In this document: in pieces, positions 1 through 64,000 of the stretch
Layout of the letters: the number at the start of each line of letters is the position of its first letter
Position numbering within the stretch: position 1 is the first letter of the stretch
DNA from: Amycolatopsis bartoniae
GTDB taxonomy: Bacteria; Actinomycetota; Actinomycetes; Mycobacteriales; Pseudonocardiaceae
DNA length: 64,000 nt
Direction of reading: 5' to 3'
NCBI RefSeq assembly: GCF_014191255.1
Contig: NZ_JACHWH010000001.1
Span: forward strand, 2,356,001-2,420,000
Program-made: the position numbers and the translations under genes
Notes under the pieces: generated by a model
The model's input: only the letters and a program-made list of their open reading frames with translations
Database searches by the model: none
Told to the model about the DNA's origin: nothing

Positions 1-837
1 CAGCGGCTGGGCCTGCAACCGGGGCACCGCGAGCACGGCCACGTCGACCTCGGGGTCGAAGTAGACGACCCGCGCGGGCAGCCTGCCCTGCGACGTCTCG
101 ACCGCCGTCTCGTCCGTGCCCGCGACCACGTGCGCGTTGGTCATCACCCGCTGCGGCGCCACGACGAACCCGCTGCCCTCCAGCGCCCGCGAGCACGACG
201 ACGCCGTACCGCGGATCTTCAGCACGCTGCCCCGCAGCTGCTGCACGACCGCGCTGGTCTGCAGGCTCGTGTCCGGCGGCGCGATCTCGTTGATCTGCGT
301 CTTCTGGAACGGGTCCACGATGGACGGGAAGCCCGACACGTCGAGCAGCTTGCGCAGGTCGGCGGGCAGCCCTTCGGCGGCAGGGGGCATCGCCTTGTCG
401 ACGGCGCCGAGCACCGCGGAGTTGTTGATCGCCTTCGCGAGGCCGGGCAGCGCCGCGACCCCGGTCAGCGGCACCGCGATCAGCCAGGCCACGACGAACA
501 CCACGAGGCCCTGCACGATCGCGCCGAGGGTCTGGTCGATACCGCTGAGCTTGTCGGTGTTGATCCGGCTCTTCACGGCGTGCTTGATCCGCCTGCCGAC
601 CCACACGCCGAGCGTCTCGCCCAGCGCCACCAGGAACACCACGGTGGCCACCGCGAACGCGACCTTGGCCGCCGGGTTGCTGAACAGGTCCACGATCAGC
701 GGGGCGATCCGGATCCCCAGCACCGCGCCGCCGATCACGCCGACCAGCGCGGGCAGCGCGATGACGACGCCCTGGCGCGCGCCGGAGATGGCGGCGAGCA
801 GTGCCAGGACGATCACCAGGACGTCGACCCAGTTCAT
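1..837 (-). CDS. marP: MarP-like periplasmic serine protease, 3' end outside window
   Basis: The first 279 codons are present; the C-terminal part lies beyond position 1. The N-terminal ~160 residues hold four hydrophobic segments of CvpA type. A trypsin-like protease domain then begins with GSGFVVAPQRVMTNAHVVAG, which carries the catalytic His of the chymotrypsin fold. The Asp is probably in the later DPEVDVAVL stretch; the Ser is not in the window. Family knowledge: MarP (Rv3671c) is a membrane-tethered periplasmic protease needed for acid resistance in mycobacteria. The ATG at 835-837 overlaps the Nudix stop as ATGA, so it is the last gene of the nth-tlpA-nudix-marP operon. Certain as a CvpA-protease fusion; function by analogy. 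Confidence 0.9.
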   Translation of the reverse strand, partial: MNWVDVLVIVLALLAAISGARQGVVIALPALVGVIGGAVLGIRIAPLIVDLFSNPAAKVAFAVATVVFLVALGETLGVWVGRRIKHAVKSRINTDKLSGIDQTLGAIVQGLVVFVVAWLIAVPLTGVAALPGLAKAINNSAVLGAVDKAMPPAAEGLPADLRKLLDVSGFPSIVDPFQKTQINEIAPPDTSLQTSAVVQQLRGSVLKIRGTASSCSRALEGSGFVVAPQRVMTNAHVVAGTDETAVETSQGRLPARVVYFDPEVDVAVLAVPRLQAQPL

Positions 838-1517
838 CGTGTCTCCCTATCGTGCTCGCGCAGTGCCGCTTCGAGATCGCGCACGTCGTCGCGGTCCCAT
901 TCGCGCTCCCACCCGCCCAGGGAGAGCAGTACCGACAGCAGTCCGGCCGTGAACCCCCACACGAACAGACCGTCCACGGCGAACGCCGGTCCCTTGTACC
1001 CGGTGCCCGGCCGCCGGACCTGGAAGCGGTGCGCCGGGTCGGCCAGGTCGCTCAGCGCGACCCTGGCGACCGTCGCCGTCTCGGCCGGGTCGACGGCGTG
1101 CACCGGCGACGGAGTCTGCCAGTGCGCGAGGACCGGTGTCACGGCGAACCGCGAAACCGGAACGAACAGCTCGGGCAGCACGGCCACCGGCAGGACACCC
1201 GAAGGGTCGACGCCCGTCTCCTCCTCGGCCTCGCGCAGCGCTGTCGCCACGATGTCCGCATCACCCGGTTCGGCACCGCCACCCGGGAAGGCGACCTGGC
1301 CGGCGTGCGAGCCGAGGGTGTCGGCGCGGCGCAGGAGCAGCACGTCCGGGCCGCTCGGGCCTTCGCCGAAAAGGATGAGCACCGCGGCCGGGCGGGTTTG
1401 GCCGTTCCGGGGCGGGGAGAAGCGCGTGAACGTACTCGAATCGACCTGCCCGCTGATCTCGACCAGCGGGCGCAGCCAGACGGGAACCGTGCCCGCGTCG
1501 ACGAGCGGACCGGTCAC
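834..1517 (-). CDS. Nudix hydrolase, CoA-pyrophosphatase (NudL/YeaB) type
   Basis: 227 aa. The block LLLRRADTLGSHAGQVAFPGG is the signature that precedes the Nudix box in the UPF0035/NudL group. The box itself ends in REAEEETGV (REUXEEXGU), supplying the metal-binding glutamates. Members hydrolyse CoA and its derivatives to 3',5'-ADP and phosphopantetheine in the cytosol; that substrate is inferred from the signature. The GTG start overlaps the TlpA-like stop (GTGA) and its own stop overlaps the marP start, so translation is probably coupled. It corresponds to Rv3672c in the mycobacterial order. A second, unrelated Nudix protein lies at 8631-9434. Confidence 0.9.
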   Translation of the reverse strand: MTGPLVDAGTVPVWLRPLVEISGQVDSSTFTRFSPPRNGQTRPAAVLILFGEGPSGPDVLLLRRADTLGSHAGQVAFPGGGAEPGDADIVATALREAEEETGVDPSGVLPVAVLPELFVPVSRFAVTPVLAHWQTPSPVHAVDPAETATVARVALSDLADPAHRFQVRRPGTGYKGPAFAVDGLFVWGFTAGLLSVLLSLGGWEREWDRDDVRDLEAALREHDRETR

Positions 1518-2104
1518 GAACCACTCTCCACGGCCTGGCGCACCGCGTCAGGGTCGCCGAAGGTAGGTGGGTTCCGGATGAGGTGCACCTGCCCGTCGGG
1601 CGTGACCAGGTAGGACGAGGGCAGGGCGGCCACCTTGAGCTTCTCCCGGACCGGGCCCGTGTTGCCCTCGCCGTCGAAGACGCTCGGCAGGTGCACGCCC
1701 AGGTCCTTCAGCAGCGCGAGGCCGTCGGCCTGTGAGCTGGCGGCCTGCACGAGCAGCACCGGGACGGCGCCCGGCTGCCGGGCATACTGCGCGAGCACCG
1801 GCAACTCGGTCTTGCACGGGACGCACCAGGTGGCCCAGACGTTGACCAGCGTGGTGTGCCCGGCGAGCACGGCCGACAGGTCGACGTTCCCGCCGTCGGC
1901 GAGGCACTGCGCGGACACGCCGTCGAGCTGCGCGACCTTCCCCGAACCGGTGGTGGGGCACGGCGCGAGCGCGGCGGCGGCGCGCGCGGCGGTGAGGTCG
2001 GGCCCGGCGGTGTTGCGTGTCCCCGCGGTGCGCGGCAGCACCGCGACGATCACGGCGAGGACCAGCACCCCCGCCGCGAGCGCCCACTTCGTCACCTTGG
2101 TCAC
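1514..2104 (-). CDS. TlpA/ResA-like thioredoxin-fold protein, membrane anchored
   Basis: 196 aa from a GTG that overlaps the nth stop (GTGA). Residues ~7-24 form an uncleaved signal anchor ([15 protein letters not shown]), so the rest is extracytoplasmic. The thioredoxin fold carries the active site W-C94-V-P-C97 in the context [17 protein letters not shown], and a cis-proline region, ALPSSYLV, follows. Two further cysteines lie near residues 49 and 67. Family proteins reduce or isomerise disulfides in the periplasm, for example in cytochrome c maturation; no substrate can be named here. Longer in-frame readings that start inside nth are rejected because they would run through nth in another frame. 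Rv3673c is the positional equivalent. Confidence 0.9.
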
Positions 2105-2862
2105 GAGCCCTGCACCATCGCCAGGATGTGGTCCCGTTCGGGACCCTTGACCAGCTTCGCCGCCTCCTCGAACCCGGTCGGGCCGGTGCCGTACGAGGGG
2201 CAGTCGCGCGCCAGGGGGCAGGCGCCGCACGCGGGCTTGCGGGCGTGGCAGACGCGGCGCCCGTGGAAGATCACCCGGTGCGAGAGCATCGTCCACTCCT
2301 TGCGCGGGATGAGCTCCCCGACGGCGTGCTCGACCTTCACCGGGTCCTCTTCGGACGTCCAACCCCACCGGCGCACCAGCCGGCCGAAGTGGGTGTCGAC
2401 GGTGATGCCGGGCACGCCGAAGGCGTTGCCGAGCACGACGTTCGCGGTCTTGCGGCCGACACCCGGCAGGGTGACGAGCTCGTCGAGCTTGTCCGGCACC
2501 TCCCCGCCGTAGCGTTCGACGAGGGCGGCGCCGAGACCCATCAGCGAGTTGGCCTTCGCGCGGAAGAAGCCGGTGGGCCGCAGCAGCTCCTCCAGCTCGG
2601 TGCGGTCGGCGGCGGCGTAGTCGGCGGCGGTCTTGAACCGGGCGAAGACAGCGGGCGTGACCTCGTTGACGCGCACGTCGGTGGTCTGCGCGGAGAGCAC
2701 CACGGCGACGAGCAGCTCGAGCGGGTTCGTGAAGTCGAGCTCCGCGTGCGCGTCGGGGAATTCCTCGGTGAGGCAACGCAGCATCCGCCGCGCGCGTCTC
2801 ACGAGTGCAAGCCTGCTTTCCCCGGCACCCTTCCGGGGGACGTGACGAACGGCGGGTGGCAC
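2101..2862 (-). CDS. nth: Endonuclease III (DNA glycosylase/AP lyase)
   Basis: 253 aa. The helix-hairpin-helix [14 protein letters not shown] carries the catalytic Lys (GRKTA), and VDTHFGRL supplies the catalytic Asp of the HhH-GPD family. A C-terminal [4Fe-4S] loop is intact: C205-x6-C212-x2-C215-x5-C221. The enzyme excises oxidised pyrimidines and cleaves the abasic strand in base-excision repair. The start is a GTG about 25 residues before the conserved fold, and a shorter start is possible. It heads the operon leading to marP and is transcribed away from the small membrane protein gene at 2900. Confidence 0.95.
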
Positions 2863-2899
2863 CCCGCTAGCCTACGGAAGCCGCTGTGGGTGCTTCCCG

Positions 2900-3220
2900 G
2901 TGGCCGACCTGCCACAGCTGAAGACCTGGCGCAAGAACCGAGCCCACTCAAGCGAGGATCTGAAGTTCATGACCGTCTGGTTCGTAGTCGCTGTGCCCCT
3001 CGTGATGATGTTCTTCGCCCTCGCCATGGAACGCGTCGAAAGCCGCCTCAAGCACGTCGCCGTGCAGGAGGAGGAGGTCGAGGAGTTCCTGGAGCAGGCC
3101 CGGCCGAACGAGGTCAGGGCGCTCTACGGGCACGGCATCGGCCGGGCGCTCGAACTGTTCCGGCTGCGCCGCCTCGGCGGCCGCGCCGCGAAGCTGCGGT
3201 CACGCCGCGCACAGGATTGA
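2900..3220 (+). CDS. Small single-span membrane protein, Rv3675-like position
   Basis: 106 aa if the GTG at 2900 is used; an internal ATG at 2969 would give a shorter form. A transmembrane segment (FMTVWFVVAVPLVMMFFALAM) occupies residues ~23-43. An acidic amphipathic stretch with repeated EEEVEEFLEQ follows, then a basic tail (RLGGRAAKLRSRR). It lies divergently from nth and upstream of crp. Rv3675, also annotated as a membrane protein, holds the same place in M. tuberculosis. No enzymatic motif is visible and the function is unknown. Codon use looks coding, but the start has no clear ribosome binding site. Confidence 0.65.
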   Translation: MADLPQLKTWRKNRAHSSEDLKFMTVWFVVAVPLVMMFFALAMERVESRLKHVAVQEEEVEEFLEQARPNEVRALYGHGIGRALELFRLRRLGGRAAKLRSRRAQD

Positions 3221-3377
3221 CCCGTTCGGGTTAGGGCTACCTCAACTCTCGCATACCCTCGGTCAACTGGCTGTCAGCAGCGATTAAGCTGGCTGACCGG
3301 ACGAGATCGTTTCCACCCTCCTGGGCGTTAGCAGCCTGCCAACCGGCGAGCCGTGCGGCGATCTCGCCCGAACGGCC

Positions 3378-3405
3378 TAGACTGCACGCAAGTGATCGGC
3401 GACAC
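3378..3405 (+). promoter_or_regulatory. Possible crp promoter -10 and adjacent Crp/GlxR-like half-site
   Basis: A TANNNT -10 element (TAGACT, 3378-3383) is followed within ten bases by GTGATCGGCGACAC (3392-3405). That sequence resembles one good half (GTGA) of the TGTGA-N6-TCACA site with a poor second half. The arrangement would fit autoregulation of crp, as known for GlxR, but no convincing -35 is seen. Confidence 0.3.
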
Positions 3406-3450
3406 GCTCCCGCACCGGGGGCCGCGTCGCCAGCAATGAGGAGGCACGAG

Positions 3451-4125
3451 GTGGACGAGACCCTGGCCCGGGCGGGCATCTTCCAGGGGGTCGAACCGGC
3501 CGCGGCCGAGGCGCTCGCGCAGACCTTGGAGACCGTGGAGTTCCCCCGGGGTCACGTGATCTTCACCGAGGGCGAACCGGGCGACAAGCTGTACATCATC
3601 CTGTCCGGCAAGGTCAAGATCGGCCGGAAGTCCCCGGACGGGCGCGAGAACCTGCTGTGGATCGCGGGACCGTCCGACATGTTCGGCGAGCTGTCGATCT
3701 TCGACCCGGGGCCGCGCACGTCGAGCGCCACCACGGTGACCGAGGTGCGCGCGGTGACGATGGACCGCCCGTCGCTGCGGAAGTGGATCTCGACCCGGCC
3801 GGAGATCGCCGAGCAGCTGCTGCGGGTGATCGCGCGCCGGTTGCGCCGGACGAACAACATGGTCGCCGAGCTGATCTTCACCGACGTGCCCGGCCGGGTG
3901 GCGCGCGCTCTTCTGCAGCTGGCGCAGCGCTTCGGCAGCCAGGAGGCCGGCATCCTCCGGGTCACCCACGACCTGACGCAGGAAGAGATCGCGCAGTACG
4001 TCGGCGCGAGCCGCGAGACGGTCAACAAGGCCCTCGCCGACTTCGCTCACCGAGGCTGGCTCCGCCTGGAAGGCAAGTCCGTCCTGATCCTGGACCCAGA
4101 ACGCCTAGCCCGCCGCGCCCGGTAG
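3451..4125 (+). CDS. crp: Crp/GlxR-family cAMP-responsive transcription regulator
   Basis: 224 aa from the GTG at 3451, preceded by GAGGAGG at 3439-3444; this matches the length of M. tuberculosis Crp (Rv3676). An upstream in-frame ATG at 3436 overlaps the ribosome binding site and is not preferred. The N-terminal cyclic-nucleotide fold has the phosphate-binding cassette [18 protein letters not shown]. The C-terminal winged helix contains [20 protein letters not shown], the DNA-recognition element of the family. The protein acts as a homodimer that binds TGTGA-type palindromes and globally controls carbon and respiratory genes. Its context between the nth operon and the metallo-beta-lactamase operon is conserved in mycobacteria apart from the insertion that follows here. 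Confidence 0.96.
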
Positions 4126-4580
4126 CAAGACCCCAACCCCAACCGCACCCGACTGCCAAACGCAACCACGGCAGGGGGGTCCAGGGGGGCGAAGCCCTCC
4201 CTGGCGGGGGTTTGGGGGTTCGACCCCCAATGTGATCGCCGGAGTGCCCAGGCGCAGCGAGCGAAGCGAGCAAGCAGGGGCACTCCGAAACGAAGGGCCG
4301 GGCGCCACCCCCGACGTGGCGCACCGGCCCTTCGCTGTGCGCGAGCCATCCCCCGACGGATCGCGCTCCCCGCCCTCCGGAATTAGGCCCCGACCCGATG
4401 CCCGGAGGGAGTTCTTCTGTTATGTCAACTCTGCCACGGCCCCTCCCCTGGATTTCAAGGCCGTTCACCCTCAAGGACGCCCCCGTGGCCTCTTCGTTGC
4501 GTGATTTCCGCGCAAACCCGGCGTCCGTTATGCAACCGAGACCAACCAGCGAGAACTGGTGATGAACCTCGCCGCGAAAC
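4126..4580. other. Intergenic stretch with a chain of stable hairpins
   Basis: No credible gene lies in this ~450-base gap. Stems seen: 4181-4190 with 4194-4204 (imperfect); TTGGGGG 4212-4218 with CCCCCAA 4224-4230 (5-base loop); GGAGTGCCC 4241-4249 with 4278-4286 (perfect 9 bp); and a two-part stem 4291-4308 with 4316-4334 (11 bp plus 7 bp with one bulged A). The last contains CGAAGGGCCGG and its exact complement. They sit after crp and could end transcription in either direction, or belong to a dispersed intergenic repeat family. The open frames on either strand look like GC-rich chance ORFs. Confidence 0.6.
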
Positions 4581-4582
4581 AA

Positions 4583-4618
4583 CTGGTACCCCCGTACCAG
4601 AGTGCGGCATACTGGTAC
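4583..4618 (+). promoter_or_regulatory. Inverted repeat plus third half-site upstream of MFS gene
   Basis: CTGGTAC (4583-4589), a CCCC spacer and GTACCAG (4594-4600) form a perfect 7-bp inverted repeat. A third CTGGTAC lies at 4612-4618, two bases before the ATG at 4621. The position is where a repressor would block initiation of the MFS gene. No regulator gene is adjacent, so the cognate protein is unknown. Confidence 0.55.
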
Positions 4619-4620
4619 GC

Positions 4621-5850
4621 ATGTCCCAGTCCGTCTCCCTCGCCGACTACCGTGCTGCCCTGACGACCCCCGGTTCCACCCGGCCCCTGGTCGCGTCGTT
4701 GCTCGCCCGCCTGCCGATCGCGATGATCGGTCTCTCGGCGTTGCTGTACGTCCAGCGGGAGACCGGCTCGTTCGCCGCCGCGGGGCTGGTGTCCGCCGGG
4801 TCGCTGGTGGGTGTCTCCGCCGGGTCGGTGGTGCAGGGCAGGCTGATCGACCGGTTCGGCCCGACGCGCCCGCTGCTGGTGATGGTGGTGCTGTTCGCGC
4901 TCGCGATGGCGGGGCTGACGCTGGCGATCGAGGCGCACGCGGCGACGCCGCTGCTCGTCCTGCTCGGCGGCGGCATCGGGATCACGGAGCCCATGGTCGG
5001 CTCGGCGTCCCGGGCGTTGTGGGGCAGGCTGGTCGCGGTGGAAGGCGTGCGCAACGCCGCCTTCTCGTACGAGGCGATCAGCATGGAGGTCTTCTTCATC
5101 CTCGGTCCCGGCCTGGCCGGGCTGCTGGTCGCCGCGCCGTGGCCGGGTACGGGCATGATCGCGGGTTCGGTCTGCATGATCGCCGGCGGCACGCTGTTCG
5201 CGCTCAGCCCGGCCGTCCGCGCGTGGGGTTCGGCGCCGGCCGGCGGACGGCGGTCGCTGCTGGGCGCGCTCGCGGGTCCGGGCATGCGCACGCTCGCGCT
5301 GGCGGCGCTCGGGTTCGGTGTGGTGATCGGGTTCGTCGAGGTGGCGGTGCCCGCGGCGGCGACGGAGGCGGGCAGGCCGGAGCTGGGCGGGGTGCTGCTG
5401 TCGGCTTGGTCGGTCAGCTCGGTGGCCTTCGGTATCGCGTTCAGCCTGCGCCCGTGGCCGCGGGCGATGTCGTTGCGGCTGCCCACGCTGCTCGCCGCGT
5501 TCGGGCTGCTGGTGGCGTTGCTCGCGCTGCCGTCGAGCCTGTGGGGCCTGGCGCTGGCGATGCTCGTCGCGGGCGCGATGATCACGCCCCAGTCGGCCAC
5601 CCACTCGGCGGCGATCGAGCTGGTGGCCCCCGAGGGCACGGCGGCGGAGGCCTTCGGCTGGGTCCTCACGGCGGTGACGCTCGGGCTCGCGTTCGGCCAG
5701 TCCGTGAGCGGCTACCTGGTGGAGCACGCGGGCCCGTCGGCGTCGTTCCTGGCGGCGAGCGCGTCGGCACTGGTGGTCGCCGCGGTGGTCTGGCTGCTGC
5801 GGCACACCGTCCAGCAGCCCGCGCCGTCGCGCGAAGAGGCGCTGGTCTGA
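4621..5850 (+). CDS. Major facilitator superfamily transporter
   Basis: 409 aa, about 12 hydrophobic segments, with no large soluble domain. The loop GRLIDRFGPTRPLL between helices 2 and 3 matches the MFS motif A pattern (GxxxDRxGxR). ATG at 4621 is chosen; an open extension upstream would cross the inverted-repeat operator. A paralogue with similar architecture lies at 24511-25695: compare SYEAISMEVFFILGPGLAG here with SLDSISLEASFMVGPAAG there. MFS proteins of this kind usually export small molecules by proton antiport; the substrate cannot be read from sequence. Not part of the mycobacterial gene order. Confidence 0.85.
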   Translation: MSQSVSLADYRAALTTPGSTRPLVASLLARLPIAMIGLSALLYVQRETGSFAAAGLVSAGSLVGVSAGSVVQGRLIDRFGPTRPLLVMVVLFALAMAGLTLAIEAHAATPLLVLLGGGIGITEPMVGSASRALWGRLVAVEGVRNAAFSYEAISMEVFFILGPGLAGLLVAAPWPGTGMIAGSVCMIAGGTLFALSPAVRAWGSAPAGGRRSLLGALAGPGMRTLALAALGFGVVIGFVEVAVPAAATEAGRPELGGVLLSAWSVSSVAFGIAFSLRPWPRAMSLRLPTLLAAFGLLVALLALPSSLWGLALAMLVAGAMITPQSATHSAAIELVAPEGTAAEAFGWVLTAVTLGLAFGQSVSGYLVEHAGPSASFLAASASALVVAAVVWLLRHTVQQPAPSREEALV

Positions 5851-5851
5851 T

Positions 5852-6655
5852 TCAGAACCGCGGTTCGTTCTCCACGTGCACCACGTTCCCCGCGGGTCCG
5901 TAGGTGAGGACCGTGCCTTCCCAGCGGCCGAAGTCGAGCCCTGCACCGGCCGATCCGACGGTGTAGAACTGCGTCGCCGTCGAGGCGCGCACGAACGTGT
6001 CCAGCAGCTGCGCCATCCGAGAGCAGAACACGTTCCCGTCGCCCGGTCCCGGTGCGATGAACGCCACCGAGCAGGAGAACAGGTCCACCCCGGCGACGAA
6101 CTGGCCGCGGAGCACCGACAGCACCGCGAGGTTGGCGAGCGTGAGGTTCTCCCGGCAGAACTGGACGAACGCCGCCCGGCCGTGCGCCATCAGCTTGAGC
6201 CGCACTGGATCGGCGGTGTGCGCGACCGTGTCGGCCGCGCTGTCGAGGAAGAACTGCAGCGGGGTGTCGAAGTTGACCTCGATCACGGTGTCCCCGGCCG
6301 GCCGGTTCCCCTGCAGCCGGACGTCGCGGTACACCAGCCGGTGGGGCCGGAACGCGCCGGCACCGGCGACCGTTTCGTCGGGAAACGCGTCCGGGGCCAC
6401 GAAGAACCCCTTCAACGCCCGGAAGGTCACCTGACCGGGTTGGACGAGGCCGTCCTCGAACCCCAGCTGACTCCGTTGGAACTGCCGGATCGCGGCGACG
6501 GTCTTCGGGCCGACCAGCCCGTCCACGTCCAGCTGCGGGTCCGGGCCACCGGACCCGGGATCGACGTGGTTCAGCAACATCTGCACCGTGAAGACGTCGT
6601 CACCGTCGTTGGCGCCGCCGTTCCCCACGCTCGCGGACAAGTCCCTGACCGACAT
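5852..6655 (-). CDS. Peptidoglycan-binding-like domain fused to unknown domain with possible His/Cys dyad
   Basis: 267 aa, no signal peptide. Residues ~15-80 match the PG_binding_1 helical fold (DVFTVQMLLN...DGLVGPKTVAAIRQFQRSQ). The remaining ~180 residues are unfamiliar. They contain RLKLMAHGRAAF (His-Gly) and, about 40 residues later, GVDLFSCSVAF. This spacing and setting resemble the catalytic His and Cys of clan CD (caspase-like, CHAT or DUF4347) folds, but that is only a motif-level suggestion. The gene is 12 bp downstream of a second PG-binding protein on the same strand, so the two are probably co-transcribed. Its 3' end abuts the convergent MFS gene. Confidence 0.7.
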   Translation of the reverse strand: MSVRDLSASVGNGGANDGDDVFTVQMLLNHVDPGSGGPDPQLDVDGLVGPKTVAAIRQFQRSQLGFEDGLVQPGQVTFRALKGFFVAPDAFPDETVAGAGAFRPHRLVYRDVRLQGNRPAGDTVIEVNFDTPLQFFLDSAADTVAHTADPVRLKLMAHGRAAFVQFCRENLTLANLAVLSVLRGQFVAGVDLFSCSVAFIAPGPGDGNVFCSRMAQLLDTFVRASTATQFYTVGSAGAGLDFGRWEGTVLTYGPAGNVVHVENEPRF

Positions 6656-6667
6656 GGCGGTCTCCTT

Positions 6668-7789
6668 TCACTGCCCGAGTGCGCGCCAGGTGTTGGGGCC
6701 GACGACGCCGTCGACCGCGAGCGCCGCGCGACGCTGGAACTCGCGGACGCGGGCGTCCGTCGCCGGCCCGAACTGTCCGTCGACGGCGATCGGCGTGAGT
6801 TCCGGCATCCGGGCGTTGAGCAGGCGTTGCAGCTTGCGGACCGCCGGACCCGCCGAGCCACGACGCAGGGTCGGCGTACCGGCCGCGTTCTCCTCCGCCT
6901 GAGCGGTACCGGGGTCGGGCGCTTGCCCGGTGAGCGCTGCCCACGTCCTCGGGCCGACGATCCCGTCCACCACCAGCCCGGTCCGCGACTGGAACTCCCG
7001 GGCCCGTCCCTCCGTCGCCGGCCCGAACTGCCCGTCCACGGCGATCGGGACGAGGTCGGTCAGGCGGGCATTGAGCAGGCGTTGCAGCTTGCGGACCGCC
7101 GGACCCGCCGAGCCACGACGCAGGGTCGGCGTACCGGCCGCGTTCTCCTCCGCCTGAGCCGAGGTCTCGGCCGGAGTGGGCGCCGAGACCCGCACGTCGA
7201 GGTACAGGCCGTATTCGCCGTAGTCACCACCGTCGTCCCGGCCACTGAGAATGATCACGTCGGTCCAGGCCAACGACCTCGGATCATCCGGGCGGGTGAG
7301 GGTCCGTCGCCGCGAGTCCGCCTGTAACAGCGCGTCCGCGGGGAGCGCGGCGGCCTGGGGGTTGTAGATGTCGTTGCTGATGCCGAGGACACCCGCGCCG
7401 AAGTTGACCAGTCCACGGGCCAACAGGTCGATCAACGGCGCGGCGGCTGCCCCCAGCCCGGCTGTGTACGCCGCCAAGGCGGTCGTGATCGCGGCCGCGG
7501 CGGCGTCCGCGAGGACCTGTTTCTCCTGTTCCACGTCACCCGAGTCGAACTCCGCGAGCGTCGCGACCAGCCCGAGGTCCTGCGGGGGACCCGAGTACAG
7601 GAGCGCCTGCATCGTGTGGATCCGCTGCCCGTCCGGCCCCATCCGCAGGTAACCGGAGTCGGGGAACTTCAGGGCGGGATGCGGTTGTCGGTCCGCCGAC
7701 CCCACCTGCACGCTGCCGTAGATCTCGTCTTCGCTCTCCTGCCGCACGCGGCACTCGAGACCCGTCGCCCAGACTTCCACCCGGCTCAT
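6668..7789 (-). CDS. Protein with novel N-terminal domain and two tandem peptidoglycan-binding-like domains
   Basis: 373 aa; ATG at 7787-7789 has a strong ribosome binding site (AGGAGGGGCG), which excludes the longer frame. No signal peptide. Residues ~1-205 are a single unrecognised domain with a DEIYGSV strand region and an Ala-rich helical central hairpin (AAAAAITTALAAYTAGLGAAAAPL), ending in VIILSGRDDGGDYGEYGLYL. Two PG_binding_1-like repeats follow, each with GSAGPAVRKLQRLLNAR and IAVDGQFGPAT. They are joined by a linker that also repeats (AQAEENAAGTPTLRR). At DNA level 89 bp are identical between the repeats. Its neighbour at 5852 carries the same kind of binding domain, suggesting the two proteins act together. 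Confidence 0.75.
   Translation of the reverse strand: MSRVEVWATGLECRVRQESEDEIYGSVQVGSADRQPHPALKFPDSGYLRMGPDGQRIHTMQALLYSGPPQDLGLVATLAEFDSGDVEQEKQVLADAAAAAITTALAAYTAGLGAAAAPLIDLLARGLVNFGAGVLGISNDIYNPQAAALPADALLQADSRRRTLTRPDDPRSLAWTDVIILSGRDDGGDYGEYGLYLDVRVSAPTPAETSAQAEENAAGTPTLRRGSAGPAVRKLQRLLNARLTDLVPIAVDGQFGPATEGRAREFQSRTGLVVDGIVGPRTWAALTGQAPDPGTAQAEENAAGTPTLRRGSAGPAVRKLQRLLNARMPELTPIAVDGQFGPATDARVREFQRRAALAVDGVVGPNTWRALGQ
6816..7159. repeat. 89-bp exact direct repeat within a coding region
   Basis: Positions 6816-6904 and 7071-7159 are identical and exactly 255 bp (85 codons) apart, in frame. They encode the end of the linker and the start of each PG-binding repeat. Flanking parts of the two units have diverged, so this is either a recent partial duplication or gene conversion. 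Confidence 0.9.
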
Positions 7790-7869
7790 CGCCCCTCCTG
7801 ACCGCGTTCGCTTCGTTGCGAATGCCCGGTTAGTCGGTTTGGGAGCCGAAACGTAACAAGATCCCGGTT

Positions 7870-8634
7870 TCAGTCCCCCGAGCGCAGGTAGTCGAGCTGG
7901 GCTCGGACGCTGTGCTCGGCCGGGGCCCACAGCTCCTGGTCGATGTCGGCGTAGACGTGCTCCACCACCTGGCGCGGGGTGGCGTCCTCGCCGAGCACGC
8001 TCAGTGCACGACGCACCTGGTCGAGCCGTTGCTCGCGGTGGTCGAGGTACTCCTGCGCGGTCGCCTTGAGGTCGGGCAGCTCCGGACCGTGCCCCGGCAA
8101 ACCCCGTTGTCCGGCGGGCAGCTCGACCAGCCGGCGTAGCGAACGCAGGTACGAACCGAGGTCGGCGAGCACCGTCGTGCCGCGGCCGAGGATCGTGTCA
8201 CCCGTCAGCACGTGGCCTTCCAGCCGCAGACACACCGAGTCCGCCGTGTGGCCGGGCGTGTGCAGGACCTCCAGCTCCAGACCCGCCGCCGAGACGACCT
8301 CCCCGTCGGTCAGCGCGCCCGCGTCGCGGCACAGCTCCTGGTCGAACGCCCGCACCGGCGCACCCGTCCGCTCGGCGAGCCACGGCGCGCCTTCGCTGTG
8401 GTCGGTGTGGTGGTGGGTCAGCAGGATCAGCGCGACCGGGCCCAGCTCCGCGAGCTTCGGCAGGTGGTCGAGGTCGTGGTAACCAGGGTCGACGAGCACG
8501 CTCTCGGCGGCGCCGGGCGCCCGCAGCACCCACGTGTTGGTGCCTTCGAGCGTCATCATGGACGGGTTGTTCTCCAGCAACACCGACGCCACCGGGGACA
8601 CCTGCCGGAGCTCGCCGTATGCGGGGTGCGTCAT
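7870..8634 (-). CDS. Metallo-beta-lactamase-fold hydrolase
   Basis: 254 aa. The zinc site HHHTDH (HxHxDH) is followed by HTPGHTADS, LTGDTIL and GLPGHGPEL, the ordered metal ligands of the fold. The N-terminus (NPSMMTLEGTNTWVL) and C-terminal helical tail resemble the LACTB2/RNase-like group, and the positional equivalent is Rv3677c. The ATG overlaps the stop of the upstream Nudix gene (ATGA). The substrate is unknown; members include nucleases, thioesterases and glyoxalase II-like enzymes. Cytosolic, as no signal is seen. It is the last gene of the 7870-11849 operon. Confidence 0.9.
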   Translation of the reverse strand: MTHPAYGELRQVSPVASVLLENNPSMMTLEGTNTWVLRAPGAAESVLVDPGYHDLDHLPKLAELGPVALILLTHHHTDHSEGAPWLAERTGAPVRAFDQELCRDAGALTDGEVVSAAGLELEVLHTPGHTADSVCLRLEGHVLTGDTILGRGTTVLADLGSYLRSLRRLVELPAGQRGLPGHGPELPDLKATAQEYLDHREQRLDQVRRALSVLGEDATPRQVVEHVYADIDQELWAPAEHSVRAQLDYLRSGD

Positions 8635-9434
8635 TCGTCGCCCACCACCACGCGGACCCGGTCCCCGTCCCGGACGAGCTTGGGGATGATCGCCTCGATC
8701 GTGCGTTCCGCGGCCAGCGCTTCGGCGGTGCTGCCGAACTCCGACAGCTCCTGCAGCGTGTACCAGGTGGGCGGCATCAACATGCTGCGGCCGGCCTCCG
8801 CGTCCGCGAGCGCGTCCTGCGGCCGCTGCCAGCCCGAAGACTCCGCCTCGGTGGTCTCGCCGTCGGCGTGCTGCCCCTCGGGCAGGGCGGCGACGAAGAA
8901 CCGCGTGTCGTAGCGGCGCGTCTCCTGAGGAGGGGTGATCCAGTGGGCCCACGGCCGCAACAGGTCCGCCCGCAACGTCAGCCCGGCCTCGGCGAGGAAC
9001 CCGGCCAGCGACAGCTCGCGCGACTCCAGCGCCCGCCGCTGCGACCGATAGCGGGCCGCGTCCGCGACCACGCCGTCCTCGGTACCCGCCAGCAGCACGC
9101 CCGACTCCTCGAACGTCTCCCGTACGGCTGCGCACACCAGCGCCCGCCCCACGGGTTCCGTCGCGCCGAACCAGCCCGCCCAGTCACTCGCGGGCGGACC
9201 CGCCCAGCGCACGGAAGCGTCGGCGTCGCGCTTGTCGACCCCGCCGCCGGGGAACACCGTCATCCCCGCCGCGAACGCCATCGCGGCGACGCGCCGTTGG
9301 AGGAAGACCTCCAGCCCGTCCGCGGTGTCCCGCAGCAGGATCACGGTGGCCGCGTCGCGCGGCACCGGCGGGTTCTCCAGCGGGGTGTCGGAGAACCGCA
9401 CCCCGGCGGGCAGCTCGAAGTTCAGTTGAGGCAC
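8631..9434 (-). CDS. Nudix hydrolase, NUDT19-like
   Basis: 267 aa. The Nudix fold is recognisable from FPGGGVDKRDAD and, after an insertion of ~30 residues, AAVRETFEESGVLL (REUXEEXGU). The split box with a long insertion, and the later RYDTRFFVAALPEGQ region, resemble the NUDT19/RP2p group, some of which act on CoA esters. A C-terminal helical region follows (TWYTLQELSEFGS). It ends in ATGA with the metallo-beta-lactamase gene. The gene is absent from the mycobacterial layout but coupled here, so the two enzymes may act on related substrates; that is inference. Confidence 0.87.
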   Translation of the reverse strand: MPQLNFELPAGVRFSDTPLENPPVPRDAATVILLRDTADGLEVFLQRRVAAMAFAAGMTVFPGGGVDKRDADASVRWAGPPASDWAGWFGATEPVGRALVCAAVRETFEESGVLLAGTEDGVVADAARYRSQRRALESRELSLAGFLAEAGLTLRADLLRPWAHWITPPQETRRYDTRFFVAALPEGQHADGETTEAESSGWQRPQDALADAEAGRSMLMPPTWYTLQELSEFGSTAEALAAERTIEAIIPKLVRDGDRVRVVVGDE

Positions 9435-9455
9435 AACAAGTAACTTACGCGGGAG

Positions 9456-10577
9456 TCAGGCTCCGGAGAACCCGTCCACCCAGCGCGGGTTGTCCTCACC
9501 GGACCCGTTGGTCCGGACCTTCGACGCCTCCGCGCGCTCCCGCTCGGCCAGCTCCGCGTGCAGCTCACGCAGCAGCTGGCGGTCGCGTTCGGACAGCTGC
9601 GGGTCGTTGAGGTCCAGCTCCGGGATCTCCACGACCTCGCCCGGCCCGATCACCGCGGACGCGATGGCCTTGCCCTTCTCCGGGTCCTCGGCGAGCGCGG
9701 CCCGCAGCTGGGCCACCTCCGCCGAGCTGAGGTCCGTGGTGGCCTCAGCCCGGGTTTCCGGCGGCTCTTCGCGCGGCCCGAACTTGTGCCCGGGGCCCTT
9801 CGACGCCTCGGGGGCGGGGGCAGGTGCAGGGGCCGGAACAGGCTCCTCGTCCTTGGCGTCGGCCGCGACGTGCCGGCCCGCCTTCTCCTTGGCGTTCGGC
9901 TTCGGGGCCGACGGACGGTTCTGCGGCGCGGAGCCGTTCGAGTTCCCCGCGAGCCACACCGCCATCGCGCTGTTGAGGGCCTGGTCGTGGTAGCGGGTCC
10001 GCTCGGCACCGGGGCCGGTGACCTCGACGACCGCACGGATCCCGGCGCGGCGCAGCGCCGCGTCGATCCGGTACGCGGCCGCGGGCGGGTTGCCCTCCGG
10101 GCCGATCTCGACGAGCACGACCCGCTGCGGCAGCGGACCGGGCACGCTGCCGGCCGGGGTGTTGCGCCACACCGCGTGCACCGAGCGCAGGTCCGGCAGC
10201 ACCTGGAGGGTGCGGTCCAGCGCGTCGGCGACCCCGTGCTCGGGCTGGTTGTCCCCGGTGAAGTGGTGCAGCACGCCGTTGTCGGCTTCCGCGTCGTTCA
10301 CCGTGAGGTGCTCGGCGAGCGTGGCGTCGGAGCGGCTCAGCTCCAGCACCAGGCCCAGCTCGTGCTGCTCGGACTCGCGCACCGGCAGCTTCCCGGCGAT
10401 CAACGCGCCGGTGGTCAGCTCGGCGGCCTCGTCGAGGCGGGCCCGGGCCGTCAGCTCGCGCGCTTCGGACAGTGCGCTGTCGTCCAGCCGTCCGGCCAGC
10501 GCGAGCAACAGGTTGTGCAGCCGGAGCGGGACCGCGAACCCGTCGGTTCCCAGCCCGGCGTCACTGTGGGACTCCAC
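9456..10577 (-). CDS. Conserved actinobacterial hypothetical protein with Pro/Ala-rich middle
   Basis: 373 aa, not recognised as a named family. An N-terminal ~210-residue region is predicted mixed alpha/beta (RLHNLLLALAGRL... LDRTLQVLPDLRSVHAVWRN). It is followed by a low-complexity segment (~225-290) rich in Pro, Ala and charged residues (PVPAPAPAPAPE), and then an acidic helical tail (LNDPQLSERDRQLLRELHAEL). There are no transmembrane helices or signal. It follows the 206-aa unknown by 38 bp on the same strand and lies 21 bp before the Nudix gene, so it belongs to the operon. The layout resembles an adaptor or scaffold, but that is only an impression. Confidence 0.8.
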   Translation of the reverse strand: MESHSDAGLGTDGFAVPLRLHNLLLALAGRLDDSALSEARELTARARLDEAAELTTGALIAGKLPVRESEQHELGLVLELSRSDATLAEHLTVNDAEADNGVLHHFTGDNQPEHGVADALDRTLQVLPDLRSVHAVWRNTPAGSVPGPLPQRVVLVEIGPEGNPPAAAYRIDAALRRAGIRAVVEVTGPGAERTRYHDQALNSAMAVWLAGNSNGSAPQNRPSAPKPNAKEKAGRHVAADAKDEEPVPAPAPAPAPEASKGPGHKFGPREEPPETRAEATTDLSSAEVAQLRAALAEDPEKGKAIASAVIGPGEVVEIPELDLNDPQLSERDRQLLRELHAELAERERAEASKVRTNGSGEDNPRWVDGFSGA

Positions 10578-10616
10578 GATTCTCCTCCCAGCAGCCCGAT
10601 CGGGGTGACCGGGCCG

Positions 10617-11237
10617 TTACGCGGCGGCGAGGCGGTGCCCGGTGTCCACTGCGCCGGTGCAGACGAGTTCCGAGCTCGCCAGCGCGGCGCGGTGGTACGC
10701 GGGGAGGTCGAACCTCGGCGGCATCACCTCGACGCTGGGCTCCTCGTCGCCCAGCACCCGAAGGACCCGCTGCAGCTCACCGGTCAGCCTCGGCAGGCCG
10801 GCCAGTGCCGTGACCAGCAGCACGCGCTTCAGCTCGTCGCCTTCGCCGTGCCGCCAGCTCTGCCGCACCTCGCCCACGTCCGGCCGGCCACGCAACGTTG
10901 CGTGCACCAACGCGGACACTGAGTCCACGGAGTTCACCCGATCGGGCGCACTCCCCGTGAATGTGTACCGGTTCTCCGGAGCTTCGTCCACCCCAAGAGT
11001 GGAACTCACCTGGTGCCAGTCGGCCCCGTGCGGCACCAGCCCCGCGACCAGCAGGCGATACTCCGGTTGGTCGAGGTCGATATTGTGCTTTAGCAAAGTC
11101 CTCGGCAGGGTCCGCGCGAGCGTGGTCATCGCGCCCTCGCCCAGCCAGTCCCGGTAGCGCCACAGCAGCTGGTCCGGCATCCGGCCGGCCAGGCGCAGCA
11201 GCAGCTCGTGACAAGCGGCTTCGATGTCCGGATCCAT
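10617..11237 (-). CDS. Conserved hypothetical protein
   Basis: 206 aa; no known domain. The N-terminus (IEAACHELLLRLAGRMPDQL) is helical and begins with a run similar in character to the start of the 373-aa neighbour (both contain RLAGR). Single Cys residues near the N- and C-termini are seen; there is no membrane segment. It starts one base beyond the RidA stop, so translation is likely coupled with RidA, and precedes the 373-aa unknown by 38 bp. Constant company with that gene suggests a two-protein unit. Function unknown. Confidence 0.8.
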   Translation of the reverse strand: MDPDIEAACHELLLRLAGRMPDQLLWRYRDWLGEGAMTTLARTLPRTLLKHNIDLDQPEYRLLVAGLVPHGADWHQVSSTLGVDEAPENRYTFTGSAPDRVNSVDSVSALVHATLRGRPDVGEVRQSWRHGEGDELKRVLLVTALAGLPRLTGELQRVLRVLGDEEPSVEVMPPRFDLPAYHRAALASSELVCTGAVDTGHRLAAA

Positions 11238-11238
11238 G

Positions 11239-11691
11239 TCAGACCTCCACGATCAGTTCGACCTCGACCGGCGAGCCCAGCGGCAGCTCGGCCACCCCCA
11301 CCGCCGACCGCGCGTGCGCGCCCGCTACCCCGAAGATCTCGCCGAGCACCTCGGACGCCCCGTTGATCACCGCGGGCTGGCCGGTGAACCCCTCGGCGGA
11401 CGCCACGAACCCGACGACCTTGACCACCCGGACGACCGAGTCGATGCCCACGAGGGCGTCCACGGCGGCCAGCGCGTTGAGCACGCACGTGCGCGCGTGG
11501 CGCTTGGCCTCCTCCGGGCTCACGTCACCGCCGACCTTGCCGGTGACGGCGAGCGTGCCGTCGACGAACGGCAGCTGGCCCGAGGTGAAGACCTGGGCCC
11601 CGCTGCGGACGGCGGGCACGTACGCCGCGACCGGGGCGGCGACCGAGGGCAGCTCGATGCCCAGCTCGGTCAGCCGCTGCGACCAGCTCAC
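11239..11691 (-). CDS. RidA/YjgF-family protein
   Basis: 150 aa. Family features are FTSGQLPFVDG near the N-terminus, NALAAVDALVGID in the middle, and HARSAVGVAELPLGSPVEVELI at the end; the last includes the Arg that binds the substrate carboxylate in deaminating members. RidA proteins hydrolyse reactive enamine/imine intermediates such as 2-aminoacrylate; some sub-families lack this activity. The GTG start overlaps the DUF4177 stop. Equivalent in place to Rv3678c. Trimeric cytosolic enzyme by family knowledge. Confidence 0.9.
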   Translation of the reverse strand: MSWSQRLTELGIELPSVAAPVAAYVPAVRSGAQVFTSGQLPFVDGTLAVTGKVGGDVSPEEAKRHARTCVLNALAAVDALVGIDSVVRVVKVVGFVASAEGFTGQPAVINGASEVLGEIFGVAGAHARSAVGVAELPLGSPVEVELIVEV

Positions 11692-11849
11692 GCCTTCGCC
11701 CGCTTGAGGTAGGCGACGTGCTGCTCACCGCTCGGGTTCGGCAGCACCGTCACCAGCTCCCAGCCGTCCTCGCCCCACTGGTCGAGGATCTGCTTGGTGG
11801 CGTGGATCAGCAGGGGAACCGTGGCGTACTCCCACTTGGTGGCGCTCAT
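11688..11849 (-). CDS. Small DUF4177-like protein
   Basis: 53 aa from the ATG at 11847-11849: starts MSATKWEYATVPLL and ends in AYLKRAKA. The pattern KWEYATV...ILDQWGEDGWELVTVLP matches small DUF4177 proteins, and a protein of this size sits here in mycobacteria (Rv3678A). Its stop overlaps the RidA start (GTGA). It is the first gene of the minus-strand operon and lies divergent from the ArsA-type genes across 108 bp that must hold both promoters. Role unknown. Confidence 0.82.
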   Translation of the reverse strand: MSATKWEYATVPLLIHATKQILDQWGEDGWELVTVLPNPSGEQHVAYLKRAKA

Positions 11850-11957
11850 GGTGGGGAGACTAACCACCGGATCAAGCCCGGTCCGATCCGCCTGACGTGT
11901 CTCACAGTGCGTCACCGATGCCCCACGCGCCCGCGCGAGGTGAATTACGCTGCTGGA

Positions 11958-12962
11958 GTGAGCACTCCCCTGCCCGGCTGGACCGACGAGCTCGCCCGTG
12001 CCCGGCTGCACTTCGTGAGCGGCAAGGGCGGCACCGGAAAGACCACCCTCGCCGCGGCGCTCGGGCTCGCGCTGGCCCGCAACGGGCGCCGGGTGCTGCT
12101 GATCGAGGTCGAGGGCAGGCAGGGCTTCGCCCAGCTCTTCGACACCGAGCCGCTGCCCTACGCCGAGCTGCGCATCGCGTCCGCGCCCGGCGGCGGGGAG
12201 CTGCGCGCGCTGCACATCGACGTCGAGGCCGCGCTGCTCGAGTACTTCGAGATGTTCTACAACCTGGGCTTCGCGGGCCGGACGCTGCGGCGGATGGGCG
12301 CGATCGAGTTCGCGACCACGCTCGCGCCGGGGCTGCGCGACGTCCTGCTCACCGGGAAGATCAAGGAGTGCGTCGGGCGGACGGAGTCCGACGGCAGGCA
12401 CACCTACGACGCGGTGGTGGTCGACGCGCCGCCCACCGGTCGCGTGGTCAAGTTCCTCGACGTCACGAAGGCGCTGACCGACCTCGCGCGCACCGGCCCG
12501 ATCCGCGGCCAGGCCGACGGCGTGGTGCGGCTCGTGCACTCGGGGCAGACCGCGGTGCACCTGGTCACGCTGCTGGAGGAGATGCCGGTGCGCGAGACCG
12601 TCGAGGCGGTCGCCGAGCTGGACGGCGCGGACCTGCGGCCGGGCGCGGTGTTCGTCAACCGGGTGCGCCCGCCGCGGCTGACGGCCCGGTCGCTGACCGC
12701 TGCCGCCGACGGCAGGGTCGACGCGGGGCGCGTACGCAGCGGGCTCGCCGAGGCCGGGCTGGAACTGCCGGAAGCCACCCTGGAGGCGCTGGTGGAGGAG
12801 ACCGTGGAACACGCGATCGGGATCGCCGCCGAGCAGCGGGCGCGCGAGCAGCTCGCCGAGGCCGACCTGCCGACGCTGGAGCTGCCCGACCTGCCCCACG
12901 GCGTCGACGTCGCGGCGCTGTACGACATCGCCGAAACCCTGGTCCAGCAGGGGGTGCGCTGA
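11958..12962 (+). CDS. ArsA/GET3-like anion-transporting ATPase, first of pair
   Basis: 334 aa from GTG 11958, the closest start to the fold. The deviant Walker A motif [10 protein letters not shown] (residues 21-30) has the signature Lys of the SIMIBI class. Switch regions DAPPTGR and FVNRV follow. It is closely similar to M. tuberculosis Rv3679 over its length, including LPPLPY-like, EVEGRQG and [16 protein letters not shown] blocks. The stop shares one base with the start of the second ATPase (TGATG), so the two are translationally coupled and probably form a hetero-complex. No arsenic genes are near, and the real cargo is unknown. Confidence 0.92.
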
Positions 12963-14071
12963 TGCTCGACGTGGACGAGCTGATCGACGACCAGGAGACC
13001 CGCGTGGTCGTGTGCTGCGGTTCCGGCGGGGTCGGCAAGACCACCACGGCCGCGGCGATCGCGTTGCGCGCGGCCGAACGCGGCCGCCAGACCGTCGTGC
13101 TCACCATCGACCCGGCACGCCGCCTCGCGCAGGCGCTCGGGCTGCGCGAGCTGGGCAACCATCCACGTCAGGTGCAGGTCGAGGGTTTCGACCCGAAGGG
13201 CGAGCTGTGGGCGATGATGCTCGACATGCGCCGCACCTTCGACGACATGGTGCGCGCCCACGCCGGGCCGGACCGGGCCGAGCAGCTGCTGGCGAACCCC
13301 TTCTACCAGACCATTTCCACGTCTTTCTCCGGCACGCAGGAGTACATGGCGATGGAGAAGCTGGGCCAGCTCGCGGCCACCGGCGACTGGGACCTGATCG
13401 TCGTGGACACCCCGCCGAGCCGGTCCGCGCTCGACTTCCTGGACGCGCCGACCCGGCTGTCCAGCGCGCTCGACGGCCGGATGATCCGCCTGCTCACCGC
13501 TCCGGCGAAGGCGGGCGGCTGGGGCCTGCGGAAGGTGGTCAGCGCGGGCTTCACGATGTTCGCGAAGGCCGTGTCGACGATCATCGGCGGGCAGCTGCTG
13601 GCCGACGCGTCGGCATTCATGCAGGCGTTCGACACGATGTTCGGCGGCTTCCGGGAACGCGCGCGCAAGACGTCGGAGCTGCTGCGGTCGCAGGGCACCG
13701 CGTTCCTCGTCGTGGCCGCGCCCGAACCGGACGCGCTGCGCGAGGCGAGCTACTTCGTCGAGCGGCTGTCCGCGGAGCACATGCCGCTGTCCGGGCTGGT
13801 CGCGAACCGCACCCACCCGGTGCTGGCCGACCTGTCGGCGACCGCCGCGATCTCGGCCGCCGAGCGGGTGGAGTCGAGCGCGCCGCTGGCCACCGCGGTG
13901 CTGCGGCTGCACGCCGACCGGGTGGCGCTGGCCGAACGCGAGGAGCGGCTGCTCGCCCGCTTCACCAGGGCGCACCCGGAGGTGCCGATCGTGCGCGTGC
14001 CCGCGCTGCCCAGCGACGTGCACGACGTGGCCGGCCTCCGCGACATCGGAGACCGGCTCGCCGCTAGCTGA
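12962..14071 (+). CDS. ArsA/GET3-like ATPase, second of pair
   Basis: 369 aa. The P-loop reads [11 protein letters not shown]: the signature Lys of deviant Walker A (present in the first ATPase) is replaced by Ser, while the main Lys is kept. [15 protein letters not shown] is the switch II region, and a hydrophobic Gly/Phe-rich insert ([22 protein letters not shown]) may form the client-binding helix seen in GET3. Matches Rv3680 in position and motif set. In mycobacteria this pair and the adjacent whiB4 and ponA2 are linked to redox and envelope stress. The 3' end overlaps the convergent whiB gene by 8 bp. Confidence 0.92.
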
Positions 14072-14351
14072 CCTGCACGTACTCGCGTTTCGCCGACTCC
14101 AGCAGCTCGGTCCAGGACGTGACGTCGGGCCTGCGCCGCAGCAGCGCGCGCCGCTCGCGTTCGGTCATGCCGCCCCAGATGCCGAAGTCGATGCGGCTGT
14201 CCAGCGCCTCGGCCAGGCATTCCGTGCGCACGGGACAGCCCATGCACACCACCTTGGCCCGGTTCTGCTCGGCGCCCCGGACGAACAGCTCGTCCGGATC
14301 CGCGTCCCGGCACAGCGCGTCGGCTCGCCAACTCCGTTCGATCGATTCCAT
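14064..14351 (-). CDS. whiB4: WhiB4/WblA-family iron-sulfur transcription factor
   Basis: 95 aa. Four cysteines at 14, 36, 39 and 45 in the WhiB spacing (C-x21-C-x2-C-x5-C) bind a [4Fe-4S] cluster. The turn [12 protein letters not shown] and the following basic RRALLRRRP form the DNA-binding part. The start at ATG 14351 gives a compact protein; mycobacterial WhiB4 is longer at its N-terminus. Assignment to WhiB4/WblA rests on similarity and on the conserved place between the ArsA pair and ponA2. Family role: redox-sensing regulator of antioxidant and developmental genes. Confidence 0.92.
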
Positions 14352-14434
14352 CTGCCCCCAGCTCCTCACCCTCGGCTCACGTAGGTCGAATTCCCCAGCG
14401 CCTCCCCGGCGCCTCATACGTGAGACGTTGACGG

Positions 14435-14464
14435 ACTGTAGGACCAATCGGTTCCACTCGCCAA
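14435..14464 (-). promoter_or_regulatory. Candidate whiB4 promoter
   Basis: On the minus strand TTGGCG (14464-14459) and TACAGT (14440-14435) are separated by 18 bp and match sigma-A-type elements. Predicted transcription start is near 14429, giving a leader of about 78 bases to the whiB4 ATG, long enough for further control. Confidence 0.45.
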
Positions 14465-14573
14465 GATCCTCCGGGAATTCGTTACCGGAACACGTCGCAC
14501 ACGGGGCGCACTCGTGGTATCGCACCCCCACGTGCCCGGCGCGGTTCGCCCGGTTCCTACTAGTCTGGGGCCC

Positions 14574-16727
14574 GTGCGGAAGACGGATGGTCTGTTCAAA
14601 CTGCTCGGTCTGTGCCTGCTCGCCGGGATCCTGGTCGCCGGGGTGCTGTTCCCGATCGTCGGCGCCGCGGGCGTCGCGTCGAACAAGGCCAGCGAGACGG
14701 TGGACAGCATGTCCGCCGAGCTGGCCAACGTGCCGCCACCGCTGGTCACCACCATCACCGACTCGGCGGGCAACCCGATCGCGACGCTGTACGACCAGTA
14801 CCGCATTCCGACGGCGTCGTCGCAGATCAACGACGCCATGAAGTGGGCGCTGGTCTCGGTCGAGGACAAGCGGTTCTACGAGCACCACGGCGTGGACTGG
14901 AAGGGCACGATCCGCGCCGCGCTGAGCAACAGCACCGGCGGGGACACGCAAGGTGCCTCGACGCTGACGCAGCAGTACGTCAAGAACTACCTCATCAACG
15001 TGATCTACCGCGACGACGAGGTCGGCCAGAAGAAGGCCCAGGAGCAGTCGGTCGCCCGCAAGCTCAAGGAAGCGCGGATCGCGATCCAGCTGGAGTCCAA
15101 GATGGACAAACAGCAGATTCTGACGAGCTACCTGAACGTGGTGGAGTTCTCGCGCAAGATCTACGGCGTCGGCGCGGCCGCGCAGGCGTACTTCGGTACG
15201 ACGGCGGAAAAGCTGAGCGTGCCGCAGGCCGCGCTGCTGGCCGGGATGGTGAACAACCCGCCGTTCTACGACCCGTGGAAGTACCCGGAACGCGCCACCG
15301 AGCGGCGCAACCTGGTGCTGGACCGCATGGTGGAGAACCAGAAGCTCGCGCCGGAGGACGCGGCGCGGTTCAAGACCGAGCCGCTGGGCGTGGTGCCCGA
15401 CGGCCCGGCGCGCCCGGCCTCGAACTGCACCGGTGCGGGTCCCGAGAACGGTTTCTTCTGCCAGTACGTGCAGGACTACCTGCTGACGAACGGCATGTCG
15501 AAGGACGACCTGTACACCGGCGGATACACCATCCGCACGACGATGGACCAGAACGCCAACCACCAGGCGAAGGTCTCGGCGGAAACGCAGGTCAGCAAGA
15601 CGCAGAAGAACGTCGCGAACACGCTTTCCCTGGTGCGCCCCGGAAAGAACCGGCACGAGGTGGTCGCGCTGGCCGCGAACCGCGACTACGGCACGGACGC
15701 GGACAAGGGGCAGACGACGTACGCGCTGCCGTCGGACGTGTCGAACGTGACCGGCGCGGGTTCGAGCTACAAGATCTTCACCGCGGCCAGCGCGCTGGAG
15801 CAGCACAAGACGGGGATCTACGCGACCATCCAGACCCCGCAGACGTACGCGTCGAAGGTGTTCACCGGCAGCCCGGCCCCTTGCCCGTTCGTCGCGCCGT
15901 ACACCCGTGGCTACTGCTTGAGCAACTACGGCGAGGCCAATTACGGGAGCTCGATGTCGTTGCAGCAGGCGCTCGCCACGTCGCCGAACACCGGCTTCGT
16001 CATCCTCGAGGAGCAGGTCGGGGTCGGCAAGATCATCGACATGGCCCGTCGGCTCGGGATGCGCAACACCATGGCCTCCAACGCCGCCAACGGCGGTCCC
16101 GTCGACCCGAAGAGCGACAATGCGGCGGCGCGGGTCGACCAGGCGAAGTACTACGGACCCACGGACAAGTCGGCCGGGTTCGGTTCCTTCACGCTCGGCA
16201 TCAGTCCCACCAGCGGCCTCGAACTGGCGAATGTGGCAGCGACGATCATGAGCGACGGGGTGTGGTGCCCGCCGACGCCGATCGCCGCTGTGACCGACCG
16301 GGAAGGAAAACCAGTGCAGGTCAAGGAAGCGGCATGCGAGCAAGCCGTACCTGAAGAGTTGGCCCACACCCTCGCCGTCGGCATGAGCAAGGACGACACA
16401 GACGGCACATCGCGCGGCGCGGCGCAGCAGGTTGGCTGGAACCGCCCGATGATGGGCAAGACGGGAACGACGCAGGAGAGCGGTTCGGCGACCTTCGTCG
16501 GAGCGGTGCCGCAGATGGCGGGCGCAGCGATGGTCTTCCGGCCAGATACTCCGTTCGGCGGCCTGCGCTACAGCGGCCCCGGCAAGGTCGCCGCCGTGCC
16601 GAGCTCACAGGGAAACATGTTCGGCGGCATGACCCCGGCGTACACGTGGTTCAACGCCATGACGCAGATCCTCGGCAACCAGCCTGCGCCACCGCTGCCG
16701 CCCTCGGATCCGGCGTACGAGCACTGA
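14574..16727 (+). CDS. ponA2: Class A penicillin-binding protein (PonA2-like)
   Basis: 717 aa from GTG 14574. A TANNNT element (TAGTCT, 14561-14566) lies just upstream, consistent with a leaderless mRNA. There is a signal anchor at residues ~8-30. The GT51 transglycosylase has Glu97 in VEDKRFYEHHG and GASTLTQQ (127-134). The transpeptidase has the three active-site motifs SSYK (SxxK), SPN (SxN) and KTGTT. It polymerises and crosslinks peptidoglycan outside the membrane. M. tuberculosis PonA2 ends in a PASTA domain; here the protein stops after the transpeptidase with a short Pro-rich tail, so PASTA is absent. Its position divergent from whiB4 is conserved. Confidence 0.93.
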   Translation: MRKTDGLFKLLGLCLLAGILVAGVLFPIVGAAGVASNKASETVDSMSAELANVPPPLVTTITDSAGNPIATLYDQYRIPTASSQINDAMKWALVSVEDKRFYEHHGVDWKGTIRAALSNSTGGDTQGASTLTQQYVKNYLINVIYRDDEVGQKKAQEQSVARKLKEARIAIQLESKMDKQQILTSYLNVVEFSRKIYGVGAAAQAYFGTTAEKLSVPQAALLAGMVNNPPFYDPWKYPERATERRNLVLDRMVENQKLAPEDAARFKTEPLGVVPDGPARPASNCTGAGPENGFFCQYVQDYLLTNGMSKDDLYTGGYTIRTTMDQNANHQAKVSAETQVSKTQKNVANTLSLVRPGKNRHEVVALAANRDYGTDADKGQTTYALPSDVSNVTGAGSSYKIFTAASALEQHKTGIYATIQTPQTYASKVFTGSPAPCPFVAPYTRGYCLSNYGEANYGSSMSLQQALATSPNTGFVILEEQVGVGKIIDMARRLGMRNTMASNAANGGPVDPKSDNAAARVDQAKYYGPTDKSAGFGSFTLGISPTSGLELANVAATIMSDGVWCPPTPIAAVTDREGKPVQVKEAACEQAVPEELAHTLAVGMSKDDTDGTSRGAAQQVGWNRPMMGKTGTTQESGSATFVGAVPQMAGAAMVFRPDTPFGGLRYSGPGKVAAVPSSQGNMFGGMTPAYTWFNAMTQILGNQPAPPLPPSDPAYEH

Positions 16728-16761
16728 GACGACGTGCCCGGGGATCAGTATCCTCGGGCAC

Positions 16762-17727
16762 GTGGGTACGGACAGTAACTTGAAGAGCGCGGCCCGGGTC
16801 GCCGCGGGAACGGTGGCGCTCGGCGCCGCGACGCTGGGGTATGCGGTCGGCATCGAGCGGCGGCACTGGACGTTGCGGCAGGCCGAGCTGCCGGTGCTCG
16901 CGCCCGGTGCCCGGCCGATGCGGGTCCTGCACGTCTCCGACCTGCACATGATGCCGGGGCAGAAGTCGAAGCAGCGGTGGGTCGCCGCGCTGGGGGAGCT
17001 GGAGCCGGACCTGGTGGTGAACACCGGGGACAACCTCGCGCACCCGCAGGCCGTGCCGTACGTGCTGCGCGCGCTCGGCCCGCTGCTCGACCGGCCCGGG
17101 GTGTTCGTCTTCGGCAGCAACGACTACTACGCGCCCAAGCCCAAGAACCCGGCTCGTTACCTGATGCCCCGCGGCAAGAAGAAGCGCGTCCACGGCAAGC
17201 ACCTGCCGTGGCAGGACCTGCGCGCGGCCTTCGTCGAGCACGGTTGGCAGGACCTCACCCACGCCCGCCACACGTTCGAGGTCGCCGGGCAGCAGGTCTT
17301 CGCCGCCGGCCTCGACGACCCGCACCTGCGCCGCGACCGCTACAACCAGATCGCGGGCCCCGCCGACCCCGCGGTCCTGCGCGTCGGCGTCACCCACTCA
17401 CCCGAACCACGCGTACTGGACCCCTTCGCCGCGGACGGGTACGACCTCGTCCTGGCGGGCCACACCCACGGCGGGCAGCTCCGCATCCCCGGCATCGGCG
17501 CCCTCGTGACGAACTGCGAGCTCGACCGCTCCCGCGCCCGAGGCGCCTCCCGCTGGGGCGCGCACATGTGGCTCCACGTGTCCGCTGGCCTGGGCACCTC
17601 CCCCTACGCCCCGGCTCGGTTCGCCTGCCCGCCCGAGGCGAGTCTCCTGACCCTCGTCCCCCGCCCCACGCAGGCAGAGAAGCCCCACAAGGACACCCCC
17701 CGCAAAGCCGGTAGCGACATCCGCTAG
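16762..17727 (+). CDS. Metallophosphoesterase, membrane-associated
   Basis: 321 aa. An N-terminal hydrophobic segment (VAAGTVALGAATLGYAVGI) suggests anchoring. Calcineurin-like metal motifs appear in order: HVSDLHM (DxH), NTGDNL (GD), FGSNDYY (GN-type, GSND), VTHSPEP and GHTHGGQLRIP (GHxH). This is the YaeI/YkuE type, which hydrolyses phosphodiesters or phosphomonoesters; some members act on lipid or wall precursors. It lies 34 bp after ponA2 on the same strand, as Rv3683 follows Rv3682, so a shared envelope role is likely but unproven. Confidence 0.92.
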   Translation: MGTDSNLKSAARVAAGTVALGAATLGYAVGIERRHWTLRQAELPVLAPGARPMRVLHVSDLHMMPGQKSKQRWVAALGELEPDLVVNTGDNLAHPQAVPYVLRALGPLLDRPGVFVFGSNDYYAPKPKNPARYLMPRGKKKRVHGKHLPWQDLRAAFVEHGWQDLTHARHTFEVAGQQVFAAGLDDPHLRRDRYNQIAGPADPAVLRVGVTHSPEPRVLDPFAADGYDLVLAGHTHGGQLRIPGIGALVTNCELDRSRARGASRWGAHMWLHVSAGLGTSPYAPARFACPPEASLLTLVPRPTQAEKPHKDTPRKAGSDIR

Positions 17728-17756
17728 ACTTCTACCCGGCCCGGCAAGCAGTACAT

Positions 17757-17830
17757 CGGGGTGTGGCGCAGCTTGGTAGCGTGCCTCGTTCGGGTCGAGG
17801 AGGTCGTGGGTTCAAATCCCGCCACCCCGA
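17757..17830 (+). tRNA. tRNA-Pro (anticodon CGG)
   Basis: The cloverleaf folds fully: acceptor CGGGGTG/CACCCCG, D-arm with GCGC/GCGT, anticodon arm CCTCG-TTCGGGT-CGAGG (anticodon CGG reads CCG), five-base variable loop, T-arm GTGGG-TTCAAAT-CCCGC, discriminator A at 17830. CCA is not encoded. Codon CCG is abundant in this genome, so this is probably a major proline tRNA. Confidence 0.97.
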
Positions 17831-17839
17831 CGGAAGATC

Positions 17840-17892
17840 AGGGAGATCCCTGTCCGCAAGGCTTGGTCTTGTGGACAGGGATCTCCCTTTTT
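17840..17892 (+). terminator. Strong intrinsic terminator after tRNA-Pro
   Basis: A perfect 16-bp stem pairs 17840-17855 (AGGGAGATCCCTGTCC) with 17873-17888, and a T-run (17888-17892) follows. It starts ten bases after the tRNA end and should end that transcript. Confidence 0.9.
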
Positions 17893-18014
17893 ATGTCCCC
17901 CAGGGGTCGCCCCCCAGAGAAGGCGAGACGGCAAAGCAACGCGAAGGGGTGTGGGTGGGGCCAGACCTCCCCCTGCCCCCTCGTCCTTGCCATCTCTTGC
18001 GGTGGGCTGGGCGG

Positions 18015-18063
18015 GTCAAGGGTGGCGAAGCCATCGCGAAGCGACGCCGAAGGCGCCCTTGAC
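18015..18063. other. Intergenic hairpin in a gene-free stretch (17893-18130)
   Basis: GTCAAGGG (18015-18022) pairs perfectly with CCCTTGAC (18056-18063). The loop is rich in short GCG/CGC self-complementary pieces. No gene is seen between the tRNA terminator and the methyltransferase stop. It may be part of the convergent-end termination signals or a dispersed repeat, compare 4181-4334. Confidence 0.45.
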
Positions 18064-18130
18064 GCGACCAGACCGCCGTAAGACACTCCGGCAAGAAGGG
18101 GCCCACCCGCACCCCTGGCCCGTCAGGGCC

Positions 18131-18877
18131 TCACTTCACCGCCAGCACTTCCTCCCAGCACTGCGAAAACTCCCCATCTCCGGCATGGGACCAAGCCCAC
18201 GCCGACCGAGCAGCACTGGCCAACTGATCCCGATCCTCCGAGGACGCCGACAACGCCTCATCCAACCGGGACTCCACGTACCGAGCCAGATCCCGATACC
18301 CCATGTCCGGCCGAAACCGAGCATGGGTCCGAACATCCCGAAACCCAGCCTGCTCGACAAGCGAAGCAACGTGCTTCCCGGCAAAGGGATCCCCACCAGC
18401 CCGCCGCCGCAACAGATAATGTCCCCGCAGCGCGGCAACGACGTTCACCGTCTTGGGCCGCAAGCGTGCCCGACTCCAGTCCGAAGTGGACAAAGCCAGT
18501 ACGCCTCCTGGCCGCAACACGCGGCGCATCTCGCGCAGTGCCTCGGCCGGACGCGCCAGATGCTCGATCAACCCGTGCGCGAACACCAGATCCACGCTCT
18601 CCGAAGAAACCGGCAACGCGTAGGCCGAACCCGCTACGAAATCCACAGTGGACTCCGCGGGAAACTGCCCCGGCTCGGCGTCGATCCCGAGCACCAGGCC
18701 CTCGCCGACGACGGGCACGAAATCCCGCGTAATGCTGCCCGGGCCGCAGCCGACGTCGAGCACGCGCATCCCGGGCTGCAGCGACCGCAGCACGAAAGCC
18801 GCCCGGTCGCTCGCGCTGCGTGCCGACATCATCGACAGCACGTCATCGGAGAACCCGGGCGCGTATCCCTCCAGCAC
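18131..18877 (-). CDS. Class I SAM-dependent methyltransferase
   Basis: 248 aa from a GTG at 18877. SAM-binding motif I VLDVGCGPGSIT, acidic motif II LVLGIDAEP, and post-motifs VDLVFAHGLIEHLARP and LRPGGVLALSTSDWS are typical of the UbiE/Methyltransf_11 group. There is no membrane segment, and the acceptor substrate cannot be read. It is divergent from the S9 peptidase with 38 bp between starts, so promoters overlap. A longer start reaching into the peptidase region would overlap that gene and is rejected. Confidence 0.87.
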   Translation of the reverse strand: MLEGYAPGFSDDVLSMMSARSASDRAAFVLRSLQPGMRVLDVGCGPGSITRDFVPVVGEGLVLGIDAEPGQFPAESTVDFVAGSAYALPVSSESVDLVFAHGLIEHLARPAEALREMRRVLRPGGVLALSTSDWSRARLRPKTVNVVAALRGHYLLRRRAGGDPFAGKHVASLVEQAGFRDVRTHARFRPDMGYRDLARYVESRLDEALSASSEDRDQLASAARSAWAWSHAGDGEFSQCWEEVLAVK

Positions 18878-18915
18878 ACGCCCACCGTACGGGCAGTACC
18901 TGGCAGGATCGAGGG

Positions 18916-20742
18916 GTGACCACAAAGCACCCGCCCGCAGTGATTCCCGACCGCCTCTTCGCCGACGCCGAGGCCGAGGCCCGCTGGCGCGCCCGCTTCC
19001 ACGCGCCGCGCATGTCGGTGCCGGACTGGGCGCTCGACGCACCCGACGCGAACATCTACGTGTCGAACGCCAGCGGCGTCTGGGAGGTCTACGCGTGGCA
19101 CCGCGCGACGGGTGAGCACCGCAAGGTCACCGACCGCCCCAACGGCACGATGAACGCCACCACCTCGCCCGACGGCACGGCGATCTGGTGGTTCGACGAC
19201 ACCGACGGCGACGAGTTCGGGTCCTGGAAGCGCGAGCCCTTCGCCGGTGGTCCCGCCGAACCCGCGCTGCCCGACGTGCACGACGGCTACCCGGCGGGCC
19301 TCGAAATCGGGCACCGCCTCACCGCGGTCGGCGTCTCGACCGACGACGGCAGCGAGCTGTTCGTGCACGCCGACGGCAAGACCGAGCGGTTCTACGCGAG
19401 CAAGGACGACGCCGGTATCGCCGCGCTGTCCCGCGACGAACGGCTGCTCGCGATCGCGCACTCCGAGCACGGTGACTCCCGGCACCCGGCCATCCGCGTC
19501 TACGCCACCGACGGGTTCACGACCGTCGCCGAGAAGTGGGACGGCGAGGGGAAGGGCCTGGACGCGCTGGAGTTCTCGCCGGTCGCCGGAGACGCGCGGC
19601 TGCTCGTGCTGCACGAGCGCCGCGGCCGCGAGGAGCTGCTGATCTGGGACGTCGAGAAGGACGCGGAGACCGAGCTGTCCCTGGACCTGCCCGGCGAGGT
19701 CAGCGCCACCTGGTACCCCGACGCCGACGCGCTGCTGGTCGTGCACTTCCACGAGGGCCGCAGCTCGCTCTACCGCTACGGGCTGGCCGACGGTGAGCTG
19801 ACCTCTTTGGACACCCCGAAGGGCCGGATCGCCGGTGCGAGCGTCCGCCCGGACGGCACGGTCGAGTACTCGTGGTCGAACGCCGCGCACCCGCCGGTGA
19901 TCCGCGCCCGGGCCGCCGACGGCACCGACGAGGTGCTGCTGACCCCGCCCGGCGAGCCGGCGCCGCCGTCCTCACCCGTCGTGGACGCGTTCGTCGAAGG
20001 TCCCGGCGGCCGGGTGCACGCGCTCGTCGCGCGGCCGCAGCACGCGCCGGAAGGCCCGGTGCCGACCGTGTTCACCCTGCACGGCGGTCCGCATTCGGCG
20101 GACGAGGACCGGTTCTCGGCGTACCGCGCGGTGTGGCTGGACGCCGGGTTCGCCGTTGTAGAGGTGAACTACCGCGGCTCGACGGGCTACGGCTCGGCCT
20201 GGCGCGACGCGATCGAGGGCCGTCCCGGGCTCACCGAGCTGGAGGACGTCGCCGCCGTGCACGACTGGGCGGTCGAAAGCGGCCTCGCCGACCCGGCGAA
20301 GTGCGTGGTGTCCGGCGGATCCTGGGGTGGCTACCTGACGTTGCTCGCCGTCGGCACCCAGCCCGAGCGGTGGGCGGCCGGAGTCGCGGCGGTGCCCGTG
20401 GCCGACTACGTCGCCGCGTACGAGGACGAGATGGAGCAGCTCCGCTCCTTCGACCGCGCCCTCTTCGGCGGCGCGCCGGACACCGTGCCGGACGTGTACC
20501 GCGAGTGCTCGCCGCTCACCTACGTCGAGGCGGTGCGTGCCCCGGTGCTGGTGCTGGCCGGGGACAACGACCCGCGCTGCCCGATCCGGCAGATCGAGAA
20601 CTACCTGGACCGGCTCGCCGAGCTCGGCCGGCCGTACGAGTTCTACCGGTACGACGCCGGGCACGGCTCTCTCGTCACCGCCGAGACCATCAAGCAGACC
20701 GCCACCGAGGTGCACTTCGCGTTGCGGGCGCTGGAGAACTGA
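18916..20742 (+). CDS. S9-family serine peptidase (acylaminoacyl/prolyl-oligopeptidase type)
   Basis: 608 aa from GTG 18916, with GGATCGAGG just before it. The N-terminal ~360 residues form a beta-propeller with repeated ALEFSPVAGDARLL-like blades. The C-terminal alpha/beta-hydrolase has the nucleophile elbow GGSWGGYL, acid in LAGDNDPRCP and His in DAGHGSLV. HGGPHS forms the oxyanion region. Cytosolic, since no signal is visible. Family members cleave short peptides or release N-acylated residues; the exact specificity is not determinable. Confidence 0.92.
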   Translation: MTTKHPPAVIPDRLFADAEAEARWRARFHAPRMSVPDWALDAPDANIYVSNASGVWEVYAWHRATGEHRKVTDRPNGTMNATTSPDGTAIWWFDDTDGDEFGSWKREPFAGGPAEPALPDVHDGYPAGLEIGHRLTAVGVSTDDGSELFVHADGKTERFYASKDDAGIAALSRDERLLAIAHSEHGDSRHPAIRVYATDGFTTVAEKWDGEGKGLDALEFSPVAGDARLLVLHERRGREELLIWDVEKDAETELSLDLPGEVSATWYPDADALLVVHFHEGRSSLYRYGLADGELTSLDTPKGRIAGASVRPDGTVEYSWSNAAHPPVIRARAADGTDEVLLTPPGEPAPPSSPVVDAFVEGPGGRVHALVARPQHAPEGPVPTVFTLHGGPHSADEDRFSAYRAVWLDAGFAVVEVNYRGSTGYGSAWRDAIEGRPGLTELEDVAAVHDWAVESGLADPAKCVVSGGSWGGYLTLLAVGTQPERWAAGVAAVPVADYVAAYEDEMEQLRSFDRALFGGAPDTVPDVYRECSPLTYVEAVRAPVLVLAGDNDPRCPIRQIENYLDRLAELGRPYEFYRYDAGHGSLVTAETIKQTATEVHFALRALEN

Positions 20743-20746
20743 CGAA

Positions 20747-20775
20747 AAGCCCCGCCGGTCTCCCCGGCGGGGCTT
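20747..20775. terminator. Bidirectional terminator between S9 peptidase and dps
   Basis: AAGCCCCGCCGG (20747-20758) pairs with 20764-20775 around a five-base loop. Four A's just before it make a T-run on the minus strand, so it serves best for dps and also sits directly after the peptidase stop. Confidence 0.8.
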
Positions 20776-20789
20776 GCTCGTGCGAGCGG

Positions 20790-21266
20790 TCAGGCCTGCT
20801 GCGCCTGCCACATCCAGTGCGCCTCTTCCAGCGCACGGGTGATCTCGATCAGCAGGTCCTGCGTGACCAGGTCGCTCTTGTCGGTCTCGTCGATGCGCTT
20901 GCGCAGCCGCGCGATTTCCTCGGCGAGGATCTCGACGATCGCGGCGATGGTCGACTCGACGCTCTGCCAGTTGTCCGGGTAGTCCGGCAGCCCGGAGCTC
21001 TCGACGACCGTCTTCGCCTTGCCGTTCGGCGAGACGCCGATGGCGTTGGCGCGCTCGGCGACCTCGTCGACGTAGTTGCGCGCGGTGGTCACCAGCTCGT
21101 CGAGCTGCAGGTGCACGCTGCGGAAGTTGGAGCCCACGACGTTCCAGTGGGCCTGCTTCGCGATCAGCGAGAGGTCGACGAGGTCGACCAGCGTCGCCTG
21201 CAGGATGTTGCCGGTGACTTCCTTGTCGCTCTCCGCGAGCGGGCTCTTGATCGGAGAGTTGGCCAT
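20790..21266 (-). CDS. dps: Dps-family ferritin-like DNA-protection protein
   Basis: 158 aa. The ferroxidase ligands of Dps appear as KQAHWNVVGSNF and HLQLDELVTTARNYVDEVAER, followed by the conserved helical C-terminal half. Dps dodecamers oxidise and store Fe(II) using hydrogen peroxide and may bind DNA. The C-terminal HWMWQAQQA tail is short. The good ribosome binding site region and ATG at 21266 fit. It lies 20 bp downstream of ohr on the same strand, so the two may be one peroxide-stress operon. Confidence 0.95.
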   Translation of the reverse strand: MANSPIKSPLAESDKEVTGNILQATLVDLVDLSLIAKQAHWNVVGSNFRSVHLQLDELVTTARNYVDEVAERANAIGVSPNGKAKTVVESSGLPDYPDNWQSVESTIAAIVEILAEEIARLRKRIDETDKSDLVTQDLLIEITRALEEAHWMWQAQQA

Positions 21267-21286
21267 GGCGGGATTTCCTCTCTCAC

Positions 21287-21712
21287 TCAGGAGGTCTTTG
21301 CGGTGACCTCGACCTCGATGTTGCCGCGGGTCGCACGGGAGTAGGGGCAGAACTGGTGCGCCTGCGCGACCAGCTCGTTGGCCTGTCCCTCCTCCAGCCC
21401 GGGCAGGTGCGCCTCGATCTTGACGGCGAGTCCGAACCCGTCCCCGTCCTTGCCGATCGACACCTTGGCGGTGACCGTGGTGTCGCTCAGCTTGACCTTC
21501 GCCTGGCGGGCCACCGCCTGCAACGCTCCGTGGAAACAGGCCGAGTACCCCGCGGCGAACAGCTGTTCCGGGTTGGTGTGCTCGCCACCGGGCCCACCCA
21601 TCTCCTTGGGCACCGCCAGCTGTTCGTCGATCACCCCGTCGGATGAGGTGACTTCGCCATTGCGGCCGTCACCCCGCGCGGTCGCGACCGCCGTGTACAC
21701 CACGTCGACCAT
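21287..21712 (-). CDS. ohr: Organic hydroperoxide resistance protein (Ohr/OsmC)
   Basis: 141 aa from ATG 21712 with AGGAGG ~12 bases upstream, the usual Ohr length. The two redox cysteines are in GYSACFHGAL and HQFCPYSRAT, and NPEQLFAAG is the conserved Ohr stretch. The enzyme reduces organic hydroperoxides with lipoyl or thiol reductants. An upstream open extension of 21 codons lacks conserved sequence. No OhrR-type regulator is adjacent. Gene order with dps supports a peroxide-defence unit. Confidence 0.94.
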   Translation of the reverse strand: MVDVVYTAVATARGDGRNGEVTSSDGVIDEQLAVPKEMGGPGGEHTNPEQLFAAGYSACFHGALQAVARQAKVKLSDTTVTAKVSIGKDGDGFGLAVKIEAHLPGLEEGQANELVAQAHQFCPYSRATRGNIEVEVTAKTS

Positions 21713-21842
21713 GGTCGTCCGTACCTCCTGTTCCTGGGGGAGCTCAAGCTTCCCACCGGGAACAACAATCCGCACGGCTCAACCGTTCCCGGACCAGCCT
21801 CTTCTCACCGGACGAATACCCGGCGCAAGGCCGCGGCAACCA

Positions 21843-22415
21843 TCAGGCGCGGCGGTCGCGGGCGAACTCCGTCACATGCCTGCCGATCAGGCGGAGCGTG
21901 TGCACGGTCTTCTCGTCGGAGGCCCCGCCGGCCTCGTCGAACTTCACCTCGGCCGAGTTGACCGCGCCACCCAGTGGGGTGGGCCAGCCGCGCAGCGCGT
22001 GGGTGATCGTGCGCAGCTGGTCGAGCGTGGTGACCGCCGCCTGCCAGCCGAACGCGACCGCGACCAGGCCGACCCCGCGGCCGTCGAGGTACGGGCGCGT
22101 GTCCGGGCGCAGGTCCTCGATGTAGTCCAGGGCGTTCTTGATCAGCCCCGAAAGCGCGCCGTGGTAGCCCGGCGACACGATGATCAATCCGTCGGCGCCG
22201 CGGACGGCCTCCACCAGTCGTTCCGCCTCGGGGGTGCGCTCTTCGAGCGCGGAGTCGTAGAACGGCAGCACGAGGTCGCTGCCGGTGATCGCCTGGGTGC
22301 GGGCCCCCGCCTCCGCCGCGCCCTCGAGGGCGATGCGCAGGGCCCGCTCGGACTGGGAACCGGCTCGGAGCGAGCCACCGATGCCGACGACGTTGATCAC
22401 CGAGGAGGAAGTCAC
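21843..22415 (-). CDS. NADPH-dependent FMN reductase
   Basis: 190 aa flavodoxin-fold protein. The FMN-binding loop GIGGSLRAGSQSERAL, the SPGYHGALSGLIKNALDYI segment and GRGVGLVAVAFG match the NADPH-dependent FMN reductase group (SsuE/ArsH-like). Likely roles are supplying reduced flavin or reducing quinones and azo compounds. It is 130 bp from ohr on the same strand and divergent from the esterase at 22518. Substrate uncertain. Confidence 0.9.
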   Translation of the reverse strand: MTSSSVINVVGIGGSLRAGSQSERALRIALEGAAEAGARTQAITGSDLVLPFYDSALEERTPEAERLVEAVRGADGLIIVSPGYHGALSGLIKNALDYIEDLRPDTRPYLDGRGVGLVAVAFGWQAAVTTLDQLRTITHALRGWPTPLGGAVNSAEVKFDEAGGASDEKTVHTLRLIGRHVTEFARDRRA

Positions 22416-22517
22416 CGTTCGAGGCTAACCCCTCGACTTAACTGGAGGACCAGGATTTGGGACGGAGGTCCGGGTCACATCTGGCCTGCTTGCCTACTCG
22501 CCGGTAACGTCTCGGGC

Positions 22518-23570
22518 ATGGCGAACGTTCTGCGGTCCCGCGTCGAAGCGGCCGCGACCCAGCTGGTCTTTTCGCTGCCCCGCCCCGTGCGCCGGCTCAT
22601 CGCCGGGCGCCCGATCCGGGCCGACGGGCAGGAGCTCGCACTGGACGCCCAGCTGCTGCTGCGGCTGCAGCAGATCGCGGGCACGGCGATGTCGGCCGAC
22701 ACCCCCGAACTGGCGAGGAAGTCGCTCGCGGAGTCGCAGCACCTGGTCAGCGGGCCGGTGATCGGGCCGGTCTCGACGCGCGAACTCGTGATCCCCGACG
22801 ACAACGGCGGCATCCCGGCCACGCTGTACACGCCGAACGGGCTGGGCGAGGGATCCGGGCTGCTGGTCTTCTACCACGGTGGCGGCTGGGTGATCGGCAC
22901 CCGCGCGAGCCACGACAACTCCGCGCGCTTCCTGGCGAAGTACGCCGGCGTGCGGGTGCTGTCGGTCGAGTACCGCCTCGCGCCCGAGCACCCGTTCCCG
23001 GCGGCGACCGAGGACGCGCTCGCCGCGTTCGACTACGCGCACGCGAAGGCCAAGGACCTGGGCGCCGACCCGGACCGCATCGCGGTGGGCGGCGACAGCG
23101 CGGGCGGGAACCTCGCCGCGGTCACCGCGCAGCTCGCCACCGGCCGCGGCGGGCCGTCGCCCGCGTTCCAGCTGCTGCTGTACCCCGGTGTCGACGCGTC
23201 GGTGCGGCGCCGGTCGCGTGAGCTGTTCTCGAACGGCTTCTTCCTGACCGACACCGACATGACGTGGTTCCTGGACCACTACGCGCCCACTGGGGTGGAC
23301 CGGACGGATCCGCGCCTTTCCCCGATGCTCGCGAAGGACCTCTCCGGCCTGCCGCCGGCGTACATCGCGACCGCCGGGTTCGACCCGTTGCGCGACGAAG
23401 GCGAGGCGTACGGCGAAAAACTGCGGGACGCCGGAGTTCCGGTCACCGTCAGCCGGCACTCGGACCTGATCCACGGGTACATCAACTTCCTCGGCGTCGG
23501 CACGCGGTTCCGGGAAGCGACCGCGGAGGCGGCGGGCGCGCTGCGCGTCGGTCTTTCGGGCGTCAGGTAG
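22518..23570 (+). CDS. Hormone-sensitive-lipase-family carboxylesterase
   Basis: 350 aa from ATG 22518. The HSL signature HGGGW forms the oxyanion hole, GDSAGGN carries the nucleophile Ser, the Asp is in FDPLRDEG and the His in LIHGYINF. An N-terminal cap helix region (~1-100) shapes the substrate pocket. It resembles mycobacterial LipH/LipR-type esterases that prefer short-chain esters. No signal peptide, so probably cytosolic. A strong hairpin at 23577-23609 closes the transcript. Confidence 0.9.
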   Translation: MANVLRSRVEAAATQLVFSLPRPVRRLIAGRPIRADGQELALDAQLLLRLQQIAGTAMSADTPELARKSLAESQHLVSGPVIGPVSTRELVIPDDNGGIPATLYTPNGLGEGSGLLVFYHGGGWVIGTRASHDNSARFLAKYAGVRVLSVEYRLAPEHPFPAATEDALAAFDYAHAKAKDLGADPDRIAVGGDSAGGNLAAVTAQLATGRGGPSPAFQLLLYPGVDASVRRRSRELFSNGFFLTDTDMTWFLDHYAPTGVDRTDPRLSPMLAKDLSGLPPAYIATAGFDPLRDEGEAYGEKLRDAGVPVTVSRHSDLIHGYINFLGVGTRFREATAEAAGALRVGLSGVR

Positions 23571-23576
23571 AAAACG

Positions 23577-23609
23577 CGGGGCCCGGCGCATTGTGTGCGC
23601 CGGGCCCCG
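23577..23609. terminator. Bidirectional hairpin terminator
   Basis: CGGGGCCCGGCGCA (23577-23590) pairs perfectly with 23596-23609 (14 bp, five-base loop). AAAA at 23571-23574 gives a T-run on the minus strand; it lies between convergent genes. Confidence 0.8.
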
Positions 23610-23626
23610 TCCCCCTTCCCGCGGTC

Positions 23627-24151
23627 CTAGACGCCCGGCGCGGCCGGGACCGGCAGGTCGTTCGGCACCGGCAGCGCCGGCACCCCGCCCGGCAGCAGCG
23701 AAAGCGCCAGGCTCGTGACGTTGAGCAGCAGCGACTTGACGAGGTTGTTCACCTTGTCCAGTGGCGCGGGCAGGTCGGGCAACGACGGCACGGCGGGCAG
23801 CTGGGGCACGGAGCCGGCCTGTGCCGGGTCGGTCAGGATGCGGGTGGTCTGCTGCGCCTGGTCGTTCGCGGTGGCGGCGGTCTGCCGCGCGTCGGACTGG
23901 ATGGAGTACCTGTCGCTGGTGGCGAGGTCGCCGAGCAGCGGGCTGAGCTGGCCGAGAGAACGCTGGGTGCCCGCCACGTCCCCCGCGTAGGCGGCCTTCG
24001 TCAGGTCGTCGCGCAGCTGCACGACCTGGTGTCCGGCGGCTTCGGTGCTGGAAGTGCCCTTGCCGTCCGCCGACGCGCTGCCCGCGCCGGCGACCGCGAG
24101 CACGCTTCCCGTCACCGCGACCGCGATGATCCGGGCGATCCTGCCTTTCAT
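23627..24151 (-). CDS. Small secreted protein, Pro/Leu-rich C-terminus
   Basis: 174 aa. A Sec signal peptide (IARIIAVAVTGSVLAVAG) ends near the predicted cut SASA|D. The mature part has a helical middle (VVQLRDDLTKAAYAGD...ARQTAATANDQAQQTTR) and a Pro-rich segment (LPAVPSLPDLPAPLDK). A hydrophobic stretch (SLLLNVTSLALSLLPGG) close to the end might associate with membrane or wall. No named domain is recognised. Gln/Ala-rich helices of this type are common in actinobacterial exported proteins of unknown role. Confidence 0.8.
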   Translation of the reverse strand: MKGRIARIIAVAVTGSVLAVAGAGSASADGKGTSSTEAAGHQVVQLRDDLTKAAYAGDVAGTQRSLGQLSPLLGDLATSDRYSIQSDARQTAATANDQAQQTTRILTDPAQAGSVPQLPAVPSLPDLPAPLDKVNNLVKSLLLNVTSLALSLLPGGVPALPVPNDLPVPAAPGV

Positions 24152-24510
24152 CCCCTACCTCCTGGCCTCGGGATCCGACAGCGGTAAGGGATACCTGGCG
24201 GGTCGGGCCCGCACCAGCCGACCGCGCGGGTCCGGCGTCCGGGGATCTCACGTGCCGGATTCAGACCGCGCCGGTTCCGCAGACCGGATGACGCGCGCTG
24301 TTCGCCCGATGATCAAGAGCGCCGGGAAGCGGGATCGCGCTGCGTGCCCGGCTCACCCGGCGGAGCAGCTACGCCACCCGAAGGCCTGCATTCGGCGCCG
24401 GTGGTCTCTGTTCACTCCGGAGTGATCATGGGGCCGGGGACCCCATCGGGTTTCACACCTCGCACATTCGTCGCAATGCCCCACAAAAAGAGTTGGACGG
24501 GCGTGCCACT
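24152..24510. other. Gene-free stretch upstream of second MFS
   Basis: About 360 bases without a supported gene. The only structured item is the palindrome at 24412-24425, followed by ATGGGG/CCCCAT (24428-24433 with 24441-24446) as a small hairpin. Minus-strand open frames here continue into the opposite strand of the MFS gene and have no conserved look. Confidence 0.5.
24412..24425 (+). promoter_or_regulatory. 14-bp perfect palindrome, possible operator
   Basis: TCACTCCGGAGTGA is a perfect dyad centred about 93 bases before the ATG of the MFS gene at 24511. Its size and place fit a dimeric repressor site, but no regulator gene is next to it. Confidence 0.4.
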
Positions 24511-25695
24511 ATGAGGTACGTGCAGTCGTACCGCCGTGTTCTCGGCCTTCCCCGTGTTCCGGCGACCCTGCTGCTGATGCTGCTCACCCGGCTGCCCATG
24601 ACCGCCATGGGGATCACGCTCACGCTCCACGTCGTCACCGACCTCGGACGCGGGTACGGGGCCGCCGGGCTGGTCGGCACCGCCACCACCCTCGGGAGCG
24701 CGCTCGGTGCGCCGCTCGTCGGGCGGATGATCGACCGGCACGGGTTGCGGCCCGTCGTGGCGGTCTGCGGGGTGGCCTCGACGGCGTACTGGACCAGCGC
24801 GCCGCACCTGCCGTATCCGGCGCTCGTCGCGGTCGCGCTGCCCGCCGGGATGCTCGTGGTGCCCGCCAGCTCGATCTCGCGCCAGGTGCTGACCGCGCTC
24901 GTGCCGCCCGCCCTGCGCAGGTCGGCCTACTCGCTGGACTCGATCTCGCTCGAAGCGTCGTTCATGGTCGGCCCGGCGGCCGGGATCGCCGTGGCGACAC
25001 AGCTTTCCGCGTCGGCGGCGCTGACCGGCATCGGCCTGTGCTTCGCGTTGACCACCGTCGTCCTGTGGTGGACGAACCCGCCGATCCGGCACGAGGACGA
25101 GGTGGTCACGGGCAGCAGGCCGCCGCTGCGGACCTGGCTCGGCCGCGGGCTCTCCTCGACCCTGTTGATCGGCACCGGCGCGCTGTTCTGCCTGGTCGGC
25201 ACCGAACTGGCGACGCTCGCCGCACTGCGTGAGTCCGGCGAGATCGGCTGGACCGGGCTGGTGATCGTGGTGATGTGCCTGGCCTCGGTGGTGGGCGGCA
25301 TAGTGCACGGCGCGGTCCGGCGGTCACTTCCCCAGCCGGTGCTGATGGTGCTGCTGTGTGTGCTCGTGGTGCCGGCCGGGTTGTTCGGACAACCGTGGTG
25401 GCTGCTGGCGCTCGCGCTGGTGCCGACCAACCTCGCGTGCGCGCCAACGCTCACCGCGACGGCCGAGGAGGCCACGGCGCTCGCGCCGGCGCGAGTGCGC
25501 GGCGAGGCCATGGGGCTGCTCGATTCGGCGACCCGGCTCGGCATGGCCGTCGGCAGTCCCGTCGTCGGTTTCGCGATCGACCACTCGTCGGCGACGCTGG
25601 GTTTCGTGGCGGCCGGGCTCGGCGGGCTCGTGTTCGCCGCCGCCGGACTCGCGCTGCGGGTGGGGGTCAGCTGGGCACGCCCCGTGAACGCCTGA
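24511..25695 (+). CDS. Major facilitator superfamily transporter
   Basis: 394 aa from ATG 24511; a TTG six codons upstream is less likely. About 12 hydrophobic helices and a motif A-like loop GRMIDRHGLRPVV. It shares family architecture with the MFS at 4621 (both begin with a short soluble lead, then RLP and a similar helix-5 region LEASFMVGP). Substrate unknown; drug-efflux-like members are common. Its stop lies 7 bp before the convergent lipoprotein gene. Confidence 0.85.
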   Translation: MRYVQSYRRVLGLPRVPATLLLMLLTRLPMTAMGITLTLHVVTDLGRGYGAAGLVGTATTLGSALGAPLVGRMIDRHGLRPVVAVCGVASTAYWTSAPHLPYPALVAVALPAGMLVVPASSISRQVLTALVPPALRRSAYSLDSISLEASFMVGPAAGIAVATQLSASAALTGIGLCFALTTVVLWWTNPPIRHEDEVVTGSRPPLRTWLGRGLSSTLLIGTGALFCLVGTELATLAALRESGEIGWTGLVIVVMCLASVVGGIVHGAVRRSLPQPVLMVLLCVLVVPAGLFGQPWWLLALALVPTNLACAPTLTATAEEATALAPARVRGEAMGLLDSATRLGMAVGSPVVGFAIDHSSATLGFVAAGLGGLVFAAAGLALRVGVSWARPVNA

Positions 25696-25702
25696 ACCCC
25701 GG

Positions 25703-26047
25703 CTACAGGCAGGCCGCCCGTAGTGCGGAGAGGTTGTTCGCGTTCCGCTGCACCCAGTCGTTCAGGTCGCCGAGGTGCTGGGCCTTCCGCTGCTCCAACG
25801 CGACGTACGAGTCGGCGATCGTGAACAGGTTCTGCTTCAGGTCCTGGTCGGCCACCTGCCCCGCCAGCTCCCGCAGCCGGTCGGCCTTCTGCTGAGCCTG
25901 CGCGGCCAGCTGCTCCGGGTCGAGGTTCGGGTTCAGGTTGCTCAGGCCGAGCGCCTCGGCGCACACGCTCGCCTTGTCCGTCGTGGCGCTGACCTGGTCG
26001 CAGGCCACGAGCAACAGGCCGAGCACGGCCAGCCCCAGTATCCGCAT
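25703..26047 (-). CDS. Small lipoprotein
   Basis: 114 aa. The signal peptide ends in a lipobox LLLVAC (Cys at residue 16), so it should be lipid-anchored outside the cytoplasmic membrane. The mature part is helical and charged (EQLAAQAQQKADRLRELAGQVADQD), possibly a coiled coil, with Cys residues near 29 and 113 that could form a disulfide. No named family. It is nine bases downstream of the methyltransferase gene on the same strand. Confidence 0.82.
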   Translation of the reverse strand: MRILGLAVLGLLLVACDQVSATTDKASVCAEALGLSNLNPNLDPEQLAAQAQQKADRLRELAGQVADQDLKQNLFTIADSYVALEQRKAQHLGDLNDWVQRNANNLSALRAACL

Positions 26048-26056
26048 ACGCTCCAG

Positions 26057-26914
26057 TCAACCAAAACGTCCGGTCAGGTAGCGGTCGTTCGCACCGAACA
26101 TCGACGCTCCGTCGTCCAGCGGCGTCCTGCCGTACCGCTCGGCGAGGTCCGCGCCGGACACCGCGCTGACCGTCCAGCCCGCCGCGGACAGCTGCTCGCC
26201 CGGGTCGCCGTGCGGGTCCTCGGGCAGCAGAGCGGCGTAGTCGAACCCGAACTCGCGCAACAGGTTCCGCACCGCCGGGTCCTCCAGCGCCGCCTTCGGG
26301 TCGTGCACGTACTCGATCGCCACCGTGCTCCCCGGCGCCGACAGCGTGTGCAGCGTGTCGAGCAACTGTGCGGACGCGTCCCGCGACAGGTACGGCAGCA
26401 GCCCTTCGACCAGCCACGCCGTGGGTTGCTCCGGGTCGAAGCCCGCGTCGCCCAGCGCACCCGCCCAGTCGTTCCGCAGGTCCACCGCGACGGTCCGGCG
26501 CTCGCACCGCGGTTGTGCGTCCAGGACGCTGTCCTTGAACTCCAGCACGCGCGGCTGGTCGACCTCGTACAGCGTCGTCTCCGGTGGCAGGTCGAGCCGG
26601 AACGCCCGCGCGTCCAGCCCCGCCGCGAGCACGACGACCTGCCGCACCCCGGCCGTCATCGCCTCCAGCAGGTACTCGTCGAAGAACCGTGACCGCAGCC
26701 CGACGAACAGGGACATCCGCTCCCACAGGTCGTCGTCGCGCGGCAGGTCGCCCGCCCGCCTCGGCAGCGGGATCGGCGAGTCGGCCGCCTCGACGAACGC
26801 GACCGCGTACGGATCGGACACCAACGGCTCGTCCCGGCTGCTCTCCACCGCTCTCGCGGCGGCCACGGCCAGCGCCGTGATGCCGATGCCCGACACGATG
26901 TCCCAGTCCTGCAT
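26057..26914 (-). CDS. SAM-dependent methyltransferase, LCM/TIGR00027 family
   Basis: 285 aa. Family signature blocks are DPYAVAFVEAA, GLRSRFFDEYLLEA, VVVLAAGLDARAFRL (SAM loop), YEVDQPRVLEFK and WLVEGLLPYLS. This is the leucine-carboxyl-methyltransferase-like group greatly expanded in actinobacteria; substrates are mostly unknown, with some O-methylating acids. Cytosolic. It precedes the small lipoprotein on the same strand and follows the SdrD-type gene by 31 bp, but separate transcription is possible. Confidence 0.9.
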   Translation of the reverse strand: MQDWDIVSGIGITALAVAAARAVESSRDEPLVSDPYAVAFVEAADSPIPLPRRAGDLPRDDDLWERMSLFVGLRSRFFDEYLLEAMTAGVRQVVVLAAGLDARAFRLDLPPETTLYEVDQPRVLEFKDSVLDAQPRCERRTVAVDLRNDWAGALGDAGFDPEQPTAWLVEGLLPYLSRDASAQLLDTLHTLSAPGSTVAIEYVHDPKAALEDPAVRNLLREFGFDYAALLPEDPHGDPGEQLSAAGWTVSAVSGADLAERYGRTPLDDGASMFGANDRYLTGRFG

Positions 26915-26945
26915 CCCCAGACCTTTCCACGACGCCGTTCGACCG

Positions 26946-29288
26946 CTACTGGTCGACTACCCTCCACCATCGCACCGTGAACGCGACGCCCGCCACGATG
27001 ATCACGCCGGTGAACAGGATCCAGCCGATCGGAAAGCCGCCACCGCCGGTGGTGCTGGACTCCTCCGCCGCGGGGGCGACCACCGGGGCGGAAACCAGTC
27101 CGACCCGGACGGACAGGTCCTCGCGCGGCTTCGGCCCGACCGCGATCGGTGGCAGGCACCCGTCGGCGGCACCGGGCACGCGGAACGCCGCGAACTCCGG
27201 CGGCAGCGTCGCGAGGTCGAAGCAGATCCGGAACGAGCCGTCAGGCAGGTCGTCGAGGAGGTAGCGGCCGTCGGCGCCGGTGCGGGTGGTGGCAACGGGA
27301 CGGCCGGCGTCGTCCTTCATCGTCACCGTCACCCCGGCCGCGCCGGGCTCACCCGGGTCCGGGGTGCCGTTCACGTTGCGGTCGAACCACACCAGGTCCC
27401 CGACGCGGTTGCGGGCCGCCACCACTCCGGCGTCCACAGTGGACTCCTCGCGGTGCCCGACGCCGACGGTCACCGGATTCGTGCACGAGGTGGCCAGGTC
27501 GACGTCGGAGTCCTTGCCCGGGTCGCCGACGTTCGGTTTGGACCACTGGGCGCCGGCGTACGAGGCGGGAAAAGCCTTGGGGTCGAAGCAAACCCGGTAG
27601 GCGCCGTCCTGCATGCCGGTGAACGAGTACGCACCGTCCGCGCCGGTCGTCGTGGTGCCGACGTCGCCGCCGCCGTCCTGAACCAGCTTCACCGGCACGC
27701 CAGGGATGCCGGGCTCCACCTGGTCCTGCAACCCGTTGCGGTTGCTGTCGAACCACACGCGGTCGCCGATGCTGTTCATCGGCGCGCTGAGCCCGGTGCC
27801 GAGCGACGTGTCCTCGCGCTTGCCCAGGCCGATGGTCACCGTGCGGGTGCAGCCGGTCGCGGGGTTCGCCGCGGACGCGCCGCCGTACTTCGCCGGGGTG
27901 TAGTCGGCGATGGCGGGCGGGAGGTTGCCGAGGTCGAAGCAGACCTGGTACGCGCCGTCGGCGATGCCGTCGAAGGCGTAGGAGCCGTCCGGGCCCGTTG
28001 TGGTCAGGGCGATCTGGCTGCCGTCGTCGCCCCGCAGCTTCACCGGCACCCCGGCGAGCCCGGGCTCGTCCGGGTCCGGCACGCCGTCCCGGTTGAGGTC
28101 GGACCAGACGTGCGCGGTGATGCGGTTGTCGGGCGGAGCCAGCCCCACGTCGAGCGTCGGGTCCTCGGTGTGTCCGGCGTTGAGGTCGACCGGTGCGGTG
28201 CAGCCGTTCGCCGGATCAGCGGCGGAGTCCTGCCCGGCCGTGCCCGCGCGGACGCGCGTGAGCTGGTAGTCGGCGTACTGCGGCGGGAGTTTCGTGACGT
28301 CGAAGCACACCTTGTACGTGCCGTCCGGCAGGTGCGAAAAGCTGTACTGCCCGTGCGGCCCGGTGGTGGTCGCGACGACCACGGCGCCGTCGGAGTCCTG
28401 CAGCGTCACCGGTACACCGGCGACTCCCGGCTCGCCTGGATCCTGCAACCCGTTGCGGTTCTCGTCGGCCCACACGAGGTCGCCCACTTCGTCGAGCCCG
28501 CCGACGAGACCGGCATCCACGCCGTCGTCGACGGAACCGGGCGGCCCGACGGTCACGCGCGCGGTGCCGGTCCCCGGGTCCACATCGGAGTCGATGTCCG
28601 GCGTGAGGCTCGCGAGCGGCGTCGTCCACTTGAGACTCGCGACGGACGGTGAGCCCGGCAGGCCGGAGGTGTCCACGCCGTCGTAGTCGAACCGGAGCGT
28701 GTAACAGGTGTTCGGCTGCACGCCGTCGGCCGGGCCGAACAGGTAGCGCCCGTTCACGTCGGTGGTCTTCTCGGCGAGCGGTTTGTCGCCGCCGTCGCAC
28801 GGCAGCAGCTCCACGCGGACGCCCGGCAGCGGCGGCTCGTCCCCGTCCTGCACGCCGTCGCCGTCGGTGTCGAACCACACGCGGTCGCCGAGCTGCACGT
28901 CGCCGGTGCCGCCGCCGACCGCCATCGTGAGCTGCGCGGCCCTGCCGCCGGACACGTCGACGAACTCGGTCAGCCCGGCGAACCCCGGCGCCTGCGCGGC
29001 CGGTTTCAGGCCGGCCATCGTGGGCGGGATCGACGCGTCCACCCGGTACTTCCCGCCCGACAACGCACCCGTCGGGATCGTCACGGTGCCGTCGGGCCCC
29101 GTCGTCCCGCTCGCGCTCGCACCCGACGGATCGGTGGCGATCACGAGGACACCGCCGACTCCGGCACCGTTCTGGTCCGTCCGCACCACCCGGACGGTGA
29201 GGGGCCCGTCGGTGCTGTCGGCGCTCGCCAGCGTGGGCGCGACACTCACCACGAGCAGCGCCACCGCGGCGACGATCACGTGCCTCAC
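26946..29288 (-). CDS. Secreted surface protein with five SdrD-B repeats and C-terminal membrane anchor
   Basis: 780 aa from a GTG at 29288 with GGGGAG just upstream. A signal peptide ends near LASADS. An N-terminal Ig-like region (CNA-B character) is followed by five SdrD-B domains that start near residues 134, 269, 391, 508 and 630, with a period of ~120. Each begins G/H-x-VW-x-D-x(3)-G-x(2)-D, the calcium-binding motif, followed by EPG..GV.V. Each repeat also has a Cys pair (for example KVCFD and NGCTAPV). The C-terminus carries a helix (GWILFTGVIIVAGVAFTV) and a short basic tail; there is no LPxTG, so it is anchored directly in the membrane rather than by sortase. Likely a stalk or adhesin. 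Confidence 0.88.
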   Translation of the reverse strand: MRHVIVAAVALLVVSVAPTLASADSTDGPLTVRVVRTDQNGAGVGGVLVIATDPSGASASGTTGPDGTVTIPTGALSGGKYRVDASIPPTMAGLKPAAQAPGFAGLTEFVDVSGGRAAQLTMAVGGGTGDVQLGDRVWFDTDGDGVQDGDEPPLPGVRVELLPCDGGDKPLAEKTTDVNGRYLFGPADGVQPNTCYTLRFDYDGVDTSGLPGSPSVASLKWTTPLASLTPDIDSDVDPGTGTARVTVGPPGSVDDGVDAGLVGGLDEVGDLVWADENRNGLQDPGEPGVAGVPVTLQDSDGAVVVATTTGPHGQYSFSHLPDGTYKVCFDVTKLPPQYADYQLTRVRAGTAGQDSAADPANGCTAPVDLNAGHTEDPTLDVGLAPPDNRITAHVWSDLNRDGVPDPDEPGLAGVPVKLRGDDGSQIALTTTGPDGSYAFDGIADGAYQVCFDLGNLPPAIADYTPAKYGGASAANPATGCTRTVTIGLGKREDTSLGTGLSAPMNSIGDRVWFDSNRNGLQDQVEPGIPGVPVKLVQDGGGDVGTTTTGADGAYSFTGMQDGAYRVCFDPKAFPASYAGAQWSKPNVGDPGKDSDVDLATSCTNPVTVGVGHREESTVDAGVVAARNRVGDLVWFDRNVNGTPDPGEPGAAGVTVTMKDDAGRPVATTRTGADGRYLLDDLPDGSFRICFDLATLPPEFAAFRVPGAADGCLPPIAVGPKPREDLSVRVGLVSAPVVAPAAEESSTTGGGGFPIGWILFTGVIIVAGVAFTVRWWRVVDQ

Positions 29289-29399
29289 GTGCAGCTCCCC
29301 TTGATCGACTGCGCACACCCTAGAAGCGGGCGCAGTCGATCATGGGGAGCTTGCGGGCTCCCGAAAGTGTGAAAACGTCGTACAGCCGGTAACTCTGGG

Positions 29400-31699
<2,300 letters not shown>

Positions 31700-31982
31700 A
31701 GCTATCGGACCTCCTAGGTGCGCTTTTCGATGCAGCCTACCGGGGCGGACGGCCACGGCCACCCGCTTGTGTGGCCGCGACCACTGACTTCACGCTGCGT
31801 GACCGGAGGCCGGTCGCGTTTAGCGCAGGTCGAGCCCGGGAACGGCGATACCCGCTTCGGTCCGGGGCGAATTCTGTGGTCCTGAGCACTTCGTCCCGGT
31901 GAACCCGGGGAACGCGACAGCCGTGTCCGCCCGGTGCGCGCTCGTACTGTGGAGGGCGGGGGGAGGAAGCGCGGGAGGGGCC

Positions 31983-32186
31983 ATGGACGTCGCGACCCGC
32001 CGGGTGTTCCGGCGCGTGGTGTGCCCCCGCTGCGGGCGGCGCCGCACGGAGATGCGGGTGTTCGGCACCGACCGGTGCGACGAGCGCGGCCTGCCGAAGC
32101 CCCGCCGCCAGGTGCGGGAGGAACTGCGCAGGCAGGCGCGGGCGTGGCACCCGGACGGGGAGTGCGACCGCTGCGCCCGCCGGTGA
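31983..32186 (+). CDS. Small zinc-ribbon-like protein
   Basis: 67 aa from ATG 31983, with GGGAGGGG close before it. Two CxxC knuckles, CPRCGRR near the N-terminus and CDRC near the C-terminus, could bind one zinc. The rest is very Arg-rich (RRQVREELRRQARAW), compatible with nucleic-acid binding. It is not a known family to me. It precedes the nitroreductase gene by 22 bp. Because it is short and Arg-rich in a GC-rich genome, chance cannot be ruled out. Confidence 0.5.
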   Translation: MDVATRRVFRRVVCPRCGRRRTEMRVFGTDRCDERGLPKPRRQVREELRRQARAWHPDGECDRCARR

Positions 32187-32208
32187 TCCTGTGCGAGCAT
32201 CGGGGCCG

Positions 32209-32799
32209 ATGCGGAAACCAGCTGAGAGCAGCGCGCCACTCGCGGACCTGATCGCCGACCGGTGGAGTCCGCGCGCGCTCGACGAAACCGGCGAAGTCAC
32301 CTGGGACCAGCTGCGTGCGTTGCTGGAGGCCGCGCGTTGGGCGCCGTCGTTCGGCAACACCCAGCCCGCGCGGTTCCTCGTCGGCCGCCGCGGCGACGAC
32401 ACCTTCCGGCGCATCCTCGCCACGCTCACCCCGCGCAACCAGTCGTGGGCGCGGCGGGCCGGCGCGCTGCTGGTCGCGGTGATGGTGACGCACAACGAGA
32501 AGGGCGAGGTCCCGTACGCCGAGTACGGGCTCGGCCTTGCCGGGCAGAACCTGGTGCTGCAGGCCGTCGCCGAGGGGCTCGTGGCGCACCAGATGGCGGG
32601 CTTCGACCCGGACGCCGTGCGCCGGGAGTTCGCCCTGCCGGAGGAGGCGGTGCCCCGCGTCGCGATCGCCGTGGGCGTCCAGGCATCGCCTGAGGTGCTC
32701 GGCGAGGAACGCGACGTCGAACGCGAACGCGCGGCCCGCAAGCGGCTGCCGCTGGAGGAGTTCGCTTACACCGACGCCTGGGGCGAAGCGGCTTTTTGA
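32209..32799 (+). CDS. Nitroreductase-family oxidoreductase
   Basis: 196 aa from ATG 32209. The FMN-binding features are RWSPRALDE near the N-terminus, ARWAPSFGNTQPARFL, and AEYGLGLAGQNLVLQAVAEGL. These are typical of the nitroreductase fold with NAD(P)H as donor. Substrates may be quinones, nitro compounds or ene groups. The 3' end overlaps the convergent flavodoxin-like gene by 34 bp, so the two transcripts interfere if expressed together. Confidence 0.9.
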   Translation: MRKPAESSAPLADLIADRWSPRALDETGEVTWDQLRALLEAARWAPSFGNTQPARFLVGRRGDDTFRRILATLTPRNQSWARRAGALLVAVMVTHNEKGEVPYAEYGLGLAGQNLVLQAVAEGLVAHQMAGFDPDAVRREFALPEEAVPRVAIAVGVQASPEVLGEERDVERERAARKRLPLEEFAYTDAWGEAAF

Positions 32800-33278
32800 A
32801 CGGTGCCCTCCCTGAGGTGAAGGCTGACGTCGGCGCCGAAAACGTCGGCGAAGATCCGCCGCAGGTAGGGCACCGCGTGGTTCCACCCGGCGCGCGGGCC
32901 GTCCGGCTCGTAGGTCCACCCGCTGACCACGGCGAGCGCCACCGGCTTCCCGGCGAGCGCGGTCCCGAGCCCGCCGCGCGGGTTCAGCCGCGGGTCGGCG
33001 ATCAGGAGACCGAGCCACGCCTTCAGCGCGACCGGGATGCCGAAGTCGTACACCGGCGCGCCCACGACGATCGCATCGGCAGCGAAGACCTCGTCGGCGA
33101 GAGTGGTGACGAGGGTCGCCGCGCCGCCGAGCACCACGTCCTGCCAGGCGTCCGCGAGCCCGCGCATGGCGGCGAGGTCGCGGTGCACCACCTCCTGCCC
33201 CGACGTGAGCTCGGCGGTCAGCGCGCGGCTGACCGACCCCTCGTGGCGAATGCTCGCGTCCACACGCAACACAGTCAT
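32766..33278 (-). CDS. FMN-dependent NADH-azoreductase / NAD(P)H quinone reductase-like
   Basis: 170 aa. The start MTVLRVDASIRHEGSVSRAL and the middle VVGAPVYDFGIPVALKAWL with PVALAVVSG match the flavodoxin_2 (AzoR) family, which binds FMN and reduces quinones or azo bonds with two electrons from NADH. The start at 33278 has GAAGGG upstream. It is divergent from the SigJ-like sigma factor with 67 bp between, which places it as a probable target or partner of that factor. Confidence 0.85.
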   Translation of the reverse strand: MTVLRVDASIRHEGSVSRALTAELTSGQEVVHRDLAAMRGLADAWQDVVLGGAATLVTTLADEVFAADAIVVGAPVYDFGIPVALKAWLGLLIADPRLNPRGGLGTALAGKPVALAVVSGWTYEPDGPRAGWNHAVPYLRRIFADVFGADVSLHLREGTVQKAASPQASV

Positions 33279-33282
33279 CTGG

Positions 33283-33309
33283 TGTCCCTTCGATGGGGTC
33301 TGTTCCGTC
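33283..33309 (+). promoter_or_regulatory. Candidate ECF41-type promoter for the sigma factor gene
   Basis: TGTCCCT (33283-33289), 16 bp, CGTC (33306-33309). The ECF41 consensus is TGTCACA-N16-CGTC, so the spacer and -10 match exactly and 5 of 7 of the -35 match. The distance to the ATG at 33346 is 36 bases, which fits autoregulation. Confidence 0.5.
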
Positions 33310-33345
33310 ACCGTGCTGACGGCGCACGACGGGCGGAGGGGACAC

Positions 33346-34179
33346 ATGGCTGACGGGTTCGAGGCACACCGGGAGCGGCTGCGCGGAGTGGCGTACCGGA
33401 TGCTCGGCTCGGTCTTCGAGGCGGACGACGCCGTGCAGGAGACGTGGCTGCGGTACAGCCGCACCGATACCAGCGGTGTCGCGAACCTCGGCGGCTGGCT
33501 GACCACGGTGCTCTCCCGCGTGTGCCTGGACCTGCTGCGCTCGCGCGGCAGCCGTCGCGAGGAGCCGCTGACGGACGAGCCGGGGGAAAGTCCGGATCCG
33601 GCGAGCGAGGTGGAGCTGGCCGACGCGGTGGGCCGGGCACTGCTCGTGGTGCTGGAGACGCTCGCGCCCGCCGAGCGCGTCGCGTTCGTGCTGCACGACG
33701 CGCTGGCGGTGCCGTTCGCCGAGATCGCGCCGATCCTCGGCCGGACGCCGGAGGCCACCAAGAAGCTGGCCGGCCGTGCCCGGCACAAGGTGCGCGGCGA
33801 GAAGCTGCCATCGCCCACCGCCGGACATCGCGTGGTGATCGACCGCTTCCTCGGCGCCATCCGGAACGGTGACGTGCCGGGGCTGCTCGAAGTGCTGGCG
33901 CCGGACGTCGTGCGCCGCGCCGACCCGGCGCTCCTCGCCCCGGGTGCGCCGGTCGAGCTGCGGGGTGCGCGCGCCGTGGCGGAGGAGGCGAAGCTGCTGT
34001 CCCGCGAGCGCGCCCGCTACGCCGAACCCGCGCTGGTGAACGGGTCGCCGGGAGTGGTCGTGGCACCACGCGGACGACTGGAGATCGCGCTGCTGTGCAC
34101 GATCGAGGGCGGGAGGATCACCGCGTACGAGGTCGTCGCCGACCCGGCGCGGGTGGTCAGCGTGGCGCTGCTGCCCTAG
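33346..34179 (+). CDS. SigJ-like ECF sigma factor with SnoaL-type C-terminal domain
   Basis: 277 aa from ATG 33346, ribosome binding site GGAGGGG. Sigma-2 (RGVAYRMLGSVFEADDAVQETWLRY) and sigma-4 (LAPAERVAFVLHDALAVPFAEIAPILGRTPEATKKLAGRA) regions are followed by a ~110-residue NTF2/SnoaL-like domain (VVIDRFLGAIRNGDVPGLLEVLAPDV). This is the ECF41/SigJ layout, in which the C-terminal domain replaces an anti-sigma factor. The WLPEP-like linker motif and DGGGK motif of classical ECF41 are not seen (PALLAPG is at that place), so it is a divergent member. Next to a flavin reductase, as many ECF41 genes are next to oxidoreductases. Confidence 0.88.
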   Translation: MADGFEAHRERLRGVAYRMLGSVFEADDAVQETWLRYSRTDTSGVANLGGWLTTVLSRVCLDLLRSRGSRREEPLTDEPGESPDPASEVELADAVGRALLVVLETLAPAERVAFVLHDALAVPFAEIAPILGRTPEATKKLAGRARHKVRGEKLPSPTAGHRVVIDRFLGAIRNGDVPGLLEVLAPDVVRRADPALLAPGAPVELRGARAVAEEAKLLSRERARYAEPALVNGSPGVVVAPRGRLEIALLCTIEGGRITAYEVVADPARVVSVALLP

Positions 34180-34562
34180 CCGGTGGCGCCGAAGATGCGG
34201 CGGATCAGCTTGGCCACGATGCTGGAGACGATGAGCCAGAACAGGGCCGCGATGCCGTAGTTGACCAGGACCCGCAGCTTCTCGTCGTTCGGCTCGAACA
34301 GGTCCTTGAAGCCCAGCGACAGGCTGTCCGCCCACCCGCGGACCCACGACACGATGCCGTTGCCCGGGTTGGCCGAACCGACCGTGAAGATCACGTGCAG
34401 CACCAGGATCACGGCGAAGACCAGGCCCACCCAGCGCACGACGCCGGCCACGAGGCCGACGCCGGAGTCCTTGATGCGGCGCCAGTCCACGTCGGACCCA
34501 CGCCTCGTCCGCGACTCCTCGCCGGCGAGGTCTTTGTCACTTCTCTCGGCGTGTTCGGCCAT
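34176..34562 (-). CDS. Small membrane protein
   Basis: 128 aa. The soluble, charged N-terminus (~35 residues) is followed by a hydrophobic segment (GLVAGVVRWVGLVFAVILVLHVIF) and a second one near the C-terminus (VLVNYGIAALFWLIVSSIVAKL), joined by an extracytoplasmic loop. No named domain; it resembles small actinobacterial integral membrane proteins of unknown role. The 3' end overlaps the convergent sigma factor gene by 4 bp. Confidence 0.78.
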   Translation of the reverse strand: MAEHAERSDKDLAGEESRTRRGSDVDWRRIKDSGVGLVAGVVRWVGLVFAVILVLHVIFTVGSANPGNGIVSWVRGWADSLSLGFKDLFEPNDEKLRVLVNYGIAALFWLIVSSIVAKLIRRIFGATG

Positions 34563-34676
34563 GCCGGAAGTGTGTCACGTCGAAAGGCCGATGGCTACTC
34601 ACCGGTAATCCACCTGGCGGACGCCGAGCGGCCTCCCCTGTTTCCATCATCAACTTCGCCGGGTTAAGGTGGGTTC

Positions 34677-34702
34677 GTGGCGCGTGCTCTCCTGCTTCGC
34701 TG

Positions 34703-34718
<16 letters not shown>
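34677..34718 (+). CDS. Leucine leader peptide of leuA (13 aa)
   Basis: GTG start after AAGGTGG. It encodes V-A-R-A-L-L-L-R-C-R-D-G-A then TGA. Three consecutive leucine codons (CTC CTG CTT) are the sensing element: a ribosome stalled for charged tRNA-Leu would keep the downstream RNA from folding as it does when leucine is plentiful. Short leucine-rich leaders before leuA are known in actinobacteria. The last codons lie inside the first half of the hairpin at 34703-34740. Confidence 0.75.
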
Positions 34719-36572
<1,854 letters not shown>

Positions 36573-36580
36573 TCTCGCGG

Positions 36581-36613
36581 ACCGGCCTTCCTCACCTGAG
36601 GGAGGCCGGTTTT
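36581..36613 (+). terminator. Intrinsic terminator of leuA
   Basis: ACCGGCCTTCCTC (36581-36593) pairs with GAGGGAGGCCGGT (36598-36610) with one G-T pair and a four-base loop, then TTTT. It lies 9 bp after the leuA stop and separates leuA from the convergent toxin-like gene. Confidence 0.88.
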
Positions 36614-36615
36614 CG

Positions 36616-36975
36616 TTATTCGGTGAACTTCGGGTGGCCGACCCCGGCGTACTTGATCCAGACAGTGCGCCGTTTCACGTCGAGCAGGTAGATCACGCGA
36701 CCCCCGCCGGTGACCTCGATCTGCCACTGCGGGAGCTCCTCACCCTTGTGCATCCCAGTGCACAGCGGGCCCTTCAGCTGCTGGTGTCGGCTGTGCGGCC
36801 GGCCCGGGCCCGGGCCTGGGGCGCTCCGCATGATCTCCCATGCCCAGCGGGCGTTGTTCGGCGCGGCGTTGACCAACTCCTTCCAACCTTGGACGGCTTC
36901 CGAGGCGTCGAAGCGGATCTCCCACTCCTCGCCGACCCTCGGCTGCGGCACCTCGTCACCACGCTTCGGACTCAC
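36616..36975 (-). CDS. RelE/HigB-like putative toxin
   Basis: 119 aa. The C-terminal half (QWQIEVTGGGRVIYLLDVKRR and TVWIKYAGVGHPKFTE) has the strand-turn-strand look of ParE/RelE-fold toxins, and WKELVNAAPNNARWAWEIMRSAP is the helical hairpin expected before it. The GTG start overlaps the stop of the upstream 154-aa gene (GTGA), the usual antitoxin-first arrangement. Family RelE/HigB toxins cleave mRNA at the ribosome, whereas ParE inhibits gyrase. Which of these applies here is unclear, and similarity is judged by eye. Confidence 0.65.
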   Translation of the reverse strand: MSPKRGDEVPQPRVGEEWEIRFDASEAVQGWKELVNAAPNNARWAWEIMRSAPGPGPGRPHSRHQQLKGPLCTGMHKGEELPQWQIEVTGGGRVIYLLDVKRRTVWIKYAGVGHPKFTE

Positions 36976-37436
36976 GGCCTGGGCACCGGCCCGAAGTCCT
37001 CGCCGTCCTGGCTCAGGATCCGCATGATCTCAGGGTCGGCCATGATCTCGGCCGTGTTCCGCCACTCGATGACCACCTGCGCGACCGGCGCGAAGTTGTC
37101 CAGCGACTCGCTGCCCTCCAGGACCCCCAGCAGCTCCTCCAGGAACTTCGGCGCATCATCGGCGGGCAGGAACCGCATCCACGGGAACACCTGTGGCGCG
37201 ATCTCGAGCGCGCTCGCCCGCGCCTGCTCGCTGTGCTGCAGCAGCGTCACGAACAACTTGATCGTGACCGAAAGCGTCTCCGAGATCTGCTCGGCGCGGC
37301 TCTGCGTGGTGAGCACCAGGTCCTCCTCCGTCCGGCGGTGCACGCGCAGGACGCCATGGGGGGCGCTCTCCAGCTTCCCCAGCGTCTCCTTCGGCCTGTT
37401 CAACAGGTCCGAGAACGTGACTTCGTCGATGCTCAT
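36972..37436 (-). CDS. Phd/YefM-like putative antitoxin with long C-terminal extension
   Basis: 154 aa. Residues 1-45 (EVTFSDLLNRPKETLGKLESA and GVLRVHRRTEEDLVLTT) match the Phd/YefM fold that binds operator DNA. The remaining ~110 residues are mostly helical and would wrap the toxin, longer than most Phd antitoxins. ATG at 37436 has no ribosome binding site, but TAGTTT lies seven bases upstream on the same strand, so the mRNA is probably leaderless. The palindrome at 37437-37458 covers this promoter, as expected for autoregulation. Confidence 0.65.
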   Translation of the reverse strand: MSIDEVTFSDLLNRPKETLGKLESAPHGVLRVHRRTEEDLVLTTQSRAEQISETLSVTIKLFVTLLQHSEQARASALEIAPQVFPWMRFLPADDAPKFLEELLGVLEGSESLDNFAPVAQVVIEWRNTAEIMADPEIMRILSQDGEDFGPVPRP

Positions 37437-37458
37437 AGTTCGAAACTAGTTGAAAACT
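37437..37458 (-). promoter_or_regulatory. Palindromic operator / leaderless promoter of the toxin-antitoxin pair
   Basis: Core AACTAGTT (37444-37451) is a perfect dyad, extended by AGTT (37437-37440) and AACT (37455-37458); 16 of 22 bases are symmetric. On the minus strand TAGTTT (37448-37443) sits at -10 distance from the ATG at 37436. It is AT-rich in a GC-rich setting. Confidence 0.5.
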
Positions 37459-37475
37459 CGGATCGAGGCAACTCC

Positions 37476-38372
37476 TCAGCCCTCGCTCAATGACGCCGCC
37501 TCCGCGTGCAGTGCTTCCAGCACCTTGGTCACCGCCGGGCGGGTGGACGTGCCCGTGCGCAGCACCGCTTCGATGTGGCGCGCCGCGCGCAGGCCCGCCA
37601 GCGGGCGACTGACCACCGCGGGCGACATCGTGTACCTCGGCAGCAGCGCGACCCCGTGCCCGGCCAGGACCAGTGCCTCGATCACCCGGAAGTCGTTGAT
37701 GCGGTGCACCGGCCGGGCGGGCACGCCGGTGCGCACCGACAGCGAGCGCAGCACGTCGTCCACCGGGAAGCCGACGTTCACGCCCAGCCAGCGTTCGCCC
37801 GCCAGCTCGGTGAGCCGCACCTTCTCCTGACCCGCCAGGCGGTGACCCGGCGGCAGCGCCACATCGAGCGGCTCCCGCAACAGGTGAACGATCTCCAGCC
37901 GGTCGGTCGGCAACTGTTCGGCGTGCTCGTCGCGGTGGGTGACCACGATGTCGAAGTCCGCGATCAGTGCCGGCACCTCCGCCGGGGTCATGTCGACGTC
38001 CCGCACGTCGACGTCCAGCGCGGGAAACTCCGTGAGCCGGTGCAGCAGGCCCGGCAGCAGCATGAGCGCGGCCGACGGGAAGATCGCGACACGCACCCGG
38101 CCGCGTGGCTCGCTGCGGTACGTGTCCAGCTCCGCCTCCGCGCGGTCGAGTGCCGCCAGCACGTCGTCCGCGCGGGCGACCAGCGCCCGGCCCGCGTCGG
38201 TGAGCCGCAGGCCACGGCCCGCGGGCTCGGTCAGCGCGAGCCCGACCTCCGCCTGCAACGCCCGCAGCTGCTGCGAAACCGCCGACGGCGTGCAGTGCAG
38301 GGCCCGCGCGGCGGACGTCACGCTGCCCCGGTCGGCGAACTCCCGCAACACCCGCAACCTGCTGATATCCAC
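37476..38372 (-). CDS. LysR-family transcription regulator
   Basis: 298 aa from GTG 38372. The N-terminal winged helix has RVLREFADRGSVTSAARALHCTPSAVSQQLRALQ. The C-terminal periplasmic-binding-like effector domain runs from PRGRVRVAIFPSAALML to the end. It is divergent from the EamA transporter with 77 bp between, so that gene is the likely target and its substrate the likely effector. In the gap, CTGCAA occurs at 38388-38393 and 38399-38404, 11 bp apart, a possible LysR contact region in a locally AT-rich stretch. Confidence 0.9.
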   Translation of the reverse strand: MDISRLRVLREFADRGSVTSAARALHCTPSAVSQQLRALQAEVGLALTEPAGRGLRLTDAGRALVARADDVLAALDRAEAELDTYRSEPRGRVRVAIFPSAALMLLPGLLHRLTEFPALDVDVRDVDMTPAEVPALIADFDIVVTHRDEHAEQLPTDRLEIVHLLREPLDVALPPGHRLAGQEKVRLTELAGERWLGVNVGFPVDDVLRSLSVRTGVPARPVHRINDFRVIEALVLAGHGVALLPRYTMSPAVVSRPLAGLRAARHIEAVLRTGTSTRPAVTKVLEALHAEAASLSEG

Positions 38373-38449
38373 GTCTGTGAAGGGTAGCTGCAAGATCCCT
38401 GCAATTTATCTCGATTGTCCTTCAAAGTTCGAGAACGCAAGCTGGACGG

Positions 38450-39358
38450 GTGAGCGCACGCGACCGCCTTCTCGCCCTCTTCGTCGCCGTCCTGTGGGGC
38501 TGCAACTTCCTCGCCGTCCACTACACGCTCGGGCACTTCCCGCCGCTGTTCACCGGTGCGCTGCGCTTCCTCGTCATCGCGATTCCGACGATGCTGTTCG
38601 TCCCACGGCCGAAGGTGAAGCTGCGCTGGCTGATCGGGTTCGGACTCGGCTTCGGCACCGGGCAGTTCGCGTTCCTGTTCCTCGCGATGAACCTCGGGAT
38701 GCCGACCGGGCTGGCGTCGCTGGTGCTGCAGGCGTCGGCGCCGCTGACCGTCCTGCTCGGCAGCGTCTTCCTGCGTGAACGCCTCACCCCGCGGCAGCTG
38801 GGCGGCATCCTGCTCGCCGTCGGCGGGATGGCCGTCATCGCCTGGCACCAAGCGGAACACGCCGTGCTGCTGCCGGTGGTGCTGACCCTGCTCGGCGCGC
38901 TGAGCTGGGCTGTCGGCAACGTCTGCGCGCGGCAGGCCCGGCCGGAGAACGGGCTGCACTTCACGCTGTGGATGTCGGTGGTGCCGCCGATCCCGATGCT
39001 CGCGCTGTCGCTGGTCTTCGAGGGACCGGCCGCGGACTGGCACTCGCTGGCCACCCTGAACACGGCGAACGGCTGGACCGCGATCGGCGGTTTCGGCTAC
39101 GTCGTCGTGCTCGGCACGCTCGTCGGCTCCGGCGTCTGGACCACGCTGATGAACCGCAACCCGGCGAACATCGTCGCGCCGTTCTCGCTGCTCGTGCCCG
39201 TGGTCGGGATGAGCGCGTCGTTCCTGCTGCTCGACGAGCGGCCCGCGCTGGTCGAGGTGCTGGCCGGAGTGGTGGTGGTCGGCGGGGTGCTGCTCGGCTC
39301 GCTGCCGAGGCGTCAGCGGTCGGCCGAAGCCGTGCTGGCCGTCTCCTCCTCGTCGTGA
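38450..39358 (+). CDS. EamA/RhaT-family transporter (drug/metabolite superfamily)
   Basis: 302 aa from GTG 38450. Ten hydrophobic helices in two EamA repeats: first ~5-135 (FVAVLWGCNFLAVHYTL; LASLVLQASAPLTVLLGSVFLRERL), second ~145-290 (LLGALSWAVGNVCARQAR; FSLLVPVVGMSASFLLLDERP). The motif FLRERL/LLDERP at equivalent places marks the repeat. Such transporters export amino acids or metabolites, and the closest named type is YdcZ/EamA-like O-acetylserine or cysteine exporters; the substrate is unknown. Divergent from the LysR gene, and convergent overlap of 46 bp with the DedA gene. Confidence 0.9.
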   Translation: MSARDRLLALFVAVLWGCNFLAVHYTLGHFPPLFTGALRFLVIAIPTMLFVPRPKVKLRWLIGFGLGFGTGQFAFLFLAMNLGMPTGLASLVLQASAPLTVLLGSVFLRERLTPRQLGGILLAVGGMAVIAWHQAEHAVLLPVVLTLLGALSWAVGNVCARQARPENGLHFTLWMSVVPPIPMLALSLVFEGPAADWHSLATLNTANGWTAIGGFGYVVVLGTLVGSGVWTTLMNRNPANIVAPFSLLVPVVGMSASFLLLDERPALVEVLAGVVVVGGVLLGSLPRRQRSAEAVLAVSSSS

Positions 39359-39960
39359 TGGCGGCGGCCCATCCGCTTCTTGAGCACCAGGCTGATGATC
39401 ACCCCGGCGACCACCGCGACGCCCAGCGCCACGTACGAGAACCGCGACAGCCACTTCTCCGCGACGATGCCGAGGGAGTACACCAGCGCCGTCGTGCCGC
39501 CGGCCCATGCGATGCCGCCCAGCGCGTTCGCCGCCAGGAACTTGCCGTAGTTCATGTGCAGCGAACCCGCGAGCGGCCCGCACAGGATCCGCAGCAGCGC
39601 GACGAACCGGCCGAAGAACACCGCCCACACGCCGCGGCGGGCAAACAGCCGTTCGGCGTTGCGCACGTGCTCGGGCCCGAAGTGCTTCGGGAACTTCCGC
39701 CCGGCCCAGTCGAACAGCCGCCGCCCGCCCTTGCGGCCGATCAGGTAGCCGATGCTGTCGCCGACGATGGCGCCCGCGCTGCCGACGATCCCGACGAGCC
39801 ACGGGTTGAGCCCCGCGTGGGTCGACGACAGCAGCGCGGCGCTCACCAGCACGATTTCACCGGGAAGGGGGATGCCGAGGCTTTCGAAGCCGATCACGGC
39901 CCCGACCGCGATGTACACCAGGAGTGGCGGGATCGTCTCCAGCCACTGGTCGATGTGCAC
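39313..39960 (-). CDS. DedA-family membrane protein
   Basis: 215 aa. Features of DedA/VTT are FESLGIPLPGEIVLVSAALL, a re-entrant segment, and FFGRFVALLRILCGPLAGSLHMNYGKFLAANALGG. DedA proteins act as lipid scramblases or undecaprenyl-phosphate flippases that recycle the wall carrier lipid. Four to five membrane spans, with a basic-acidic soluble tail (KKRMGRRHHDEEE). Three prime overlap with the EamA gene suggests a compact convergent arrangement without a terminator between. Confidence 0.9.
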   Translation of the reverse strand: MHIDQWLETIPPLLVYIAVGAVIGFESLGIPLPGEIVLVSAALLSSTHAGLNPWLVGIVGSAGAIVGDSIGYLIGRKGGRRLFDWAGRKFPKHFGPEHVRNAERLFARRGVWAVFFGRFVALLRILCGPLAGSLHMNYGKFLAANALGGIAWAGGTTALVYSLGIVAEKWLSRFSYVALGVAVVAGVIISLVLKKRMGRRHHDEEETASTASADR

Positions 39961-40010
39961 TCCTCAGTCCCCCTCCGCAACCGTGTCTCAGGCCCGCCAG
40001 GGTACCGAAA

Positions 40011-41111
40011 TCACGGCTCCAGCATCTCCGCGACGGACGAAGCGTGCGGAACCGCCGGCCCGGCCGTGGTGTCCACCTCGACCAGCTCCGGGCGCACCTC
40101 GTGCGGCGTGATCCGGCCGGCCTGGATGTCCTCCGCCCAGTGGCACGCCACCCGGTGCCCCGCGCCGATCTCCCGCAGCTGCGGGCGGTCGGTGTCGCAC
40201 TTCGTCTCCTGCCGCCACGGGCACCGCGTGTGGAAGCGGCACCCGGTCGGCGGCGCGGCCGGCGAAGGCAGGTCGCCGGCGAGCAGGATCTGCTCACGGG
40301 TGTCCTCGACCTCCGGGTCCGGCACCGGGATCGCCGACAGCAACGCCTTCGTGTAGGGGTGCAGCGGCTCGGCGTAGAGGGTCTCGGAGTCGGTCTCCTC
40401 GACCATCGAACCGAGGTACATCACGCCGATCCGGTCGGAGATGTGCCGCACCACGGCGAGGTCGTGCGCGATCACCAGGTACGTCAGGCCCAGCGTGTCC
40501 TGCAGCTCCTCCAGAAGGTTGATCACCTGCGCCTGCACGGACACGTCGAGCGCCGACACCGGCTCGTCGGCCACGATCAGGTCCGGCTCGACCGCCAGCG
40601 CCCGCGCGATGCCGATCCGCTGGCGCTGCCCGCCGGAGAACTCGTGCGGGTACTTGCGCAGCGCGTTGTCCGGCAGCCCGACCGCGGACAACAGCTCCCG
40701 CAAACGCTTGCGGGTGCTTTCGCGGCCCTTGTCGAGCCCGTGTGCCCGCATGCCCTCGATCAGGATCGACTCGACCGACTGCCGCGGGTCGAGGCTGGAC
40801 AACGGGTCCTGGAAGACCATCTGCATCCGCCGCCGCATCTTGCGCAGCGACTCGCCCTTGAGCTCCGACAGGTCCACCCCGTCGAACACCACGCGGCCGC
40901 CGGTCGGCTCGACCAGCCGCAGCAGCCCGCGGCCCAGCGTCGTCTTGCCGCAGCCGGACTCGCCGACCAGCCCGTACGTCTCGCCGCGCTTGATCTCCAG
41001 GTCCACCCCGTCGACCGCGTAGACGTGCCCGACCGTCCGGTCCAGCACCACGCCACGCTTGATCGGGAAGTGCACCTCGATGCCTTCCACCTGCACCAGC
41101 GTCTCGGTCAC
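40011..41111 (-). CDS. Peptide ABC transporter ATP-binding protein (DppF/OppF type)
   Basis: 366 aa from GTG 41111, overlapping the DppD-type stop (GTGA). Walker [11 protein letters not shown]-loop [10 protein letters not shown], signature FSGGQRQR, Walker [14 protein letters not shown] and H-loop VIAHDL are intact. The C-terminal oligo_HPY region ([16 protein letters not shown] and CRFHTRCPW) is diagnostic of peptide importers. With the neighbouring D subunit it forms the heterodimeric ATPase. Residue H in FHTRC with Cys residues may bind an Fe-S cluster, as in DppD/F. Last gene of the five-gene operon. Confidence 0.93.
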
Positions 41112-42100
41112 GAGCGCACCCCCTGCTTCACCGCGTATCCGACCGGGTTGTGGCAGCGCAGCAGACCGCCGTTGTCCGGCAGCAGCTCGGGCCGCACCTG
41201 GCGGCAGCGGTCCAGCGCGTTGGGGCACCGCGGCGCGAACGCGCAGGCGGAGTCCCAGGGGATGTTGTCGTTCACGGAACCCTTGATGGGCACCAGTTTC
41301 TCCCCGCGCGGCGCGTCCAGCCGCGGGATCGACTCCAGCAGCCCGTGGGTGTACGGGTGCCGGGACGCGGCGAACAACGCGTGCCGCTCGGCCTTCTCCA
41401 CGATCCGGCCGCCGTACATGACGTTGACCTCGTCGCACAGCCCCGCGACCACGCCGAGGTCGTGGGTGATCATGATCAGCGCGGTGCCGGTGTCACGCAC
41501 CAGCTCCGACAGCAGCGCCAGGATCTGCGCCTGGATCGTCACGTCGAGCGCGGTGGTCGGCTCGTCCGCGATGAGCAGCCGCGGCTTGCACGCCAGCGCG
41601 ATCGCGATGAGCGCGCGCTGCCGCATCCCGCCCGAAAGCTGGTGCGGGTACTCGGTAAGCCGCCGCGACGGGTCTGGGATGCCGACCCGGCCGAGCAGCT
41701 CCTTCGCCTCGCCGCTCGCCTGCTTGCGGCTCATCCCGCGGTGCCGTTCCAGCACCTCGGTGATCTGCAGGCCGATCGGGATCACCGGGTTGAGCGACGA
41801 CAGCGGGTCCTGGAACACCATGCCCAGGTCGCGCCCGCGCCGGTCGCGCAGCTGCCTGCGCGAGAGGGTGAGCAGGTCGGTGTCCTCGAACAGCACCGAA
41901 CCGCTGACGCGCGTGCCCCGCTCGTTCAGCAGGCCCATGATCGCCAGCGCGGTCACGGACTTCCCGCTGCCCGACTCACCCACCAGGCCGACGGTGCGGC
42001 CCGGCTCGACGTCGAAGCTGATGCCGTCGACCGCGGTGAACTTGCGGATCCCCTTGCGTTCAAAGGTGACCGAGAGGTCTCGTACTTCCAGCAGTGCCAC
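41108..42100 (-). CDS. Peptide ABC transporter ATP-binding protein (DppD/OppD type)
   Basis: 330 aa from GTG 42100, two bases after the stop of the permease gene. Walker [11 protein letters not shown]-loop [10 protein letters not shown], signature LSGGMRQR, Walker [15 protein letters not shown]-loop MITHDL. C-terminal [14 protein letters not shown] and [14 protein letters not shown] complete the OppD/F family ending, with Cys residues that may carry an iron-sulfur cluster. Pairs with the F subunit at 40011. Confidence 0.93.
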
Positions 42101-42102
42101 TA

Positions 42103-43032
42103 CTACCGCCTGTTCTTCGGGTCGAGCGCTTCGCGCAGCGACTCGCCCAGCAGCGTGAAGCCCAGCGCCACGATGATGATCGCGATGGCCGGGTAGAACG
42201 CCAGTTCCGGTTTGACGTCGAGGTAGTCCTGCGCCTTGCCGAGCATCAGGCCCCACTCCGCACGGGTCCAGTCGGAGTCGCCGAGGCCGAGGAACGACAG
42301 CGCGGCCGCGTCGATGATCGAGGTGGCCAGCGTCAGCGTGGCCTGCACGATCACCGGGCCCACCGAGTTCGGCAGCATGTGCCGGAACACGATGGTGCTG
42401 CGCCGCACGCCGAGCGCGGTCGCGGCCAGCACGTGGTCGCTGCTGCGCTGGGCCAGCATCGCCCCGCGCAGCAGGCGCGCGAAGACCGGCACGCTCACCA
42501 CGGAGACCGCGATGATCACCGTCCACTGTGAACCGGGGATCAGTGCGGCGATGGAGATCGCCAGCAGCAGCGACGGGATCGCGAGCAGGATGTCGGTGAA
42601 CCGCATGAGCAGCGTGTCCACCCAGCCGCCGAGCGCGCCGGCGAACCCGCCGATCACCATGCCGACCGCGACGCCGATGAGCGTGGCGACCACGCCCACG
42701 ATGAGCGTCTGCTGCGAACCGACCAGCAGCCGCGAGAAGAAGTCGTAGCCGTTCTGGTCGCTGCCGAGCAGGAACCCCGGCATGGCACCGGGGATCGAGT
42801 CCGGCCGCAGGTTCGCCTTCAACTGGTCGTACGGGATGTGCGGGTCCTTGGGCGCCAGGAACGGCGACAGGATCGCCAGCAGCACGAACAGGACCGTGAT
42901 GACCGCGCCGATGATCGCGATCGGGCTGCGGGACATCCGCTTGAGCGCGTCGGCCGCGAGGCTCGTCCCGCCCGAGGTCTCCGCCAGGTCGTCGATGCGG
43001 TCGCGCTTGCGCCGCAACAGGTTCGTGGTCAT
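42103..43032 (-). CDS. Peptide ABC transporter permease (DppC/OppC type)
   Basis: 309 aa, six membrane helices. N-terminal OppC_N segment (SRSPIAIIGAVITVLFVLLAILSP) is followed by the extracytoplasmic GSDQNGYDFFSRLL block and the BPD_transp_1 core. The EAA loop is ATALGVRRSTIVFRHMLPN. DTLLMRFTDILLAIPSLLL is characteristic of this subfamily. It overlaps the DppB-type gene by 4 bp and would form the channel with it. Confidence 0.93.
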   Translation of the reverse strand: MTTNLLRRKRDRIDDLAETSGGTSLAADALKRMSRSPIAIIGAVITVLFVLLAILSPFLAPKDPHIPYDQLKANLRPDSIPGAMPGFLLGSDQNGYDFFSRLLVGSQQTLIVGVVATLIGVAVGMVIGGFAGALGGWVDTLLMRFTDILLAIPSLLLAISIAALIPGSQWTVIIAVSVVSVPVFARLLRGAMLAQRSSDHVLAATALGVRRSTIVFRHMLPNSVGPVIVQATLTLATSIIDAAALSFLGLGDSDWTRAEWGLMLGKAQDYLDVKPELAFYPAIAIIIVALGFTLLGESLREALDPKNRR

Positions 43033-44033
43033 CGCACCCGCACCCTCGGATCGATGATCGCGTACGAGACGTCGACCAGGAGGTTCACGATGACGTACAC
43101 GAACGCGGCCAGCAGCAGCAGTGCCTGCAGGCGCGGGAAGTCACGGCGTTCGATGCCCTGCGCGAGCAGGTAGCCCACGCCCGGGATGTTGAACACCTTC
43201 TCCGTCAGCACCGCGCCCGCCAGCAGCAGGCCGGTCTGCAGGCCGATCGTCGTGGACACCGGCAGCAGCGCGTTGCGCAGGATGTGGCGGCGCCGGATCA
43301 CCGGCGTCGTCAGGCCCTTCGACTCGGCCGTGCGCACGAAGTCCTCCTGCTGCACGTCCAGCACCGACGCGCGCGTGATGCGCACGATGACGGCGAACGG
43401 GATGCTCGCCAGTGCGATGCCCGGCAGGATCAGGTGCTTGAGCGCGTCCCACGCGGCGTCGAACTCGCCGGTCAGTATCCCGTCGAGCACGAAGAAGCCG
43501 GTGACGTGCGTGGCGTCGATCGTGACGTCCTGGCGCCCGGACGGCGGCAGGATGCCCAGCTTCTGCGCGAAGACGTACTTGAGCAGCACGCCGAAGAAGA
43601 ACACCGGCACCGCGACGCCGACGAGCGTCGTGAGCACGGTGGCGTTGTCCAGCAGCCGCCCGCGGTGGCGCGCGGCCAGGTAGCCCAGCGGGATGCCGAA
43701 CACGACCGCGAGGAACAACGCGAAGATCGACAGCTCCAGGGTGGCCGGGAAGGCCCGCCCGATCTCGGCGATGACGGAGTCACCGCTGATCAGCGAGCTG
43801 CCGAAGTCGCCGGTGATGATGCGGCCGAGGAACTTGACGTACTGGACGGGGATCGGCTGGTCGAGGCCCAGCAGGTGGTTGAGGTCGGCCAGCTTCTGCG
43901 GGGTCGCCTTGTCACCGAGCAGCGCGCCCGCCGGGCCGCCGGGCAGCATGCGCAGCCAGGCGAACACGAGGATCGAGAGCACGAGCAGGGTCGGCACGGC
44001 CTGCAGCAGCCGCCGGATCAGGAATCGCAGCAT
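43029..44033 (-). CDS. Peptide ABC transporter permease (DppB/OppB type)
   Basis: 334 aa. N-terminal helix LLQAVPTLLVLSILVFAWLRMLPGGPAGAL, lower-half GLDQPIPVQYVKFLGRIITGDFGSSL (OppB/C TC-Perm signature) and an EAA loop (AESKGLTTPVIRRRHILRNALLP) identify the partner permease. Six helices predicted. It follows the binding-protein gene after 90 bp that hold a strong hairpin (44070-44102). Confidence 0.93.
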   Translation of the reverse strand: MLRFLIRRLLQAVPTLLVLSILVFAWLRMLPGGPAGALLGDKATPQKLADLNHLLGLDQPIPVQYVKFLGRIITGDFGSSLISGDSVIAEIGRAFPATLELSIFALFLAVVFGIPLGYLAARHRGRLLDNATVLTTLVGVAVPVFFFGVLLKYVFAQKLGILPPSGRQDVTIDATHVTGFFVLDGILTGEFDAAWDALKHLILPGIALASIPFAVIVRITRASVLDVQQEDFVRTAESKGLTTPVIRRRHILRNALLPVSTTIGLQTGLLLAGAVLTEKVFNIPGVGYLLAQGIERRDFPRLQALLLLAAFVYVIVNLLVDVSYAIIDPRVRVR

Positions 44034-44069
44034 GTGGTGGAAGCCCTCACGGGGTCACTTCCGCGGCGA

Positions 44070-44102
44070 GCACCGCGCCCCGGGATCGCCGGGACGCGGT
44101 GC
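44070..44102 (-). other. Intercistronic hairpin between binding-protein and permease genes
   Basis: GCACCGCG (44070-44077) pairs with CGCGGTGC (44095-44102), continued by CCC/GGG (44078-44080 with 44091-44093). With no T-run, it fits a partial terminator or mRNA-stabilising stem that keeps binding-protein expression above that of the membrane parts. Confidence 0.55.
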
Positions 44103-44123
44103 CGTTCGTCGGAAGCCTGGCCG

Positions 44124-45788
44124 TCAGCCCTTGGTGACCGTGTAGAAGCGCTCGTCGGTCAGCGGGGTCGGGATCAGGTTGTGGATGTTGCTCTTGACCA
44201 CGATCGCCGGCGGCGACGAGGTCAGCGGGATGGCCGGGACGTACTGGGAGATCAGCACGCTGGCCTGCTCGTACGCGGTCTTCTTCGCGTCCGGCGTCAC
44301 CTGGGAGTCCGCGTTGGCCAGGGCGGAGAAGATCTGCGGGTTGTCGAACCCGAACTCCGCCTTCTGGCGGCCGAAGAACGTGCCGACGAAGTTGCCCGCG
44401 TCGGCGTAGTCACCGGTCCAGCCCAGCAGGTGCAGGTCCTGCTTGCCCGCCTTCTGCACGTCGTCCTTGTACCCGCCGTTCCACGGCTCCTGGACGATGT
44501 TGACGTTGATGCCGACGGCCTTGAGGTCGTCCGCGATCGCGCCGCCGATGTCCACCGGGTTCGGCATGTACGGCCGGGTGACCTCGGTGGGCACGTAGAA
44601 GTTCAGCGTCAGCCCGGTGGCCCCGGCCTGCTGGAGCAGCGCCTTCGCCTGGTTCGGGTCGTAGCTGTGCTTCTCCACCGCGTCCGTGTAGCCGGGCACG
44701 TTGTTGGGCAGGAACTGGGTCTGCGCGTACGCGCCGCTGGGCAGCTTGTTCTTCGCCAGCTGGTCCTTGTTGATCGCGTACTCGATCGCCTTGCGGACCC
44801 GCACGTCCTGCAGCTTCGGGTTGTTCTTCTGGTTGATGCCCAGGTACAGGATGTTGAACGCGGGGCGGATCAGCACCTGGTTGCCGGCGTCCTTGAGCGA
44901 GTTGTAGTCCGCCGGGCTCGGGAAGTCGTAGCCGTCGATGGTGCCGGCGGCCAGTTCCTGCTTGCGGGCGTTCTCGTCCTCGATGATCTTGAAGATCAGC
45001 TTGGCGGTCTTCGCCTTCTCACCCCAGTAGTCGTCGTTGCGGACCAGGGTGATGGTCTTGTTCGTCTTGTCGTAGCTCTCGAACTTGTACGGGCCCGTGC
45101 CGGTGGGGTGCTCGTTCGCGTACGCGGGGTAGGTGAACGAGTCGCCGCTCTGGGTCACGTTGTCGGCGTCGTACTTCTTCAGCGCGTCCGGGCTGGAGAT
45201 CGACAGCGACGTGAGGCCGAAGGCGTCCGGGAAGGCGCCCTTCGCCTTGTTGAGGTTGACGACCGCGGTGAGGTCGTCCTTGGCCTCGCAGGACTTGTAG
45301 ACGGGGGAGCCGGTGGCGTCACCCTCGTTCTTCGCGAAGCCCTCGAAGACGTCGCCGTAGTAGATCATCTGGCTCTGGGCGGCGGCGCCCTTCATGTTGT
45401 ACCAGCGGTCGAAGTTGAAGCAGACCGCCGCGGCGTTGAAGGGCGTCCCGTCGTGGAACTTCACGCCCTGGCGCAGGGTGAAGGTCCAGGACTTGCCGTC
45501 CGGGCTCGGCGTCCACGCGGTGGCCAGGTCGCCTTCGAGCTCGGTGGTGCCGGGCTTGTAGGTGACGAGCGTGTCGAACATCTGCCGCACGGGGCGGAAG
45601 CTCTCGCCGTCGTCGTTGAAGATCGGGTCGAAGTTCTTCGGCGCGCCCGCGGCCCCGAAGACGAACGTGTCGTCGGCGCCACCACCCGAACCGCGTTCGG
45701 AGGCGCAGGCCGACATGGAGACGGCGAGCGCACCGGACAACCCGATCAGGGCGAGCCGGCGCCAGCGTGCCACCCGCTGAGGGAGCAT
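44124..45788 (-). CDS. Peptide ABC transporter substrate-binding lipoprotein (DppA/OppA type)
   Basis: 554 aa from ATG 45788 with GGAG seven bases upstream. The lipobox is VSMSAC, so it is lipid-anchored outside the membrane. SBP_bac_5 hallmarks are NFDPIFND near the start, LATAWTPSPDGKSWTFTLRQGVKFHDG, HPTGTGPYKF and VRKAIEYAINKDQLA. It captures oligo- or dipeptides (or related solutes) for the four downstream subunits. First gene of a complete five-gene importer (44124-45788 down to 40011). Confidence 0.94.
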   Translation of the reverse strand: MLPQRVARWRRLALIGLSGALAVSMSACASERGSGGGADDTFVFGAAGAPKNFDPIFNDDGESFRPVRQMFDTLVTYKPGTTELEGDLATAWTPSPDGKSWTFTLRQGVKFHDGTPFNAAAVCFNFDRWYNMKGAAAQSQMIYYGDVFEGFAKNEGDATGSPVYKSCEAKDDLTAVVNLNKAKGAFPDAFGLTSLSISSPDALKKYDADNVTQSGDSFTYPAYANEHPTGTGPYKFESYDKTNKTITLVRNDDYWGEKAKTAKLIFKIIEDENARKQELAAGTIDGYDFPSPADYNSLKDAGNQVLIRPAFNILYLGINQKNNPKLQDVRVRKAIEYAINKDQLAKNKLPSGAYAQTQFLPNNVPGYTDAVEKHSYDPNQAKALLQQAGATGLTLNFYVPTEVTRPYMPNPVDIGGAIADDLKAVGINVNIVQEPWNGGYKDDVQKAGKQDLHLLGWTGDYADAGNFVGTFFGRQKAEFGFDNPQIFSALANADSQVTPDAKKTAYEQASVLISQYVPAIPLTSSPPAIVVKSNIHNLIPTPLTDERFYTVTKG

Positions 45789-45823
45789 GTGAACTCCTAG
45801 TAGAAGTTGCAGTTTGATCGACG

Positions 45824-45853
45824 ACCCTAGCCCCAGATGGGCGGATTGCTTAA
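45824..45853 (-). promoter_or_regulatory. Candidate promoter of the peptide transporter operon
   Basis: On the minus strand TTAAGC (45853-45848), 18 bp, TAGGGT (45829-45824). It lies ~30 bases before the ATG of the binding-protein gene and has a sigma-A-like -10. Confidence 0.35.
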
Positions 45854-45894
45854 CCACGCGAGGTTACGATCGCGCTACGTAAGAACTGAAACAC

Positions 45895-46491
45895 CTACAC
45901 ACTGGGAGTTTCCGGTCGCTCTGCGTAGAAGATCTGCCCGGAATGTCCTATCGCCGCTAGGCCGAACGGGTGGTCAACGGCGAACCAGCCCCGCTCGAAC
46001 GCCTGCCACTTCTCCAGGTCCTTCCGCGCGTTTTCCCCGTCCCGGCGCACGGCTCGTTCGAGCCGCGTCCCAGGGTCTGGACCACCGAGCCAGCAGAGCG
46101 CTGTCAGCAGCGGCCGCACCGACCGGCGAGCCGCGGACACGCCTTCGAGGATGAGGACGTCCGGCACGGGCACGTGGACGCGCTCGCCGGGCCGCGGGCT
46201 GCCGCTGGTCCAGTCCAGCCGGACGTAGCTGCCCGGCTCGCCCTTCGAGAGCGGTTCGAGGACGCCCGACACGAGCCGCGGCCACCACGAGACGGGATCG
46301 TCCCAGGTGGCGAAGGAGTCGGTGCTGACGAGCGCCGAGCCCGGCAGCTCGGCGCACAGCTTCGCGGCGAACGTGGACTTGCCCGCACCGGACGGGCCGT
46401 CGACCGCGACCAGGCGGACGCGGCCCAGCCGGGGCGGCGCGGCGAGCACCGCGCGCGCGAGGTCAGAGAGCGCGGCGTCCGGAGAGGGCAC
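45895..46491 (-). CDS. P-loop kinase, uridine kinase-like
   Basis: 198 aa from GTG 46491, overlapping recR by 29 bp; a GTG at 46449 (184 aa) would avoid the overlap. Walker [12 protein letters not shown], an acidic Walker B-like [10 protein letters not shown], and [17 protein letters not shown] make this a phosphoribulokinase/uridine-kinase-fold protein that lacks the full uridine-binding set. The GTP or ATP donor and acceptor cannot be fixed. It follows recR on the same strand and is probably co-transcribed. Cytosolic. Confidence 0.82.
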
Positions 46492-47059
46492 GGCCGAGGG
46501 TGAGCTCGTCGGCGAACTCCAGGTCCCCGCCCATCGGCAGGCCGGAGGCCAGCCGGGTGACGGCGAGACCGGGGAAGTCACGCAGCATCCGCACCAGGTA
46601 CGTGGCCGTCGCCTCGCCCTCGGTGTTCGGGTCGGTCGCGATGATCACCTCGGTGACCTCCTCGCCACCGATCCGGGTGAGCAGCTCACGGATGCGCAGC
46701 TGGTCGGGACCGATGCCGGACAACGGGTCCAGCGCGCCGCCCAGCACGTGGTAGCGGCCCTTGAACTCACGCGTCCGCTCGACGGCGAGCACGTCCTTGG
46801 GCTCCTCGACCACGCAGATCAGCGACGTGTCGCGGCGCGTGTCGCGGCAGATGCGGCACTGCTGCTGCTCGGAGACGTTCCCGCAGATCTCGCAGAACTG
46901 CACGCCCTCGCGGACCTTGCCGAGGACGTCCTGCAGCCGCGCGATGTCCGCCGGGTCGGCGGCGAGCAGGTGGAACGCGATGCGCTGCGCGCTCTTCGGC
47001 CCGATTCCCGGCAGGTGCCCCAGCTCGTCGATCAGGTCCTGGACTACCCCCTCGTACAT
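46463..47059 (-). CDS. recR: Recombination protein RecR
   Basis: 198 aa. Helix-hairpin-helix [17 protein letters not shown], a C4 zinc finger (FCEICGN... CRICRD) and a TOPRIM domain with [21 protein letters not shown] and [12 protein letters not shown]. It loads RecA at gaps with RecF/RecO in recombinational repair. It follows ybaB by 3 bp, the usual ybaB-recR order; amidase and dnaX follow downstream in the mycobacterial layout as well. Confidence 0.96.
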
Positions 47060-47062
47060 CGC

Positions 47063-47434
47063 CTACTGGCCGAAGCCGGGCAGGCCGAGGCCGCCGAGGT
47101 CGGGCATCCCGCCGCCACCGCCGAGGGCGCCCGCCACCGGGCCGAGCTTCTCCTCGGTGAGCTTCTGCGCGTTCTGGCTCGCGTCCCGCACCGCGGCGAC
47201 GACCAGGTCGGCCAGCGTCTCGGTGTCCTCCGGATCGACGACCTTCGGGTCGATGGTGAGGCTCTTCAGTTCCATGCCGCCGGTGACGGTCGCCGTGACC
47301 AGCCCGCCGCCCGCGCTCCCGGTGACCTCGGTGCGGGCGAGCTCCTCCTGCGCGGCGACGAGCTGCTGCTGCATCTGCTGCGCCTGCTGGAGGATCGCCT
47401 GCATGTCGGGCATTCCACCGCCGGGGTTGACCAT
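47063..47434 (-). CDS. YbaB/EbfC nucleoid-associated protein
   Basis: 123 aa from ATG 47434. The N-terminal helix ([26 protein letters not shown]) and the beta-core [25 protein letters not shown] are typical of the YbaB family. A glycine-rich tail ([16 protein letters not shown]) is longer than in enteric forms. Dimers bind DNA and influence nucleoid structure; the recR pairing is conserved. Confidence 0.93.
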
Positions 47435-47541
47435 GTTGCGTTTCCCATCCGTGAGGGACTAGCACGTAGTGCCCAGCGTAGTCGCGCGAACCGGGCAGGG
47501 TGCGGGTGGTGGGCGCGCCACGCTGTGACACCGTGAGCGGT

Positions 47542-48342
47542 ATGCGGTCGCGGGTGTTGCCGGTGATGCTGGCTGGGTCGTTGCTGCTCACGTCGTGCAC
47601 CGCGCACGTTCCCGCGCCCCTGCCTTCCCCGGCCGCCACGATCTCCGCGGTCGCGCCGTCGCTGGGCTCGCCCGCGCCGACGGTTGCGCGCAAGGGGCCG
47701 GTCGTGGTGCTCGACCCTGGGCACAACGGCGGCAACGCGAGCCACCCACGCGAGATCGACAAGCCCGTGCCCGCCGGGCGCGGCGAGACCAAGCCGTGCA
47801 ACACCACCGGCACCGCCACCAAGTCCGGCTATCCCGAGCACGCGTTCAACTGGGACGTCGCCCAGCGCGTCGGCGCGCTGTTGACCGCTCGCGGGATCCT
47901 CGTCCAGTACACGCGCCAAGACGACAACGGCGTGGGCCCGTGCGTCGACCGGCGCGCCGCGTTCGGCAACGACTCCGGGGCCGCGGCGGTGGTGGCGATC
48001 CACGCGGACGGGTCGACCTCGTCGAGCGCACACGGGTTCCACGTGTCGTACTCGGACCCGCCGCTGAACGAGGCACAGGGACAGCCTTCGGTGTCGCTGG
48101 CCGAGGCCCTGCGCGACGGGCTGCGGCAGGCGGGTTTCGCGACCTCCACCTACCTCGGGAAGAACGGCATCTACCCGAGGGACGACCTGGCCGGGCTGAA
48201 CCTCTCGACGCGTCCGGCGGCGCTGGTCGAATGCGGGAACATGCGCAACGCGGCTGAGGCGGCGGCGATGTCCAGCCCCGAGGGCCGCGCCCGTTACGCG
48301 CAGGCCCTCGCCACGGCGATCCTGGCCTACCTGAAGGTCTGA
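47542..48342 (+). CDS. N-acetylmuramoyl-L-alanine amidase, lipoprotein-type signal
   Basis: 266 aa from ATG 47542; a GTG at 47533 is also possible. The signal ends in a lipobox LLLTSC. Amidase_3 zinc ligands are His in VVLDPGHNGG, Glu in SGYPEHAFN, His in AIHADG and the catalytic Glu in LVECGN. It cleaves the amide between MurNAc and L-Ala in peptidoglycan. Rv3717, also beside recR-ybaB and before dnaX, is the mycobacterial equivalent. Divergent from ybaB. Confidence 0.93.
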   Translation: MRSRVLPVMLAGSLLLTSCTAHVPAPLPSPAATISAVAPSLGSPAPTVARKGPVVVLDPGHNGGNASHPREIDKPVPAGRGETKPCNTTGTATKSGYPEHAFNWDVAQRVGALLTARGILVQYTRQDDNGVGPCVDRRAAFGNDSGAAAVVAIHADGSTSSSAHGFHVSYSDPPLNEAQGQPSVSLAEALRDGLRQAGFATSTYLGKNGIYPRDDLAGLNLSTRPAALVECGNMRNAAEAAAMSSPEGRARYAQALATAILAYLKV

Positions 48343-48343
48343 G

Positions 48344-50320
48344 TCAGTCCAGCGGGCGCGCGCCCAGGTGCTCGGCGAGGAGGCGGTGCGCCTCCTCCTC
48401 CGGGTCGATCGCCGGGGCGGCCGCGACCGGCGCCGGGTCGAAGGAGGATTCCTCGGCGAGCATCGCCGCCTCGTCCTCGTCCGGCTCCGGCGGCAGCGGG
48501 ATGTCCGGTTCGGTGGTGGCGGGCTGGGGCTTCGCCGGGGCGGCCGCCGCCGGCGCCGGCCGTTGGAAGGTCCGCTGCGGCGGCGCCTCCCGCTGCGGCG
48601 GGCCCTGCGGGCGAGGGCCGTTGCCGGACGGACGCGCCGAGCCACCTCCGCCGCTGCCGCCGTGCACGCATTTCACCTGCCAGGTGCCACCCAGCACCTC
48701 GTGCAGCGCCGCGGCGATGAAGTCCGCGTTGCGCGCCTCGGAAAGCCTGCGTGCCAACGGTTCCGCCGTGTGCGACAGGATCACCAGCGAGCCTTCGACG
48801 CTCTGCACGGTCGCCTGCGTGAGCATCGCCTCGGTGCTGCGGCTCGTCTTGCGGATCGCGGCGAGCAGGTCCGGCCAGACTCGGCGGATCGCCGCGGCGT
48901 CCACTCCGCCCGGCGACGCGGGCGCCGGCGCCTGCACCGGTTCTTCTTGCGCCGCAACGGGTTCCGGCTGCGCCGCGACGGGCTCGGGCGCGGCCACGGG
49001 ACGCGCGGGCTCGACCGGTTCCGGCGCCGGGCGCGCGGGCTCGGGACGGGGGGCTTCGGGCGCGGAACGCGCGGGCTCCGACCGCTGGGACGGGCGCTGG
49101 AAGGTGCGCTCCGAGACCGCAGCGGGCGCGGGCGCCTCGGCCGGACCCGCCGGTGCACCGGTGGCCGCACGGCGTTCGAGGCGTTCGAGCCGCTGCAGGA
49201 CCGCCGCCTCGCCGTCGGACGCGGCGGGCAGCAGCATCCGGGCGCACAGCAGCTCCAGCAGCAGCCGCGGCGCGGTGGCGCCCCGCATTTCGAGCAGTCC
49301 GTTGTGGACGATCTCGGCGTACCGGGTCAGCGTGGCGAGGCCGACGCGCTCCGCCTGCGCCGACATCCGGGCCAGCTCGTCCTCCGGCGCGGACACCAGG
49401 CCCCGCGCCGCCGCGTCGGGCACCGAACGCACGAGCACCAGGTCCCGCAGCCGGTCGAGCAGGTCGGACGCGAACCGCCGCGGGTCGTGGCCCGCCTCGG
49501 TGAGCCGCTCGACGGTGCCGAACACCGCGGCCGAGTCCTCGACCGCCAGCCCGTCGATCATGTCGTCGATCAGCGCCACGTCGGTGACACCGAGCAGCGA
49601 CAGCGCGCGCTGGTACGTCACGCCCTCCGGCCCGGCACCCGCGAGCAGCTGGTCGAGCACCGACTGCGTGTCACGCGCGGAACCGCCGCCCGCGCGGATC
49701 ACCAGCGGGTACACGGCGGGCTCGACGTGCATGCCCTCGGCCGCGACGTTGCGCTCCAGCAGCTCCCGCATCGCACTCGGCGGGATCAGCCGAAAGGGGT
49801 AGTGGTGCGTGCGCGAGCGGATCGTCGGCAGCACCTTGTCGGGCTCGGTGGTGGCGAAGATGAAGATCAGGTGTTCCGGCGGCTCTTCGACGATCTTCAG
49901 CAGGGCGTTGAAGCCCTGCGTGGTGACCATGTGCGCCTCGTCGATGATGAACACCCGGTAGCGTGACTCGGCGGGCGCGTAGAACGCCCTGTCCCGCAGC
50001 TCGCGGGCGTCGTCGACACCACCGTGGCTGGCGGCGTCGAGCTCGGTGACGTCGATGCTGCCGGAGCCTTCGGGGGCGAGCGCGCGGCAGGAGTCGCACT
50101 TGCCGCACGGGTCTGGCGTCGGCCCCTCGACGCAGTTGAGGGAGCGCGCCATGATGCGGGCGCTGGAGGTCTTCCCGCAGCCGCGCGGCCCGGAGAACAG
50201 GTACGCGTGGTTGATGCGGCCGGCGGCGAGCGCCGTGCGGAGCGGTTCGGTGACGTGCTCCTGCCCGACGACCTCGGCGAAGGTCGCCGGACGGTACTTC
50301 CGGTAGAGAGCGAGAGCCAC
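48344..50320 (-). CDS. dnaX: DNA polymerase III subunits gamma and tau
   Basis: 658 aa from GTG 50320. AAA+ ATPase with Walker A SGPRGCGKTS, a zinc site (CVEGPTPDPCGKCDSC), Walker B FIIDEAHMVT and the SRC-like RTHHYPFRLI region. The clamp-loader helical domains (~180-370) are followed by a long low-complexity tau-like region rich in Pro, Ala and Glu. A C-terminal domain begins near VDAAAIRRVWPDLLAAI. It loads the sliding clamp and holds polymerase. No slippery A-run is visible, so frameshifting to gamma is not expected. Confidence 0.95.
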   Translation of the reverse strand: MALALYRKYRPATFAEVVGQEHVTEPLRTALAAGRINHAYLFSGPRGCGKTSSARIMARSLNCVEGPTPDPCGKCDSCRALAPEGSGSIDVTELDAASHGGVDDARELRDRAFYAPAESRYRVFIIDEAHMVTTQGFNALLKIVEEPPEHLIFIFATTEPDKVLPTIRSRTHHYPFRLIPPSAMRELLERNVAAEGMHVEPAVYPLVIRAGGGSARDTQSVLDQLLAGAGPEGVTYQRALSLLGVTDVALIDDMIDGLAVEDSAAVFGTVERLTEAGHDPRRFASDLLDRLRDLVLVRSVPDAAARGLVSAPEDELARMSAQAERVGLATLTRYAEIVHNGLLEMRGATAPRLLLELLCARMLLPAASDGEAAVLQRLERLERRAATGAPAGPAEAPAPAAVSERTFQRPSQRSEPARSAPEAPRPEPARPAPEPVEPARPVAAPEPVAAQPEPVAAQEEPVQAPAPASPGGVDAAAIRRVWPDLLAAIRKTSRSTEAMLTQATVQSVEGSLVILSHTAEPLARRLSEARNADFIAAALHEVLGGTWQVKCVHGGSGGGGSARPSGNGPRPQGPPQREAPPQRTFQRPAPAAAAPAKPQPATTEPDIPLPPEPDEDEAAMLAEESSFDPAPVAAAPAIDPEEEAHRLLAEHLGARPLD

Positions 50321-50379
50321 GGAGCGAGACTACCGTTCCCCGGCGATCTTCCGTCGGTGGACCAGTCCGGGCAAAAAGG

Positions 50380-50463
50380 GGACCCCCGCACCCGTCAGAG
50401 CCTGCTTATCCTTGCTGCCTTCCGGCCCTGGGGAGGTTCACAGGATGGACGCCGCGGGGGTCC
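50380..50463 (-). ncRNA. ffs: Bacterial small SRP RNA (4.5S)
   Basis: On the minus strand the conserved core ACCTCCCCAGGGCCGGAAGG and GCAGCAAGGAT forms the symmetric and asymmetric loops bound by Ffh. The ends GGACCCCCGC (50463-50454) and GCGGGGGTCC (50389-50380) close a long hairpin, and a T-run follows in the 3' direction. It lies between dnaX and the glycosyltransferase operon, as in other actinobacteria. Ends are approximate by a few bases. Confidence 0.93.
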
Positions 50464-50484
50464 GCCTCACAGTGTAGTGGAGAA

Positions 50485-52386
50485 CTACGTCAGAGGTTTC
50501 GTCAGGTCGTAAACCGTGCTGTTGCCGACCGTCGTGGCGGTGAAGTTCTGCTCCACCCACTGCGAGATCGAGCCGCTGCCGTCACGGCCGCCGAAGCCGC
50601 CCATGCCGCCGGAGACGTAGTACGTGATCTCGTGGTTCGCCACGTACTGCTTGAACTCCTCCAGCGTCGGGGCGGGGTCGCTGCCGTTGAAGCCGCCGAT
50701 TGCGATGACCCACTTGTCGGAGTTCAGCGCGAGGCCGGCCGCCGACTGGGAACCCTGTGCCGCGGCCGCCCACTTCGTGGTGGTGTTCTTCAGCAGGTCG
50801 ATGACCGCGCTGTCCGATTGGCCGCCACCGAAACCGCCGCCACCGCCGGGTCCACCGCCCATCCCGCCGCCCATCCCGCCGCCGAAGCCGCCCGTGCCGT
50901 AGCCGGACGGTCCGGACGTGGGGATCGAACCGGTGTGCGGCGTGGCCGCCGTGACCACGGCGTACGCCGTCGTGCCGAGCATGCCCGTAACGAGGGCACC
51001 GACGCCGAGCACCACGCCCAGCTGCCGGATGCGGTCCACACCGAACAGCAGCCCCGCCACGAAGATCGCGGTGAGCACCAGGATCGTGAACCGCAGCCAC
51101 GGCTGCCACGACGAGACCCGCTCCAGCAGGATGAAGTCCCACACACCGGTCGCCGCGAGCAGGACCGCGAGCCACACCCGCGCGGAGAAGTTGTGCCTGC
51201 CCTTCCACAGCTCCAGCGCGCCGATGCCGATCAGGCCGCCGATGCCCGGCGCCAGCGCGACCGTGTAGTACGGGTGGATCGTGCCGCTCATGTAGCTGAA
51301 CACCAGCGCGGTCACGACCGTCCAGCCGCCCCACAGCAGCAGGCCGGCGCGGGTGCGGTCGGTGCGCGGGAAGAACCGCGTGAACCACAGCCCGGCCACC
51401 AGCGCGATCAGCGCGGCGGGCAGCAGCCACGAGATCTCCGACCCGAACGACGAGCCGAACATGCGGGTGATGCCGGTTTCGCCACCGAACATCGAGTTCC
51501 CGCCGCCACCTCCGCCACCGCCACCGCCGTTGCCCTCACCGCCGAAGATGCGGCCGAGGCCGTTGTAGCCGAAGGCGAGTTCGAGTGCGCTGTTGTCGGT
51601 GGAGCCGCCGATGTACGGCCGGCTCGACGCGGGCCACAACGCGACCACGGCGACGTACCAGCCCGCCGACACCACGACGGCGAGCCCCGCCGCGAGCACC
51701 TGCAGGACCCGCTTGCCCAGGCCCGTCGGCGCGGCGACCAGGTACACCAGCGCGAAGGCGGGCAGCACGAGGAACGCCTGCAGCATCTTCGCGATGAAGC
51801 CGAACCCGATCGCGACCCCGGCGAGCACCAGCCACCACGTGCCCGCCTTCTCCAGCGCGCGCACCGTGCACCAGGCGCCGAGCGTCATGAGCAGGACCAG
51901 CAGCGCGTCCGGGTTGTTGAACTTGAACATCATGGCCGCGACCGGGGTCAGCGCGAGCACCGAACCGGCCAGCAGGCCGGCCGCCGGGCCGTTCGTGCGG
52001 CGGACGGCGAGGTACAGCAGCCCCACCGAGCCGACGCCGCACAACGCGTTCGGCGCGAGCATGCTCCAGCTGGAGAACCCGAAGATCCTCCCGGACAGCG
52101 CCATCAGCCACATCGCGGCGGGCGGCTTGTCGACCGTGATCACGTTGCCCGGGTCCAGCGAGCCGAAGAACAGGGCTTCCCAGTTCTTCGTGCCGGCCTG
52201 CACCGCCATCGCGTAGAAGTCGTTGCCGTAGCCGGACGCGCTCAGGTTCCACAGGTACAGCGCCGCGGTCGCGAGCAGCAGCACGGCCACGGACGGGCGG
52301 ACCCACCGTGGTCGTGTCACCTGGCGAGTGGCTGCGACGGGGCCGGTCCCGATGGACACGGGTGGCGCGGCGGACGCAGTCGTCAT
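50485..52386 (-). CDS. GT39-type membrane glycosyltransferase with glycine-rich insertions
   Basis: 633 aa, ~12 membrane helices. First extracytoplasmic loop SGYGNDFYAMAVQAGTKN and the following DPGNVITVDKPPAAMWLMAL match the ArnT/PMT (GT39) fold that uses polyprenyl-phosphate sugars; the usual DE motif is ND here. Two Gly-rich loops occur (GGEGNGGGGGGGGGGN near 285 and GGGMGGGMGGGPGGGGG near 515). The C-terminal ~100 residues form an external domain (DLLKNTTTKWAAAAQGSQ... ISQWVEQNF). First in an apparent set with the GtrA-GT2 gene (13 bp upstream). The acceptor, protein or wall glycan, is unknown. Confidence 0.87.
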   Translation of the reverse strand: MTTASAAPPVSIGTGPVAATRQVTRPRWVRPSVAVLLLATAALYLWNLSASGYGNDFYAMAVQAGTKNWEALFFGSLDPGNVITVDKPPAAMWLMALSGRIFGFSSWSMLAPNALCGVGSVGLLYLAVRRTNGPAAGLLAGSVLALTPVAAMMFKFNNPDALLVLLMTLGAWCTVRALEKAGTWWLVLAGVAIGFGFIAKMLQAFLVLPAFALVYLVAAPTGLGKRVLQVLAAGLAVVVSAGWYVAVVALWPASSRPYIGGSTDNSALELAFGYNGLGRIFGGEGNGGGGGGGGGGNSMFGGETGITRMFGSSFGSEISWLLPAALIALVAGLWFTRFFPRTDRTRAGLLLWGGWTVVTALVFSYMSGTIHPYYTVALAPGIGGLIGIGALELWKGRHNFSARVWLAVLLAATGVWDFILLERVSSWQPWLRFTILVLTAIFVAGLLFGVDRIRQLGVVLGVGALVTGMLGTTAYAVVTAATPHTGSIPTSGPSGYGTGGFGGGMGGGMGGGPGGGGGFGGGQSDSAVIDLLKNTTTKWAAAAQGSQSAAGLALNSDKWVIAIGGFNGSDPAPTLEEFKQYVANHEITYYVSGGMGGFGGRDGSGSISQWVEQNFTATTVGNSTVYDLTKPLT

Positions 52387-52399
52387 CTGCGAGATTCTC

Positions 52400-53635
52400 C
52401 TATCGGTTCTTGCGGAAGACCCAGTTGCGGAACAGCAGGAAGCGGAGCACGGTCGCCGCGAGGTTCGCCGCCACCAGCACCACCAGCTCCACGAGGCGGT
52501 TCGGCTCGCCGCCGGAGTGCAGCAGCGCGAGCGAACCGCTGGTGAGCGCGAGCCCGAGACCGAACACGATCAGCCCTTCGAACTGGTGCCGCCCGGCGCC
52601 GGACGAGCCTCGCACGCCGAAGGTGAACCGGCGGTTGGCCGCGGTGTTCGCGATCGCGGTGACCAGCAGCGCGAGCAGGTTGGACCACTGCGCGCCCACC
52701 GCGCCACGCAGCAGCACGTACAGCACCAGGTACGCGAGCGTGCTGCCGACGCCGATCGCGGCGAACCGCACCAGCTGCGTGGCCAGCCGCGGCGGCACCC
52801 CGGGCGTGGACACGCCGATCGGCGCGCGGCCGAGCTGGGCGCGGATCTCGCTGAGCGGCAATGATCCCTTCGCGAAGGCGCGGATCATGCGGGCGACCCC
52901 CTTCAGGTCCGCGGTGGCGGTGGCGACGATGTTCACCGAGGAGTCCGGGTCGTCGATCCAGTCCACCGGAACCTCGTGCGTGCGCAGCCCCGCGCGCTGC
53001 GCCAGCACCAGCAGCTCGGTGTCGAAGAACCAGCCGGTGTCCTCGACGAGCGGCAGGAGCTGCTTCGCGACGTCGGCGCGGATCGCCTTGAACCCGCACT
53101 GCGCGTCGGAGAACTTCGCCGCCAGCGTGCCGCGCAGGATCAGGTTGTAGCAGCGGGAGATGATCTCCCGTTTGGGCCCGCGCACCACCCGCGCGCCGCG
53201 GGCGAGCCGGGAGCCGATCGCCAGGTCGGAGTGACCCGAGATCAGCGGGGCGACCAGCGGCAGCAGCGCCGCGAGGTCGGTCGACAGGTCGACGTCCATG
53301 TACGCCAGCACCTGCGCGTCGGAGGCGGACCAGACGGCGTTCAGCGCCCGCCCGCGGCCCTTCTGGTCCAGGTGGACGACCTCGACCTCGGCGATCTCGT
53401 CCGCGAGCTGCCGGGCGATGACGAGGGTGCGGTCGGTGCTCGCGTTGTCCGCGACCGTGATGCGGTAGCGGTACGGGACGGTGTCACGCAGGTAGGCGTG
53501 CAGCCGCCGCACGCACTGCGGAAGGTCCTTCTCCTCGTTGTAGACCGGGATGACCACGTCGAGGACCGGGGATGGACTGCCTTCGGGGAGAGGAGCCCGC
53601 GCCGCTGCGGGGGAAGCGTCTGCGGAGGTCGTCAT
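52400..53635 (-). CDS. GT2 glycosyltransferase (dolichyl-phosphate-type) fused to GtrA
   Basis: 411 aa from ATG 53635. Residues ~20-250 are a GT-A domain: LDVVIPVYNEEKDLP, DNASTDRT, the metal site AYMDVDLSTD and the acceptor region WFFDTELLVLAQ. They should make polyprenyl-phosphate-sugar. Residues ~290-405 hold four GtrA helices (VRFAAIGVGSTLAYLVLYV... VLRFLLFRNWVF), which flip the product outward. The product is the natural donor for the GT39 enzyme encoded 13 bp downstream. Upstream 99 bp, then the histidine kinase on the same strand. Confidence 0.9.
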   Translation of the reverse strand: MTTSADASPAAARAPLPEGSPSPVLDVVIPVYNEEKDLPQCVRRLHAYLRDTVPYRYRITVADNASTDRTLVIARQLADEIAEVEVVHLDQKGRGRALNAVWSASDAQVLAYMDVDLSTDLAALLPLVAPLISGHSDLAIGSRLARGARVVRGPKREIISRCYNLILRGTLAAKFSDAQCGFKAIRADVAKQLLPLVEDTGWFFDTELLVLAQRAGLRTHEVPVDWIDDPDSSVNIVATATADLKGVARMIRAFAKGSLPLSEIRAQLGRAPIGVSTPGVPPRLATQLVRFAAIGVGSTLAYLVLYVLLRGAVGAQWSNLLALLVTAIANTAANRRFTFGVRGSSGAGRHQFEGLIVFGLGLALTSGSLALLHSGGEPNRLVELVVLVAANLAATVLRFLLFRNWVFRKNR

Positions 53636-53734
53636 GGCGACAACGTTGGCGGGGCCGATTGTGCCGACCATGTGGTTCGGCTGTGCGGAAGCTGTGAGCC
53701 CGCCACTTACGGGCGAACGACGGGAGACAGTTGG

Positions 53735-55255
53735 TCAGTTGTTCACACGGGTGAAACTGTCGGCCTCGCCGGCCGCCGGAAAACGCACGCGGAACTCGGT
53801 TCGTCCCGGTCTGCTCGCGACGCTCACTTCGCCCTTGTGCGCGGCCACGACGGCGGCCACGATCGCGAGCCCGAGCCCGGTGCTGCCCGCCGCCCGCGAG
53901 CGGGAGGTGTCGGCGCGCGCGAACCGCTCGAACACCTCGGGCAGGACGTTCTGCGGGATACCGGGCCCGTTGTCGGTGACGGTCAGCATCACCGATCTGT
54001 CCTGAGTGGACAGTGCGGTGGTGACGTGCGTGCCGGGCGGCGTGTGCGTGCGGGCGTTGGTCAGCAGGTTGAGCACCACCTGCTGCAGCTGGTCGGCGTC
54101 GCCGACGACGGTGAGCGGTTCGGGCGGCACGTCCAGCACCCACCGGTGGTCAGGACCGGCGGCGTGCGCGTCGGCGACCGCGTCCATCACCAGGCGCGTC
54201 AGGTCCACCGGCTCGTGCACGCGGTTGCGCCCGGAGTCCAGACGCGCGAGCAGCAACAGGTCCTCGACGAGCGTGGTCATACGGGCGGACTCGGACTCGA
54301 CGCGGCTCATCGCGAACGCGATCTCCGGCGGCACGGCGTCGGAGCTGCGCCGCGTCAGCTCGGCGTACCCCCGGATCGCGGCCAGCGGCGTGCGCAGCTC
54401 GTGGCTCGCGTCGGCGACGAACTGCCGCACCCGGCTCTCGCTCGCCTGCCGCGCGGTGAGCGCCGCCGCGACGTGCCCGAGCATCCGGTTGAACGCCGCG
54501 CCCACCTTGCCGACCTCGGTGCGCGGATCCGTGTCGGCCTCGGGCACGCGCACGGACAACGCGACCTCGCCGCGGTCGAGCGGCAGCTCGGAGACCTGGG
54601 CGGCGGTGTGCGCGAGCCGGTCGAGCGGGCGCATGGTGCGGCGGATCGTGACCGCGCCGATTCCGCCAGCCAGCAGCAGCCCGCCCAGCGCCACCCCGCC
54701 GAAGATGAACCCGAGCTGCCACAGCGTCGCCGTCACGTCGCTCAGCGGCAGGCCGGTGACCAGCAGCGTGCCGTCGGCGTGGCGGACCGAGACGACGCGG
54801 TACTCGCCGAGCTCGCCGAGGTCCACGCTGTAGCGCTGGCCGTTGGCGGGCAACGCGAGCAGCGTCCGCAGCTCCGGGGCCGGCACGTCCTTGGTGGGGA
54901 ACGGGTTGTCGGGCGTCGGGGCCGTCGCGCCCAGCACCCCGGAGTGGATCACCCCGGCCTGGTCGACGAACACGCCCAGCGTGCCGATGCCCTGCCCCGG
55001 CACGCGCAGCGAGTCGGGCGGCCGCGGCCCGGCGGGGTACGACGGCGTGCCCGCGGGCGGCGGGCGCGCGCCGCGCTCGCTGGCGGCCGCGAGCCGGTCG
55101 TCGAGCTGGGAGATGAGGAAGCTGCGGAGTGCGACCTCGGTGACCAGTCCGACCACCAGGCACACCACCGCGAGCAGCGCGATGAGCTGCGCGATCAGCT
55201 TGCCGCGCAGTGAGGAGGGCAGAACGCGTCGGCTACGTGGCCGGCTTGAGGACAT
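53735..55255 (-). CDS. Sensor histidine kinase
   Basis: 506 aa. Two membrane spans (near 21-45 and 182-205) bound an extracytoplasmic sensor region of ~135 residues with GLPLSDVTATLW. HAMP follows, then H-box ADASHELRTPLAAIRG (His285), N-box LNLLTNARTHTP, G-boxes DNGPGIP and GSTGLGLAIV. It overlaps the response regulator by 23 bp, so both are translated together. It resembles MprB/TrcS-type kinases. The stimulus is unknown, but the gene lies with envelope glycosyltransferases. Confidence 0.94.
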   Translation of the reverse strand: MSSSRPRSRRVLPSSLRGKLIAQLIALLAVVCLVVGLVTEVALRSFLISQLDDRLAAASERGARPPPAGTPSYPAGPRPPDSLRVPGQGIGTLGVFVDQAGVIHSGVLGATAPTPDNPFPTKDVPAPELRTLLALPANGQRYSVDLGELGEYRVVSVRHADGTLLVTGLPLSDVTATLWQLGFIFGGVALGGLLLAGGIGAVTIRRTMRPLDRLAHTAAQVSELPLDRGEVALSVRVPEADTDPRTEVGKVGAAFNRMLGHVAAALTARQASESRVRQFVADASHELRTPLAAIRGYAELTRRSSDAVPPEIAFAMSRVESESARMTTLVEDLLLLARLDSGRNRVHEPVDLTRLVMDAVADAHAAGPDHRWVLDVPPEPLTVVGDADQLQQVVLNLLTNARTHTPPGTHVTTALSTQDRSVMLTVTDNGPGIPQNVLPEVFERFARADTSRSRAAGSTGLGLAIVAAVVAAHKGEVSVASRPGRTEFRVRFPAAGEADSFTRVNN

Positions 55256-55982
55256 ACCCCGCGCCGCGCATGGTGTGGATCATCGGCTCCCTGCCCGCGT
55301 CGATCTTCTTCCGCAGGTACGAAATATAGAGCTCCACGATGTTGGCCTGCCCACCGAAGTCGTAGCTCCAGACCCGGTCGAGGATCTGCGCCTTCGACAG
55401 CACCCGCTTCGGGTTGCGCATGAGGAACCGCAGCAGCTCGAACTCCGTCGCCGTGAGCGAGACCGGCTCACCGCCGCGGTGCACCTCGCGACTGTCCTCG
55501 TCGAGCGTCAGGTCGCCGACGACCAGCGTCGAGCCCATGCTGCTGGACACCGCGTGCGAACGGCGCAGCAGCGCCCGCAGTCGCAGCACGACCTCCTCCA
55601 GGCTGAACGGCTTGGTCACGTAGTCGTCGCCGCCCGCGGTCAGTCCCGCGATCCGGTCCTCGACCGCGTCGCGGGCGGTGAGGAACAGCACCGGCAGGTG
55701 CGGCACCTCGGCACGCAGCCGCGAGAGCACCTCCAGCCCGCTGAAGTCGGGCAGCATCACGTCGAGCACCACCGCGTCGGGGCGGAAGTCCCTGGCGATG
55801 CGCACCGCGTCGGTGCCGTTGCCCGCGCTGCGGATCTCCCAGCCCTCCATGCGCAGCGCCATCGAGACGAGCTCGGCGAGGGTCTCCTCGTCGTCGACGA
55901 CGAGGACCCGCACCGGTGAACCGTCGGGACGCTGCAGGTCGGTCTTGCCCGGCCCGGAGGTGGCCGCGTTCATGCTGGTCAT
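55233..55982 (-). CDS. OmpR/PhoB-family response regulator
   Basis: 249 aa from ATG 55982. Receiver with acidic pocket Asp30-Asp31, phosphoacceptor Asp74 (VVLDVMLPDFSG), and Lys in DDYVTKPFS. The winged helix starts at LTATEFELLRFLMRNPKRVLSK and ends in GYVLKPAT. Resembles MprA/TrcR. It is divergent from the DUF5666 gene; the 170-bp gap holds an array of phased CTGTG/CACAG half-sites that are the obvious candidates for its binding sites. Confidence 0.95.
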   Translation of the reverse strand: MTSMNAATSGPGKTDLQRPDGSPVRVLVVDDEETLAELVSMALRMEGWEIRSAGNGTDAVRIARDFRPDAVVLDVMLPDFSGLEVLSRLRAEVPHLPVLFLTARDAVEDRIAGLTAGGDDYVTKPFSLEEVVLRLRALLRRSHAVSSSMGSTLVVGDLTLDEDSREVHRGGEPVSLTATEFELLRFLMRNPKRVLSKAQILDRVWSYDFGGQANIVELYISYLRKKIDAGREPMIHTMRGAGYVLKPAT

Positions 55983-56015
55983 GGTCCCATCCTGGGCGCC
56001 GGTCGTGAGGTGCGC

Positions 56016-56092
56016 CTGTGCGCGCTCTGTGGGTTTCCTGTGAGCGCGCGAGTGCACAGCGTGCGCCCACGTCGTTCACAGCCTGCGCACAG
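56016..56092. promoter_or_regulatory. Helically phased CTGTG/CACAG array between divergent genes
   Basis: CTGTG occurs at 56016, 56027 and 56038 (spacing 11 and 11). The inverse CACAG occurs at 56055, 56077 and 56088 (spacing 22 and 11; a degenerate copy, CCCAC, is at 56066). Direct repeats at 11 bp are the usual target of OmpR/PhoB regulators. The two opposed arrays point toward the response regulator gene and toward the DUF5666 gene. Confidence 0.7.
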
Positions 56093-56152
56093 AATGCCTG
56101 CCGACCCTGGTCGGCGTAAGCGCCCGCCGGGCGAACACCGGGAGAGGACACG

Positions 56153-56791
56153 ATGACTACCGAGCCGACGACCACCCCGCCGCAGGCTCCTCCGCCGGCC
56201 TGGGGCGACCCGCAGCCACCCGCGCCGAAGTGGTCGGGCCGCAAGACCGCGATCGCCGCTGTCGTCGCCGTCGTGATCGCCGCCATCGGCGGGGTCGCGA
56301 TCTACCTCGGCACGCAGAGCAGCGCCAGCGGCCAACAGGGCTTCGGCGGCCAGGGCGGCTTCAACCGCATGGGTGGGATGGGTGGCAGCGCGTCGCTGCT
56401 GACCCAGGCGCTGCACGGCGACTTCACCGTCTCCGAGAACGGCGGCTACGTCACCGAGCGGCTGCAGAGCGGCAGCGTGACGGCGCTCGACGCCACCTCG
56501 GTCACGGTCAAGAGCAAGGACGGCTACACGCAGACCTACGCGATCGACTCGTCGACGCAGAAGGCGAGCAACGTCGCGACCGGCACGTCCGTCGAGGTCA
56601 TCGCGAAGGTGAGCGGCGACAAGGCGACCGCCACGACGATCACCGACGCGAGCCAGACGTCACGCAGCGGCGGCCAGCAGGGCGGTTTCCCCGGCGGGAG
56701 TCAGCAGGGTGGCTTCCCCGGTGGCGGCCAGCAGGGCGGCTTCCCGGGCGGTGGCCAGATGCCGGGACAGCAGGGCGGTTCGACCAACTGA
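56153..56791 (+). CDS. Membrane-anchored DUF5666-type protein with Gly/Gln-rich tail
   Basis: 212 aa. A Pro-rich cytoplasmic lead (TTTPPQAPPPAWGDPQPPAP), one transmembrane helix (TAIAAVVAVVIAAIGGVAIYL), then an extracytoplasmic beta domain (GSVTALDATSVTVKSKDGYTQTYAID) of DUF5666 character. The tail is built from repeats of GGQQGGFPGG. The C-terminal glycine-rich pattern resembles the inserts of the GT39 protein. It is divergent from the response regulator gene and probably controlled by it. Function unknown; a glycan- or metal-binding envelope protein is one possibility. Confidence 0.82.
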   Translation: MTTEPTTTPPQAPPPAWGDPQPPAPKWSGRKTAIAAVVAVVIAAIGGVAIYLGTQSSASGQQGFGGQGGFNRMGGMGGSASLLTQALHGDFTVSENGGYVTERLQSGSVTALDATSVTVKSKDGYTQTYAIDSSTQKASNVATGTSVEVIAKVSGDKATATTITDASQTSRSGGQQGGFPGGSQQGGFPGGGQQGGFPGGGQMPGQQGGSTN

Positions 56792-56809
56792 ACCAGCCCG
56801 CTACGACGA

Positions 56810-56842
56810 AGGCCGCCTTCCGGGTGCTCCGGAAGGCGGCCT
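56810..56842. terminator. Strong hairpin after the DUF5666 gene
   Basis: AGGCCGCCTTCCGG (56810-56823) pairs perfectly with 56829-56842 around GTGCT. There is no T-run; it separates convergent genes. Confidence 0.7.
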
Positions 56843-56922
56843 CACTGTGGTCCTTCAGTGTGCCGTCGCCAGCTCGACGTCCACTGTGGTCAATAACACA
56901 CGAACGCCGATAATCGCACTCG

Positions 56923-57174
56923 TCACGAGAGGTCGAACTGGCCCGCCTTGACGCCGGTCAGGAAGGCCTCCCACTCGCCGGTGTCGAACACGAAGACAGG
57001 GCTCTCCGGCAGCTTCGTGTCGCGCACGCCGACGAGGCCCGCGCTGCCGATGTTGACTTCGACACAGTTGCCGCCGTTGGGTTCGCTCGCGAACGACTTC
57101 TCCCACTGCGCATCCTCGAAGAGCGCCGCCGCGGTCTGCGGGTCGTAAGCCAGGGGGCGCGGGTGTTCCGCCAT
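56923..57174 (-). CDS. DUF397 protein
   Basis: 83 aa. The core WEKSFASEPNGGNCVEVNI and VGVRDTKLPESPVFVFDTGEWEAFLTGVKAGQFD is the DUF397 signature (SGGNCVEVA, VAVRDSKDP, WxAFLxGVKxGEFD) found beside XRE/DUF5753 regulators throughout actinobacteria. In Streptomyces the pair has been likened to a toxin-antitoxin-like or developmental switch. The matching XRE gene lies at 58040-58900 on the same strand, with two plus-strand ORFs between. Confidence 0.93.
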   Translation of the reverse strand: MAEHPRPLAYDPQTAAALFEDAQWEKSFASEPNGGNCVEVNIGSAGLVGVRDTKLPESPVFVFDTGEWEAFLTGVKAGQFDLS

Positions 57175-57393
57175 GGGTCCTACCTCCGTGCAAGTCCGGC
57201 GCGCTTCTGACGTGCGGGAACGCTGGGCGCGCCTGGTTTTTCCGGACCCCGACGGGTCCAGTCGAGTGATCGAAGGATTGACCGCTCGACACCAAGATTA
57301 TTCCAGGAGTAGGATTATTCCATCGATCGGGGGGTAGCCCTCCAAGATCGTGAAGGCGACCCGCCGACGCTCATCCTTCCGGGGGAGGTTCTC

Positions 57394-57831
57394 GTGTTCC
57401 CAGGAGCAGCAGTCGCGCCCCCGGCGCTGGATCCCTTCGTGGTGGTGGGCCGGGTCAACGGGTACGAGGAGACGGCCTGCGCCGCCACGCCCGCGGACGC
57501 CCTCGAACTCATGCTGGACTGGCTCCGCGCCGATGAACGCGCCGCGGCCGTCTGGTACCTGCGCGAGGACTGGCCCGGCACGCTGACGCTGATCGGCCGC
57601 CCCGTGCACGGCGTCGTCGGCGAGTCCCGCCGCTGCGCCCACCTGTTCCGCATCCGCCCGGGAGCCGCGTTGCACGGCTCGGTCGTGGCGTGCTGCGGAA
57701 CCGAACTCTTGCTACCGGAGATCGAATGGCTGCGTCCCGGCGCCGGAATGCCCTGCGAGTGCTGTCTCGTGCTCGGCGCCCGGACGCTGCCGGAACTGGA
57801 GGGATATCCGGATGACCGTCAGAATCGGTGA
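57394..57831 (+). CDS. Hypothetical protein with C-terminal CxCC motif
   Basis: 145 aa from GTG 57394, ribosome binding site GGGGGAGG. Not a family I recognise. The N-terminal part looks like a mixed alpha/beta module (LMLDWLRADERAAAVWYLREDWPG), and the C-terminal part has ACCGTELLLPEIEWLRPG and PCECCLVLG, a cysteine cluster that could bind metal. The gene runs opposite to the flanking XRE and DUF397 genes and overlaps the next small ORF by 20 bp in a different frame. Confidence 0.65.
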   Translation: MFPGAAVAPPALDPFVVVGRVNGYEETACAATPADALELMLDWLRADERAAAVWYLREDWPGTLTLIGRPVHGVVGESRRCAHLFRIRPGAALHGSVVACCGTELLLPEIEWLRPGAGMPCECCLVLGARTLPELEGYPDDRQNR

Positions 57832-57988
57832 TGTCGCCTCGGCCGTCCGCCGCCGCGGGCGCGACGAGGACAACGGCCCCGACGTGGCCGACGACCGCCC
57901 CCGCACCCCGGTCGTCGCGCAGCTGCGGCGCCCGCGGCACGCGTGGTGGTACCACCTGGAGTTCGCACTGCAGAAGTCTCGAGCCTGA
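57812..57988 (+). CDS. Possible small protein (58 aa)
   Basis: ATG at 57812, within the end of the previous ORF; TGA at 57986-57988. It reads MTVRIGDVASAVRRRGRDED, then an acidic stretch, then a basic-aromatic end (QLRRPRHAWWYHLEFALQ). The overlap and same-strand order suggest coupled translation. No known family; the evidence is only the ORF, the overlap and the gap it fills. Confidence 0.4.
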   Translation: MTVRIGDVASAVRRRGRDEDNGPDVADDRPRTPVVAQLRRPRHAWWYHLEFALQKSRA

Positions 57989-58039
57989 CAACGATGACAT
58001 CCGGCTCGCGAGCCTGGGCCGGATCGCTCGTGCGGGTGG

Positions 58040-58900
58040 TCAGCCTTCGCCCATCTTGCGGCGGTAGCCGTCGGCCAGTTCCTTGAGGAACTCGCGCGTC
58101 TCCTGGCGTTCCAGCGCCGCTCCGCGCAGCCTGTCCCAGCTGTCCACGAACAGCTGGAAGTCCTTCTGGTCGTCCAGGTACACGCCGCTGGCCGGGTGCT
58201 CGATGTACGCGAAGTCCCGCGTGCGGTCGGCGAAGCGCATGATCGTGAAGTCGTTCGGCACCGAGGCGAGCCGGGCCTCGAACGTGAGCACGTGGATGTA
58301 CACGCGCGGGCGCTTGTCGAGCTCCAGCAGGTGCTCGATCTGGTCCAGCATCACGGCGGGCGCCCGGCCACCGGGCGCGCGGCGCAGCGCGGCCTCGCTG
58401 AGGATGAACCGGTAGTACGGCGGCTGGGGCTGGTCGAAGACCGCCTTGCGGTCAAGCCTGTTGCGCACCAGCGACGTGACGTCCGTGGCGCCGAACTCCG
58501 TGAACTGCTTGAGCATGTAGTGCTCGGACTGCAGCGGGCCGGGAATGCGCTCGCCGTGCCACGTCATGATCTCGACGGCGGCCGGTTCGAGGTCGGTGAA
58601 GGTGCGGAACCAGTGCGGCACCACCGACCGGTAACCGGACCAGTGCCCGCGCTGCCCGGCGGCGGCGCGCGCCAGGTTCATCAGCGCTTCGGACTCTTCG
58701 CCGTTGATGCCGAACGCGTCCAGCATCGCCCGGACGTCGCCGAGTTTGACCCCGACGGCGCCGGACTCGATCTTGTTGACCTTGCCCTGCGTGCAGCCCA
58801 GCACCTCGGCCACCTGCTGCTGGGTCATCCTGGCCGCGGTACGGGCATGGCGGAGCTCGTTGCCGAGCTGCTTGCGCCGCGACGTGACGGTGCTAGCCAT
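58040..58900 (-). CDS. XRE-family regulator with DUF5753 domain
   Basis: 286 aa. An N-terminal HTH_3/31 (GNELRHARTAARMTQQQVAEVLGCTQGKVNKIESG) is followed by the DUF5753 region (~105-280) that starts EIMTWHGERIPGPLQSEHYM and includes YYRFILSEAALRR and VYIHVLTFEA. Such proteins are partners of DUF397 proteins, here at 56923. Promoter sequence is in 58901-59107, where GTGATCAC (58964-58971) and CGTCAC-G-GTGACG (58982-58994) are palindromes shared with the divergent gnd gene. Confidence 0.93.
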   Translation of the reverse strand: MASTVTSRRKQLGNELRHARTAARMTQQQVAEVLGCTQGKVNKIESGAVGVKLGDVRAMLDAFGINGEESEALMNLARAAAGQRGHWSGYRSVVPHWFRTFTDLEPAAVEIMTWHGERIPGPLQSEHYMLKQFTEFGATDVTSLVRNRLDRKAVFDQPQPPYYRFILSEAALRRAPGGRAPAVMLDQIEHLLELDKRPRVYIHVLTFEARLASVPNDFTIMRFADRTRDFAYIEHPASGVYLDDQKDFQLFVDSWDRLRGAALERQETREFLKELADGYRRKMGEG

Positions 58901-59107
58901 CGCTCACTTTCCCGCGCCTCGACCCTTCGTTCCCACCCAGTGATCCTAGGCCGTTGACCGTCTGTGATCACGCACCGGATTCGTCACGGTGACGACCGAC
59001 AAGGATGGCAGGAAATACCACTTCGTGCCAGTTACCCACGCGTTCACCTGGGGCAACCGCCGCCCCGCGCTAGGGTTTCGAGTAGACGCAGAGACGGAAG
59101 GACGTCC

Positions 59108-60547
59108 ATGAGCAAGAAGGCGAGTATCGGTGTCACCGGGCTGGCGGTCATGGGCCGCAACCTCGCCCGGAACCTGGCCCGGCACGGGCACACCGTCGCC
59201 CTGCACAACCGGTCCGAGCAGCGCACCCGCGACCTGGTCGAACAGTTCGGCGACGAGGGCGACTTCATCCCGGCCTACTCCGCGCAGGAGTTCGTCGACG
59301 CGCTCGAACGCCCCCGGCAGATCGTGATCATGGTCAAGGCCGGCGCCCCCACGGACGCGGTGATCGAGGAGTTCGCGCCGCTGCTGGAGGAGGGCGACGT
59401 CATCGTCGACGCCGGCAACGCGCACTTCGCCGACACGCGCCGCCGTGAAGCCGCGCTGCGGGAGCGGGGGCTGCACTTCGTCGGCACCGGTGTCTCCGGT
59501 GGCGAGGAGGGCGCGCTGCACGGGCCGAGCATCATGCCGGGCGGGTCGAAGCAGTCCTACGAGTCCCTCGGGCCGCTCTTCGAGGACATCTCGGCCAAAG
59601 TGGACGGTGAGCCGTGCTGCACCCACATCGGGCCGGACGGCGCCGGGCACTTCGTGAAGATGGTGCACAACGGCATCGAGTACGCCGACATGCAGCTGAT
59701 CGCGGAGTCGTTCGACCTGCTGCGCGGCGCGCTCGGCTACGAGCCGGCGCAGATCGCCGACGTGTTCCGCACGTGGAACACCGGGCGTCTCGACTCGTAC
59801 CTCATCGAGATCACCGCCGAGGTGCTCGCGCACACCGACGCCGCGACCGGCAAGCCGTTCGTGGACGTGGTGGCCGACCAGGCGGAGCAGAAGGGCACCG
59901 GGCGCTGGACGGTGCAGATCGGTCTGGACCTCGGGGTGCCGATCAGCGGGATCGCGGAGGCGGTGTTCGCCCGGTCGCTTTCGGGCAGCGCGGGCCTGCG
60001 CGAGGCGAGTCGTGGGCTGCCGGGGCCGTCGCGGACGCCGCTGACGGGTGCGGCGGCGGAGACCTTCGCCGACGACGTCGAGCGGGCGCTGTACGCGTCG
60101 AAGATCGTCGCCTACGCGCAGGGCTTCAACCAGATCCAGGCGGGCGGCGCGGAGTACGGCTGGGACATCGACCTCGGTGCGGTGGCCAGGATCTGGCGCG
60201 GTGGCTGCATCATCCGGGCGAAGTTCCTCGACGACGTGACGGCCGCGTACGCCGCCGAGCCGGGTCTGCCGACCCTGCTCACGTCCGGTGACTTCCGCAA
60301 GGCCGTCGAGGAGGCGCAGGACTCGTGGCGGTCGGTCGTGGGCACCGCGACGCGCCTCGGCATTCCCACGCCGGGCTTCTCCACCGCGCTGGCGTACTAC
60401 GACGCCCTGCGCGCGGAGCGCCTCCCGGCCGCATTGGTGCAGGGACAGCGCGACTTCTTCGGCGCGCACACCTACCGCCGCGTCGACCGGGAGGGCTCGT
60501 TCCACACCGAGTGGGCCACCGACGAGCGGCCCGAGCACTCGGCCTGA
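59108..60547 (+). CDS. gnd: 6-phosphogluconate dehydrogenase, decarboxylating
   Basis: 479 aa from ATG 59108, full length for the long GndA type. NADP-binding VTGLAVMGRNLARNLA, substrate site VSGGEEGALHGPSIMPGG, catalytic Lys in GPDGAGHFVKMVHNGIEY and the C-terminal QRDFFGAHTYRRVD with EGSFHTEW are diagnostic. It makes ribulose-5-phosphate, CO2 and NADPH in the oxidative pentose phosphate pathway. It is divergent from the XRE gene and convergent with the Clp_N gene. Confidence 0.97.
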   Translation: MSKKASIGVTGLAVMGRNLARNLARHGHTVALHNRSEQRTRDLVEQFGDEGDFIPAYSAQEFVDALERPRQIVIMVKAGAPTDAVIEEFAPLLEEGDVIVDAGNAHFADTRRREAALRERGLHFVGTGVSGGEEGALHGPSIMPGGSKQSYESLGPLFEDISAKVDGEPCCTHIGPDGAGHFVKMVHNGIEYADMQLIAESFDLLRGALGYEPAQIADVFRTWNTGRLDSYLIEITAEVLAHTDAATGKPFVDVVADQAEQKGTGRWTVQIGLDLGVPISGIAEAVFARSLSGSAGLREASRGLPGPSRTPLTGAAAETFADDVERALYASKIVAYAQGFNQIQAGGAEYGWDIDLGAVARIWRGGCIIRAKFLDDVTAAYAAEPGLPTLLTSGDFRKAVEEAQDSWRSVVGTATRLGIPTPGFSTALAYYDALRAERLPAALVQGQRDFFGAHTYRRVDREGSFHTEWATDERPEHSA

Positions 60548-60555
60548 GCCGCGGT

Positions 60556-60584
60556 GACGGGCGTTCCCCCAGGGAGCGCCCGTC
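60556..60584. terminator. Convergent terminator hairpin after gnd
   Basis: GACGGGCG (60556-60563) pairs with CGCCCGTC (60577-60584), with TCCC/GGGA extending the stem. It overlaps the last codon region of the convergent Clp_N gene (stop at 60583-60585). Confidence 0.7.
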
Positions 60585-61299
60585 ACTTGCCGGGGAACAT
60601 GGTGGCGAGCATCGCCTTGATCTCCTCCTCGACCCCTTCCTTCGTGATGCCCAGGTCGACGAGGATGTCGTACGCCGGGCCCTCGCCCTGGTCGAGCAGG
60701 CCGAGCAGGATGTGTTCGGTGCCGACGTAGTTGTGCCCGAGGCGCAGCGCTTCGCGCACGGTGAGCTCGATCGCCTTGCGGCTGCGGGCGTTGAAGGGGA
60801 TGTGCACAGGCACGGTCCCGGCGGCGGCCGGCAGCACGGCATTGACGCGCTCGCCGAGTTCCGAGGGGCTGGCGCCGAGCTTGTCGATCGCCCTGGCCGC
60901 GAGGCCGTCGCGCTCGCCGACGAGCCCGAGCAGGATGTGCAACGGGTCGATCTCGTCGTTGCCGACCCCGCGGGCGGCCCCCTCGGCGGTGACGAGCACC
61001 TTGCGCGCCCGCTCGGTGAAGCGGCTGAACGGGCTCTCCCCACTCGCGGCCGTGAACTCCTTGGGCACGAAGCGTTTCTGCGCCGCCTGCTTCGAAACCC
61101 CCATGCTGGTCCCGATTTCGGCCCACGAGGCACCGGAACGCCTTGCCTGGTCGACAAAGTGGCCGATGAGGTGGTCGGCGACCTCGCCGACCTGCTCGGC
61201 GAGGAGCATGGCGTCGGACAGTTGCTGGAGCGCGTCGGCCCCGGGGTGCTGGCTCTTGACGGAGTCGATCAGATCGTCGAGCCGGACTGGATTCGTCAT
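60583..61299 (-). CDS. HTH plus Clp_N domain protein
   Basis: 238 aa from ATG 61299. Residues ~57-76 (SWAEIGTSMGVSKQAAQKRF) form a helix-turn-helix. Two Clp_N repeats follow (FTERARKVLVTAEGAARGVGNDEIDPLHILLGLV and FNARSRKAIELTVREALRLGHNYVGTEHILLGLL), as in the substrate/adaptor-binding N-domain of ClpC, but no AAA ATPase. It should therefore bind DNA and, through Clp_N, degrons or adaptors. Two identical-type inverted repeats overlap its promoter, pointing to autoregulation. Confidence 0.9.
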   Translation of the reverse strand: MTNPVRLDDLIDSVKSQHPGADALQQLSDAMLLAEQVGEVADHLIGHFVDQARRSGASWAEIGTSMGVSKQAAQKRFVPKEFTAASGESPFSRFTERARKVLVTAEGAARGVGNDEIDPLHILLGLVGERDGLAARAIDKLGASPSELGERVNAVLPAAAGTVPVHIPFNARSRKAIELTVREALRLGHNYVGTEHILLGLLDQGEGPAYDILVDLGITKEGVEEEIKAMLATMFPGK

Positions 61300-61301
61300 A
61301 G

Positions 61302-61349
61302 CGTCAACTCTAGGTTGACGATGGGCGTTGCGTCAACCTTGGGTTGACG
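61302..61349 (-). promoter_or_regulatory. Leaderless promoter with tandem CGTCAAC-N5-GTTGACG operators
   Basis: Two 7-5-7 inverted repeats, 61302-61320 and 61331-61349, are 29 bp apart. On the minus strand TTGACG (61336-61331), 18 bp, TAGAGT (61312-61307) form a good sigma-A promoter. The -10 ends 7 bases before the ATG at 61299, so the mRNA would be leaderless. Each repeat covers one promoter element. Confidence 0.72.
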
Positions 61350-61383
61350 ATCACGGCTGTTCAAACCACCGGCTGCCGAAGAA

Positions 61384-62527
61384 GCTTCTATGTCAAGTGG
61401 TGGTGGTCGGTTTGTAGTGCGTGGTAGATGACGTTGGTGAGGTGGCGTTTGAGGGCGCGGATGGCGGCTTTTTTGGTGGCGTGGGGGTGTTGCTGGGTCC
61501 AGCGGTCTCGGAATTGCTGGGCGGGTGGGTGGTGGATGAGCTGGATGAGGGCGATGCGGTGCAGGCAGGTGTTGAGTTGCCGGTTCCCGCCGCGGTTGAG
61601 CCGGTATTGGGGTGTGTTGGAGGACCAGACCGGGATGGGTGCGGTGCCGGTGTGCATGGCGAACGCGGCGGGGCTGCGGAAACGGGTGATGTCGGCGACT
61701 TCCCCGATCAGTTTGGCCGCGGCGAGGACGTTGATTCCCACGATCGCCATCAGGGTGGGTGCGATCGGGGTGACCAGCTCGCTCAGGCGTCGCTCGAGTA
61801 TCAGGATCTGCTCGGTCAGCCGGGTGATGTCGGCCAGCAGGTCCAAGGCGATGTCGCGGCGGACACTGGCGGGCAGGGCCGCAACCATCCCGGTGAGGGC
61901 GTGCTGGCGGCGGCGCCCGGTCAGTGTCCGCGTCCCCTCGTCCAGCCCGGGTGCCAGGTCATGCAGGTGCCAGCGCAGCCGGCAGATCGCGGCGGTGCGG
62001 GCCGCCACCACCGTCTCCCGCCGGTCGATCAGCAACCGCAGGTCCAACGCGACCTGATCCAACCTCGCCGCAGGCAAACGCGGTTCACGCAGCGCGGCCC
62101 GGGCGATCGCGAGCGCGTCGATCGGGTCGGACTTGCCCCGGGTGCGGGCACTGGCCCGGCACGCGACCATCAGCTTGGGCGGTACCCACACCACCGCCGA
62201 CCCCATCCCGATCAGCGTGCGCACCAGACGACCCGCCACCGCACGCCCGTCTTCCACCGCCCACCGCCGCTGCCCGAACCGCCCGGCCCACACCCACAAC
62301 CGCAACACCCCGGCCTCGTCAGCCGCCACCGTCACCTGACCGAGCTTGCGACCCACCTCGTCCACCGCGACCGCGGTATGGGTGTGCTTGTGCGGATCAA
62401 TCCCAATGACCACCATGGTTCTCGCGTGTCCTTCCACTCCAGGGCAGGCATGCACCCCGGGCCAGGCTGGACGGACACACCTCAGTCGAGTTGATGGATG
62501 GCGTCTCGTCCACGCTTCTATCAAGTC
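61384..62527 (-). mobile_element. IS110-family insertion sequence, limits approximate
   Basis: The transposase gene is intact. GCTTCTA-TG-TCAAGT at 61384-61398 and GCTTCTA-TCAAGT at 62514-62526 flank it and may mark the element's ends or the duplicated core. True ends of IS110 elements lack long inverted repeats and cannot be fixed without comparison to an empty site; the right end may reach 62639. Confidence 0.5.
61388..62416 (-). CDS. IS110-family transposase (DEDD plus Tnp_20)
   Basis: 342 aa from ATG 62416. The N-terminal DEDD (RuvC-like) domain starts VIGIDPHKHTHTAVAVDE and includes the SDPIDALAIARAAL region. The C-terminal transposase_20 domain has PTLMAIVGINVLAAAKLIGEVADI and RFRSPAAFAMHTG...RLNRGGNRQLNTCLHRIA. 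These serine/DEDD recombinases act with a structured non-coding RNA (bridge RNA) in studied members. Frame intact, so it could still be active. Inserted between the Clp_N and IclR genes. Confidence 0.93.
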   Translation of the reverse strand: MVVIGIDPHKHTHTAVAVDEVGRKLGQVTVAADEAGVLRLWVWAGRFGQRRWAVEDGRAVAGRLVRTLIGMGSAVVWVPPKLMVACRASARTRGKSDPIDALAIARAALREPRLPAARLDQVALDLRLLIDRRETVVAARTAAICRLRWHLHDLAPGLDEGTRTLTGRRRQHALTGMVAALPASVRRDIALDLLADITRLTEQILILERRLSELVTPIAPTLMAIVGINVLAAAKLIGEVADITRFRSPAAFAMHTGTAPIPVWSSNTPQYRLNRGGNRQLNTCLHRIALIQLIHHPPAQQFRDRWTQQHPHATKKAAIRALKRHLTNVIYHALQTDHHHLT

Positions 62528-62639
62528 ACGCCCAGCCGGCCCGGGACCCCGGCCACGCTGGACAATTCTTCGCCAAGCCAACCACCAACACGCAGGTGAC
62601 AGCGCCCTTGAGAGTCACCACGCAACCGAGGACCAGACC
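62417..62639. other. Non-coding 5' flank of the IS110 transposase
   Basis: 223 bases between transposase start and IclR stop; no gene seen. GGTGAC (62595-62600) and GTCACC (62614-62619) form a 6-bp stem with a 13-base loop. Position upstream of an IS110 transposase is where a bridge RNA is encoded in the IS621 type, so this is the stretch to test. Confidence 0.45.
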
Positions 62640-63437
62640 CTAACCGCCACACGACGGCACCAACACCCCACCACTGAGCGCCCTTGGTGCTCCGAGGTTC
62701 CGCGAGATCCCCCGTGCCGCCGCGCGGACGGCCGGGACCAGGGTGCGCGGCTCGACTCCGCGGACCGGGACCACGATCGAAATCGCCGCCACCACGCTGT
62801 CCTCCGGGCCGTACACCGGGGCCGCGACGGAGAGGGACACCATCTCCACTTGGCGGTCGCTCACCACGAAACCGTCGCGCCGGACGTCGGCCAGTACGCG
62901 GCGCAGCTCGTCCGCCGTGTCGATCGTCTTCGGCGTGTACGTCTTGAGCGGGCCGGCCAGCACCTGTTCCTGCACGTCGACCGGGGCGTGGGCCAGCAGC
63001 ACCAGACCCACCCCCGTCGCGTGGGCCGCCAGCCTGCCGCCGGCGCGGGACATGATGCTCACCGCGTTGCGGCCGGAAATCCGTTCCACGTAGACAACTT
63101 CCGGCGCGTCAAGCACCGCCAGCTGCACGTTCTCGTGCGTCGCCTCGTAGAGGTCCTCCAGGAACGGCATCGCGGCCTCCCGCAGGCCCATGCCGCGCGG
63201 CGACAGCGACGCCACCTCCCACAGCCACAGGCCGACCCGGTACCGCCCGTCCTCCTGCCGCTCCAGCGCCCCGCGCCGGGCCAGCTCGCCGACGATCCGG
63301 TGCGTCGTCGACAGCGGCAGCCCGGCCCGGCGGCTGAGGTCCGAAAGGCTCAGCGCGGGCCGGTCCGGGCTGAACGCGCCGAGGACGGCCAGCACCCGGT
63401 CGACCACCGAAGGCGCCTGTGCCGAGGTGTGCCGCAT
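62640..63437 (-). CDS. IclR-family transcription regulator
   Basis: 265 aa from ATG 63437. Winged helix: RVLAVLGAFSPDRPALSLSDLSRRAGLPLSTTHRIVGELARRG. The effector domain follows (SIMSRAGGRLAAHATGVGLVLLAHAP and LSVAAPVYGPEDSVVAAISIVVPV). Last residues SGGVLVPSCGG look non-conserved, and the IS110 element lies just beyond, so the C-terminus may have been modified. It follows the MetE-like gene by 9 bp on the same strand and may be co-transcribed or control it. Confidence 0.9.
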   Translation of the reverse strand: MRHTSAQAPSVVDRVLAVLGAFSPDRPALSLSDLSRRAGLPLSTTHRIVGELARRGALERQEDGRYRVGLWLWEVASLSPRGMGLREAAMPFLEDLYEATHENVQLAVLDAPEVVYVERISGRNAVSIMSRAGGRLAAHATGVGLVLLAHAPVDVQEQVLAGPLKTYTPKTIDTADELRRVLADVRRDGFVVSDRQVEMVSLSVAAPVYGPEDSVVAAISIVVPVRGVEPRTLVPAVRAAARGISRNLGAPRALSGGVLVPSCGG

Positions 63438-63446
63438 CGGAAAAGG

Positions 63447-64000
63447 CTAACCCCAGACCGACGCGGCGGTCTCCACGATCCGCTCCAGCTTCGCCTTCTG
63501 CTGGTCCTGCGTCAGGTCGTTGCCCTCCTCCGTCGACGAGAACCCGCACTGCGGCGACAGGCACAGCTGCTCCACGTCGACGTACTGCGACGCGCCTTCG
63601 ATGCGCCGCCGCAACGAGTCCACGCTCTCCAGCTCCCCGCGTTTGGTCGTGACGAGCCCCAGCACGACGTACTTGCCCTTCGGCACGAACCGCAGCGGCT
63701 CGAACCCGCCGGAGCGCTCGTCGTCGAACTCCAGGAAGTACCCGTCCACGTTCAGCTCGTTGAACAGCGCGTCCGCCACGAAGTCGTACCCGCCCTGCGC
63801 GACCCACGACGAACGGAAGTTCCCTCGGCACAGGTGGGTGGTGACGGTCAGCCCCTCCGGGCGCCCGGCGAGCGCGGCGTTCATCGTCTTGATGTTGCGC
63901 ACGTGCTGCTTGTCCGGGTCCCCGCCCATCTTCGCGACGAGCGCGCGCTGCTCGGGGTCGTTGAGGTACGCGAGGCTCGTGTCGTCGAGCTGGAGGTACG
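63447..64000 (-). CDS. MetE-like cobalamin-independent methionine synthase family (YxjG/YxjH type), 5' end outside window
   Basis: The last ~184 codons are present; the frame is open to the right edge (starts YLQLDDTSLAYL). The barrel end has zinc-ligand motifs THLCRGNFR (His, Cys) and SPQCGFSSTEEGN (Cys), with GYFLEFDDERSGGFEPL and KYVVLGLVTTKRGELE between. These fit the short MetE-C-like enzymes that transfer methyl groups to homocysteine or degrade sulfur compounds. Transcribed toward the IclR gene nine bases away. Confidence 0.88.
   Translation of the reverse strand, partial: YLQLDDTSLAYLNDPEQRALVAKMGGDPDKQHVRNIKTMNAALAGRPEGLTVTTHLCRGNFRSSWVAQGGYDFVADALFNELNVDGYFLEFDDERSGGFEPLRFVPKGKYVVLGLVTTKRGELESVDSLRRRIEGASQYVDVEQLCLSPQCGFSSTEEGNDLTQDQQKAKLERIVETAASVWG

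Follow-up and report, generated by a model that had tools for sequence, protein, structure and literature searches.

A small insertion in Amycolatopsis bartoniae encodes two leaderless PG_binding_1 proteins, one of them with a DUF4347-like, putative clan CD peptidase domain

Caspase-like C-terminal toxin domains and PGB1 domains are both published components of toxin proteins, and the majority of the caspase-like domains in polymorphic toxins are regarded as releasing peptidases, as far as the available portion of the source goes (PMC3482391). In the accessible parts of three further papers, caspase-like domains are presented as effectors of bacterial conflict systems (PMC7159879), a peptidoglycan-binding domain is reported in 68 predicted toxins linked to extracellular contractile injection systems (PMC11297309), and PA0256, a putative antibacterial T6SS toxin, is said to contain DUF4347, a domain that is called uncharacterised there (PMC8262886). 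Among the papers listed, no title or beginning of an abstract describes a protein that combines PG_binding_1 with DUF4347.

A candidate for such a protein is encoded in a window of 64,000 nucleotides (the whole stretch of DNA that was analysed) from Amycolatopsis bartoniae, where two adjacent minus-strand genes, P0001 and P0002, are separated by an intergenic gap of 12 nt. The parts of this unit are known and their arrangement looks new; the mechanism set out below is a proposal only. Set against the polymorphic toxins, as described in the available part of PMC3482391, the unit is similar in its exchangeable modules, its PGB1 domains and its predicted caspase-like C-terminal domain, but no trafficking domain or repeat region was recognised in it, and inspection by eye revealed no immunity gene. 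A plasmid protein of Deinococcus taeanensis (WP_225523316.1) also combines a peptidase with PG_binding_1 and has no obvious leader; unlike P0002, it carries a true Peptidase_C14 domain at its N-terminus and PG_binding_1 near its C-terminus, and a profile comparison of the two proteins aligned the PG_binding parts alone. A subtilisin-family protein (L112:46-3291) on the Cupriavidus oxalaticus plasmid NZ_CP038636.1, again with no obvious leader, resembles P0002 in pairing a peptidase with a related terminal PG_binding domain, but is a serine peptidase (S8) of ~1080 aa with two PG_binding domains at its end.

The original prediction had placed the two-gene unit correctly (Table 1) and had assigned PG_binding_1 domains to both products, which also held. 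P0001 has two copies (E 9e-35; 119.1 bits over two stretches) and P0002 one (E 1.3e-5; 25.7 bits), above the PF01471 cut-off of 23 bits, below which the two orthologues of P0002 fall (15.5 bits for L002 and 20.2 bits for L003). It had further stated that neither protein has a signal peptide, and none is obvious in either, as judged from the first 40 residues by eye and from a Kyte-Doolittle scan; both proteins are therefore probably cytosolic. A purine-rich ribosome-binding site precedes the ATG of each gene, and a terminator and promoter scan gave nothing useful. The GC3 of the two open frames is 0.87 and 0.92, compared with 0.91-0.94 in four neighbours. The PADLOC models, a library of described systems only, gave no match to the unit at E<=1.

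Table 1. Features of the two-gene unit and its surroundings, in positions of the window.
Feature	Position	Strand	Remarks
P0001	7789..6668	-	373 aa; orphan N-terminal domain, then two PG_binding_1; leader not obvious
Ribosome-binding site of P0001 (AGGAGG)	7794..7799	-	
P0001 N-terminal domain, residues 1-205	7175..7789	-	no family match
Ala-rich stretch of P0001, ~residues 86-137	7379..7534	-	probable helical hairpin; best 19-residue hydropathy 1.56
PG_binding_1 repeat 1 of P0001 with linker, residues 211-287	6929..7159	-	
PG_binding_1 repeat 2 of P0001 with linker, residues 296-372	6674..6904	-	tandem copy
P0002	6655..5852	-	267 aa; PG_binding_1 head and DUF4347-like domain; leader not obvious
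Ribosome-binding site of P0002 (AAGGAG)	6662..6667	-	
P0002 head, residues 1-85	6401..6655	-	PG_binding_1 subtype common to other leaderless proteins
P0002 C-terminal domain, residues 86-267	5855..6400	-	DUF4347-like, probable clan CD cysteine peptidase
His158 (MAHG)	6182..6184	-	predicted to be the catalytic His; a beta strand precedes it
Cys195 (FSCSVA)	6071..6073	-	predicted to be the nucleophile; the next strand in sequence precedes it
Insertion	~5849..7879	.	flanked by MFS and beta-lactamase-fold genes; missing in three relatives with empty sites

Comparison with empty sites in three relatives (G008, G015, and G006) indicates a gain of ~2.0 kb: on the left, homology ends at ~5848 (in G015 this limit is less sharp), and on the right it begins again at ~7880. 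The added DNA contains P0001 and P0002 only, and is best read as a recent, horizontally acquired insertion. The unit had been thought to interrupt the conserved crp region; crp is indeed a neighbour, which ends at 4125, but the insertion itself is one gene further on, with the MFS gene that follows crp on one side and the beta-lactamase-fold gene on the other. These two flanking genes are convergent. The junction was surveyed in 20 stretches (17 from the same genus and three from the same family) taken from 40 relatives, and both flanking genes were present in 16 of them. In half of these 16 informative relatives the MFS and beta-lactamase-fold genes nearly abut, with <70 nt between match ends, and in the other eight the junction holds other DNA of 0.36-4.4 kb. 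Neither the P0001 N-terminal domain nor P0002 was detected in any of the 20 stretches at E<=1e-8. The other inserts contain SDR-, LysR- and AIR-synthase-like genes (by eye), and the junction therefore appears to be a general variable spot.

With regard to the C-terminal domain of P0002, DUF4347 (PF14252) was the sole Pfam match when the domain was scanned alone at E<=10, both in P0002 and in its two orthologues (E 0.0032, 0.0033, and 0.0016), although the three matches are not independent, since the proteins share 76-78% identity. The match covers residues 143-228 of P0002 and thus spans both His158 and Cys195. The scores lie below the curated (gathering) cut-off of 24.6 bits, at 17.6-18.6 bits for the C-terminal domain alone and 16.4-18.6 bits over all protein scans; P0002 also departs from DUF4347 in that its domain follows a PG_binding_1 head within a small, leaderless product. 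DUF4347 was absent from all four scrambled controls: three were shuffles, and the fourth, a reversal, gave an unrelated match at E 0.2. At the genome level, a DUF4347 search at E<=0.01 gave no match in the genome of A. bartoniae. None of 197 genomes of the class held a match over the cut-off, and the one match at E 0.0082 contains an in-frame stop and was left uncounted.

The two motifs to which the original prediction had drawn attention, LMAHG and then FSCSVA, are present as His158 and Cys195, 37 residues apart. MAHG and FSCSVA are identical in both orthologues, which says little at 76-78% identity. In a shuffle test, the real domain failed a first motif definition that 913 of 20,000 shuffles passed; it passed a second definition, tuned after the sequence had been seen, as did 231 of 20,000 shuffles. 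The His/Cys dyad by motif alone is therefore weak evidence; it is the DUF4347 profile match, and to a lesser degree the structure model, that sets it apart from chance. In DUF4347 proteins, an HG motif and one of GCNVA type stand at the positions of MAHG and FSCSVA in P0002.

The model of the C-terminal domain is of moderate quality (pLDDT 60.4, pTM 0.60), and two of five models exceed a pLDDT of 50. In it, a strand at 68-72 is followed by His73 and a strand at 105-109 by Cys110 (domain numbering; H158 and C195 of the protein), which would fit the clan CD order. The same His-strand-Cys order occurs in the clan CD families C11 (clostripain) and C80 (the cysteine protease domains of MARTX and clostridial toxins), and one C11 and four C80 chains are among the VIA-align rows, aligning over 123-141 residues at 4.2-4.5 A. 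Foldseek returned no match at E<=0.001; its top rows are nitrilases (best E 0.011, listed rmsd 6.7-14.6 A, query TM <=0.35), a family to which the domain has no Pfam match. There is no clear winner in the two lists, clan CD chains being present and nitrilases heading the Foldseek rows. Pfam, NCBIfam, and PHROGs scans detected no wall-cleaving domain in this part of P0002. A model of full-length P0002 built from three sequences reached a pLDDT of 35.9, PG_binding region included, and is uninformative on fold. Of what was originally proposed by eye, a clan-CD-like domain is moderately supported by DUF4347 and the model, and the dyad by motif alone is weak evidence. The domain is a predicted cysteine peptidase, probably of clan CD, with Cys195 as the nucleophile and His158 as the base.

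The head of P0002 is an exchangeable module, found on proteins with other C-terminal parts. A leaderless Terrarubrum protein has a head 50% identical to it over 80 residues and a remainder without similarity, and a stand-alone 129-aa Streptomyces protein shares 44% identity with it over 77 residues. The last PG_binding domain of the Cupriavidus subtilisin is related to it as well (50% over 44 residues, E 8e-4). A search of phages with the head gave 307 records at E<=0.1, and most of the 20 listed are lysins. Three other loci (L107, L108, and L109) encode leaderless PG_binding proteins of ~130 aa. Behind each comes a similar-looking gene of 239-264 aa, for which no Pfam match was found in the single one scanned; in L108, the upstream neighbour of 1221 aa has a weak PG_binding_1 match as well. 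A 464-aa Streptomyces frame (L111:2992-4386) resembles P0001 in layout: it combines an unrecognised N-terminal part with a very hydrophobic stretch, and its PG_binding_1 match is slightly below the cut-off.

Neither Pfam and PHROGs (E<=10) nor the PDB (E<=5) gave a match to the N-terminal domain of P0001, in line with the earlier description of a ~205-residue unrecognised domain in the upstream protein. The domain is absent from the plasmids, phages, and viral contigs searched. Genome searches gave matches in 3/394 and 3/200 genomes (own included) and in 4/199, but those outside the genome of A. bartoniae were judged by eye to be chance (four NmrA-like frames and other unrelated frames), and once these are set aside the 394, 200, and 199 genomes contain no relative beyond the domain itself. 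Within it, the Ala-rich stretch noticed in the original prediction is present; its hairpin form is a reading of the sequence. The best 19-residue hydropathy is 1.56 and the second half is amphipathic, and the stretch is probably a helical hairpin. The two PG_binding_1 repeats that follow share 191 of 231 nt, the initial 89 nt without a difference, which makes one of them look like a recent copy.

The distribution of P0002 is patchy. An exact-peptide scan of genome contigs found two full-length relatives, both from Streptomyces, with 76 and 78% identity; one belongs to Streptomyces WAC 04229 and the other to a metagenome-assembled genome. A search of 150 genomes, own included, gave matches in ten, namely A. 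bartoniae itself, eight PG_binding-only cases (query residues 12-98), and an HNH-like frame in G133 that is unrelated by eye, and thus no further full-length relative. Within Streptomyces, 11 of 295 genomes matched, once over the full length (G578, which is WAC 04229) and ten times within the N-terminal part alone, never beyond residues 5-138. The C-terminal domain was found in 2/394 genomes of the class, one of them its own and the other a chance match to an ATPase-like frame, unrelated by eye. P0002 had no match in viral contigs.

The two genes do not stay together in the genomes of the two orthologues. The P0001 N-terminal domain was found in neither genome that has a P0002 orthologue, where P0001 finds PG_binding matches only, and the gene upstream of the orthologue in WAC 04229 is a different small one, whose 149-aa product has a weak CarboxypepD_reg match. 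The domain and P0002 were not found together outside the genome of A. bartoniae. The pair is therefore not conserved among the two orthologues, although the absence counts less in the metagenome-assembled genome. This tells against the original prediction, in which a sensor-effector pair was one reading and which had named a lack of conservation of the gene pair as evidence against it.

Homologues of the CarboxypepD_reg-like gene were found in one plasmid record and in 5/101 Streptomyces genomes, WAC 04229 included. At four of the six Streptomyces loci (L002:435-884, L096, and L102-L105), the next gene on the same strand encodes a leaderless hydrolase, which is of the P0002 type, a trypsin joined to endonuclease I, an SNase, or an Amidase_2; the other two have ordinary genes there, which by eye are RsgA- and LigA-like. 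On the Streptomyces europaeiscabiei plasmid, an eCIS_core (DUF4157) protein (L096:954-2324) is encoded near the CarboxypepD_reg-like and trypsin-endonuclease genes. The contractile sheath profile PF04984 had no match in the genome of A. bartoniae, one in that of WAC 04229, and none in the metagenome-assembled genome.

The reading preferred here, with a probability of about 0.42, is that of an acquired unit of leaderless wall-binding proteins in which P0002 is a peptidase effector and P0001 its exchangeable partner. Briefly, both proteins would accumulate in the cytosol and leave the cell by lysis or by another signal-peptide-independent route, which is assumed because no leader is obvious and the genome has no sheath gene. 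The PG_binding_1 domains would then dock them on the peptidoglycan of the same cell or of a neighbour, where P0002 may cleave proteins at or in the wall; P0001 would be a co-docking partner.

Leaderless hydrolases with PG_binding_1 are typical of phage endolysins, and the C-terminal domain of P0002 could instead cut peptidoglycan itself (amide or peptide bonds) in the manner of an endolysin or autolysin, with PG_binding_1 as the anchor and P0001 aiding access to the wall, e.g. by a membrane-active hairpin. The lysins among the phage matches of the head agree with this, as do the top Foldseek rows, which are nitrilase-superfamily amidases with a Cys nucleophile, and the one CarboxypepD_reg-like homologue that precedes Amidase_2. 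However, the domain matches no known wall-hydrolase family and its listed nitrilase alignments are poor, the P0001 N-terminal domain has no phage or viral-contig match and P0002 no viral-contig match, and an insertion of two genes only provides no phage context. Because nitrilases head the Foldseek rows and the plan of the protein is endolysin-like, a wall hydrolase is retained as a doubtful alternative.

An intracellular role, in which wall material freed into the cytosol would unleash a caspase-like protease and its hairpin partner and bring about cell death, is less probable still. The genes are leaderless and tightly coupled, the Deinococcus caspase carries PG_binding_1, and caspase-like domains serve as conflict-system effectors according to the available part of PMC7159879; this reading is weakened by the lack of conservation of the pair, by an insertion limited to two genes without a PADLOC match, and by the occurrence of the head without a protease and, in related form, on a subtilisin. 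It is also quite improbable that the DUF4347-like domain cuts P0002 or P0001 and so frees a fragment, as C80 does in large toxins. The C80 chains among the structural rows and the releasing role mostly ascribed to caspase-like domains in the available part of PMC3482391 would suit self-processing, but in P0002 the domain is C-terminal in a small protein and nothing lies behind it to be released. A similarly small chance is given to passing cargo, a small insertion without lasting function. The variable junction, nearly empty or occupied by other inserts in the informative relatives and without the unit in all 20 stretches, favours it; both frames are open, with a GC3 close to that of the neighbours, and the orthologues keep P0002 full-length at 76-78% identity, which argues against it.

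Returning to the wall-docking peptidase effector, a wider version would place the unit in an undescribed class of leaderless conflict proteins that dock on the wall, in which one type of PG_binding_1 head would be joined to interchangeable hydrolases (clan CD, subtilisin, and perhaps nucleases and amidases), each with a swappable small partner, the hairpin domain of P0001 being one such partner. Such a class is unlikely on present evidence. If P0002 works as a peptidase, its small size and tractability would make it suitable for testing whether DUF4347 is a clan CD protease. The head subtype, should it mark a family of leaderless effectors that dock on the wall, would serve as a search handle for others and for their exit route.
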